Source: Candidatus Cloacimonadota bacterium
GTDB lineage: Bacteria; Cloacimonadota; Cloacimonadia; JGIOTU-2
Direction: 5' to 3'
Assembly: GCA_023129415.1 (NCBI GenBank)
Contig: JAGMCF010000283.1
Location: 1 to 39,977, forward strand
Length of the DNA stretch: 39,977 bases
A model generated the notes under the pieces. That model did not search any database. It had not been told where the DNA came from and saw only the letters and a program-made list of their open reading frames with translations. A program made the translations under genes and the position numbers. Positions 1 to 39,977 of this stretch are shown one piece after another; the stretch's first letter is position 1, and each line of letters starts with the position of its first letter.

Positions 1-1404
1 GGAAAGGTCGCAGCAGAAAGTTCAAAAAAAGCATTTATTATTATAGGAAGCTCTGATGTTTTGCTTTTACTTGGCTTAATCTTAATGCAATCCTTTGCAA
101 AGACTAACAATATGTTTATAATGAATGTCCCTCTTGTTGGAACCCTTTCTTATATTGCATTTTTCTGTTTACTATTAGCTGCATTTGCAAAAGCTGGGGC
201 TTTTCCAATGCATACATGGGTGCCAGACTTTGCCAAAGATGCTCCAATTGAAAGCGTTGCATTGCTTCCTGCTGCATTAGATAAACTATTAGGCATCTAT
301 CTTCTTGCAAGAATTATGATGAGCTTGTTTCAAATCCCATTCTTTATAAACGGCATTGTAATGATTCTTGGAGCATTCACTGTAATTATGGCTGTTATGA
401 TGGCTCTGATTCAACACAATGGCAGAAAATTACTTGGGTATCATGCAGTAAGTCAGGTTGGATATATGGTGCTTGGTATTGGCACCGGAAATCCTATTGG
501 AATCGTTGGTGGTTTGTTTCATATGGTTAATAATGCAATTTATAAATCAAACTTATTTTTATCATTTGGTTCTGTTGAAAAACGAACCAAAACCGCTGAT
601 CTGGATGAAATGGGAGGTCTGGCTCGTAAAATGCCATTGACATTTGTGGCAGCTTTGATTGGTGCTCTATCAATTTCTGGGGTTCCACCATTTAATGGAT
701 TTTTCTCAAAATGGATGGTATATCAGGGTGTGCTTAAAACCGCTTCTCAACAAAATCATATCTGGCAAATTATACTCAATATATGTCTTGTTCTTGCTGT
801 TTTCGGAAGTGCTCTTACACTTGCAAGTTTTATGAAATTTATTCATTCAATTTTTTTAAGCAAGTTACCAAAAAAATTAGAAAATATTAAAGAGATAAGT
901 TTCAACAATTGGTTTGCAAATCTTTTGTTATCCTTACTTTGTATAATCTTTGGTATTTTCGCTTTTGCAATACCAGTTAAGATGTTCATAATACCTATAT
1001 TGGCTCCTGGAACAACATTGCAAAATATTTTACTTGGGTTTTATAGCTCCAGCACAATCGTATTTCTCTTTGTAGTTTCCATAATCTTAGGGTTAATAAT
1101 TTACTTGATTTTCAAAAAGGTTCGTTTTGATGATGAATATGTAGGCACAATGCCAACTACAGAAGCAAATCGCATTACTGGGGTAGAATTCTATAGTGAT
1201 ATTAGGAATATGAATCCTTTTAAGAAAATCTATAATTGGGCTGAAAGAAAATATTTTGATATTTACAAATGGGGCACAGATGTTACCGTATCGGGTGGAA
1301 ATATCTTTAGTAAGTTACATACAGGTTTATTGCATACTTATGCGATATGGCTATTAGCTGGAATGGTAATTGTGACAATAATTTTAATAAGTGCAATAAA
1401 ATGA
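1..1404 (+). CDS. Proton/Na+-translocating antiporter-like subunit (NuoL/MrpA N-terminal family), 5' truncated by window edge
   Basis: The reading frame is open from base 1, so the gene begins outside the window; a TTG at 61 is not a credible start. About 467 residues are visible. They are highly hydrophobic, with the family's core signature around PMHTWVPDFAKDAP, a conserved Lys/His-bearing stretch (QHNGRKLLGYHAVSQVGYM) and SISGVPPFNGFFSK. The C-terminal part has an amphipathic segment (EFYSDIRNMNPFKKIYNW) and a last membrane helix. Members of this family move H+ or Na+ across the membrane in complex I, Mrp antiporters and group 4 [NiFe] hydrogenases. The MbhD/E, MrpB-G, ferredoxin and protease genes downstream point to the hydrogenase-linked version. 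The exact subunit name (MrpA-N, HyfB-like) is uncertain; the superfamily is clear. Confidence 0.93.
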   Translation, partial: GKVAAESSKKAFIIIGSSDVLLLLGLILMQSFAKTNNMFIMNVPLVGTLSYIAFFCLLLAAFAKAGAFPMHTWVPDFAKDAPIESVALLPAALDKLLGIYLLARIMMSLFQIPFFINGIVMILGAFTVIMAVMMALIQHNGRKLLGYHAVSQVGYMVLGIGTGNPIGIVGGLFHMVNNAIYKSNLFLSFGSVEKRTKTADLDEMGGLARKMPLTFVAALIGALSISGVPPFNGFFSKWMVYQGVLKTASQQNHIWQIILNICLVLAVFGSALTLASFMKFIHSIFLSKLPKKLENIKEISFNNWFANLLLSLLCIIFGIFAFAIPVKMFIIPILAPGTTLQNILLGFYSSSTIVFLFVVSIILGLIIYLIFKKVRFDDEYVGTMPTTEANRITGVEFYSDIRNMNPFKKIYNWAERKYFDIYKWGTDVTVSGGNIFSKLHTGLLHTYAIWLLAGMVIVTIILISAIK

Positions 1405-1470
1405 AACTGGAAACTGGAAACTGGAAAACTGAAAAATAAATATCAAGTATCAAGTTTCAAGTTTCAAATT
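1405..1470. repeat. ORF-less hairpin of GAAACTtG-type units
   Basis: The left arm is tandem GAAACTG units (1405-1433) and the right arm is tandem CAAGTTT units (1444-1470), so the two arms pair imperfectly around a short A/T loop. The same unit bounds the four-helix-bundle element at 2457-3271 and recurs at 6824-6895. It lies in the gap between two operon genes and ends just before the AGGAG ribosome site of the next gene. Confidence 0.7.
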
Positions 1471-1487
1471 ATTTTTAGGAGAATTTA

Positions 1488-2027
1488 ATGCCAGTTGAAA
1501 TTTGGTTATATTTTATTTTAGGATTTATGATAATTGGTTCTATTGCTTGTTTAGAAATGAAAAACATTCTTTCTTCAATTATTACAGTTGGTGTTGTAGG
1601 ATTGGCGTTAGCTTTAGCTTTCTTACTTCTTCAAGCACCTGATTTGGCTCTGGTTCAGTTTGTTTTTGAGATTCTGTGTGTAATCATCTTAATAAGGGCT
1701 TTTGCAAAACGCGGGATTCAAATTCAAGAACTGAAAAGGAATGTTCCCAAAACTATAATTGCAGCTATAATATTGTTGTGTATTTTTATTCTAAGTATAT
1801 TTGCTTTTAAAGAATTACCTTCGTTTGGCAAGCCTATAGTTCGTGTTGCAGAAAGATATTTAGCAAATGCAGGTGTTGAAACTGGTTCCCAAAATATTGT
1901 TACATCTGTTATTTTAAACTACCGAGTTTATGATACATTAGGAGAAGTAACGGTTATTTTTACAGCGATTTTAGGTGCTTTGACTATTTTACGAAAAATA
2001 GGGAGAAAGAAAAGAAATGCAGAATAA
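1488..2027 (+). CDS. MbhD/MbhE-type (MrpA C-terminal) membrane subunit
   Basis: This 179-residue protein has about five membrane helices. The first half carries the DUF4040/MbhD signature (LLQAPDLALVQFVFEIL, residues about 46-62). The second half ends in an MbhE-like helix with YDTLGEVTVIFTAILGALT. In Pyrococcus these are two proteins (MbhD, MbhE); in Mrp antiporters they form the C-terminus of MrpA. AGGAG lies 6-7 bases before the ATG. The stop overlaps mrpB by 11 bases, implying translational coupling. With the preceding gene it makes up a split MrpA equivalent. Confidence 0.9.
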   Translation: MPVEIWLYFILGFMIIGSIACLEMKNILSSIITVGVVGLALALAFLLLQAPDLALVQFVFEILCVIILIRAFAKRGIQIQELKRNVPKTIIAAIILLCIFILSIFAFKELPSFGKPIVRVAERYLANAGVETGSQNIVTSVILNYRVYDTLGEVTVIFTAILGALTILRKIGRKKRNAE

Positions 2028-2460
2028 TTATCCAAATGAGGGAATGTCAGTTATAGTTAAAACAATTACCCGTTTTACCGTATGGTTAATATTTTTATAT
2101 GGATTATATATTGTAATTCACGGTCATCTTTCACCAGGTGGGGGCTTTGCTGGAGGTGTGATTATCGCTCTTTCTTATGTTCATTTAACCCTTGCTTATG
2201 GGAAAAATTTTGTAATGGATAGAGTTAATCGTTCTGCTATGCACAGCTTAGAAGCTCTTGGAGCATTGATTTTTGTTTTAATTGGTATTCTGGGGATTTA
2301 TCTTGCTGGAAATTTCTTGGCTAACTTCTTAGGAATTGGTAAATTGTATTATTTACAAAGTGCTGGTTATATTCCAATTTTAAATATAGTTATCTGTATT
2401 AAAGTTGGCATGGGATTATACCTTGTCTTCTTCTACCTGGCAAGTTTTAAAGCCAGTTGA
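2017..2460 (+). CDS. mrpB: MrpB/MnhB (MbhF) antiporter subunit
   Basis: The 147-residue protein has four predicted membrane helices. It carries the hallmark MrpB motif HGHLSPGGGFAGGVI at residues about 36-50. In the Mrp/Mbh complex this small subunit belongs to the ion-translocating membrane arm. It overlaps the preceding gene by 11 bases. The stop codon falls at the start of the hairpin element that separates it from mrpC, so part of the element may have replaced the original spacer. Confidence 0.93.
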   Translation: MQNNYPNEGMSVIVKTITRFTVWLIFLYGLYIVIHGHLSPGGGFAGGVIIALSYVHLTLAYGKNFVMDRVNRSAMHSLEALGALIFVLIGILGIYLAGNFLANFLGIGKLYYLQSAGYIPILNIVICIKVGMGLYLVFFYLASFKAS

Positions 2461-2521
2461 AACTTGAAAATAGAAACTTGAAACTGGAAAATAAATAAAG
2501 ATTAAATTATTTAGGATAATT

Positions 2522-2716
2522 ATGAAAGAGATATATGAATTGAACATTTATCGGCTTGCTGAGGAACTTTCCGATATGATATGGTATGCTTTTGACCCGC
2601 CTTCCATAGTATTACGGCGGACAGGTGAATGGTCAGAAAAAGCTAAAAGAACTATTGGTTACCAGATAATTAAATCTTTTGATAGTATTGCTGCAAATCT
2701 TGCCTGCCCAGTGTAA
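2522..2716 (+). pseudogene. N-terminal half of four-helix-bundle (23S IVS-type) protein, interrupted
   Basis: Residues 1-61 match the first half of the TIGR02436/S23 four-helix-bundle family, ending at the signature SIAANLA. The next four codons (CPV-stop) belong to the inserted GIY-YIG element: the stop TAA lies inside its left inverted repeat. Normally SIAAN(I/L)A continues into EGYGR, and exactly that continuation appears after the insert at 3002. Family proteins are about 110-130 residues; rejoined, this would be 126. The truncated peptide is probably non-functional. Confidence 0.8.
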
Positions 2717-3001
2717 TATGAAATGCTATATTTATGTTCTTAATAGCAAGAGAAACAATAATAACTATGTTGGATTTACTGAAAACTTAAATGAAAGGTT
2801 GAATCAACATAGAGAGGGCAAGGTAACATCAACTAAGTATAGGAGACCATTAGAATTGGTTTATTATGAGGTTAGTTTTGATAAGGAAGATGCTTTACAT
2901 AGAGAAAGATACTTAAAAACAACATACGGAAGGAGATACATAAAGAACCGCCTTAAGAACCAAATACAAGGAATAGAAATATGAGTTATTACACTGGGCA
3001 A
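2705..3001 (+). mobile_element. 297-bp element: GIY-YIG nuclease gene between perfect 14-bp terminal inverted repeats
   Basis: TGCCCAGTGTAATA at 2705-2718 is exactly reverse-complementary to TATTACACTGGGCA at 2987-3000. The only content is a GIY-YIG ORF (2718-2984) whose ATG and stop both fall at the inner edges of the repeats. Removing 2705-3001 (297 bp, 99 codons) joins GCC to GAG and restores the SIAANLA-EGYGR reading frame of the host four-helix-bundle gene. No target duplication is visible. The interruption, the inverted repeats and the clean frame restoration are seen directly; transposition is inference. Confidence 0.75.
2718..2984 (+). CDS. GIY-YIG nuclease domain protein (UPF0213-like)
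   Basis: The 88-residue protein is a minimal single-domain GIY-YIG endonuclease. It has the first motif as YIYVLNS (residues 4-10), the second as NYVGFT, then the conserved Arg in LNERLNQH and the helix with the catalytic Glu region (ALHRERYLKTTYGRRYIKNRL). The ATG at 2718 is chosen because family members start at M-x-Y-x-Y-V; an upstream in-frame ATG at 2679 would add residues encoded by the host gene. The stop TGA overlaps the ATG of the downstream gene fragment (ATGA). Such proteins cut DNA; the substrate here is unknown. It is the only gene inside the inverted repeats, so it is the likely mobility enzyme. Confidence 0.85.
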   Translation: MKCYIYVLNSKRNNNNYVGFTENLNERLNQHREGKVTSTKYRRPLELVYYEVSFDKEDALHRERYLKTTYGRRYIKNRLKNQIQGIEI

Positions 3002-3199
3002 GAGGGATATGGGCGTTTTACCCCAGCAGATAGAAAGTTGTTTTATAGATATTCAAGAGGTTCATTTGAAGAGACAAAAGCCTGGCTTAGAAAAGCGATT
3101 AGACGAAAACTGATTCCAGTAACTAAGGTTCCAAGATATTCAGAAATTATAAATGAATTAGGACCTAAATTAAATGCATTTATAAAAAGTACACGATGA
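2981..3199 (+). pseudogene. C-terminal half of the interrupted four-helix-bundle protein
   Basis: From residue 8 the sequence (EGYGRFTPADRKLFYRYSRG, then SFEETKAWLRKAIRRKLIP) is the standard second half of the S23/IVS-type four-helix bundle. The first seven residues come from the right inverted repeat of the GIY-YIG element. Its ATG overlaps the GIY-YIG stop as ATGA, so the fragment could be translated by coupling, giving a split protein. I treat it as a gene remnant, since half a four-helix bundle is unlikely to fold alone. Confidence 0.78.
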
Positions 3200-3292
3200 T
3201 TCAGAAAAGTTTAATCAGGAAAATAGTTATTAAAATATCAAGTTTCAAGTATCAAGTTTCTATTTTCAAATATAAGAAAGGATGATTATATT

Positions 3293-3637
3293 ATGATTTT
3301 ATACTTAATGTGTTTTTTCCTTTTTTTGGTTGGAGTATATGGTGTTATTACAAAAAGAGATTTGATCAAGATCATTCTTTCAATTGGTATTATGGGTTAC
3401 TCTGTAAATTTGTTTTTGATTTTAATAGCATATAGAACAAATGCTCTTGCTCCAATACTAAAAAAAGGTGTAGAAATATCAGCATCAGGAATGGTGGATC
3501 CGCTTCCTCAAGCACTTGTTTTAACATCAATTGTTATTGAACTTGGTATTACAGCTCTTATGGCAGCTTTAGCAATTAGAATTTATCAAAAATATGATAC
3601 TTTTGATATTACACAGATCAGGAGATTAAAAGGATGA
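3293..3637 (+). CDS. mrpC: MrpC/MnhC (NuoK-like, MbhG) antiporter subunit
   Basis: The 114-residue protein has three membrane helices and the NuoK/MrpC pattern: N-terminal helix with GVYGVITKRDLIKIILSIGI, central helix with SVNLFLI, and VDPLPQALVLTSIVIELGITA leading to the third helix. The Glu in VIELG is the conserved membrane carboxylate of the family. An AAAGGA sits upstream of the ATG, just beyond the right arm of the hairpin element. The last codons overlap mrpD as ATGA. Confidence 0.93.
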   Translation: MILYLMCFFLFLVGVYGVITKRDLIKIILSIGIMGYSVNLFLILIAYRTNALAPILKKGVEISASGMVDPLPQALVLTSIVIELGITALMAALAIRIYQKYDTFDITQIRRLKG

Positions 3638-5133
3638 TATTATCACAATTTATTTTTGTGCCACTTTTTGCTGCATTTCTAATTGCTCTTGTTGCTCGAA
3701 AGAAAGGAAATGTCGCTGCAGTAATTGCATTAATTGCTTGTGCATGGTTATTAGTCGTCTCAATCATAGGATTCTTTAAACTTCCCGCATACAACGGATT
3801 AATTTTAGAAAATACAAGTGGTTGGAAAATTCCGTTTACTATTAGTCTTGTTCTGGATAATCTATCTTGTTTTATGCTTATTGTTGTGAGTTTAATTGCT
3901 TTTGTATCAGCATTTTATTCTATCCAATATATAAATCATTATACAGGAAAGTGGAATTTCTTTGCTCTTTTTATGCTTATGGTAACTGGAATGAATGGTG
4001 TTATTATTACAGGTGACTTTTTTAATCTTTTTGTATTTATGGAAATCTCTCTGATTGCTGCTTATTCACTTGTAGCATTTGGTACTGAAGCAGAAGAATT
4101 AGAAGCTTCCTTTAAATATGCTACTATGGGTTCAATTACCTCAACAATGATTTTATTTGGAATTGGTATTTTATATAGTTTTACTTCAACCTTAAATATG
4201 GCTGATGTTGGTTTGCAATTACAAAAAGGCGGTTTCCCAAAGCTGATATTCTTAGTATATGGTTTATTTATTGCAGGTTTTGGACTTAAAACTGCATTAG
4301 TTCCATTCCATGCCTGGTTGCCAGATGCACACCCATCCGCTCCTGCTCCTATTTCTGCTATGCTTTCCGGGGTTTTGATTAAATCTCTTGGTGTTTATGC
4401 TTTAGTAAGAATTTTCTATAATGTATTCAATGCACCACAAATTGTTCTTACAATATTACTTTTTTTAGGAACATTATCAATCATAATCGGTGGTTTGCTT
4501 TCTGTAGTACAATGGGACTTTAAACGATTATTGGGATTTAGCAGTATAAGTCAGATTGGATATGTTGTTTTGGGATTTGCACTTGGAACTCCTCTGGGTA
4601 TTCTGGGTGGTTTATTACATCTTTTCTATCACGCAATATTTAAGTCATTACTATTTTTAAATAGTGGTGCAGTTGAATATGCAACAGGGACACGAGACCT
4701 CCGGAAAATGGGAGGATTATCAAAGGAATTGAAAGTAACCTCATCAACTTCAATGGTGGGAACTTTGGCTATTTCTGGAATACCACCTTTTAATGGCTTC
4801 TTTAGTAAATTAATAATAATAATTGCCTGTATTCAGGCAGACCATATCGTACTGGGAATAATTGCTGGGTTGGTGAGCATTATAACATTAGCTTATTTTC
4901 TGAAAGTTCAGAGGTATGCTTTTTACGGTGAGAGAAAATCTGCAAAAATTCTTGAAAATGTGCCTATTACACTAAAAACAGCTATGATTGTTCTTGCTGT
5001 CCTTTGTTTGATAACTTCAGTATTTATGATTCCTTCTATCAAAACTGTAACTTTTGATCCTATCGTCAATTCTGTAATGGGTAAAACGGAATATATTAAT
5101 AAAATTTTGCCATTCCTTGGGAGTCTAAAATGA
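3634..5133 (+). CDS. mrpD: MrpD/MnhD (MbhH) antiporter subunit
   Basis: This is a full-length 499-residue member of the NuoM/MrpD antiporter family with about 14 membrane helices. Seen motifs are FNLFVFMEISLIAAYSLVAFG (helix with the conserved Glu), the discontinuous-helix region LVPFHAWLPDAHPSAPAPIS, and the SISQIGY and SGIPPFNGFFSK blocks. It is the second large antiporter subunit of the cluster, alongside the partial gene at the left edge. It starts in an ATGA overlap with mrpC, so the two are coupled. A 400-bp repeat-filled gap follows. Confidence 0.95.
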   Translation: MILSQFIFVPLFAAFLIALVARKKGNVAAVIALIACAWLLVVSIIGFFKLPAYNGLILENTSGWKIPFTISLVLDNLSCFMLIVVSLIAFVSAFYSIQYINHYTGKWNFFALFMLMVTGMNGVIITGDFFNLFVFMEISLIAAYSLVAFGTEAEELEASFKYATMGSITSTMILFGIGILYSFTSTLNMADVGLQLQKGGFPKLIFLVYGLFIAGFGLKTALVPFHAWLPDAHPSAPAPISAMLSGVLIKSLGVYALVRIFYNVFNAPQIVLTILLFLGTLSIIIGGLLSVVQWDFKRLLGFSSISQIGYVVLGFALGTPLGILGGLLHLFYHAIFKSLLFLNSGAVEYATGTRDLRKMGGLSKELKVTSSTSMVGTLAISGIPPFNGFFSKLIIIIACIQADHIVLGIIAGLVSIITLAYFLKVQRYAFYGERKSAKILENVPITLKTAMIVLAVLCLITSVFMIPSIKTVTFDPIVNSVMGKTEYINKILPFLGSLK

Positions 5134-5529
5134 AGTCACAAATCCCGATTTAATCGGGAAACTATCACAAATTTTAATTTGAATAAGTAAATAACTCAAG
5201 TTTCGCAGGTAGCAGACGGAATAGAGTTCCGTGTTACCCTGAAATAGCGAGCAGGAGAACACTAATAAAGTTTATTTTTGTTGATTAGTTGATCTTTATT
5301 TTTAAGAATGAAATATTCGTCTTATTGGTGTTTACCTGCCTCATCTTCGTTTATCTGAGGTTGATTAAAATTGTAACACGCTTCTCTGAAGCGTCTGTCA
5401 GAAGGAGCTCTGCTCCATATTATGAACCAGAGATTCATAATACAGACGGAACAGAGTTCCGTGTTACAGAGGGAATAGAGTTACCAAGTGCTAAACTTGA
5501 GTAAATAATATGTTAGTATCTGTTCGTGT
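5134..5529. repeat. 396-bp gap filled with palindromic repeats
   Basis: There is no convincing gene. The 71-codon ORF at 5289-5504 is largely made of palindromes. Seen in order: TCCCGATTTAATCGGGA (5143-5159); ACTCAAGTTTCGCA beginning a module (from 5195); hairpins with a three-base AGA or TCT loop at 5216-5232, 5404-5416, 5446-5462 and 5471-5485 (one stem GGAAC/GTTCC, another GGAGC/GCTCC); and a looser one at 5422-5438. The module at 5458-5507 recurs inverted at the right end of the window (39929-39977). Confidence 0.75.
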
Positions 5530-5562
5530 TTGTTAGTGGCAAGTAATTTATTGGAGTCTAAA

Positions 5563-6162
5563 ATGAAGTTAGAGAATACTAATCAGAGGCAGACCACTGC
5601 CCGTCCAGCAGGCGGGGCTTTGGCAGGCGGGCGCCTCAAGCGGAAAAGTCAGATTGTGGTTTTTATAATTTCTTTAATCGTATGGATTTTGGTGACATTA
5701 CCCTTTAATATTTCATCGTTAATTGTAGGAATTATTGCGGCTTTTATTACAGCTCTTTTTGCAGGAGAAATACTTTTTATCACTGAACGAAGATTCCATT
5801 TTAATCGGGTATGGTATACTATCATTTATCTCATAAAATTTTTCTGGGAAATGGCAAAAGCAAATTTCAATGTTGCGTATATTGTCATTCATCCATTGCT
5901 ACCTATAAAACCTGGTATAGTAAAAGTAAAAACCAAACTCAAACAAGATTCTGCTTTAACTATGCTGGCAAATTCAATAACACTGACCCCTGGAACCTTA
6001 ACAGTAGATATTGATGTGCCTAATCAAATCCTATATATTCACTGGATTTATGTTAAGGCAACTGATATTGAAGCTACCACAAGAGAAATTGGTGGAAGAT
6101 TTGAGAAAATGTTGGAGGTAATTTTTACCCATTCTCCGAAGGATGAAAATGAAAATCATTAG
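5563..6162 (+). CDS. mrpE: MrpE/MnhE (MbhA) antiporter subunit with repeat-derived N-terminal extension
   Basis: From about residue 32 (SQIVVFIISLIVWILV) the protein is a normal MrpE: two N-terminal helices, ITERRFHFNR, the NVAYIVIHPLLPIKPGIVKVKT segment and LTPGTLTVDID. The ATG at 5563 has GGAG seven bases upstream; upstream TTG starts lack this. About 30 residues before the first helix are unusual: a G+C-rich segment (5604-5645) encodes ARPAGGALAGGRLKR and looks like an inserted palindromic repeat. The function in ion transport should not depend on that tail. It overlaps mrpF by 14 bases. Confidence 0.9.
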   Translation: MKLENTNQRQTTARPAGGALAGGRLKRKSQIVVFIISLIVWILVTLPFNISSLIVGIIAAFITALFAGEILFITERRFHFNRVWYTIIYLIKFFWEMAKANFNVAYIVIHPLLPIKPGIVKVKTKLKQDSALTMLANSITLTPGTLTVDIDVPNQILYIHWIYVKATDIEATTREIGGRFEKMLEVIFTHSPKDENENH

Positions 6163-6490
6163 ATGGTTCATTGGTTTAATTATTATCCTTGCTTTTCTGA
6201 TAATAAATTTTGTTGTATTTACTGAAATACCTTTTAATTATAAATTGATAAACATTTTGCTTTTCTGCTCTCTTTTTGTCTTAATAAGAGTAGTTATGGG
6301 ACCTACTGTGGCAGATAGAATTGTGGCTATTGATATATTGGGTATTCTGATTATTGGTGTTTGTGCAATACTTGCAATATCCTTAGATAGACCTTTTTAT
6401 ATAGATATTGGCATTGCATGGGGTTTACAAAGTTTTATAGGATCATTAGCTCTTGCCAAATTTATGGAAGGGAGGTCATTAGATGCCTGA
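6149..6490 (+). CDS. mrpF: MrpF/MnhF (MbhB) antiporter subunit
   Basis: This is a small three-helix protein with the MrpF core RVVMGPTVADRIVAIDILG, in which the Asp-Arg and the next Asp are conserved in the family. Two ATGs are possible (6143 and 6149). I prefer 6149 because AAGGA (6138-6142) is six bases upstream; 6143 would leave no spacing. The start lies inside the end of mrpE and the end overlaps mrpG, the tight packing typical of mrpEFG and mbhABC. Confidence 0.92.
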   Translation: MKIIRWFIGLIIILAFLIINFVVFTEIPFNYKLINILLFCSLFVLIRVVMGPTVADRIVAIDILGILIIGVCAILAISLDRPFYIDIGIAWGLQSFIGSLALAKFMEGRSLDA

Positions 6491-6827
6491 TTTAGCAATT
6501 AATCAAATTATCGGATATGTTGTTATCTGTATCGGTTTGATTTTTGATTTCTTTGGTGTTTTAGGATTAGTAAGGCTACCTGATGTTTATAATCGTCTAC
6601 AAGCTGCGACAAAATGCGTGACTTTTGGTTCTGCTGGCATTCTAATTGGAGTATTGATTTATTCTGGTTTTAATGCTATGGGGTTTAAGTCCCTTATTTG
6701 TGCAATTTTTATCCTTTTGACCTCACCCGTTTCTGCACATGCAATTGCAAGAGCTGCTCATAGAAGTGGAATCAAACTTACTGATAAGACTATTATAGAT
6801 TTATATCAAGAAGACAAAAAGAATTGA
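6483..6827 (+). CDS. mrpG: MrpG/MnhG (MbhC) antiporter subunit
   Basis: The 114-residue protein has three membrane helices and the MrpG hallmark VLGLVRLPDVYNRLQAATKC, followed by LTSPVSAHAIARAAHRSG. GGAGG lies ahead of the ATG, and the start overlaps the mrpF stop. It is the last antiporter-like subunit. The ferredoxin and protease genes after it connect the module to a hydrogenase rather than to a stand-alone Mrp antiporter. Confidence 0.94.
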   Translation: MPDLAINQIIGYVVICIGLIFDFFGVLGLVRLPDVYNRLQAATKCVTFGSAGILIGVLIYSGFNAMGFKSLICAIFILLTSPVSAHAIARAAHRSGIKLTDKTIIDLYQEDKKN

Positions 6828-6895
6828 AATTGGAAACTAGAAACTTGATACTGAGTTCTTATTATCCAATTTCAAGTATCAAGTTTCTATTAGGA
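6824..6895. repeat. ORF-less hairpin of the GAAACTTGATAC type
   Basis: The left arm at 6824-6853 contains TAGAAACTTGATACT and the right arm at 6866-6895 contains its near-complement AGTATCAAGTTTCTA. It fills the mrpG-to-ferredoxin gap almost entirely and is closely related to the arms around the interrupted four-helix-bundle gene. The right arm runs straight into the TTAGGAGA ribosome site of the next gene. Confidence 0.72.
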
Positions 6896-6902
6896 GATTG
6901 AC

Positions 6903-7514
6903 ATGTTTTTACCAAAACTTCGTGAACTTAAAGAAGCCCTTACATCTTTTTTTTCTAAGCCATATACGAGTAAATATCCTTTTACAAAAGAGCCGTATGA
7001 ACCAATCAAAGAATTTAAGGGTAAACCAAAATTCGATGAAGAAAATTGTATTGGATGTGGAACCTGTGCTCAGGTTTGCCCGGCAGATGCTATTGAAATA
7101 ATTGATTCAGTTGAAGAAAAGTTGCGTATTTTAAAAATAAATTATTCTCATTGTATATATTGCGGTCAGTGTGAAGAGAATTGTATTACTGAAAAAGGCA
7201 TCAAATTATCTAATGATTATATCACTGCTGTATTCAGTTCTGACAAAGATGCAGATACAATGCAGATAGAAAAGGAGCTTCTTATTTGCCAAAGTTGTGG
7301 TGCAATAATTGGATGTGCGGATCACTTGGATTGGATAATTGACCGTCTTGGTCCAAAAGCTTATGGAAATCCAAACCTAATAGCTCATCTTCAGAAAAGA
7401 TTTGCAGATATACCTGAATCAAAAATAAAAGACAAATTACGAAGAGAAGATTATTATAAATTGGTTTGCCCGAAGTGCAGACACCAGATTGTTATAAAAG
7501 ATGTTTTCGGATAA
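6903..7514 (+). CDS. 2[4Fe-4S] ferredoxin subunit of a group 4 [NiFe] hydrogenase (MbhN/HyfH/EchF-like)
   Basis: The 203-residue protein has two ferredoxin motifs, CIGCGTCAQVCP (about residues 49-60) and CIYCGQCEENC (about 82-92). A C-terminal extension has paired cysteines CQSCGAIIGC and CPKC that could bind another metal ion. It resembles the polyferredoxin-like electron-transfer subunit that links cytosolic ferredoxin to the hydrogenase core. TTAGGAG precedes the ATG. The protease gene starts within its last codons. The C-terminal Cys cluster is seen; its role is unknown. Confidence 0.85.
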   Translation: MFLPKLRELKEALTSFFSKPYTSKYPFTKEPYEPIKEFKGKPKFDEENCIGCGTCAQVCPADAIEIIDSVEEKLRILKINYSHCIYCGQCEENCITEKGIKLSNDYITAVFSSDKDADTMQIEKELLICQSCGAIIGCADHLDWIIDRLGPKAYGNPNLIAHLQKRFADIPESKIKDKLRREDYYKLVCPKCRHQIVIKDVFG

Positions 7515-8055
7515 ATTAAAAGATTTGATTAATACCATATCAGACAAAGAAACACTATTTGTTGGCTTGGGTAATTATCTCCGCCAGGATGATGCAGTTG
7601 GTCTATATTTTGTAAAACAACTTAAACAGAAAGTTAAAAAAAATTTTCATTTTATTTTAGCAGAAACTACCCCAGAAAACCATCTAAACTATATTACACA
7701 ACTGAATCCAGAATATATCATATTTATTGATGCAGCAAGATTTTCCAGGAAAGTTGGCGAAATAAGATTACTTGATACACAAGAAATTTCCTCTTTCTCA
7801 ACCTCAACTCATACAAGTTCTATACTATTAATAATTGAATATTTAAAAAAATGTATTGATGCTAAGTATTTTGTTGTTGGCATTAAGGTAGGAAATAGTA
7901 GTTTTGGGGAAGGGATTTCAAAAGAAGTTTTAGAAAGAGTAGATAGATTTATTGACTTGATTGTAACGCAAATGTCCTCATTTGCGGTACAAAATCCTAA
8001 TTGTTCAAAAGGACGATTGCGTTACAAAAACCCGTCCAAGACAGATCGGTTCTGA
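7501..8055 (+). CDS. Hydrogenase maturation protease (HycI/HyaD family)
   Basis: The start matches the M52 peptidase family: LFVGLGNYLRQDDAVG (residues about 20-35, with the Ni-sensing Asp), then IIFIDAARF with the second conserved Asp, and a conserved His in STHTSS. The enzyme removes the C-terminal peptide of the hydrogenase large subunit after nickel insertion. It overlaps the ferredoxin gene by 14 bases, so it probably serves the hydrogenase of this operon. The final 25 or so residues (from MSSFAVQNPN) are encoded by inverted palindromes at 7963-8025 and replace the native C-terminus. They are unlikely to be structural. Confidence 0.9.
   Translation: MFSDKLKDLINTISDKETLFVGLGNYLRQDDAVGLYFVKQLKQKVKKNFHFILAETTPENHLNYITQLNPEYIIFIDAARFSRKVGEIRLLDTQEISSFSTSTHTSSILLIIEYLKKCIDAKYFVVGIKVGNSSFGEGISKEVLERVDRFIDLIVTQMSSFAVQNPNCSKGRLRYKNPSKTDRF
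7963..8025. repeat. GTAACGCAA palindromes inside the protease 3' end
   Basis: CGCAAATG and CATTTGCG (7967-7974, 7979-7986) form a hairpin with loop TCCT. An inverted partial copy (GATTGCGTTAC, 8015-8025) follows. A sister hairpin with the same TCCT loop but the stem CGCAATTG/CAATTGCG lies at 20502-20521, ahead of pstS. Confidence 0.7.
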
Positions 8056-8412
8056 TTTATCAAAGTTTGCTATTTAGGTTATAAGAAAAAGATTATAGGA
8101 TATTCATAATTCAAAGGGCTCAATGGGGGAAAACAAAAAATAATGCTTACTTTATTTTGTCTTACTAACCAGAATTTAAGAAGTGAATTTCCGTCTTACA
8201 TAGTTAAGTATCAGAAATTAAATATCTCTTTTACATTTCTATTCTCTTTTAAGTAAGGGAAGGTTTAATTAATATCAGGCATCTATTTTAAGTCTGTTAA
8301 ATTGGACTTATAAGATAAAAAATAGGGAGTGTTCAATTAATTGTGTCTGGAAGGACAACATTCTGCAAAAGAAGATAAATTAATAAATTATAATCAGGAA
8401 AGAGGTGCGCAA
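8056..8412. other. Intergenic stretch, no gene recognised
   Basis: There are 357 bases between the protease and the acetyltransferase. No palindrome of the types common elsewhere was seen and no ORF is convincing. A TTG-initiated extension of the acetyltransferase frame begins at 8341, but the ATG at 8413 is a better start. A promoter for the acetyltransferase should be here, but none stands out. Confidence 0.5.
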
Positions 8413-8976
8413 ATGCAAATTGAAGAAATATTTGATAATCTTCCAGAATTAAAAACCAATCGCCTAATTTTACGAAAGATGACCCTATACGATGCTCAAG
8501 ATATGTATGAGTATGCTTCTGACCCTGAAGTAACAAAATATGTTATATGGGATTATCACAAATCGATTGACGATTCTATAAGTTTTCTAAAATCCATAAT
8601 TAAAAAATACGAAAATATGGAGGTAAGTGGATGGGGGATTGAATATAAAAATAACAACAAGTTAATAGGCACTTGTGGTTATGTTTTGTGGGTACCAACG
8701 CACTCTCTTGCGGAGATTGCTTATGCTCTATCAAGAAAATATTGGGGAAGAGGACTTATGACAGAGGCAGTAAAAGAGGTAATTAAATTCGGATTTGAGA
8801 AAATGAATTTGAATAGAATCTACGCAAGATGTATGGTAGAAAGTGTTGGCTCTTATAAAGTTTTGGATAAGGCAGGAATGAAATTTGAAGGGGTTTTACG
8901 GGAACAAATGTTTATTAAGGGTGCTTTCCGTGATATGAAAATATATTCCATTTTGAAGAAAGAGTATTATAAATAA
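8413..8976 (+). CDS. GNAT N-acetyltransferase, RimJ/RimL-like
   Basis: The 187-residue protein fits the RimJ/RimL branch: it starts ELKTNRLILRKMTLYDAQDM, has AEIAYALSRKYWGRGLMTEAV (the acetyl-CoA pyrophosphate loop lies in RKYWGRGLM) and ends NLNRIYARCMVESVGSYKVL then KAGMKFEGVLRE. Such enzymes transfer acetyl groups to protein N-termini or small amines; the substrate cannot be read from sequence. The ATG at 8413 has AGGAAAGAGG upstream. It stands alone between the hydrogenase operon and hypF. Confidence 0.88.
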   Translation: MQIEEIFDNLPELKTNRLILRKMTLYDAQDMYEYASDPEVTKYVIWDYHKSIDDSISFLKSIIKKYENMEVSGWGIEYKNNNKLIGTCGYVLWVPTHSLAEIAYALSRKYWGRGLMTEAVKEVIKFGFEKMNLNRIYARCMVESVGSYKVLDKAGMKFEGVLREQMFIKGAFRDMKIYSILKKEYYK

Positions 8977-9073
8977 AAATAGAAATTAGAAAGTAATATG
9001 AATTTAAGAGTAAATACAATGAAACATTAATGATACTTCAGGAAAAAATTCTACTGAAAGTTCTGTAGGGTTA

Positions 9074-11464
9074 ATGCAAGTGCCGCAAAACAATACTTAT
9101 CTATCTGAACAAGTCCCATTAAACAAAGGTAGTTTAACATGCCGGGCAGAGATAATCCTTAAAGGCATAGTTCAAGGAGTTGGCTTTCGTCCTTTTATAA
9201 AAAGGACTGCATTGAGGTTCGGATTATATGGATTTGTTGAAAATAGAGAATATGGAGTACGAATTATAGCTGTTGGTTTAAAAGATAAAATATTGGAATT
9301 TTTTGATGATTTACTTAAGAATTCACCACAAGTAGCAAAAATAATAGAAAGTGAAATTACTTATAAGGATGAAATAACTTTTTTAGAAAAAGACTTTCAT
9401 ATTGAGATAAGCAAAAAAAATGGTGAAATCTCTGCTTTAATACCACCTGATATTGCAAGCTGTGATATTTGCTTAAAAGAAGTTGATAATCCCAATAACA
9501 GACATTACAATTATCCTTTTACAAATTGCACAAATTGTGGACCAAGATTTTCAATAATAAAATCCATTCCTTATGACCGGAAGAATACCACTATGAAAGA
9601 TTTTGAAATGTGCTCTGCTTGTAAGCAAGAATACTCAACTATTGAAGACAGAAGATTTCATGCTCAACCCACAGCCTGTCCTGAATGTGGTCCAGAGTTA
9701 TCTTTAATCAGATTAGAAAATAATAACTCCACTGTTATTGCATATAAACAAGATGCTTTAGAGAAGACAATTCAACTGTTAAAATCTGGAGAGATTGTTG
9801 CTATCAAAGGATTGGGAGGATACCATTTAGCCTGTGATGCACTAAATATAAGCACAGTAAATCGTTTGCGAAAGTTGAAACATCGCCCATTCAAGCCTTT
9901 CGCCCTTATGGCAGATTCAATTAAAACTATTGAAAAATACTGTTATGTTAATTTATCTGAAAAAAAGATGCTAACAGGACAGCAAAAACCCATTGTACTT
10001 CTGAAAAAGAAATCATATAATAGTCTGCTGCATATTGCTCCATATATTTTTAATATTGGTTTTATGCTCACCTATACCCCTCTTCACCATATTATTATGA
10101 AAAATTTTAAAGTATTAGTAATGACAAGTGGTAATGTCTCTGATGAAGCATTAGAAAAAGAAGACGAATCAGCGTTAAAAAATTTACAACCGATCACAAA
10201 ATACTTTCTTACTTACAATAGAGAAATATTTAATAGAGTTGATGACTCAATAATAAAATTTGTTGATAAGCAGAAAATATTAATACGGAAAGCAAGAGGA
10301 TTTATTCCAATTCCGATAAAAATAGATAATTTTCAAAATACACCACAGATTTTCACAGCTGGTGCAGATATGAAAGGAAGTTTTGGACTGATTAAAAATA
10401 ATCTTTTCATTGGTAGCCAGTATCTTGGAGATTTAGGATATGCTTCTAATATTGATTTCTATAAAGAAACTTTGCACTATTTCGAAAATATTTTTGAAAT
10501 AAAACCTGAAATAGCAATTGCAGATTCACACCCCAATTATTTTTCAACAAACTTTGCTGAGAACTATGCAAGAGAAAACAATTTAACCTTGATTCATATT
10601 CAACATCATCTTGCGCATACATATAGTGTAATGGCAGAGCATAATTTGTTAGAAACCATCGGGGTTTCTTTTGACGGAACAGGTTTTGGAGATGATGGAA
10701 ATATCTGGGGTGGAGAATTTTTTATAGTAAATGGAAAAAATAACAAAAGAGTGGCTCATCTTAAATACCAACCCGTTGTTTCTGGGGAAAAAATGTCTAA
10801 AGAACCCTGGCGAATGGCTCTTATCTATCTTTACGGTTCTTGTCCTGAAGAAATTGATAACTTCATTGGTTCGGGAAAATTTCCACAGAAAGAATTTATT
10901 CTTAAAATTTTGAAGCACAAGCAACCAAATTTGTATACTTCCAGTATCGGCAGATTATTTGATGCCGTGGCAAGCCTGCTTTCTGTTTGCCATTACAACA
11001 GTTATGAAGGAGAAGCTGCGATGAAGCTGGAAGCTCTTGTTATATCGAACTTAGGCGAGGGACCCCCCAATTTAATTGGGGGCTACTCCAAAAAAGAATA
11101 TTATAATTGGCATCTAATTACCAGAAATTTTCCTTGGGAGATTGATGTTTCAGAGACAATTAAAGAAATTGTAAAAGATATTCAAAAAAAGAAGAGCAAA
11201 AATTATATTTCATCTCGATTTCACTTTACAATTTTGGATATAATTTATCAAACTTGCCAAAAAATCAGACAAAAATTTGGAATAGATAATGTTTCTTTTT
11301 CTGGCGGTGTTTTTCAAAATGCACTCCTTGTGGATATAATAATGAAGAGATTTAAAAATAGTGAATTCAAAATATTTTTTAATGAACAAGTTCCACCAAA
11401 TGATGCAGGAATTGCTTTGGGTCAAGTTTATGGATATTTATTATGCCGCAGCGACACCCCGTAA
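9074..11464 (+). CDS. hypF: Carbamoyltransferase HypF, [NiFe]-hydrogenase maturation
   Basis: Full length (796 residues) with the family's domains in order: acylphosphatase (about 24-110, GIVQGVGFRPFI), two zinc-finger motifs (from CDIC near 128 to CPECG near 210), a YrdC-like domain (about 225-400, KGLGGYHLACDA) and a Kae1/carbamoyltransferase domain (HIQHHLAHTYSVMAEH, SFDGTGFGDDG, FSGGVFQNALL). HypF uses carbamoyl phosphate and ATP to carbamoylate the HypE C-terminal Cys, the source of the CN ligands. Two oddities: a palindrome near 11064-11082 encodes an inserted EGPPNLIGGYS segment, and the last residues (CRSDTP) come from another palindrome that supplies the stop. Confidence 0.95.
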   Translation: MQVPQNNTYLSEQVPLNKGSLTCRAEIILKGIVQGVGFRPFIKRTALRFGLYGFVENREYGVRIIAVGLKDKILEFFDDLLKNSPQVAKIIESEITYKDEITFLEKDFHIEISKKNGEISALIPPDIASCDICLKEVDNPNNRHYNYPFTNCTNCGPRFSIIKSIPYDRKNTTMKDFEMCSACKQEYSTIEDRRFHAQPTACPECGPELSLIRLENNNSTVIAYKQDALEKTIQLLKSGEIVAIKGLGGYHLACDALNISTVNRLRKLKHRPFKPFALMADSIKTIEKYCYVNLSEKKMLTGQQKPIVLLKKKSYNSLLHIAPYIFNIGFMLTYTPLHHIIMKNFKVLVMTSGNVSDEALEKEDESALKNLQPITKYFLTYNREIFNRVDDSIIKFVDKQKILIRKARGFIPIPIKIDNFQNTPQIFTAGADMKGSFGLIKNNLFIGSQYLGDLGYASNIDFYKETLHYFENIFEIKPEIAIADSHPNYFSTNFAENYARENNLTLIHIQHHLAHTYSVMAEHNLLETIGVSFDGTGFGDDGNIWGGEFFIVNGKNNKRVAHLKYQPVVSGEKMSKEPWRMALIYLYGSCPEEIDNFIGSGKFPQKEFILKILKHKQPNLYTSSIGRLFDAVASLLSVCHYNSYEGEAAMKLEALVISNLGEGPPNLIGGYSKKEYYNWHLITRNFPWEIDVSETIKEIVKDIQKKKSKNYISSRFHFTILDIIYQTCQKIRQKFGIDNVSFSGGVFQNALLVDIIMKRFKNSEFKIFFNEQVPPNDAGIALGQVYGYLLCRSDTP
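11060..11093. repeat. Palindromic repeat inside hypF
   Basis: The core CCCCCAATTTAATTGGGGG (11064-11082) is followed by CTACTCCAAAA. A copy with 30 of 34 matching bases lies between phoR and the sigma gene at 18627-18660, where one stem position has changed on both arms (C to T on the left, G to A on the right), keeping the pairing. Here it is translated in frame. Confidence 0.8.
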
Positions 11465-11762
11465 AGCTTCGCAACGGGGCAAGCATCAGCACAGAGATGA
11501 TTTTTTATATTTCATTTTTTTAGCATAGCTATCGGGGACTACTCTATGACAGAATTTTCTGAGGAAAGAAAGGCACTTTTTGTCACAGCATGGACAGTGA
11601 CAACCAAGTGGTAATTTTTTCGTCAGGGATTGGTCCCTGACGACCAATGTGATTAGAATTGCTGCCAGAATTGGTGGCCTAAGTCACAAAATGGTCAGTG
11701 ACGGCAATCTCCAAAAACTTTGGCTGTCATGGACCATTCCATGACAGAAATGGGAGATTAGT
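11465..11762. repeat. REP palindrome cluster upstream of the RAYT gene
   Basis: REP hairpins sit at 11580-11605, 11621-11645 and 11723-11747, with degenerate ones at 11661-11678 and 11683-11702 and a half copy near 11534-11551. The general form is GTCANGG-WCCAWW-CCNTGAC, read on either strand. The outer stem base N varies while pairing is kept. A separate CCCCGTAAAGC/ACGGGG palindrome begins at the hypF stop. There is no gene in the gap. Confidence 0.85.
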
Positions 11763-12308
11763 ATGGGACTTCGTGGAAGAAGTAAATTCTCTGAGGAAAG
11801 ACATTTTTTTGTTACCACTACTGTGGTTAACTATGCAAAAGTTTTTATAAATGATAAATATTGTGAAATTCTTATAGATAATATCAAACATTATCAGGAT
11901 AAATATCATTTTATAATACTTTGTTATGTAATAATGCCTTCACACTTTCACTGGATAATTGAGACAGATGCAAAGTTTGGCACCTTATCTGATATAATGA
12001 GAGACATAAAAAAATATAGTGCTTGGGATGTAATGGATGAATTAGAGAAAGACGGAAGAACCAACTTAACGAGAATCTTTAGAGATGCAGCAAAAGGGAT
12101 TTCAGGACAAAAAAGAAAATTTTGGATGCAAAGATTTGATGATGAAGTAATAAGAAATAGAGAAATGTTTTTGACAAAATTGAGATATATCCACAATAAT
12201 CCTGTTAAAGCTGGTTTGGTTGAAAATCCTGAAGATTATAAATATTCCAGTGCTAGAAATTATATGTTTGGTGATCATTCAGTAATATTTGTTAAGACTG
12301 AGTGGTAG
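11763..12308 (+). CDS. REP-associated tyrosine transposase (RAYT, Y1 HUH family)
   Basis: The 181-residue single-domain Y1 transposase has the HUH metal motif as MPSHFHWIIE (near residue 60) and the catalytic tyrosine in KLRYIHNNPVKAGLV (near 140). Both match the RAYT/TnpA-REP family. These enzymes cut single-stranded REP hairpins and are thought to have spread them. REP palindromes flank it on both sides (at least three clear copies upstream and four downstream), the classic arrangement. The gene has landed between hypF and hypC. All key residues are present, so it may be active. Confidence 0.93.
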   Translation: MGLRGRSKFSEERHFFVTTTVVNYAKVFINDKYCEILIDNIKHYQDKYHFIILCYVIMPSHFHWIIETDAKFGTLSDIMRDIKKYSAWDVMDELEKDGRTNLTRIFRDAAKGISGQKRKFWMQRFDDEVIRNREMFLTKLRYIHNNPVKAGLVENPEDYKYSSARNYMFGDHSVIFVKTEW

Positions 12309-12468
12309 TTTTTTCGTCAGGGAATGGTCCCTGACGACCCGAGCAAGGCAACATGGCTGTCATGGACCATTCCATGACAGTTTAGGATTGCTGCCATGGA
12401 CCACTACATGACAGATTAAATGGGAGTTTGATTTTGTCACGGTATGGACCGTGACAACCAAGGGAAAA
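12309..12468. repeat. REP palindrome cluster downstream of the RAYT gene
   Basis: Four clear REPs lie at 12315-12339, 12356-12380, 12390-12414 and 12434-12459. The first two are nearly the same as the upstream copies at 11621 and 11723. The last one ends about ten bases before the hypC ATG, so it lies in the hypC leader and leaves only AGGGAAAA as a ribosome site. Confidence 0.87.
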
Positions 12469-12690
12469 ATGTGTTTAGCAGTTCCGTATAAGATAATTTC
12501 AAAACAAGACATAAAAGCAATTGCAGATGTTTTGGGAGTTCAAAAAGAGATTGATATTCGCATTCTGGATGATGTAGAAGTAAATGATTATGTGCTGGTT
12601 CATGCTGGCTTTGCTATTCAAAAGATGAATCAAGAAGAAGCACAAGAAACTCTTAAATTATTAAATGAGTTATGCCAAGAAAACATATAA
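12469..12690 (+). CDS. hypC: HypC hydrogenase assembly chaperone
   Basis: The 73-residue protein begins MCLAVPYKI. The Cys right after Met is the catalytic residue of HypC, which decides the start at 12469 over an upstream in-frame ATG at 12451. It also has the family patterns VNDYVLVHAGFAIQKMNQEEA. HypC holds the Fe(CN)2CO unit with HypD and delivers it to the hydrogenase large subunit. It is separated from hypD by an outer-membrane protein gene. Confidence 0.95.
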   Translation: MCLAVPYKIISKQDIKAIADVLGVQKEIDIRILDDVEVNDYVLVHAGFAIQKMNQEEAQETLKLLNELCQENI

Positions 12691-12793
12691 ATTCAACAAT
12701 ATTTTGGACTTTGTAAATATTTAATTTCAAAAGAAAGTCCATGTATAATTTGTGAAGAATTCTTCATAAATAGCGAAAAATTTTAAGAGAGAA

Positions 12794-13864
12794 ATGAAAA
12801 AATTATTTTTGTTATTCCTATTTTTATTTTCCGCCTTTATGCAAAACATTGAAGCAAAAACTGAAATTGTAGGTTATCCTATTTTTGATTATTCTAATGA
12901 AACTGGATTTTGTATAGGTGGTATTATCTACATGCGTTACCAACCGAAAAATTTTGATGAAGATGTACAAGAAAACTCTATCTATCTTTCAACAATATAC
13001 AGTGAAAAAAAACAATTCAGCATATATTTTGAGCCCATACTGTATTTGCAAAATGGTCGATATGCGTTTTCCTTCCCCGTTGAGTTTATTAACTGGCCTA
13101 GTAAATTTTATGGAATTGGAAATAATACATCAAAAGAAAATGTGGAAGATTTTACCCCTCAACAATTAAATATCCAATTTGACCTTAAAAGAATGATTTC
13201 GCAATACTGGTCCATATCTCTGCATTATGAGTTCAATAAATACAACATATTAAAAGTAGAAGAGGATGGATTATTGAAAACTGGTAATATCAAGGGAAGT
13301 GATGATAATTTGATTTCTGGGATTGGTTTTTCTGTAAGTATGGATCAGCGTGACTCAAATTCATACCCTAAAAATGGCTGTCTTCATTGTTTTAAGATGC
13401 TTTCCTTTACAGATATTTTGGGAAGCGAATATAATTTTATCAAGTATAGCCTGGATCTTAGGCAGTATTTTTCAATCACTCCTAAACTTGTGTTGGCTTT
13501 ACAAGGATATTTCTCTTGCATTCAAAACGACCCTCCCTTTCATAAACTATCCTACCTGAACAATTATATGCGAGCAACAACTCCAAATCTTTTCATAGAT
13601 AGACATATGGCTATTTTTCGTTCTGAATACCGGTTTTTCCCTTGGGAAACTAAAATTTTGGAAAGAATAGGTTTCGTGGGATTTATGGAAGTTGGTCAGG
13701 TTGCTCATGAACTGAGTGAATTTGCTGGAAAAGCAATGAAATTTAATTATGGTTTTGGATTAAGATATTCGTTTTTAATGGATGATAGGTTTAATCTGCG
13801 CATAGATCTGGGCTTTGGGGGAGAATCAGGAGCACTTTCTATCGGATGCGAAGAGGTTTTTTAG
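12794..13864 (+). CDS. Omp85/BamA-like outer-membrane beta-barrel protein (surface antigen D15 type)
   Basis: The protein has a signal peptide (MKKLFLLFLFLFSAFMQNIEA, first 21 residues or so) and then alternating beta-strand sequence throughout. Barrel hallmarks of the D15/BamA C-terminus are visible: VSMDQRDSNSYPKNGCLHCF, FIDRHMAIFRSEYRFFPW, and a final RIDLGFG strand. At 356 residues it lacks room for POTRA repeats, so it is a short barrel-only member. Its place inside the hyp cluster is unexpected. Its cargo or role cannot be told from sequence. Confidence 0.75.
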   Translation: MKKLFLLFLFLFSAFMQNIEAKTEIVGYPIFDYSNETGFCIGGIIYMRYQPKNFDEDVQENSIYLSTIYSEKKQFSIYFEPILYLQNGRYAFSFPVEFINWPSKFYGIGNNTSKENVEDFTPQQLNIQFDLKRMISQYWSISLHYEFNKYNILKVEEDGLLKTGNIKGSDDNLISGIGFSVSMDQRDSNSYPKNGCLHCFKMLSFTDILGSEYNFIKYSLDLRQYFSITPKLVLALQGYFSCIQNDPPFHKLSYLNNYMRATTPNLFIDRHMAIFRSEYRFFPWETKILERIGFVGFMEVGQVAHELSEFAGKAMKFNYGFGLRYSFLMDDRFNLRIDLGFGGESGALSIGCEEVF

Positions 13865-13940
13865 AATTGGTTTTCAAGATATGTAATTTAAAAAATCCTA
13901 AATATTATTAGAAAATTTATTTAAATTAGAGAGCAAAAAT

Positions 13941-15032
13941 TTGGAAGATTGTTTTAAGAATAATCCTCAACTTATATCTTTACTGCAAAAAATCAATAGA
14001 CAGATTAACATAAGTTCAGAATCTGGGAAAAGATATAAGTTCATGGAAATCTGCGGAACTCATACTGTTTCTATTTTAAAATATGGTTTTAGAAACTATT
14101 TTAAGGGAAGAATAAATTTTCTAAGTGGACCCGGTTGTCCTGTCTGTGTTACTTCACAAAAAGATATAGACAAAGTAATTTCACTTGCTCAAATGGGAGT
14201 AAGAATTGCGACTTTTGGTGATTTGATAAAAGTTCCTGGCAGCAAATCATCTTTGGAAGAGCAAATGGCACTTGGCAAAAAAGTAGATGTGGTTTACAAC
14301 CCTCTGGACTGTTTAAAGATTGCTGATGAAACAGATGAGGAAGTAGTGTTTATTGCAGTTGGTTTTGAAACAACAATTCCGGTTATTGCCAGTCTAATCT
14401 TAGATGCAAAAGAAATGGGAATAAAGAACTTATCGATTTTACCACTAATGAAAACTATTCCTATTGCACTTAATTTTCTGCTATCTAACTTAGAAAATGA
14501 AATTGATGGTTTTATCTGTCCCGGACATGTAAGTGTGATAATTGGAGAACAGCCTTACAGGATGATTCCAGAAAAATATGGAATTCCTTGTGTTATTGCT
14601 GGTTTTGAGCCTGTAGATGTTGGGCTGGCTATAGAATCTTTAGTATCGCAAATCCGGAAACACACTCCTTTGGTGGATAATAGATACAAACGAGCTGTGA
14701 AAGAAAATGGCAACCCTTCTGCAAGAAAACTAATTTCAGAAGTGTTTGAAGAAACCGATGTTGAATGGAGAGGTTTTGGGGAGGTTCCACAAAGCGGATT
14801 AAAATTAAGAGAAAGGTTTAGCAAATTTGACGCCGAGAGAAGATTTAATATTAAAGTGGAAAAGGCTACAGAGCCCAGAGGTTGCATTTGTGGAGAAATT
14901 ATTGCTGGAAAGAAACATCCATCAGAATGTAAATTATTTGGAAAGAAATGCACGCCAGATTCTCCGGTCGGTCCCTGTATGGTCTCCTATGAAGGCGCCT
15001 GCTCGGCATTTTATAAATATGGTGAATTGTAA
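13941..15032 (+). CDS. hypD: HypD, hydrogenase Fe-ligand assembly protein
   Basis: The 363-residue protein has MEICGTHTVSI (near residue 34), the SGPGCPVCVTSQ cysteine pair, FICPGHVSVIIG, and the C-terminal [4Fe-4S] region (GCICGEIIAGKKHPSECKLFGKKCTPDSPVGPCMVSYEGAC). HypD, with HypC, reduces thiocarbamate-derived cyanide onto iron. The start is TTG at 13941, giving the usual 30 or so residues before MEICGTHT; the first in-frame ATG would cut into the motif. A repeat-rich gap of 115 bases leads to hypE. Confidence 0.95.
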   Translation: MEDCFKNNPQLISLLQKINRQINISSESGKRYKFMEICGTHTVSILKYGFRNYFKGRINFLSGPGCPVCVTSQKDIDKVISLAQMGVRIATFGDLIKVPGSKSSLEEQMALGKKVDVVYNPLDCLKIADETDEEVVFIAVGFETTIPVIASLILDAKEMGIKNLSILPLMKTIPIALNFLLSNLENEIDGFICPGHVSVIIGEQPYRMIPEKYGIPCVIAGFEPVDVGLAIESLVSQIRKHTPLVDNRYKRAVKENGNPSARKLISEVFEETDVEWRGFGEVPQSGLKLRERFSKFDAERRFNIKVEKATEPRGCICGEIIAGKKHPSECKLFGKKCTPDSPVGPCMVSYEGACSAFYKYGEL

Positions 15033-15147
15033 ACCGTCCAACGGTTGCGAGGCTGGAAACGGTTACCGTATAACGGAAAACGTGACGATAGCCGATTGAC
15101 GAAACCCGATTCGAGCAGCGCAACCGATAGACGATAACCGATTTAAT
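15033..15147. repeat. G+C-rich inverted/direct repeat array between hypD and hypE
   Basis: CGGTTGCG (15042-15049) and CGCAACCG (15119-15126) form a perfect inverted pair. The sequence between has repeated CCGAT words about 13-19 bases apart on the right side and looser ACGGTT/ACCGT units on the left. Base composition is far richer in G+C than the flanking genes. The layout is like the arms of the four-helix-bundle elements, but there is no ORF. Confidence 0.6.
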
Positions 15148-16146
15148 ATGGAACATATATTACTCTCTCACGGAAGTGGTGGTAAAAACAGCCAGAGATT
15201 ACTAAAATTTATTTATAAAATCCTTGGTAGTATTGTTATAAATCATACCGAAGATAGCGGAATTACAAGTATCCAACAGAATAAATTAGGAATTACTACA
15301 GATAGTTATGTTATAGACCCTATATTTTTCCCGGGTGGAGATATTGGCAAACTTGCTGTTTGTGGCACATTGAATGATCTTGCAATGGTGGGAGCAATTC
15401 CAAAATATCTCACCCTGTCCTTAATAATTGAAGAAAGCTTTTCATTTGATGACTTAAAAAAGATTCTTATTTCCATCAAAAAAGAAGCAAAGAATTCTGA
15501 GATCAAAATAATTGCTGGTGATACTAAGGTTGTCAGCAAAGGTAAGTTAGACAAAATATTTATCAACACTGCTGGATATGGCATAATTGAGCATTCACAA
15601 GATATCAACTCTCATAATGCACAACTTGGCGATGCAGTAATCGTAACAGGAGATATTGGCGACCATGGTGCTGCAATTATGGCAGTGCGTAATGATTTTC
15701 AGTCGGACTTAATTTCGGATTGTGCTTCTGTCGTGCCTTTAATAAAAAAACTACTTGATGAAAATGTTAACATCCATACATTACGCGACCCAACCAGAGG
15801 CGGTTTGGCTTCAATTTTAAATGAGATAGCAATTTCTTCATCTATGGATATAGAATTAGAAGAAGTAAAAATCCCAATAAAAGATTCTGTTGTTGGAATA
15901 TGCGATATTCTGGGGATTGACCCGCTTTATATGGCTTGTGAGGGAAGGGCAGTGATAATCTGTCCTGAAAATGAAAGTGAGAAAGCTTTAAGAATCCTTA
16001 GAAAAACAGATGCTGGCAAGAGTGCTGAAAAAATTGGTAAAATTCTCTCTAAGTCTGAAAATCCTCGCGTTTATTTGAAAACATTTATTGGCGCTTGCAG
16101 AATACTTCCATTACTTTCGCGTGAACAAACCCCACGAATTTGCTAA
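15148..16146 (+). CDS. hypE: HypE, hydrogenase maturation thiocarboxamide dehydratase
   Basis: The 332-residue protein is of the AIR-synthase/PurM fold. It starts LLSHGSGGKNSQRLL and carries GITTDSYVIDPIFFPGGDIG, the ATP-binding region IIAGDTKVV, and DPTRGGLASILNEIA. It ends in PRIC, the C-terminal Cys that HypF carbamoylates and HypE dehydrates to thiocyanate. Only 21 bases separate it from phoB, so the response regulator may be co-transcribed. A degraded copy of its last 30 codons lies at 31134-31226. hypA and hypB are not in the window. Confidence 0.95.
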   Translation: MEHILLSHGSGGKNSQRLLKFIYKILGSIVINHTEDSGITSIQQNKLGITTDSYVIDPIFFPGGDIGKLAVCGTLNDLAMVGAIPKYLTLSLIIEESFSFDDLKKILISIKKEAKNSEIKIIAGDTKVVSKGKLDKIFINTAGYGIIEHSQDINSHNAQLGDAVIVTGDIGDHGAAIMAVRNDFQSDLISDCASVVPLIKKLLDENVNIHTLRDPTRGGLASILNEIAISSSMDIELEEVKIPIKDSVVGICDILGIDPLYMACEGRAVIICPENESEKALRILRKTDAGKSAEKIGKILSKSENPRVYLKTFIGACRILPLLSREQTPRIC

Positions 16147-16167
16147 AAGAATACAAAATAATATTTT

Positions 16168-16848
16168 ATGACTAAACTAATTGCAATCGTTGATGACGAG
16201 CCAGATATTGTAGAACTCATAGCTCATCATTTAAAAAAAGAAAATTACAAAGTAAAAGAGTTCTATGATGGTGAAAGTCTGCTTTCTTATCTTAAAACTA
16301 ATCTCCCTGACCTCATAATTTTAGACCTGATGCTGCCAGAAATAGATGGGTTAGAGATTTGTCGCATTCTTAAACGAGATGAGAGAACCGCTTCTATCCC
16401 TATAATAATGCTTACTGCAAAGGGAACTGAGACCGATAAAGTTGTCGGCTTGGAATTAGGCGCTGATGATTATATAGTGAAACCTTTCAGCCCAAGAGAA
16501 CTTATTGCGCGTGTAAAGGCAGTATTAAGGAGAATAGAAGCAAAACCACATAAGACAAAAATAATTAAACGAAATGACTTGATTATAGATTTGTTAAAGT
16601 ATAAAGTAACAATCAAAGGCAAGGAAATTAATCTAACAACCACAGAATTCAAATTACTTTCTATTCTTGCTGAGCGACCAGGATGGGTATTCTCAAGAAA
16701 TAAACTACTTGATAAATTATGGGGAGAAGATAAAATCGTCCTTGATAGAACAATTGATGTTCATATTACACAACTGCGAAAAAAACTGGGTGAGTATAGC
16801 AAATTAATTAAATCAGTAAGAGGAATTGGCTATAAATTTGGAGAATAG
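16168..16848 (+). CDS. phoB: OmpR/PhoB-type response regulator
   Basis: The 226-residue protein has a receiver domain (residues 1-120) with acidic DDEPD at the N-terminus, phospho-acceptor Asp near 53 in LIILDLMLPEIDG, and LTAKG with the conserved Lys. The C-terminal winged helix (about 130-226) has LTTTEFKLLSILAERPG and VDVH-like TIDVHITQLRKKL. The partner histidine kinase follows directly and pst genes lie downstream, so PhoB is the natural reading. The assignment rests on context as much as sequence. Confidence 0.9.
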   Translation: MTKLIAIVDDEPDIVELIAHHLKKENYKVKEFYDGESLLSYLKTNLPDLIILDLMLPEIDGLEICRILKRDERTASIPIIMLTAKGTETDKVVGLELGADDYIVKPFSPRELIARVKAVLRRIEAKPHKTKIIKRNDLIIDLLKYKVTIKGKEINLTTTEFKLLSILAERPGWVFSRNKLLDKLWGEDKIVLDRTIDVHITQLRKKLGEYSKLIKSVRGIGYKFGE

Positions 16849-16849
16849 A

Positions 16850-18616
16850 ATGAGACGAATGGGAATAATGTGGAAACAATTTTTAAGATACTGTTTTATC
16901 ATTGTCATAACTTCCTCTTTTATTGTCTTTTTCGCCTCAAGAGAAATAAAAAAACATTATCTAAATACTATAAAGTTAAATCTTGAGAATCAAGCTGAAT
17001 TAATAGAAAAAGTGGTTACAGGTTTAATAGTTTCTGAAAATATTGATGAGATAGATGCTCTTGTAAAAGAGATAGGCGAAAAGATAAATACCAGAATTAC
17101 TATCGTAAAAAGTGATGGTTTAGTTCTTGGAGATTCAAAAAAAGATCCTAACAAAATGGAAAATCATAGTACAAGACCTGAAATTATTCAGGCATTGCAA
17201 GGCAAAATAGGGTCAAAGATACGATATAGTTCAACAGTCAAAGAGAATATGTTGTATGTCGCTATTCCAATCAAAGAAAATGATAAAATGTTAGGGGTTG
17301 TCAGAACAAGTTCTTTTATCCCGGAGATTAAAAGGAGTCTTGGTACAATTAACCAAAAAATTATTTACACCGCTATTGTATTAGCAATTTTTGCTTTATT
17401 ATTCTCAATTCTTTCATCACGCACTTTCACAAAACCAATAAAGGAGATAGCCAACGCAGCGGAGAAAATTAAAAATGGAGAATTTGCGACCAGAACATTT
17501 ACGAAAAGGAAAGATGAATTGGGTGAATTATCTAATGCTCTTAATGAGATGGCGCGTGAACTGCAGAGATTATTTACTAACCTGAACTTAGAAAGGGAAG
17601 AACTTCAGGCAATTCTCTCTTCAATGGTAGAAGGTTTGGTGGTGCTTGATAAAGATGGAAAAATTGCTCTATCAAACAGAAATTTCCTGGATATAGTAGG
17701 TGTTTCAGATGAGACCCAACTAAATAATAAACGATATTGGGAGGTATTACAAAATGTAGATATTGATAAATTGGTGAAGTCTGTATCTCAAAGTGGTGAG
17801 CCCAAAACTCGTGAAATTCAACTTGGTGAAAAAGTTTATTTAGGAAGTGGCTCTTTAGTCTCAGAAGCTTCTGGAGAAAAGCTAATAGTTGTATTACATA
17901 ATATCACTGAGATTAAGCGGTTGGAAAAGGTAAAAACCGACTTTGTCGCCAATATAGCCCATGAATTAAAAACACCTCTTACTGCGATAAAAGGATTTGC
18001 AGAAACATTGGAGGAAGAGGCAGATTTTGAACACAAGCGGTTCCTTCAAATTATAAAGTCAAATACAGACAGATTGATTAACATAGTTTCAGACCTTCTT
18101 TTGCTTTCTAATCTTGAGACTCAAAAGCGCAATCTTGTAATAGAAAAAGTGGATTTAGAAAAACTTGTTACTGATATCAGCCAACTCTTTGTTAAAAAAT
18201 TAGGTGAGAAGAAAATTGTGCTTTCCTGTGACATATCACCTGATACACATAAAATCAAAGCTGATTCATTCTTGCTTGAACAAATTTTTATAAATCTAAT
18301 AGACAATGCTATCAAGTATACTGAACAAGGTGAAATCAATATAAAAATTTATCCCGTCCAAAAAAATTTGAAAATCATAGTGCAGGATACAGGAATTGGC
18401 ATCCCAAAAGAAGACATAGACAGAATATTTGAGCGATTCTATGTGGTTGATAAATCGCGTTCACGAAAATATGGTGACACTGGCTTGGGACTTTCTATTG
18501 TGAAACATATTGTGCTTGCTCATAATGGAAAAATAGATGTTGAAAGTGAAGTGGGGGAAGGCTCAAAATTTATTATAACTTTTCCTTATTATGGAATAGG
18601 CGAGTCTCTCGCCTAA
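16850..18616 (+). CDS. phoR: PhoR-type membrane sensor histidine kinase
   Basis: The 588-residue kinase has an N-terminal membrane helix (about 10-28), an extracytoplasmic domain, a second helix (about 170-190), HAMP, PAS (AILSSMVEGLVVLDKDG), the HisKA box NIAHELKTPLTAIKGF with His near 370, and HATPase motifs (NLIDNAIKYT, DTGIGIPKED, GDTGLGLSIVKHI). ATG 16850 is chosen because GGAGA precedes it and it begins right after the phoB stop. The C-terminal residues GESLA and the stop are encoded by the palindrome GGCGAGTCTCTCGCC. It probably senses phosphate status with the Pst system. Confidence 0.92.
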   Translation: MRRMGIMWKQFLRYCFIIVITSSFIVFFASREIKKHYLNTIKLNLENQAELIEKVVTGLIVSENIDEIDALVKEIGEKINTRITIVKSDGLVLGDSKKDPNKMENHSTRPEIIQALQGKIGSKIRYSSTVKENMLYVAIPIKENDKMLGVVRTSSFIPEIKRSLGTINQKIIYTAIVLAIFALLFSILSSRTFTKPIKEIANAAEKIKNGEFATRTFTKRKDELGELSNALNEMARELQRLFTNLNLEREELQAILSSMVEGLVVLDKDGKIALSNRNFLDIVGVSDETQLNNKRYWEVLQNVDIDKLVKSVSQSGEPKTREIQLGEKVYLGSGSLVSEASGEKLIVVLHNITEIKRLEKVKTDFVANIAHELKTPLTAIKGFAETLEEEADFEHKRFLQIIKSNTDRLINIVSDLLLLSNLETQKRNLVIEKVDLEKLVTDISQLFVKKLGEKKIVLSCDISPDTHKIKADSFLLEQIFINLIDNAIKYTEQGEINIKIYPVQKNLKIIVQDTGIGIPKEDIDRIFERFYVVDKSRSRKYGDTGLGLSIVKHIVLAHNGKIDVESEVGEGSKFIITFPYYGIGESLA

Positions 18617-18803
18617 TATAGCCGACGGATCCTCCAATTAAATTGGGAGCTACTCCAAAATGCATTTTCAGATGAAACATACATGTCCCGAAAACAAATC
18701 GGGACACAAAGGATCATGAAAATTACATTAGAGTTGTTGAATTAATCATGTTTTTAATTTTTTTCTTTGTGTCTTTGTGCCTTTGTGGCGAAGGGATTTT
18801 CAT
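18617..18803. repeat. Repeat-filled phoR-sigma gap
   Basis: Contains the CTACTCCA palindrome (18627-18660) shared with hypF and one copy (18665-18725) of a module with conserved ends: ATGAAACAT on the left and ACAAAGGA...ATGAAAATT on the right, with a TCCCG/CGGGA palindrome in the middle. T-rich CTTTGTG repeats (18764-18789) precede the sigma start, whose context GGGATTTTCATATGAAA resembles the module's left end. Confidence 0.7.
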
Positions 18804-19322
18804 ATGAAAGAAGAAGAAATCATTAAAGAATATCTTCCCCTTGTAAAAAGCATCGCAAATAAATATAAAGATTACGGCATTCCATTAGACGATTTAATTC
18901 AAGATGGAATTATTGGTCTGTGGCAATCCATTAAAAAATTTGACCCTAAAAAAGATACAAAATTCTCTACTTATGCTACATATTGGATAAAAAAAAGAAT
19001 ATTAGAAGCATTGGAAAGAGAAAGAAAGACATCATTAAATGCTTTACCTCTGAACGAAAATATAAAAATCTCAAAGGTAGAAAATAAAACTACTACCAAA
19101 AACATCGAATATAATCAAAAAACATTCGTCATCCCTGAAGATTTTCCAGAACTGGAAAGAAAGGTTCTTACCTTACTTTATGGATTGGCTGATAATAATT
19201 CTTATGACTTAACTCAAATATCTAAAATGTTGAATTTTCCAAGAGAAAGAGTAAGACAAATAAAAGAAAAGGGATTGAGGAGATTAAGAAGAATTCAACA
19301 ACACAAATATAAGTCAGAATAG
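18804..19322 (+). CDS. Sigma-70 family factor (regions 2 and 4 only)
   Basis: The 172-residue protein has region 2 (YLPLVKSIANKYKDYGIPLDDLIQDGIIGLWQSIKKFD, then FSTYATYWIKKRILEALER) and region 4 (RERVRQIKEKGLRRLRRIQ). Between these is only a short linker with no region 3, and region 1 is absent. Region 2 looks like a primary or group 2/3 sigma rather than an ECF sigma. ATG 18804 gives the natural start. It is followed by a strong terminator, so it ends a unit that may include phoB and phoR. Its target promoters are unknown. Confidence 0.82.
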   Translation: MKEEEIIKEYLPLVKSIANKYKDYGIPLDDLIQDGIIGLWQSIKKFDPKKDTKFSTYATYWIKKRILEALERERKTSLNALPLNENIKISKVENKTTTKNIEYNQKTFVIPEDFPELERKVLTLLYGLADNNSYDLTQISKMLNFPRERVRQIKEKGLRRLRRIQQHKYKSE

Positions 19323-19361
19323 ATTATTCATCCCGGTTTATTTTCTTGGTTTCGTGGACAG

Positions 19362-19393
19362 CCCTCTGGTTTCTACCAGAGGGCTTTTTATCT
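19362..19393 (+). terminator. Rho-independent terminator after the sigma gene
   Basis: AGCCCTCTGG and CCAGAGGGCT form a ten-pair stem around TTTCTA, followed by a run of five T. It lies 40 bases past the sigma stop. Confidence 0.92.
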
Positions 19394-19446
19394 TAACACA
19401 AAATTAACACAATCCTTCTACGAAATTAATATTCTTTAAGTATAAT
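19393..19446 (+). promoter_or_regulatory. Pho-box-like repeats and promoter for porin/pst
   Basis: TTAACA at 19393-19398 and again at 19404-19409 (five-base spacer) match the direct-repeat pattern of PhoP boxes known from Bacillus. Weaker repeats (TTCTAC at 19416, TTAATA at 19426) continue the roughly 11-base phase. TATAAT at 19441-19446 is a perfect -10 box, with no good -35, as expected of an activated promoter. The site lies right after a terminator and ahead of the porin, fitting control by the PhoB homologue. The binding is inferred. Confidence 0.68.
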
Positions 19447-19456
19447 TAAATAAAAG

Positions 19457-19474
19457 TCCCGATTTTAATCGGGA
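19457..19474. repeat. TCCCGAT/ATCGGGA palindrome in porin leader
   Basis: TCCCGATTTTAATCGGGA lies just after the predicted transcription start and ends immediately before the AAAGGAG ribosome site. Related palindromes occur at 5143-5159, 23022-23039, 23128-23143 and 36012-36027. Confidence 0.75.
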
Positions 19475-19486
19475 AAAGGAGACAAA

Positions 19487-20491
19487 ATGAACAAAAAGCA
19501 AAGTTGGTATTTACTCACATTATTGCTAATGTTCTTAACAAGTAGTATCGCAATTGCAGGCGAGACCAAACTTGAAATGTATCTCTGGAACAGGTATACT
19601 TACGAAAAAGTTGGTGACGAGATAGAAGAGAGTGCATTCTCGTTGGAGAGAGGATACTTTCGGCTAAACCACAAATTCTCAGATGATATCAGTGGTAGAT
19701 TCAATCTGGATTTCTTCAGCAGTGACAAGGACACGGATGTTCATGGTGTTGGTGTTAAGCTCAAGTATGCATATCTTGATTTCAAAAACCTTATTCCTAT
19801 TCCAGAAAGCAAATTAACTTTCGGTTTGTTAAAGAACTACTTTGGAACAATCTATGATTGGAGTTATGTTGTAATGGAGAAAGATCCTGCTGATAAATAT
19901 AAGTTTATCAGTTCTACTGATTATGGGATGTCTCTATATGGTTATATTCCAAATGGTATGGGTGAGTACGCAGTTGCGGTTATAAATGGAGAAGGTTATA
20001 AAAAAGCAGGTGATAATGTGAACACAAGTCCAGCTTATCTTGCAAACCTGCGGTTCATTCCGATTCCAGGGATTACTATTGGTGGTTCTTACTACACCAA
20101 GAAAAAAGGGACTGATAAAACAGATTATTCTGCTTATGCACTTGTTGGACGACTGGCTTATGCACCCCTGGATGTTCAGTTTGAGATTCTGTCAAAAGAT
20201 GATGATGGTACTGTTAGTCAGGGATTTATGATTATGCCAATTATCAAATTGGCAAATAATTTTGAACTTGTTGCTCGCTATGATAACTGGGATCCTAATA
20301 CTGATGAGGATAATGACAAACAAACTCTTATAATTGGTGGGATTAACTACTATATTATGCGAAGAGCAAAAGGGAAACCAGCGGTGATGTTACAAGTTAA
20401 TTATGAGAATACTTCTTACGAAGATTCCAGTAAAGATTCAAAAAATAAGTTTATTGCACAACTCCGCTGGGAATTTTCTACAAAACTTTAG
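19487..20491 (+). CDS. Outer-membrane porin, phosphate-selective O/P type
   Basis: The protein has a signal peptide (MNKKQSWYLLTLLLMFLTSS then IAIAG) followed by about 310 residues of beta-barrel character. It has an N-terminal strand KLEMYLWNRYTYEK, then FSLERGYFRLNHKFSDDISG, typical of the OprP/OprO family and related putative porins. The last strand is FIAQLRWEFSTKL. Its position behind a Pho-box-like promoter and directly ahead of pstS supports phosphate uptake. Selectivity is inferred from context. Confidence 0.82.
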   Translation: MNKKQSWYLLTLLLMFLTSSIAIAGETKLEMYLWNRYTYEKVGDEIEESAFSLERGYFRLNHKFSDDISGRFNLDFFSSDKDTDVHGVGVKLKYAYLDFKNLIPIPESKLTFGLLKNYFGTIYDWSYVVMEKDPADKYKFISSTDYGMSLYGYIPNGMGEYAVAVINGEGYKKAGDNVNTSPAYLANLRFIPIPGITIGGSYYTKKKGTDKTDYSAYALVGRLAYAPLDVQFEILSKDDDGTVSQGFMIMPIIKLANNFELVARYDNWDPNTDEDNDKQTLIIGGINYYIMRRAKGKPAVMLQVNYENTSYEDSSKDSKNKFIAQLRWEFSTKL

Positions 20492-20497
20492 AAAGTT

Positions 20498-20521
20498 GTA
20501 ACGCAATTGTCCTCAATTGCG
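20498..20521. repeat. GTAACGCAATTG hairpin ahead of pstS
   Basis: CGCAATTG and CAATTGCG (20502-20509, 20514-20521) pair around TCCT. This is the sister of the hairpin at 7967-7986, with the same loop and flank but a changed stem. It precedes the AAAGGAG of pstS. Confidence 0.72.
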
Positions 20522-20539
20522 AAAACAAAAGGAGAAACA

Positions 20540-21379
20540 ATGCAAACAAAAAAAACAATAAGCATAGTAATTATGATTTTGCTTATCACAACACAGGCTT
20601 TTGCATTCCAATGGCCATGGGCAAAGAAAAAGACAAATACTCTCACAATTACAGGTTCAACCACTGTTCTGCCGATTGCACAAAAAGTAGCAGAGACATT
20701 TATGGATATTCATCCAAAAGTAAATATCTCAGTAAGAGGTGGTGGCTCTGGTGTTGGTATTGCAGCACTTATTGATGGCACATGTGATATTGCCGATGCT
20801 TCACGCCCAATGAAAACAAAAGAATTGAAGACGGCACGAGAAAAAGGCATTAATCCTGTAGAGACAATTATTGCAAAGGATGGCATTGCTATAGTTGTGC
20901 ATCCTGACAATCCAATAAAGGAGCTCTCTTTGGAACAATTGAAGAAAATCTATACGGGTAAAATAAGCAATTGGCGAGATGTAGGAGGAGAATCTGGAGC
21001 CATCGTTATAGTCTCAAGAGATGTGGCATCTGGTACTTTTGAGGTGTTTAAAAAGTTAGTTCTAAAAGGCGATAAGAACAGAGACGATGCTCTCATGCTT
21101 GCTTCAAATAAAGCAGTAGCAACAACTGTGTCACAAACTCCCGGTTCAATTGGCTACATTGGACTTGGTTATCTTTCTGCTGATGTTAAAGCTCTAAGAA
21201 TTGATAATGTTTTACCGAGTAATAAAACAGTAATTTCTGGAGAATACAAACTCGCAAGGCCTCTTTTTATGTATACAAATGGTGAACCAAAAGGATTCGT
21301 AAAGAAATTGATTGATTTTATACTATCACCTCAAGGACAGAATATTGTTAGTGACATTGGCTTTGTTCCAATTAAGTAA
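20540..21379 (+). CDS. pstS: PstS, periplasmic phosphate-binding protein
   Basis: This is a 279-residue short-type PstS with a signal peptide (TISIVIMILLITTQAFAF). Phosphate-binding loops are visible: TLTITGSTTVLPIAQ, ISVRGGGSGVGIAALIDGTCDIADASRPM and VSRDVASGTFEVF. The ATG at 20540 is used because AAAGGAG sits just upstream; an earlier in-frame start at 20507 lies within the hairpin. It delivers phosphate to PstCAB. A terminator-like hairpin follows, so pstS may be made in excess over the permease, as is common for binding proteins. Confidence 0.95.
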   Translation: MQTKKTISIVIMILLITTQAFAFQWPWAKKKTNTLTITGSTTVLPIAQKVAETFMDIHPKVNISVRGGGSGVGIAALIDGTCDIADASRPMKTKELKTAREKGINPVETIIAKDGIAIVVHPDNPIKELSLEQLKKIYTGKISNWRDVGGESGAIVIVSRDVASGTFEVFKKLVLKGDKNRDDALMLASNKAVATTVSQTPGSIGYIGLGYLSADVKALRIDNVLPSNKTVISGEYKLARPLFMYTNGEPKGFVKKLIDFILSPQGQNIVSDIGFVPIK

Positions 21380-21385
21380 TCATTA

Positions 21386-21427
21386 GAAACCCGACTCAAG
21401 TTTAAAAAATCCGAGTCGGGTTTCTTC
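21386..21427 (+). terminator. Terminator/attenuator after pstS
   Basis: GAAACCCGACTC (21386-21397) pairs perfectly with GAGTCGGGTTTC (21413-21424), a 12-pair stem followed by a short T-rich tail. It lies inside the operon and may lower expression of the genes downstream. Confidence 0.82.
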
Positions 21428-21445
21428 CACAAAGAGGAAACAATA

Positions 21446-21877
21446 ATGACGAAAACACATAAAATTGGAGTTGTCAGCCATAGCAAGAAGAAGGTAAAAA
21501 AGAAAATAGCCTTTATTGCTCATGATGCAAAGAAGGTTGATATGGTAATGCTTGTTAATAACCACAAGTCAAAACTTCAATTATACGAAATTATAGCAAC
21601 AGGAGCAACAGGAGAGATGATTCATAAGAAGACAGGTCTTGATGTAAAGCAGATGCTTGGTGGTCCTGATGGTGGTGATTTACAAATTGGAGGGCTTATT
21701 GCAAGTGGTGGTATAGATTTAGTCATCTTCCTCAGAGACCCATTAACTGCTCAGCCGCATGAACCTGATATATCTGCATTACTCAGAGTATGCGATGTTC
21801 ACAATATTCCATTGGTTACAAATTTAGCTTCAGCAGAATACTTACTGAAAGGTTTTTGTAAGGTTGCGACGGTGTAA
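21446..21877 (+). CDS. mgsA: Methylglyoxal synthase
   Basis: The 143-residue protein matches the MgsA family over nearly its whole length: [13 protein letters not shown] (His of the active site region), [32 protein letters not shown] with the catalytic Asp, and [32 protein letters not shown]. It converts dihydroxyacetone phosphate to methylglyoxal and inorganic phosphate. In E. coli the enzyme is inhibited by phosphate. Finding it between pstS and pstC suggests use as a phosphate-releasing glycolytic bypass in phosphate starvation. Confidence 0.95.
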
Positions 21878-21923
21878 ACACCGACGCTGAGTCAATAAGA
21901 AAACGCTGAAGCGTCTTTTGAAT

Positions 21924-21947
21924 AGCGTTCTTTAGAACGCTTTTTTT
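21924..21947 (+). terminator. First terminator hairpin after mgsA
   Basis: AGCGTTCTTTAGAACGCT (21924-21941) is a near-perfect palindrome running into seven T. A smaller palindrome ACGCTGAAGCGT lies just before it. Confidence 0.85.
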
Positions 21948-21952
21948 GACTT

Positions 21953-21978
21953 AGCGAGTGGGTTCACCCACTCGCTTT
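21953..21978 (+). terminator. Second terminator hairpin after mgsA
   Basis: AGCGAGTGGG and CCCACTCGCT pair around TTCA, followed by TTTTGTT. Two strong hairpins in series imply that pstCAB-phoU are transcribed either by read-through or from a promoter between 21978 and 22062. Confidence 0.83.
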
Positions 21979-22061
21979 TGTTGATGAATTTTTTGAAAAA
22001 TATAAAAAAAGAAAAGATATAGATAATTTTAAGAATAAAAAAGTAGAAAATTCTAACTCCA

Positions 22062-22934
22062 ATGAAGAAAGAAAAGTATATTAAATACATTTTACTTCTT
22101 TGTGCATTTTTATCCATCATATTCTTACTTGGAATAACAATAACATTGTTTACCGAAGGCATTCCAATTTTTAATAAAGTGAATGTTTGGGGATTCATTT
22201 TTGGCAAATCCTGGCATCCGACTCACGAGCCGCCAGAGTTTGGAATATTACCTCTAATTGTGGGTTCATTATTGGTTACTATTGGTGCACTTATAGTTGC
22301 GGTTCCATTAGGTATCGGGTCTGCGATATACATAGCAGAGTTGGCTCATCCAAAAATAAAGGAGTTATTGAAACCAATCATCGAACTTTTGGCAAGCATT
22401 CCCTCTGTAATTTATGGCTTTTTTGGAATGGTCTTTCTTGCACCTTTGGTTCAAAAAGTATTTAATATACCAACTGGGTTGAACTGTTTTACAGCCTCAT
22501 TGATTCTTGGAATGATGGCACTTCCAACGATAACAAGCATTGCTGAAGATTCTATATCTGCTGTTCCAAAAGCACTTGGCAAAGCGTCTTATGCTCTTGG
22601 TGCAACAAAATGGGAGACAATAACAAGAATACTCGTTCCTGCTGCATCTTCAGGAATTATTGCCAGTATTATTTTAGGCTTAGGTAGAGCAATAGGCGAG
22701 ACGATGACCGTACTTATGGTTGCGGGTGGGGCAGCCCAAATACCTAAATCCATTTTTCAACCAGTTCGTCCAATGACTGCTACTATTGCTGCTGAAATGG
22801 GTGAATCACCAATGGGAAGCCTTCATTATCATTCTCTTTTCGCAATTGCTCTGGTGCTTTTCTTTATAACTTTAGGTTTTAACTTGTTAGCAGACTGGGT
22901 TATACATCGGAAAAAATATGCCCAATTCAAATGA
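22062..22934 (+). CDS. pstC: PstC, phosphate ABC transporter permease
   Basis: The 290-residue protein has six membrane helices. The FGKSWHPTHEPPEFGILPLIVGSL opening is typical of PstC, and the ABC-coupling EAA-like loop is ALGKASYALGATKWETITRILVPAA. It pairs with PstA to form the channel. No strong ribosome site is seen upstream. The stop TGA lies within the ATGAAACAT start of a repeat module, as it does for rnfD. Confidence 0.94.
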   Translation: MKKEKYIKYILLLCAFLSIIFLLGITITLFTEGIPIFNKVNVWGFIFGKSWHPTHEPPEFGILPLIVGSLLVTIGALIVAVPLGIGSAIYIAELAHPKIKELLKPIIELLASIPSVIYGFFGMVFLAPLVQKVFNIPTGLNCFTASLILGMMALPTITSIAEDSISAVPKALGKASYALGATKWETITRILVPAASSGIIASIILGLGRAIGETMTVLMVAGGAAQIPKSIFQPVRPMTATIAAEMGESPMGSLHYHSLFAIALVLFFITLGFNLLADWVIHRKKYAQFK

Positions 22935-23434
22935 AACATTTATGCCGATAAGTCGGTACAAAGGAGTATGAAAATTTAGGAACGGAATCCACAGCACAGA
23001 TTCCAATTGTTCCTAACCTGTCTCCCGATTTATCGGGAGCCAAAACGGGCAGGATTTGATCCCCGCGTATGCGAGGACTGTTTATTTCAACTTTGAAATT
23101 TTTATTTGAGAATAATAAACACCATTATCCCGATACATCGGGAGTGTTGGATCATTTATTTGAAAGTTATTTACATATGAAACATACAAGTCAACGAGTT
23201 GACACAAATGAGAATAAAAATAACACACCCCACGGCTAAAGCCGTTTCCCCTCTTATTAGAGGGGAATAAAAAAAATCCCCTCTTGAGAGGGGTGACATT
23301 CCGATGAAATCGGAATGACGGGGTGTGTAATCTGTAAGCTATTTACATATGAAAATTTTGATAATCGCTCTCCAGAGCAGGATGAATTTTACTTTCTCTG
23401 GAGAGAAGGACTCCATATCTTTTTTGTTTAGTAT
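22935..23434. repeat. 500-bp repeat mosaic between pstC and pstA
   Basis: There is no gene here. Seen in order: an ATGAAACAT...GGAGTATGAAAATT module (22924-22977); a GGAATC/GATTCC hairpin; CTCCCGATTTATCGGGAG (23022-23039); a CCCCGCGTATGCGAGG hairpin; TCCCGATACATCGGGA (23128-23143); a second module copy (23171-23221); a branched palindrome (23223-23328); and CTCTCCAGAG/CTCTGGAGAG (23367-23405) in the pstA leader. An intact pst operon would rarely tolerate this much spacer. Confidence 0.8.
23223..23328. repeat. Branched (cloverleaf-like) palindrome
   Basis: The outer stem ACACACCCC (23223-23231) pairs with GGGGTGTGT (23320-23328). Inside are four further hairpins in series: CGGCTAAAGCCG, CCCCTCTTATTAGAGGGG, CCCCTCTTGAGAGGGG and CATTCCGATGAAATCGGAATG without the first base. 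The fold is evident by eye; a function is not. Confidence 0.78.
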
Positions 23435-24283
23435 ATGAGAAAGTTTAAACAGAATATAGGATTTATAGTTCTTCATCTTTCCATTATTATTGGCATTATT
23501 TTTCTCTTCTCACTCCTTTTGGTAATATGTATAAATGGCTCAAAGGTGCTGTCTTTTTCATTTCTTTTAGAATTTCCTAAAGAAGGGATGACAAAAGGAG
23601 GAATCCTGCCAGCAATTGTTGGTACTTTTCTTCTTTCTATTGGAGCTGTTATATTTGCTTTACCTCTGGGCATCTTAGGTTCAATCTATCTAAAAGAATA
23701 TGCAAAGGGGAGACGAATAATAAGAGTTATCAGAATTGGAGTAAATAATCTTGCTGGTGTTCCATCCGTAGTTTTTGGACTTTTTGGTCTTGCAGTATTT
23801 GTAAAATTTTTTGATTTTGGAGTGTCAGTATTTTCTGGTTCACTAACACTGGGAATTCTGATTTTGCCAATAATCATCAGGTCAACAGAAGAAGCGATTG
23901 CCTCTGTTCCAAATGACTTTAGAGAAGCATCTTTTGCATTAGGTGGAACTAAATGGCAAACAGTAAAAAATGTAGTGCTGCCAACAGCATTGCCAGGAAT
24001 TCTAACAGGAGCGATTCTGGGTATTGGCAGAGCAGCAGGTGAGACTGCTCCAATTCTTTTTACAGCAGCAACATTTTATAACCGACACCTTCCCACTTCA
24101 ATTTTTGATGAGGTTATGGTTCTTCCATATCATATTTATGCTTTGATGACAGAAGGCACAAAACCTGAATTTCAAATGCCTATCGCTTATGGAACTGCTT
24201 TAGTTCTTTTGATGTTAGTCCTTTTAATAAATCTTGTTGCAATAATTATACGGTATAGAGCAAGAAAGGCAAAAAAATGGTAA
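23435..24283 (+). CDS. pstA: PstA, phosphate ABC transporter permease
   Basis: The 282-residue protein has six membrane helices. It carries the PstA pattern [37 protein letters not shown] and the ABC-coupling loop [22 protein letters not shown]. The last codons overlap pstB by seven bases, so the two are translationally coupled. It works with PstC in the inner membrane. Confidence 0.94.
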
Positions 24284-25032
24284 AAAGTAAGATTTTAACT
24301 GAAAATCTAAATCTCTGGTTCGGGAAAAAACATATTTTGAAAGATGTAAGTTTAACAATACCCCAAAAGTCCGTAACAGCAATAATGGGTCCATCTGGCT
24401 GCGGAAAATCGACTTTTTTGCGATGCTTAAACAGGATGAACGACTTAATCGATAATACAATAATTAAGGGGAAAGTGATTGTTGACGACGAAAATATTTA
24501 CAACAATAATACTAATGTATCGGTACTTCGTAGAAAGGTTGGGATGGTGTTTCAAAAACCAAATCCTTTTCCAAAATCAATCTATGATAATGTTGCTTAT
24601 GGTTTACGGATAAATAAAATCAGTAAGAGTAAAATCCCGGAAATAGTTGAGAGAAGCCTGAAAGCCGCAGCACTCTGGAATGAAGTAAAAGACTATCTAA
24701 ATGATTCTGCTATGGAACTCTCAGGGGGACAACAACAAAGATTATGTATTGCGAGGGCAATTGCAATTGAGCCAGAAATTATTCTTATGGATGAACCCTG
24801 CTCTGCTCTTGACCCTGCAGGTACATTCAAAATAGAAGAACTAATGATGAGATTGAAAGAACAATATACAATCATCGTGGTTACCCATAATATGCAACAG
24901 GCGTCAAGAGTATCGGATTTTACGGTATTTCTCTATTTGGGTAAGATTATTGAATTCGGTGACACAAATCAACTTTTTACCAGACCTAAAGAGGAACTTA
25001 CTGAAAATTATATCAGTGGTCATTTTGGCTAA
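24277..25032 (+). CDS. pstB: PstB, phosphate ABC transporter ATPase
   Basis: The 251-residue protein has Walker [10 protein letters not shown] (near residue 37), the PstB-typical [18 protein letters not shown], the signature [14 protein letters not shown] (near 148), Walker [14 protein letters not shown] and the switch His in [10 protein letters not shown]. All key residues are present. It energises PstCA and starts inside the end of pstA. Confidence 0.97.
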
Positions 25033-25052
25033 AGCATAAAGGGAATAAAACT

Positions 25053-25718
25053 ATGGCAAGAGAATCTTTTCAAATACATATAAAAGAACTGGAACAAGAA
25101 CTAATTTGTATGGGAGAAATGGTTGCTATGGCTGTAAATTGTTCTATTGAGGCATTAAAGTCACACAATATTTCAGATGCTGAAAAAATTATATCTGGAG
25201 ATCTTCTCATTAATAACAAACGGTGGCATATTGAAGAAAGGTGCATTAACCTGATTGCTACTCAACAGCCAGTAGCATCTGATTTGCGAGATATAATAGC
25301 AATTTTGAGTATCATTACCGATCTGGAAAGGATGGGTGATCACGCCGAAGGAATTGCAAAAATTGTTATTATGCTCGGGAGCAAACCACTTGTTAAACCA
25401 TTGATTGATATTCCCAGAATGGCTGAAAAAGCAATTAGTATGCTTAGAAAGAGCATTGAAGCATTTGTAAAAAGAGATACAAATACTGCACAGGTGATTT
25501 GCAATGAAGATGATGAAGTAGATGCACTTTACGAACAGGTTTATCGTGAGCTATTAACTTATATGATTGAAGACCCGAAAACTATAAAAAGGTCAACTTA
25601 TCTTCTATGGGTTGCGCATGATTTGGAGAGAATCGCTGATAGGGTAACAAATATTTGTGAACGCATTGTCTTCCTTGTAGCTGGAAAGATGGAAAAAATC
25701 AATGTGTCAAAATATTAA
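25053..25718 (+). CDS. phoU: PhoU, phosphate signalling protein
   Basis: The 221-residue all-helical protein has two PhoU repeats, each with the metal-site style motif: RMGDHAEGIAKI near 100 and RIADRVTNICERIVF near 200. QQPVASDLRDIIAILSI is also typical. PhoU links the Pst transporter to PhoR to repress the Pho response when phosphate is plentiful. It closes the operon 20 bases after pstB. Confidence 0.95.
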   Translation: MARESFQIHIKELEQELICMGEMVAMAVNCSIEALKSHNISDAEKIISGDLLINNKRWHIEERCINLIATQQPVASDLRDIIAILSIITDLERMGDHAEGIAKIVIMLGSKPLVKPLIDIPRMAEKAISMLRKSIEAFVKRDTNTAQVICNEDDEVDALYEQVYRELLTYMIEDPKTIKRSTYLLWVAHDLERIADRVTNICERIVFLVAGKMEKINVSKY

Positions 25719-25863
25719 AAAAGCGTAAACTTAAAAACATCAATGCTTCCGAACCATTGAGGATTTATTTTCAAATTTTTATATATTTTAAACCATAGTT
25801 TTTGAGAGAGAACCGTAAATATGGATATATAATACAATAAAGATTTATTCACTTTAGTTGTAA

Positions 25864-26156
25864 AACTAGTATAGCATTTCAATAAAATAGTGACAAATAA
25901 TCATACTATAAAATCTCAAATAACAAATATTAAATTACAAATAAATTCCAATTACCAAAAAATCAAATTCTAAACATAATGAAGCATTTTATCTTTTTTT
26001 GCGAATTTTTTTGTTTGATTTTTTGGACATTGAAATTTGATATTTATTTGTCATTTGCCTGCCCCGTAAGGAACATAGTGACTGTACGGGGGTGCTTGTC
26101 ATTTGGAATTTTTATATAAGATTATGTATATGTTTTAATGAAACGTTATACTAGTT
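25864..26156. mobile_element. 293-bp MITE-like nested inverted repeat
   Basis: The outer arms at 25864-25887 and 26133-26156 match in 21 of 24 bases as inverted repeats (AACTAGTATA end). Inside, CCAAAAAATCAAA (25955-25967) and ACAAATAAAT (25937-25946) have exact complements at 26014-26026 and 26042-26051. There is no ORF. A 38-bp palindromic piece (26058-26095) inside the right half is flanked by TTGTCATTTG twice. It occupies most of the 660-base gap after phoU; the remainder shows only a possible promoter. Confidence 0.7.
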
Positions 26157-26283
26157 CTAAATATCTATTTTCCGAAGGATCTGCCCTTGGCATGAATTAA
26201 CAGTTGCGTTTTCCAGAGATTTTTCAAAACAAATCCCATATTTAAACTATTTACTGCATTTATTCAACCCAACCATTTAAAGT

Positions 26284-26314
26284 TTGACAAAAATTCTTAG
26301 AAATATCCTATTCT
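26284..26314 (+). promoter_or_regulatory. Possible promoter for the 95-residue gene
   Basis: TTGACA (26284-26289) and TATTCT (26309-26314) are 19 bases apart. The same surrounding words (AAAGTTTGACA ... GTTTTA) recur at 26954-26991 before otsAB, which supports a shared promoter or a duplicated leader. Confidence 0.4.
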
Positions 26315-26377
26315 GTTTTAAAAGAAAAACTGTCTGGATAGATTGGGTAATTTTAGTGCATTCATATTTATACACTT

Positions 26378-26665
26378 ATGCGATTAGATATAAACAAATT
26401 ACATGAAGAAGCTAAGAATAGTGAAGACCTGGAAAATAGATTAATAGGTTTTTATGCCATCGGTCATATAATAGTAAATATATTTTTGAGAGAATTGAGG
26501 CCTTTTTGGAGAAAAGCCAATCCAGAATCACTGCCAATTGTAAAGAAAATTGCAACAAAATATAAGATAAAGTTAAACAAATATAATAGGAAAAGTTTGG
26601 CTTTTATTAGAATTGAGGCAGGTTTAATTAGGTTGCGAAATGAGATAAAAAGGAGGATGACATGA
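26378..26665 (+). CDS. Small protein of unknown function
   Basis: I do not recognise this 95-residue protein. It is mostly helical, strongly basic at the C-terminus (RLRNEIKRRMT), with no signal peptide or Cys. Its end overlaps the DUF3795 gene start as ATGA, so the two are coupled. The coding case rests on this overlap and on the even amino-acid composition. Confidence 0.6.
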   Translation: MRLDINKLHEEAKNSEDLENRLIGFYAIGHIIVNIFLRELRPFWRKANPESLPIVKKIATKYKIKLNKYNRKSLAFIRIEAGLIRLRNEIKRRMT

Positions 26666-26943
26666 AAATAGGTGCTTGTGGTATATCTTGTGAAATTTGT
26701 TCCCTTTACGAAAAAGGGCTCTGCAAAGGATGTTGTAGTGGAATTGATAAAAACATCCTTGAGGTAATAGAATGGATGAGAAAGGAGATTGGTGGATGCG
26801 CTGTGCTTGAATGTGCTCACAAAAATAAGACTGACTTTTGTCTTAGATGCGATAATTTCCCCTGTAGATTGCATTATGTATTGGGGCCTTATAAAAAGAG
26901 ATTTTTGAATGTGCTTAAACCATATTTTGAGAAGCTCAAGTAA
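26662..26943 (+). CDS. Cys-rich DUF3795 family protein
   Basis: The 93-residue protein has the DUF3795 pattern: GACGISCEICSLYEKG at the start, a central CKGC and AVLECAHKNK region, and FCLRCDNFPCRLHY near the C-terminus. Nine or more Cys suggest bound zinc or an Fe-S cluster. The family has no established function. AGGAGG ahead of the ATG gives it a strong ribosome site. It is coupled to the preceding unknown gene. Confidence 0.78.
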   Translation: MKIGACGISCEICSLYEKGLCKGCCSGIDKNILEVIEWMRKEIGGCAVLECAHKNKTDFCLRCDNFPCRLHYVLGPYKKRFLNVLKPYFEKLK

Positions 26944-26956
26944 TATTTGTTAAAGT

Positions 26957-26986
26957 TTGACAGAAGTTTTCAAAATATTCTAAATT
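26957..26986 (+). promoter_or_regulatory. Possible promoter for otsAB
   Basis: TTGACA (26957-26962) and TAAATT (26981-26986) are 18 bases apart. The leader matches that of the 26378 gene over about 30 bases. The -10 box is weak. Confidence 0.4.
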
Positions 26987-27069
26987 GTTTTAGAGAAGAT
27001 GGAGGAAGAAAGATTCACAGCGAATTAAGATTAAGATTTAAAAACCTAATAAGTTAAGAAATTATCATT

Positions 27070-29271
27070 ATGAATAGATTATTAATTGTTTCAAATAGGT
27101 TACCAATTACCATTGAGAAAAGGAAAGGTAATTTGCACTTTCGTCCCAGTGTTGGTGGTTTGGCAACAGGGCTGGGTTCATTCTATAAATCTTATGATAG
27201 TGTATGGCTGGGCTGGTGTGGAATTTCCGCAGATAAAGTGGACAGAAACGAAAAGGAGAATATCAAAACAAAATTAATGAGAGATTTTGCCAGCTATCCT
27301 ATATTCCTATCCAAACGAGATATTGAAATGTATTATCGTGGTTTTTGTAACGAAACCATCTGGCCACTTTTCCATTGCTTTACTCAATACGCAGTTTATG
27401 ATAAAAGTTTGTGGGGATCATACGGATTTGTAAGTAGACTTTTTTGTGATGCAGTCCTAAAAATTGCAAACCCAGATGATATTATCTGGATACAAGACTA
27501 CCATTTAATGCTTCTTCCTAAACTTATAAGAGAGAGAATGCCTGATGCCACAATAGGTTTTTTTCTTCATATACCCTTTCCACCTTTTGAAATATTTCAC
27601 TTGCTTCCATGGAGAAAGGAGATTTTAGAAAGCCTTTTATATGCGGATTTAATTGGATTTCATACTTATGATTATGTATATCATTTTCTTGATAGTATCC
27701 ATCGTATTCTGGGTTATGAACACACTATTGGTCAGATTACTACTGAAAACCGAGTAGTGAAGGTTGATAGCTTCCCTATGGGGATTGACTATGAGCGATA
27801 TGCCAATGCCATACATATACCAGAGGTGAAAAAGAAGGTCAAAAGAATTCGTAGAAAGACAGATGGCCGCAAAATAATTGTATCTATTGATAGACTGGAT
27901 TATACAAAAGGTGTCCCCCAACGACTTGAAGCGTTTGACTCATTTCTTGAGAGATATCCAGAATATAAAGAAAAAGTAACTTTTATTCACGCATCAGCAC
28001 CTTCACGGACAAAGGTTGCCCACTATAAGTTACTAAAAAAACAAGTAGATGAACTCGTTGGCAAAATTAACGGAAAGTATGGCACAATTGGTTGGGTTCC
28101 GGTTTGGTATCTATACCGTTCTTTACCTTTTAACGACATTACAGCTCTATATAATGTTGCTGATGTTGCACTTGTAATCCCTCTTAAAGATGGGATGAAC
28201 TTAATCGCCAAGGAGTTTGTCGCCACGAAAGCCGATAGCAAAGGCGTTCTAATTCTTAGCGAGATGGCTGGAGCAGCGAAAGAATTGGGAGAAGCAATTA
28301 TAGTAAATCCAAACGATAAAGAGGAGATTATTGAATCCTTAAAAAATGCATTGGAAATGCCGGATGAAGAACAAAGAGAGAATAATCGGATAATGCAAAG
28401 GCGATTACAAAGATACAATGTTGAACGATGGGCAAAGGATTTTATGGATAGTCTATCTTATATTAAAGAAGTTCAGCAGCAATTTCATTCTAAAAAACTT
28501 ACAGATAAGATAAAGAAAAATCTCATTAATGATTATTCTAAAAGCAATGATCGCCTGTTATTATTAGATTACGATGGAACCCTTGTTCCTTTTGCACCAA
28601 GACCTGAGAAGGCAAAACCAGATAACGAACTGCTAATGATACTTAAATCACTTTCACTTGATACAAAAAATGAAGTGGTAATTGTGAGTGGACGAGATAA
28701 GGAAATATTGGATAAATGGTTTGGGACAATAGATATTGGCTTAATAGCAGAACATGGTGCATGGATAAAAGAAAGGGATGGAAACTGGGAAACTATAGAG
28801 CCCTTGCGAAACAACTGGAAAGAAAAAATACTGCCAATCCTTGAATATTATGTTGATAGAACTCCTGGTGCATTTATTGAAGAGAAAGAGTTTTCTCTTG
28901 TATGGCACTATAGAAGAGTGGATAATAAATTAGCTTCGGTAAGGTCAATGGAGCTAAAGGATGATCTTTTACATCTTACTGCTAATCTTAACCTTGGGGT
29001 TTTGGAAGGAAGCAAAGTAATTGAGATCAAGAGTATTGGCATAAATAAAGGTAAAGCAGCATTAAGATGGATTTCTCCGAAGGATCCTTTGGAAAAGAAA
29101 GATTGGGATTTTATCTTATCAATTGGAGACGATTTGACTGATGAAGATGTTTTTGCCATCCTTCCTGAATCAGCATATTCTATTAAGGTTGGGTTGAGCC
29201 CTTCCCGAGCTCGGTTCAATTTAGATTCTGTTAAAGACGTCAGATTATTAATTAAAGAATTAATTTTGTAA
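27070..29271 (+). CDS. otsAB: Bifunctional trehalose-6-phosphate synthase/phosphatase (OtsA-OtsB fusion)
   Basis: The 733-residue protein is a fusion. The GT20 synthase domain (residues 1-465) has LLIVSNRLPI, SVGGLATGLGSFY, WIQDYHLMLLPKLIR, GFFLHIPFPPFE, and DGMNLIAKEFVA. The HAD phosphatase domain (about 490-733) has the nucleophile motif LLLLDYDGTL near 499 and GDDLTDEDVF. Together they make trehalose from UDP-glucose (or another NDP-glucose) and glucose-6-phosphate. No truncation is visible. Confidence 0.96.
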   Translation: MNRLLIVSNRLPITIEKRKGNLHFRPSVGGLATGLGSFYKSYDSVWLGWCGISADKVDRNEKENIKTKLMRDFASYPIFLSKRDIEMYYRGFCNETIWPLFHCFTQYAVYDKSLWGSYGFVSRLFCDAVLKIANPDDIIWIQDYHLMLLPKLIRERMPDATIGFFLHIPFPPFEIFHLLPWRKEILESLLYADLIGFHTYDYVYHFLDSIHRILGYEHTIGQITTENRVVKVDSFPMGIDYERYANAIHIPEVKKKVKRIRRKTDGRKIIVSIDRLDYTKGVPQRLEAFDSFLERYPEYKEKVTFIHASAPSRTKVAHYKLLKKQVDELVGKINGKYGTIGWVPVWYLYRSLPFNDITALYNVADVALVIPLKDGMNLIAKEFVATKADSKGVLILSEMAGAAKELGEAIIVNPNDKEEIIESLKNALEMPDEEQRENNRIMQRRLQRYNVERWAKDFMDSLSYIKEVQQQFHSKKLTDKIKKNLINDYSKSNDRLLLLDYDGTLVPFAPRPEKAKPDNELLMILKSLSLDTKNEVVIVSGRDKEILDKWFGTIDIGLIAEHGAWIKERDGNWETIEPLRNNWKEKILPILEYYVDRTPGAFIEEKEFSLVWHYRRVDNKLASVRSMELKDDLLHLTANLNLGVLEGSKVIEIKSIGINKGKAALRWISPKDPLEKKDWDFILSIGDDLTDEDVFAILPESAYSIKVGLSPSRARFNLDSVKDVRLLIKELIL

Positions 29272-29873
29272 AGCGAAGAGCGTAGAGCGTAGAGAGTAAA
29301 ATATATATAGAAAACAGGAGATAAGCTTCACGGAAAAATGGTTGATAAAAAAATAAAACTCCCAGATGTAACTTGCTTCGTTAGTAATTCACGAGAATCG
29401 AAATTTGTGCAAAATTATACTGAACTTAAAGTTTATCAATTGGCATTTAAGTCAGCCATGAGAATTTATGAACTCTCAAGGAAATGGCCAACTGAAGAAA
29501 AATACTCGCTTACCGACCAAATTCGGCGTTCCTCCCGTTCAGTATGCGGAAATATAGCAGAAGCATGGCGTAAACGTCGCTACCCTGCCCATTTTGTGAG
29601 TAAAGTGAGCGACGCAGATACTGAAGCTGCTGAGACTGAAGTCTGGCTTAACTTTGCTTTGCATTGTAGATATCTTGGGGAAAAAGACCATATGGAGTTA
29701 GCTGATAACTATGACCACATTTGCCGAATGCTAACGAAAATGATGGCTAACCCCACGAGTTGGTGTATGCGAGTTAAATCGTAGGTGCATTTTCGTAAAG
29801 CGGAAAACATGAAACATATGAGTATTTCACCAATACGCTCTACGCTCTCCGCTCTCCGCTTCACGCTCTACGA
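29271..29873. mobile_element. Hairpin-bounded four-helix-bundle element
   Basis: The left arm (about 29272-29300) is built of tandem AGAGCGT units; the right arm (29834-29872) is the inverted counterpart, matching 24 of 27 bases over the best stretch. An inner pair directly hugs the ORF: GCTTCACGGAAAAATG (29325-29340) and CATTTTCGTAAAGC (29788-29801). The design is the same as the element at 2457-3271 but the arm sequence is unrelated. It sits between the two trehalose genes. Confidence 0.62.
29338..29784 (+). CDS. Four-helix-bundle protein (23S IVS-type, TIGR02436)
   Basis: The 148-residue protein matches the family from about residue 27: ELKVYQLAFKSAMRIYELSR, YSLTDQIRRSSRSVCGNIAEA, RYPAHFVSKVSDADTEAAET, EVWLNFALHCRYL. 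The N-terminal 25 residues are extra. The family is found in intervening sequences of 23S rRNA genes and near diversity-generating retroelements (as Avd); its biochemical role is not settled. This copy is intact, unlike the one at 2522-3199. It is enclosed by long inverted arms. Confidence 0.88.
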   Translation: MVDKKIKLPDVTCFVSNSRESKFVQNYTELKVYQLAFKSAMRIYELSRKWPTEEKYSLTDQIRRSSRSVCGNIAEAWRKRRYPAHFVSKVSDADTEAAETEVWLNFALHCRYLGEKDHMELADNYDHICRMLTKMMANPTSWCMRVKS

Positions 29874-29887
29874 ACTGAGGTGATATT

Positions 29888-31093
29888 ATGCGTAAATTAG
29901 AGGATTATATTGAAATCGTTGGAACTGATATTATATCTGAAATATACAGAAAAGCAAGAAAACTTTATACAAAACATATTCTGCATATCAATTCCACTTA
30001 CCAGGGCGGTGGAGTTTCAGAAATGCTTGTCTCCCTTGTTCCATTAATGGATGATATTGGAATTTATGCAGGATGGAGAATACTTCATGGAAGTCCTGAC
30101 TTTTTCACGATAACCAAAAAATTTCACAATGGACTGCAGGGAGCAACGATAAACTTGTCAGAAATGAAAAAACGCTTATATGTCCAAACGAATGAAAACT
30201 TTTCTATTTTTACACACATAAACCATGATTGTGTAATAATTCACGACCCACAACCTCTTCCTCTTATAAGATTTTATAGAAAGCGACAGCCATGGATATG
30301 GAGATGCCATATTGACCTATCTGAGCCACAAAGTGACCTATGGGATTTTCTTAAAAGTTTCTTACTTAAGTATGATGTCGTTATTGTCTCAAGCGAAAAA
30401 TATAAAAAAGCTGATCTGCCTGTAGAACAAAGGATTATATCTCCAGCAATTGACCCACTCTCTTTGAAAAATAAAAAACTTGATAACGAAGATATTTTAA
30501 AACTTATTAAAAAAGCCCATATTCCAACTGACAAACCTATTATAACGCAAGTTTCAAGAATGGATCAATGGAAGGACCCGGAAGGCCTGCTGGAAGTATT
30601 TAATTATGTGAAAGAGAAAGTAGATTGCCGATTAGTTTATTGTTATAATACTGCGCCAGATGATCCTGAAGGAATGATGATATACACGAGAGTACATCAT
30701 AAAGCAAAAAAATTGATAGAAAAGGGCGATGTAATATTTGTTATTGGTAACAACAATGTTCTTGTAAATGCTATCCAGAGGTTCTCTACAGTAATTGTTC
30801 AAAAATCCATCAGGGAAGGCTTCTGCCTTGCTGTTACTGAAGCCCTATGGAAAAAGAAACCAGTTGTTGCATCCAATGTGGGTGGGATACCAACTCAAAT
30901 AAAAGATGGCGAGAATGGTTTTTTGCTTGACCATACGGATGCGAAAGGATTTGCAGATAGAATTATTAGAATTCTGCAAGACCCAAAGCTTGGTACAGAG
31001 ATAGGAAAGAAGGGAAAAGAATTCGTCAGAAAAAATTTTCTCATTACAAGACTTTTGTCAGATTATTTGGACTTGTTAAACGATGTATTATAA
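29888..31093 (+). CDS. treT: GT4 glycosyltransferase, TreT-like trehalose synthase
   Basis: The 401-residue protein has the N-terminal TreT pattern ILHINSTYQGGGVSEML, VPLMDDIGIYAGWRIL and FFTITKKFHNGLQG, and the GT4 C-terminal domain (TQVSRMDQWKDPEGL, QKSIREGFCLAVTEALWKKK, VGGIPTQIKDGENGFLL with the catalytic Glu motif). TreT joins NDP-glucose to glucose to give trehalose in one reversible step. With otsAB next door this would be a second trehalose route. A related acceptor specificity cannot be excluded. Confidence 0.8.
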   Translation: MRKLEDYIEIVGTDIISEIYRKARKLYTKHILHINSTYQGGGVSEMLVSLVPLMDDIGIYAGWRILHGSPDFFTITKKFHNGLQGATINLSEMKKRLYVQTNENFSIFTHINHDCVIIHDPQPLPLIRFYRKRQPWIWRCHIDLSEPQSDLWDFLKSFLLKYDVVIVSSEKYKKADLPVEQRIISPAIDPLSLKNKKLDNEDILKLIKKAHIPTDKPIITQVSRMDQWKDPEGLLEVFNYVKEKVDCRLVYCYNTAPDDPEGMMIYTRVHHKAKKLIEKGDVIFVIGNNNVLVNAIQRFSTVIVQKSIREGFCLAVTEALWKKKPVVASNVGGIPTQIKDGENGFLLDHTDAKGFADRIIRILQDPKLGTEIGKKGKEFVRKNFLITRLLSDYLDLLNDVL

Positions 31094-31133
31094 TGAACGG
31101 CAGTATTTCACGATGTTTTAGTTTCACTTCATG

Positions 31134-31226
31134 TCTGAAAATTCATGTGTATATTTAAAAACATTTATTGGTTCTCGTCGAATACTGCTCTTGTTTTCTC
31201 GTGAGCAGACTCCCCGCATTTGCTAA
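31134..31226 (+). pseudogene. Relic of a hypE-like 3' end
   Basis: The 30 codons to the TAA translate as SENSCVYLKTFIGSRRIL and then LLFSREQTPRIC. The hypE gene at 15148-16146 ends SENPRVYLKTFIGACRIL then PLLSREQTPRIC. The frame is intact and the match ends at the same stop codon, but nothing upstream (31094-31133) continues the homology. It is the tail of a second, otherwise lost, hypE. Confidence 0.82.
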
Positions 31227-31385
31227 TTCAAATATAGATACTTTTGATTTTGTAATGTTGGTTTTCCAATTTTTCTTGACTAAATTTTCTAGTTTAATAA
31301 ATTATTTTAGCATATTAGATCAGATGTATTTTTTAAAAATTTGAGTAAACATATTGGCTCTATGAATTTTTGAAAGGAGTGAGAA

Positions 31386-31841
31386 ATGATAAAAAAAGAG
31401 TGGATTGTATGGATAGCTTTAATCATTTTTCTTTTGGTCTTCTTCTCATGCAGGAAGAAAAAATCCGAAACAATCCCTGCAGAAAATATTGGAATGATAC
31501 GGTCAAATAAAGAGACAATGAAAAAGCTGGAAAAATATCTTGATATTCCCATCTATCCCGGAGCGAGACTTGCTGATATTTTTACTGAACTTCGTAATAA
31601 TAAAATACCTGAGGAACGAATGTACACATCGGTAAAACTAATTATTGATGATTATGATAATGTTGTTAAATTTTATGAAAAAGAATTGAATATGAAGTTT
31701 GATGTTACAGGAACAGAAGATAAAAAGTATTACACATTAATCTTTGATAAAGAAGATTGGGAGTATGAAATTTATATCGGGCACGACACATATATGAACT
31801 TGCCAATATATGATATTACGATGAGGGAGAAAGAGGATTAA
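31386..31841 (+). CDS. Putative lipoprotein of unknown function
   Basis: The 151-residue protein has an N-terminal hydrophobic helix ending in the lipobox-like VFFSC (Cys near residue 20), so it is probably a lipid-anchored envelope protein. The mature part has YLDIPIYPGARLADIF and DYDNVVKFYEKELNM, a pattern seen in several uncharacterised bacterial proteins. GAAAGGAGTGAG gives a strong ribosome site. I do not know its function. Confidence 0.75.
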   Translation: MIKKEWIVWIALIIFLLVFFSCRKKKSETIPAENIGMIRSNKETMKKLEKYLDIPIYPGARLADIFTELRNNKIPEERMYTSVKLIIDDYDNVVKFYEKELNMKFDVTGTEDKKYYTLIFDKEDWEYEIYIGHDTYMNLPIYDITMREKED

Positions 31842-32263
31842 AAACTTAGGAAAAATAAAAAATCCACAGGACGATATCAGGATTTAACAGATTTGGAGCA
31901 TTTAAAATAGAGTTGCTATCTTTTTTCGTGATTGAAGTGAAAAATTTTAAATTTAATTAATGGTTCAGGTGACATACCTGAACCAGCAAAGACTCCAAGG
32001 ATTTACAATTCATATATAAATAATTTGAGTTTTCTATGTTAATGTTCTAATTTTTCTTGACAATTTATTATACTTTTAATTCTTTTTTATTTAGATATAA
32101 AAAATATTCATTTATTTTATAAAAATGATGAAGTTATCACGTGTAATATTAATATACTGGGATATAAATATTTAAAAATAAATTGAATCTTAGTAGCAAT
32201 ATAATTACTCGTGATGTATAAAATTACATAATATCTGATCTTCAAGTTGAATTATTTCTCATT
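31842..32263. other. Intergenic stretch with one hairpin
   Basis: This 422-base, very A/T-rich gap holds one clear palindrome, TGGTTCAGGT/ACCTGAACCA at 31961-31985, which may end the lipoprotein transcript. A CTTGACA word near 32054 resembles another at 31268 in similar T-rich context (possible promoters, weak). No gene is seen. Confidence 0.55.
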
Positions 32264-32923
32264 ATGATAAATCAAGAAAATAAAAAAGATACCTCAAAAG
32301 GAATACATCATTATTGGGTTTTGTTTCTTTCTTCAAAAGATGAAATATTTAAAGTTCAAAGATATATAGATAATATATTTTCAAATTATTCATTTTATCC
32401 TGCAAATGATTGGACGCAATATGGATATAGACCACCTGAAAGATATCAAGTGTTAGGAGCTTGGAGACATCCAAATTCTATTGCATTTGCTTTCTTACTT
32501 GATAATCCAAATATGATGTCAATTGATCCAACTGTTCAAGTTGTTCTTTATGTTTCAGGTGATAGCTCCGAAATTTCCATTCTAGAATCAAAGGTAGAGA
32601 ATTTAAAATCACAATTTAAGTTAAAAGACCAAAAGACAGAATTAGCAAAAAAAGTAAGGAAAAGACTTAATAGTTTTAATGCTACCAAATCATTTAAAAA
32701 ATTATCTGGGATTTTAGGAATCTTTACTATTATTGTAAATGCATTCTCATTATATTTGAGAAAATTACCACCCCCGAACTTTGGAAATAAAATAATAACA
32801 GATGTATATAATTATTCAGTAGCAATTATTCACTTTTTGGCATTATTATTTCTTTTTATTATAATTGTAATATTTATTATATTCTTCTTGAAATATGCTA
32901 AGCTAATAATTAAAAGATTATAA
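32264..32923 (+). CDS. Unknown membrane protein with two C-terminal helices
   Basis: I do not recognise this 219-residue protein. The first 110 residues look globular (KGIHHYWVLFLSSKDEIF, RYQVLGAWRHPN). A charged, probably coiled segment follows (about 100-140, EISILESKVENLKSQFKLK), then two membrane helices (about 148-165 and 182-212) and a basic tail. It starts 20 bases before a sugar transferase, so a role in surface polysaccharide synthesis is possible but unproven. Confidence 0.65.
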   Translation: MINQENKKDTSKGIHHYWVLFLSSKDEIFKVQRYIDNIFSNYSFYPANDWTQYGYRPPERYQVLGAWRHPNSIAFAFLLDNPNMMSIDPTVQVVLYVSGDSSEISILESKVENLKSQFKLKDQKTELAKKVRKRLNSFNATKSFKKLSGILGIFTIIVNAFSLYLRKLPPPNFGNKIITDVYNYSVAIIHFLALLFLFIIIVIFIIFFLKYAKLIIKRL

Positions 32924-32942
32924 ATAAATAATACGAAGAAAA

Positions 32943-33572
32943 ATGTATAACTTAATAAAACGGATTATAGATATAATTTTTAGTTTACTATTTTTAATAT
33001 ATTTTCTTCCAATTTTTTTTATAATAGCTATTTTAATAATATTAGGAAGTAAAGGACCTATATTATTTAAAGCAATGAGTATCGGAAAAAATGGAAGACG
33101 ATTTATATATTATAAGTTCAGAACAATGTTTATTGATTTTAATGAAGATCTCCACCGAGAATATATTGATAAACTTATTTCAGGGGATTTGGGATTAGCA
33201 AAAGGTAATTATAAATTCAAACTTAAGATGGACCCAAGAATTACTCCTATAGGAAAATTTTTAAGAAAATATTATTTGGATGAAATTCCTCAGTTTATAA
33301 ATGTTCTTAAAGGAGACATGAGTTTAATTGGTCCACGTCCTGCTTTTGAATTTGAAGTTAATAATTATAAAGAATGGCAGAAAGAGAGACTAAAAGTTAA
33401 ACCTGGAATAACAGGTTTATGGCAAACCGAAAGAATAAATTCAACTTTTATTGATTTTGATGAAATGATAAAAATGGATATTATATATGTCAGGAGAAAA
33501 TCAATTTTGTTAGACCTTAAAATACTTTTCAAGACGATCTTTGTAGTATTAAAAGGGGAAGCAGGTCATTAA
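32943..33572 (+). CDS. Polyprenyl-phosphate sugar-1-phosphate transferase (bacterial sugar transferase)
   Basis: The 209-residue protein has one N-terminal membrane hairpin, the YYKFRTM motif, DPRITPIGKFLRKYYLDEIPQFINVLKGDMSLIGPRPAFE, and the C-terminal VKPGITGLWQTERIN. All are hallmarks of the WcaJ/PglC family that loads the first sugar phosphate onto undecaprenyl phosphate. No other glycan genes are adjacent in the window. It ends convergent to rnfB. Confidence 0.92.
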   Translation: MYNLIKRIIDIIFSLLFLIYFLPIFFIIAILIILGSKGPILFKAMSIGKNGRRFIYYKFRTMFIDFNEDLHREYIDKLISGDLGLAKGNYKFKLKMDPRITPIGKFLRKYYLDEIPQFINVLKGDMSLIGPRPAFEFEVNNYKEWQKERLKVKPGITGLWQTERINSTFIDFDEMIKMDIIYVRRKSILLDLKILFKTIFVVLKGEAGH

Positions 33573-33684
33573 ATATTTGTATATATTATTCACAAATTTT
33601 AATTAATTTGAAATGAATATTTTTTCATTCTTTTTTAAAAGAGGAAAACAAAAAATCATTTATATGTTTAATCATATATAATAT

Positions 33685-34668
33685 TTATACCGTCACAACC
33701 GCATCTTTGGGACACACCTCCACACAAATCCCACATTTAATACATTTTTCTTCATCAATTTTGTGCGGTTTTTTTAGTTCACCTTCAATTGCATCAACAG
33801 GACATTTTTTCGCACAAATAGTACACCCAATACATTTTTCTGCAATTATCTTTGGTTGAGGATGTATTCCTATTTTATCAACAATTGATTTGGTAGGACA
33901 GACTGTAGCACATATTCCACAAGTTACACATTTTTCATAATCTATAATAGCTAAATTATTTTCAATCGTTATTGCTTCAATTGGGCATTTTTTTGCACAA
34001 ATTCCGCAGCCGATACAGGCAGTTTTATTTCCGCATTTAACTTTTGCATCTTTGCCTTTATCCAGAGATTTGCAGAGAACATTTACTTTTTTGCTTATAG
34101 GGACAAGTTGAATTAAATCTTTAGGACAGGCTTCAACACAGTTTCCACATCCAGTGCATTTTACCTCATCGATCAACCGCATATTATTATCATCAAGAGA
34201 AATAGCATCAAAAGGACAGGCTCGGATACAGTCATTATATCCCAGACAGCCATATTCACATAGATTATGTCCGCCAGAAAGTATTAATGCAGCCTGGCAG
34301 GTTTCTATTCCTTTATTTTCAAACTTTAGAAAAGTATTATTTAATCCCCCACTCTGGCATTGAATGACAGCGATCTTTCTTTCTTTTTTACTTGCCTTTA
34401 TGCCCATTATTTTGGCGATCTCATGGGCAACTTCATCTCCACCCGGAGCACAAAGGTGTATATCCGCTCCTGAGTGTACTATTGCTTCTGCATAACCGGA
34501 ACATCCCGGAAGCCCGCAAGCACCACAGTTTGCACCCGGAAGAGCTTCTTCTATTTTTTCAATTTTGGGATCTATTTCTACATGAAATTTTTTTGAAGCT
34601 ATTGCTAATCCTATTCCAAAAATTATACCCAAACAACCTAAAACAATTATCGTAGTCAGTATCATCAA
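33685..34668 (-). CDS. rnfB: RnfB, polyferredoxin subunit of the Rnf complex
   Basis: The 327-residue protein has an N-terminal membrane anchor, the Fe-S region CGACGLPGCSGYAEAI with a fourth Cys, a Cys-rich bridge (CEYGCLGYNDCIRACP), and five typical ferredoxin motifs of the form CxxCxxCxxxCP after that. RnfB receives electrons from reduced ferredoxin. Enterobacterial RnfB is about 190 residues with fewer clusters, so this is an expanded version. It is the last gene of the rnfCDGEAB operon. Confidence 0.95.
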   Translation of the reverse strand: MMILTTIIVLGCLGIIFGIGLAIASKKFHVEIDPKIEKIEEALPGANCGACGLPGCSGYAEAIVHSGADIHLCAPGGDEVAHEIAKIMGIKASKKERKIAVIQCQSGGLNNTFLKFENKGIETCQAALILSGGHNLCEYGCLGYNDCIRACPFDAISLDDNNMRLIDEVKCTGCGNCVEACPKDLIQLVPISKKVNVLCKSLDKGKDAKVKCGNKTACIGCGICAKKCPIEAITIENNLAIIDYEKCVTCGICATVCPTKSIVDKIGIHPQPKIIAEKCIGCTICAKKCPVDAIEGELKKPHKIDEEKCIKCGICVEVCPKDAVVTV

Positions 34669-34684
34669 AAACTCCTTAAATATT

Positions 34685-34762
34685 TAAGCCACGAAGTAAC
34701 ACGAAGACAAACAATTATTTTATTAAAATCAATTTCGTGTTTTTTTGTGTGCTTTCGTGGCT
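34685..34762. repeat. GCCACGAA inverted repeat between rnfA and rnfB
   Basis: GCCACGAAGTAACACGAA at the left pairs with the T-rich TTCGTG...TTTCGTGGC at the right (rough inverted arms). The whole gap is this hairpin. A single GCCACGAA arm also appears at 36004-36011 near rnfE. Confidence 0.65.
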
Positions 34763-34764
34763 AA

Positions 34765-35367
34765 TTAAATCTTTAATCCGGAAAATCCAAGAAAAGCAAG
34801 AGCCATACATCCAGCTACTATAAAGGCAATTGGCATACCTTTAAGAGATTCTGGTACATCTGCAAATTCTAATCTTTGCCTTATTCCAGCCATAAGAAGT
34901 AATACAAGAGTGAAACCAATACCTGCCGAAAAACCATTTACTATTGCGCCAAGAAAATTATAATTTTCATTTATATTAAGGATAGAAACTCCAAGTACTG
35001 CGCAGTTTGTAGTGATAAGTGGAAGATAAATACCAAGTGCTTTGTAGAGCGTTGGAACAGTTTTTTTAATTACCATTTCTACAAACTGCACAAGAACAGC
35101 AATGCTCAAAATAAAGGTGATTGTTCGCAAAAATGTCAGGTCAAGCCCGAAAATACTTGTTGTTGGATTAAGGAGGAAGTTATAAATCATCCATGTAATT
35201 GTTGAAGCCATAGTCATTACAAAAATAACTGCCATTCCCATTCCTAATGCTGAATCAAGCTTTTTTGAAACCCCGATATATGGACAAAGTCCCAAGAAGC
35301 GGACAATAACAAAGTTATTAATAAAAATTGAACTTATTATGATAACAAACAATTTTGAGAATTCCAT
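34765..35367 (-). CDS. rnfA: RnfA, membrane subunit of the Rnf complex
   Basis: The 200-residue protein has six membrane helices and the family motifs [36 protein letters not shown] (conserved Cys) and [16 protein letters not shown]. RnfA and RnfE are homologous with opposite topology and hold an Fe-S cluster between them. It directly abuts rnfE with no gap. Confidence 0.96.
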
Positions 35368-35976
35368 CTATGCTCCTGATTTATGCTTTTTACTTCTTAA
35401 AAAATTAATCAGTCCCATTAGCAAAGCTATTGTAAAAAATGCACCCGGAGGTAAAATCGCAGAAATCATCGGTTTATAAGAAGAGGGCAAAATGCGTATA
35501 TTATATATAGAACCAGAACCTAACAATTCACGGATAATAGCGATAATTATAATTGCTAATGTAAAACCTATACCCATTCCGATTCCATCCAGTATAGATT
35601 TTCCTACACTGTGCTTACCGGCAAAAGCTTCTGCTCGCCCAAGAATAATACAGTTGACAACTATAAGCGGAATAAAGATTCCTAAATTCTTATGTAACTC
35701 TGGTACATAAGCATGCATCACCATATCTACGATTGTCACAAATGAAGCAATAATAAGTATGTAACAAGGGATACGGATTTTATCGGGAATAAAATTTTTA
35801 ATTAGAGAGATTATAATATTTGAGCAAATGAGAACAAAAGTTGCCGCTGCTCCCATTCCAATTGCATTATCAACAGATGTGCTTGTCGCAAGTAAAGGAC
35901 AAAGTCCTAAAGCCATAACAAAAACTGGATTCTCTTTTATAATCCCTTTAGTAAGTTCACCAAATGCCTTCATCAT
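35368..35976 (-). CDS. rnfE: RnfE, membrane subunit of the Rnf complex
   Basis: The 202-residue protein has six membrane helices. It shows the RnfE pattern GIIKENPVFVMALGLCPLLATSTSV, NLGIFIPLIVVNCIILGRAEAFA and FTLAIIIIAIIRELLGSGS. It pairs with RnfA. A 115-base gap with a CCCCGATAAATCGGGG palindrome (36012-36027) separates it from rnfG. Confidence 0.96.
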   Translation of the reverse strand: MMKAFGELTKGIIKENPVFVMALGLCPLLATSTSVDNAIGMGAAATFVLICSNIIISLIKNFIPDKIRIPCYILIIASFVTIVDMVMHAYVPELHKNLGIFIPLIVVNCIILGRAEAFAGKHSVGKSILDGIGMGIGFTLAIIIIAIIRELLGSGSIYNIRILPSSYKPMISAILPPGAFFTIALLMGLINFLRSKKHKSGA

Positions 35977-36091
35977 ACTCCTTAAGGATTGATAATTCTT
36001 TCAGCCACGAACCCCGATAAATCGGGGGAAGAAACACTAACATAATATATTGGTAAAACTTAGCGTTCTTAACGGCTTAATAATGTAACAC

Positions 36092-36655
36092 TTATTTAAT
36101 CTTTGATCCTTCATCAACATTTTTCTTATTAAATTTTTCTTTTAGTTCTTGAAATTTTTCTCTTATTGAGTTAGCAACAGTTCTTGTCGTAATTGTGGCT
36201 CCTGTTATAGATACAATATCTCCGCCATCTTTATCTGCTAAAATTGTTTCTGGATTCGTTTTTTTGAATTTTTCTGTAAATTCTTGCTCTGTGCAATTAG
36301 CACCCAATCCGGGAGTTTCTTGTTGATCAACAATTTTAATTCCAGTTATCATAAGTAAAGTATCTATTCCAACCATAATTTTGATTGTACTGCTATATCC
36401 ATATTTCGAGCATTTAAAAACATATCCAACAAGCTTATTATTATCGAAACCTCTGTAATATAATATGTTATTATTCTCATAAACAAGTTCAAAATTATCA
36501 GCTAAGGACAAAACTTCTTTTCTTGCATTTTCTTCTTCTATTCTGTTGTTTTCTGCAATAATAGGCTCAGTTTTGTTATAGATTAAAGCTAAAACACTGC
36601 CTGCAATTATGCATATAACTAATAGGACTATTGTTGGTTTGAGTATATTTTTCAT
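36092..36655 (-). CDS. rnfG: RnfG, FMN-carrying subunit of the Rnf complex
   Basis: The 187-residue protein has an N-terminal membrane helix and the FMN-binding domain, with GLGANCTEQEFTEKF and the flavinylation motif SITGATITTRTV in which a Thr binds FMN covalently. The start at 36655 (MKNILKPTIVLL) is preferred. A longer frame upstream to 36769 is made of palindromic repeats, including AGCCGAGTCTCTCGGCT. Confidence 0.93.
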   Translation of the reverse strand: MKNILKPTIVLLVICIIAGSVLALIYNKTEPIIAENNRIEEENARKEVLSLADNFELVYENNNILYYRGFDNNKLVGYVFKCSKYGYSSTIKIMVGIDTLLMITGIKIVDQQETPGLGANCTEQEFTEKFKKTNPETILADKDGGDIVSITGATITTRTVANSIREKFQELKEKFNKKNVDEGSKIK

Positions 36656-37064
36656 ATGTAAATCTCTTTTAATATTATATGGAGTAGCCGAGTCTCTCGG
36701 CTGAATTCGGCAAGAGATCCATTCTCCGTAGCAAGACTGCGAAGGATGAACTTGCCGACTCCAAGTCAAATATAATTTTCATACTCCTTTGTGTCAACTC
36801 GTTGACATGAATGTTTCATCTGAAAATCCCTTTCACTTTATTTTGATTTGGGATGAACCCAAACCTACCCCCTCTACGGTTGGGTAGAAACAGGTTTACC
36901 CTGTTAGATATTCAGTTAAAATAAATATTACTATCTTAACAAGGTAAATATTATCTAACGGGGTTTATCCTGTTTCTATTCATATTCCATCAGTACAATA
37001 AATATAATATTTTCATCTTTCTTTGTGTTGGCTGGCTGTCCCCGTGCAGACGAGGATATTTGTT
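36656..37064. repeat. Repeat-filled gap between rnfD and rnfG
   Basis: Contains the TCT-loop palindrome at 36686-36702, a module copy on the minus strand (36773-36830: ATGAAACATTCATG ... ACAAAGGAGTATGAAAAT), an imperfect inverted repeat around 36888-36979 (GAAACAGG at each end, TTAGATA inside), and another module copy (about 37009-37070) whose ATGAAACA supplies the rnfD stop. There is no gene. Confidence 0.75.
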
Positions 37065-38153
37065 TCATTTTTGATTATCCTCCCTAATTTTCCTGAAACC
37101 GAAGGGTTTCTGAGGTGTTAATCTATCAATCAAAGGAACTGCAATATTCATAATCAAAATAGAATATGAAACTCCTTCTGGATAGCCACCCCAGAGTCTT
37201 ATCACTACAGTAATAATTCCACATCCAATGCCAAAAATTAACCTGCCTTTTTTCGTTACTGGTGATGTAACCATATCAGTAGCCATAAAGAATGCACCCA
37301 AGATAAGCCCTCCAGAAAATATATGGAATAGAAACGGACCTGAGAATAAACCATCAATACCACCTAAAAACCAGCTTAAAATTGCAACAGTCCCAATGTA
37401 GCTCAATGGAATTCTCCACTCGATATAATGTTTATACACAAGAAAGGCAGCTCCGATAATGAGTGCAGCAGCAGAAACCTCTCCAATACATCCACCGATA
37501 TTGCCCCAGAAAAGATTTTTAATATAATCCAGAGATGATAAACTATGAAAAACTGTTCGAGCAGAATCACCAGCAATTCCTTCAACAATATCTCCTCTTA
37601 TCTGCTGAGCTAAATTCAAAGGAGTTGCAGATGTTATTAAGTTCTGAAGATATGGATTCCCACCAGAAATAATACTTATCTTTAAACCAGAAATTGTACT
37701 TACACCAAGTTTTGCCATTTTGGTCATCCAGCCTGTTGTCATTTGGATGGGCCAGGAAGCCATTAAAAATGCTCTTCCAAGCAGAGCTGGATTTACAGGA
37801 TTATATCCTAAACCACCAAAAATTTGCTTACCAATTATGATTGCAAAGGCTGAACCAATTATTGGAAACCAAAAGGGAGATTCTGGAGGTAGATTAAATG
37901 ATAAGAGCAGACCGGTAATAACTGCGCTACCATCTGATACTGTAATTGGTTTCTTCATAAATAACTGCATCAAGGCTTCTATAACAACAGCAGTTATAAT
38001 ACCTAATACGGTTAAAAAGATCGATCGCCACCCAAAGAAGACATATGCAGCTATCAAAGCAGGCATTAAAGCAATAACAACTGACCACATTACTTTTTTT
38101 ACATTCACATTTTCATGTAGATGCGGTGAAGATGAAATTTTTAATAGATTCAC
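37065..38153 (-). CDS. rnfD: RnfD, membrane FMN subunit of the Rnf complex
   Basis: About 362 residues with about nine membrane helices, NPVNPALLGRAFLMASWP, the covalent-FMN motif TSATPLNLA (Thr), and FFMATDMVTSPVT. The GTG at 38153 is chosen as start because GGAGG lies eight bases upstream; a TTG at 38168 would overlap this ribosome site. RnfD and RnfG each carry a covalently bound FMN. The stop falls within a repeat module (AAATGAAACA). Confidence 0.95.
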   Translation of the reverse strand: MNLLKISSSPHLHENVNVKKVMWSVVIALMPALIAAYVFFGWRSIFLTVLGIITAVVIEALMQLFMKKPITVSDGSAVITGLLLSFNLPPESPFWFPIIGSAFAIIIGKQIFGGLGYNPVNPALLGRAFLMASWPIQMTTGWMTKMAKLGVSTISGLKISIISGGNPYLQNLITSATPLNLAQQIRGDIVEGIAGDSARTVFHSLSSLDYIKNLFWGNIGGCIGEVSAAALIIGAAFLVYKHYIEWRIPLSYIGTVAILSWFLGGIDGLFSGPFLFHIFSGGLILGAFFMATDMVTSPVTKKGRLIFGIGCGIITVVIRLWGGYPEGVSYSILIMNIAVPLIDRLTPQKPFGFRKIREDNQK

Positions 38154-38270
38154 CTTTTTAACCTCCAATCTATAAAATCCTAAATACGAATATCTAAATA
38201 CTAAACAAATTCAAATATCAAATATCAAATAAATTTTAAATGACAAAGATTTTTGTTTATTAAAAGAATT
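38154..38270. repeat. Single arm of an A/T-rich repeat
   Basis: TAAATAC/CAAATATCA-type short units are strung together at 38176-38230 (AATCCTAAATACGAATATC, then CAAATATCAAATATCAAAT). They resemble one arm of the MITE-like element after phoU, but no partner arm is seen. Confidence 0.5.
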
Positions 38271-38456
38271 CTATTTTTCAGAAAAGAGTTTTCCTCCAAC
38301 AGCCCAATTTTCCCTTTCAACTTCATCAATAACAATATAAACTGAATTTGGTGGTTTCTTTGCTACTTTTTCTAGAGTTTCAGTAAATTGTTTGGATATT
38401 TCAGATTTTTGGATTTCTGTTAATTTTCCTAATATTTTGAGATTTATATACGGCAT
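38271..38456 (-). CDS. 4-oxalocrotonate tautomerase family protein
   Basis: The 61-residue protein begins MPYINLKILGKLTEIQKSEI. The Pro after Met is the catalytic base of the tautomerase superfamily, and this fixes the start (upstream in-frame codons would hide it). VYIVIDEVERENWAVGGKLFSE matches the family C-terminus. The substrate is unknown. It lies between rnfC and rnfD, an unusual guest in an Rnf operon. Confidence 0.9.
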   Translation of the reverse strand: MPYINLKILGKLTEIQKSEISKQFTETLEKVAKKPPNSVYIVIDEVERENWAVGGKLFSEK

Positions 38457-38491
38457 TGTATCTCCTACCAACTTATATTTAATAATAAATC

Positions 38492-38590
38492 ACACAACAA
38501 TAAAATAAAGATATTTTTTGTTAGTTTTTGTGTGATTTTGTGCCAGCCCCGTTAAATCCTTTTTAATATTTAACTGGGGTGATTTTGTGG
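38492..38590. repeat. Hairpin with inner palindrome flanked by direct repeats
   Basis: GTGATTTTGTG occurs at 38532-38542 and 38579-38589. The 36 bases between contain CCAGCCCCGTTAAAT...ATTTAACTGGGG, a palindrome. The arrangement looks like an insertion with an 11-bp target duplication. It overlaps the rnfC stop region, so the end of RnfC may have been altered. Confidence 0.6.
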
Positions 38591-39913
38591 CTCATTTTTC
38601 TTCATCAATTTTCCGACTTCTAACTTACCCAATTTTATCCACTGGATAATTTGAATATGAGAAGGGCATACATAGGAACATGAGCCGCATTCCATGCAAT
38701 CTAATATATTTAATTTTTGAGCGAATTCATAGTTTTGGTTTTTTACATTTTCAGCAATAAATGTGGGAATCAGGTTCATCGGGCAGGCATCAACACAGCG
38801 ACTGCAATGCAAACAGGGTTGCTCTTTAGTATCTACAATTTCATCTTTGCCAAATAAAACAATTCCGGATGTGGTTTTTGTAATAGGAGTATCTATATTG
38901 GGAATTGCAAATCCCATCATTGGACCACCTGAAATTAGTTTTGCAATATCTATGATTGTACCACCACAATATTCTATCATATCAGATATTGAAGATCCAA
39001 TAGGTACTCGTAGATTTTTTGGTTTTTTTACAATAGAGCCAGTTACAGTTGTAATTCTCTCTATGCATGGTTTATTATATCTGACTGCTTCATAAATTGC
39101 AAATGCTGTTCCTACATTATGAACAACAATCCCAACATCCATTGGGAGTCCACCAGCAGGCACCTTTTTTCGAGTTGCTGCATATATAAGCTGCTTTTCG
39201 GCTCCTTGTGGATATCTTAAATGTAGAGGAACAACCTGAAAATTTTTCTCAATTTTCAATTTACCCCTCATAATTTTAATGGCATCTTTCTTATTTAATT
39301 CAATACCGATATATCCTTTTTTTGCACCAAGTATTTTCATTATGATTTTCAAACCAGCAATTATTTCGTCAGGTTTTTCCAGCATCAGACGATGGTCAGC
39401 AGTCAGAAATGGTTCACATTCAACCCCATTTAAAATCACAGTGTTAATGGGTTTATTTTCAGGTGGAGAAAGCTTTACATGAGTGGGAAAACCAGCACCA
39501 CCCATACCACAGATTCCAGCTTCTTTTACACGATTCTTCATTTCATCAACAGTCATATCCATATATGATTCATTATCTTCAAGACAATCCACACATTCAT
39601 TCTTGCCATCATTTTCAATTTCAATAGCTTGTTGGACAGTTCCTAATGGATGAGGGTAAGTTCCAATATTTGTCACTTTTCCAGAAATAGAGCTGTGCAT
39701 TGGAATAGATACAAATCCTCCAGCCTCAGATATTTTCTGACCTTTTTTGACCAAATCTCCAACCTTTACAGTTGGCTTTGATGGTGCTCCGATATGCTGA
39801 GTAAGATGAATGATAACCTTTTTTGGCGCGGGGAAATCTTCTATAGGAACTTTATTTGAGAAGTGTTTAAAGTCATGAGGATGAACACCACCTTTAAATG
39901 TCTCTGCTGCCAT
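38570..39913 (-). CDS. rnfC: RnfC, NADH-linked Fe-S/flavin subunit of the Rnf complex
   Basis: The 447-residue protein starts TFKGGVHPHDFKHFSNKVPI, has the soluble-ligand-binding KVTNIG region, GICGMGGAGFPTHVKLSPP (NADH/FMN-binding loop), and two C-terminal [4Fe-4S] motifs CLHCSRCVDACP and CMECGSCSYVCP. RnfC exchanges electrons with NAD. It is the first gene of the operon; the 64 bases upstream to the window end are a palindromic module. Confidence 0.96.
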   Translation of the reverse strand: MAAETFKGGVHPHDFKHFSNKVPIEDFPAPKKVIIHLTQHIGAPSKPTVKVGDLVKKGQKISEAGGFVSIPMHSSISGKVTNIGTYPHPLGTVQQAIEIENDGKNECVDCLEDNESYMDMTVDEMKNRVKEAGICGMGGAGFPTHVKLSPPENKPINTVILNGVECEPFLTADHRLMLEKPDEIIAGLKIIMKILGAKKGYIGIELNKKDAIKIMRGKLKIEKNFQVVPLHLRYPQGAEKQLIYAATRKKVPAGGLPMDVGIVVHNVGTAFAIYEAVRYNKPCIERITTVTGSIVKKPKNLRVPIGSSISDMIEYCGGTIIDIAKLISGGPMMGFAIPNIDTPITKTTSGIVLFGKDEIVDTKEQPCLHCSRCVDACPMNLIPTFIAENVKNQNYEFAQKLNILDCMECGSCSYVCPSHIQIIQWIKLGKLEVGKLMKKNEPQNHPS

Positions 39914-39928
39914 CTTTTTCCCTTAAGT

Positions 39929-39977
39929 TAATTTACTCAAGTTTCGCACTTGGGAACTCTATTCCCTCTGTAACACG
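39929..39977. repeat. ACTCAAGTTTCGCA module upstream of rnfC
   Basis: ACTCAAGTTTCGCACTTGGG then GGGAACTCTATTCCC (39952-39966, TCT loop) and CTGTAACACG. The complement is present at 5458-5507, and a rearranged version at 5189-5243. It continues past the window end. Confidence 0.78.

Follow-up and report, generated by a model that had tools for sequence, protein, structure and literature searches.

T4 segA-G are stand-alone GIY-YIG genes that spread selfishly and prefer conserved sites, and one of them, segB, is located between tRNA genes (PMC2988022). Insertion sequences and MITEs comprise one-gene units bounded by terminal inverted repeats (TIRs), with dispersed insertions and gene-less derivatives that keep the same ends. 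In REP/REPIN-RAYT systems, abundant short hairpins accompany a rarer gene-bearing partner with similar ends. Small GIY-YIG proteins also form the UPF0213 group, and GIY-YIG insertions of CPR bacteria lie in rRNA genes, with no inverted repeats reported. To our knowledge, no bacterial transposon class uses a GIY-YIG nuclease, none is as compact as about 0.3 kb including its protein, and UPF0213 proteins have no TIR mobile-element context.

We compared these systems with an element at positions 2705-3000 of the window (the whole 39,977-nucleotide stretch of Candidatus Cloacimonadota DNA that was analysed) and with its relatives elsewhere. As in homing systems, the element carries a GIY-YIG nuclease with intact catalytic residues. 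However, unlike T4 segA-G, it is bounded by TIRs and found inside genes, has gene-less copies, and encodes only about 88 aa without a separate DNA-binding domain; instead of spreading through flanking homology without ends of its own, it occupies sites without common homology in unrelated genes. As in insertion sequences, the TIRs move with the element, but its only ORF is GIY-YIG and not a DDE, HUH/Y1, tyrosine or serine transposase, no clear target-site duplication is seen, and its length is only about 0.3 kb. Nor does it have the Y1 transposase beside matching palindromes that marks REP/RAYT systems, and the palindromes of the RAYT gene in the window (11763-12308) differ from its ends. Since the element lacks one defining feature of homing and one of the known insertion sequences, it was filed with neither. 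In its behaviour it resembles an insertion sequence with site preference, and it appears to be an undescribed type of bacterial mobile element of very small size; no description of it was found in the open-access PMC papers searched.

The left TIR, TGCCCAGTGTAATA, lies at 2705-2718 on the plus strand, and its exact complement at 2987-3000 on the minus strand. No further exact copy of these perfect 14-bp inverted repeats exists elsewhere in the window; for CCCNGTGTAATA, two occurrences there compare with 0.01 expected by chance. The nuclease gene (2718-2984, plus strand, 88 aa, PF01541 E=1e-16) is the sole ORF of the element, and the approximately 30 bp outside it are, by size alone, short for the ribozyme of a self-splicing group I or II intron. 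The initial annotation had described a 297-bp unit with exact terminal repeats that touch the start and stop of the nuclease gene. The repeats are indeed exact, but the unit measures 296 bp from repeat to repeat, and base 3001, which had been taken as the element end, falls outside the repeat. Similarly, the ATG starts on the final base of the left repeat, whereas the TGA stops 2 bp short of the right one. The left repeat was correctly said to give the stop of the host gene, because TAA at 2714-2716 ends its N-terminal half. The right repeat is not the restart: the restart ATG (2981) is upstream of it and overlaps the stop codon of the nuclease (ATGA), and the reading frame then continues across the repeat. 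Translational coupling (TAATATG, ATGA) may join the synthesis of the N half, the nuclease and the C half.

The flanking halves belong to a four-helix-bundle/23S_rRNA_IVP gene (PF05635, TIGR02436). The N-terminal half (2522-2716, plus strand), when joined with the C half, aligns to the intact paralogues L044 and L048; the C-terminal half (2981-3199, plus strand), restarting at the ATGA inside the element, matched PF05635 (E=8.8e-9) and TIGR02436 (E=6.8e-10). The joined empty site reads AATATAGC followed by AGAAGG. A conserved gene had been proposed to be split by the element and restored in frame by its removal. The splitting was confirmed, but the gene is not a unique conserved one, being a member of an accessory family with about 27 genes in this genome; restoration of the frame holds for the window copy but not as a general rule. 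A second copy in the same genome (contig C256, 47691-47992) has the same ends and a protein 78% identical to that of the window copy; its host is a different four-helix-bundle gene, interrupted at the same position. The third element of this genome, at C134:21227, is more divergent. An intact four-helix-bundle paralogue (PF05635 E=1e-31, weak bAvd match) is also present at 29338-29784 of the window. Another gene of this family in the same genome, L056 (G000:C134:25929-26320), is broken by a short insertion or frameshift without a GIY-YIG gene, and adjoins a GGCAGTT tandem repeat.

In the protein alignment A1, Y4, Y6, Y17, G19, R27 and E63 are invariant and the catalytic residues are conserved. 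The dN/dS values of the nuclease (0.06-0.19) show purifying selection. An AlphaFold2 model (pLDDT 86, pTM 0.74) consists of one GIY-YIG domain and a C-terminal helix, without a separate DNA-binding domain. The structures nearest to the model were UPF0213 (1zg2) and then Slx1, and UPF0213 proteins (1zg2, 1ywl) are the closest solved structures by sequence and fold. Specificity of the nuclease for a structure or for the ends is plausible. A phage search for relatives gave no match, a plasmid search gave distant matches only, and viral contigs contained one distant relative.

Pairs of occupied loci were compared. The window copy and L016 share 97% identity over the element and 86% and 79% over the host halves, with no homology outside the host gene. 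The dS was 0.16 for the nuclease and 0.64 and 0.89 for the host halves, the latter being rough as the C half of L016 is frameshifted. For L002 and L017, the dS was 0.20 for the nuclease and 0.91 for the host N half, and the host C half was saturated. Thus, with a dS of 0.16-0.20 for the element against 0.64 or more for the host gene in the window lineage, the element moved independently of the host gene. Empty sites were also found. L051, in the window genome, corresponds to the occupied locus L017 without the element; they differ by a single net insertion of 303 bp, with flank identities of 55/55 (left) and 223/230 (right), and no target duplication was observed at these junctions. L044 is an empty paralogue of L002 with 86% identity. 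In Algoriphagus, five occupied four-helix-bundle genes were compared with empty ones in about 25 genomes, and at the occupied sites 4 bp of target (AATA) are replaced. Accordingly, the two observations named beforehand as support were both obtained: several independent insertions that share their ends, and clean empty sites. No near-identical copies were found at different sites within one genome, the best same-genome pair being about 82% identical.

The commonest hosts are four-helix-bundle genes (19 loci). Pfam searches with the joined flanks identified the other host genes as YhcG_C, ORF6N, AbiEii, HEPN, phage integrase (tyrosine recombinase), HepT-like, PDDEXK_3 and Fib_succ_major. By motif alone, an AlbA/RecG-like gene, a RAYT-like transposase, for which Pfam gave no convincing match, and another GIY-YIG gene were added. 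In Patescibacteria, many copies are at start codons with TATG or ATGA at both junctions, which is compatible with blunt insertion or with a 4-bp TATG/ATGA duplication. The replaced stretch at the junctions varies between clades (0-5 bp), so a single chemistry of insertion is not established. The ends are clade-specific and the target family partly follows the protein tree. This tree contains at least 16 target changes; its forks are poorly supported because there are few columns.

Close relatives of the nuclease were found between inverted repeats in Cloacimonadota, WOR-3/Stahlbacteria, Bacteroidota and Patescibacteria. With alignment A1, 44/125 Cloacimonadota genomes contained relatives at E<=1e-15. 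At E<=1e-22, relatives were detected in 88/287 genomes of the phylum to which the Moranbacteria genome belongs and in 20/295 of the order that includes the Bacteroidales genome. Most of the genomes compared are fragmented MAGs. A flanking inverted repeat score of at least 22 was obtained for 64 of the 109 relatives with an HMM score of at least 100, against 0.8% of shuffles. The gene-bearing elements are about 270-340 bp, their common end type is YACCC-N-GT-NNN-ATA, and the left and right ends agree within an element while varying between elements: 28/42 had identical 10-nt cores, against a mean of 3.5 and a maximum of 11 in the permutation control. The same ends, which were to be sought elsewhere, recur in the same genome, and across phyla the element type recurs in host genes of about a dozen unrelated families. 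GIY-YIG homologues lacking flanking inverted repeats, which had been named as contrary evidence, do occur, but solely in more distant clades, many of them beside tRNA genes.

Some genomes have an abundance of ORF-less hairpin elements, about 30-110 bp long, with the same ends. The end motif was counted 136 times in the window genome (3 in the backwards control), 262 times in genome G200 (2) and 80 times in genome G204 (2), and was at background in most other genomes of the phylum. Strict short TIR pairs numbered 21 in the window genome and 20 in G200, and none was found in the backwards control. At 20 MITE-like loci, TT was at the expected flank position in 16/20 and AA in 16/20, against a background of 0.13-0.14 each. 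The window contains one MITE-like hairpin at 36898-36964 (no strand assigned), with the ends ACCCTGTTAGATA and TATCTAACGGGGT (2 end sites against 0.19 expected). It is intergenic, between minus-strand ORFs at 36092-36769 and 37065-38168, and is likely a non-autonomous relative separate from the copy at 2705-3000. The gene-less elements have TIRs in common with a gene-bearing element of their own genome, as MITEs do with an autonomous partner, and they thereby connect the ends with mobility. In the family of genomes to which the window belongs, no association was seen between end abundance and presence of the TIR-type GIY-YIG gene (4/8 v 4/9, p=1); the phylum-wide association (p=0.007) may be due to shared ancestry. 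Since abundance within the family is independent of the gene, the link between hairpins and gene rests on the shared ends. Short elements also form arrays, as at L340 (G000:C237:14883-15096), where 52-54-bp hairpin units with ACCCYGTGAAATA ends are in tandem. The RAYT-like Y1 transposase of the window (PF01797) is flanked by palindromes GTCA-GG-TGG-CC-TGAC, unrelated to the TIR family, and was rejected as the source of the short hairpins on this ground.

These data were weighed against other explanations. A homing endonuclease gene would cut the empty allele and be copied in by double-strand-break repair via flanking homology, with the repeats incidental or regulatory. The many copies at conserved motifs of the four-helix-bundle family and the partial agreement of target family with the protein tree fit this reading, and homing genes favour conserved sites (PMC2988022). 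However, homing neither creates matched ends nor carries them to non-homologous sites, whereas the same TIR type occurs at start codons as well as in about a dozen gene families unrelated to each other, and is shared by elements with no ORF; moreover, a review of the T4 seg genes makes no mention of inverted repeats (PMC2988022). We therefore consider homing unlikely. It is also rather improbable, to a somewhat greater degree, that the TIRs are a MITE family moved in trans by some other transposase, with the GIY-YIG gene as a mere passenger. This would agree with gene-less elements far outnumbering gene-bearing ones and with their abundance being independent of the gene within the family. Against it, one GIY-YIG clade is inside TIRs with clade-specific ends in every phylum sampled, a pattern that is partly by design, and the gene is under purifying selection. 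Because the GIY-YIG protein was the starting point of the survey of gene-bearing elements, this survey cannot alone show that these ends enclose no other gene. Larger TIR elements with another transposase were rejected, since no credible one was found inside TIR pairs in the 20 regions examined.

An element acting in RNA, whose repeats pair in the mRNA so that the insert is spliced out or bypassed by ribosomes and the host protein is still made, would account for the restored frame of the window copy and for the low dN/dS of the host N halves (0.10 and 0.18). However, the length of the elements is not, as a rule, divisible by three. The mismatches between the ends are not biased towards G-U (22 wobble-compatible v 23 opposite); thus, the repeats act as DNA ends and not as an RNA stem. 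In addition, host halves are decayed, with a frameshift in L016 and with stops or frameshifts in the N half of L026 and L029. On the absent G-U bias and the host-gene decay, splicing or bypass was rejected as very improbable. Chance repeats, or one ancestral insertion inherited by descent, are more improbable still, and nothing in favour of them was found: the end scores exceed those of shuffles, the end cores are matched, dS differs between element and host, and the independent insertions in unrelated genes refute an arrangement kept at one locus by descent.

The reading of the locus as a minimal mobile element, in which TIRs enclose only a single-domain GIY-YIG nuclease gene, is supported by the independent insertions, the empty sites and the lower divergence of the element than of the host gene, and is probably correct. 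Comparison of the loci shows that the TIRs and the gene together are the moving unit, inserted in unrelated genes at short preferred sites. Insertion appears not to duplicate the target in any clear way, and some of these genomes also contain multiplied gene-less elements that have the same ends. The lack of near-identical copies within one genome, the differing junctions and the missing association within the family count against this reading. From these patterns, we infer that the nuclease may be the mobility enzyme. The GIY-YIG protein would recognise the TIR ends or a similar target and cut the DNA there, and host repair would seal the element in to complete insertion. As far as we know, GIY-YIG enzymes hydrolyse DNA and are not known to join strands, so insertion would have to rely on other enzymes.

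If the nuclease is the mobility enzyme, the element would represent a new chemistry of DNA mobility in a minimal system simple enough to reconstitute, and would be the smallest autonomous DNA element known to us (about 0.3 kb). It would also account for the abundant hairpin repeats of Cloacimonadota and their relatives, and give a role to many small proteins annotated as 'GIY-YIG nuclease family proteins'. The GIY-YIG inserts in CPR rRNA genes, judged a poor fit to homing, may have the same explanation. The chances are about even that these loci represent a new class of autonomous bacterial transposable element, with a single-domain GIY-YIG protein of about 85 residues as the mobility enzyme on TIRs across several phyla, with MITE satellites of its own, and as part of a broader group of small GIY-YIG genes whose colonised sites include tRNA genes and REP-like repeats.

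Some more distant small GIY-YIG genes directly adjoin tRNA genes, most without TIRs (L079, L100, L102, L103, L204-L208, L238, L259-L268, L289, L298, L304 and L312). ARAGORN confirmed a tRNA at most of these loci, and they suggest a second targeting mode. Other small GIY-YIG genes (L069, L077, L087, L126) are between inverted REP-like repeats (GTCATTCCCGCG...GGAATC and GTCATCCTGA...AGGATC). In genomes of the Algoriphagus genus group, small GIY-YIG genes form tandem arrays with a regular spacing of about 345-400 bp (G035:C1:2305159-2306182, G021:C2:234378-235280, G068:C1:5553146-5554117 and L138).
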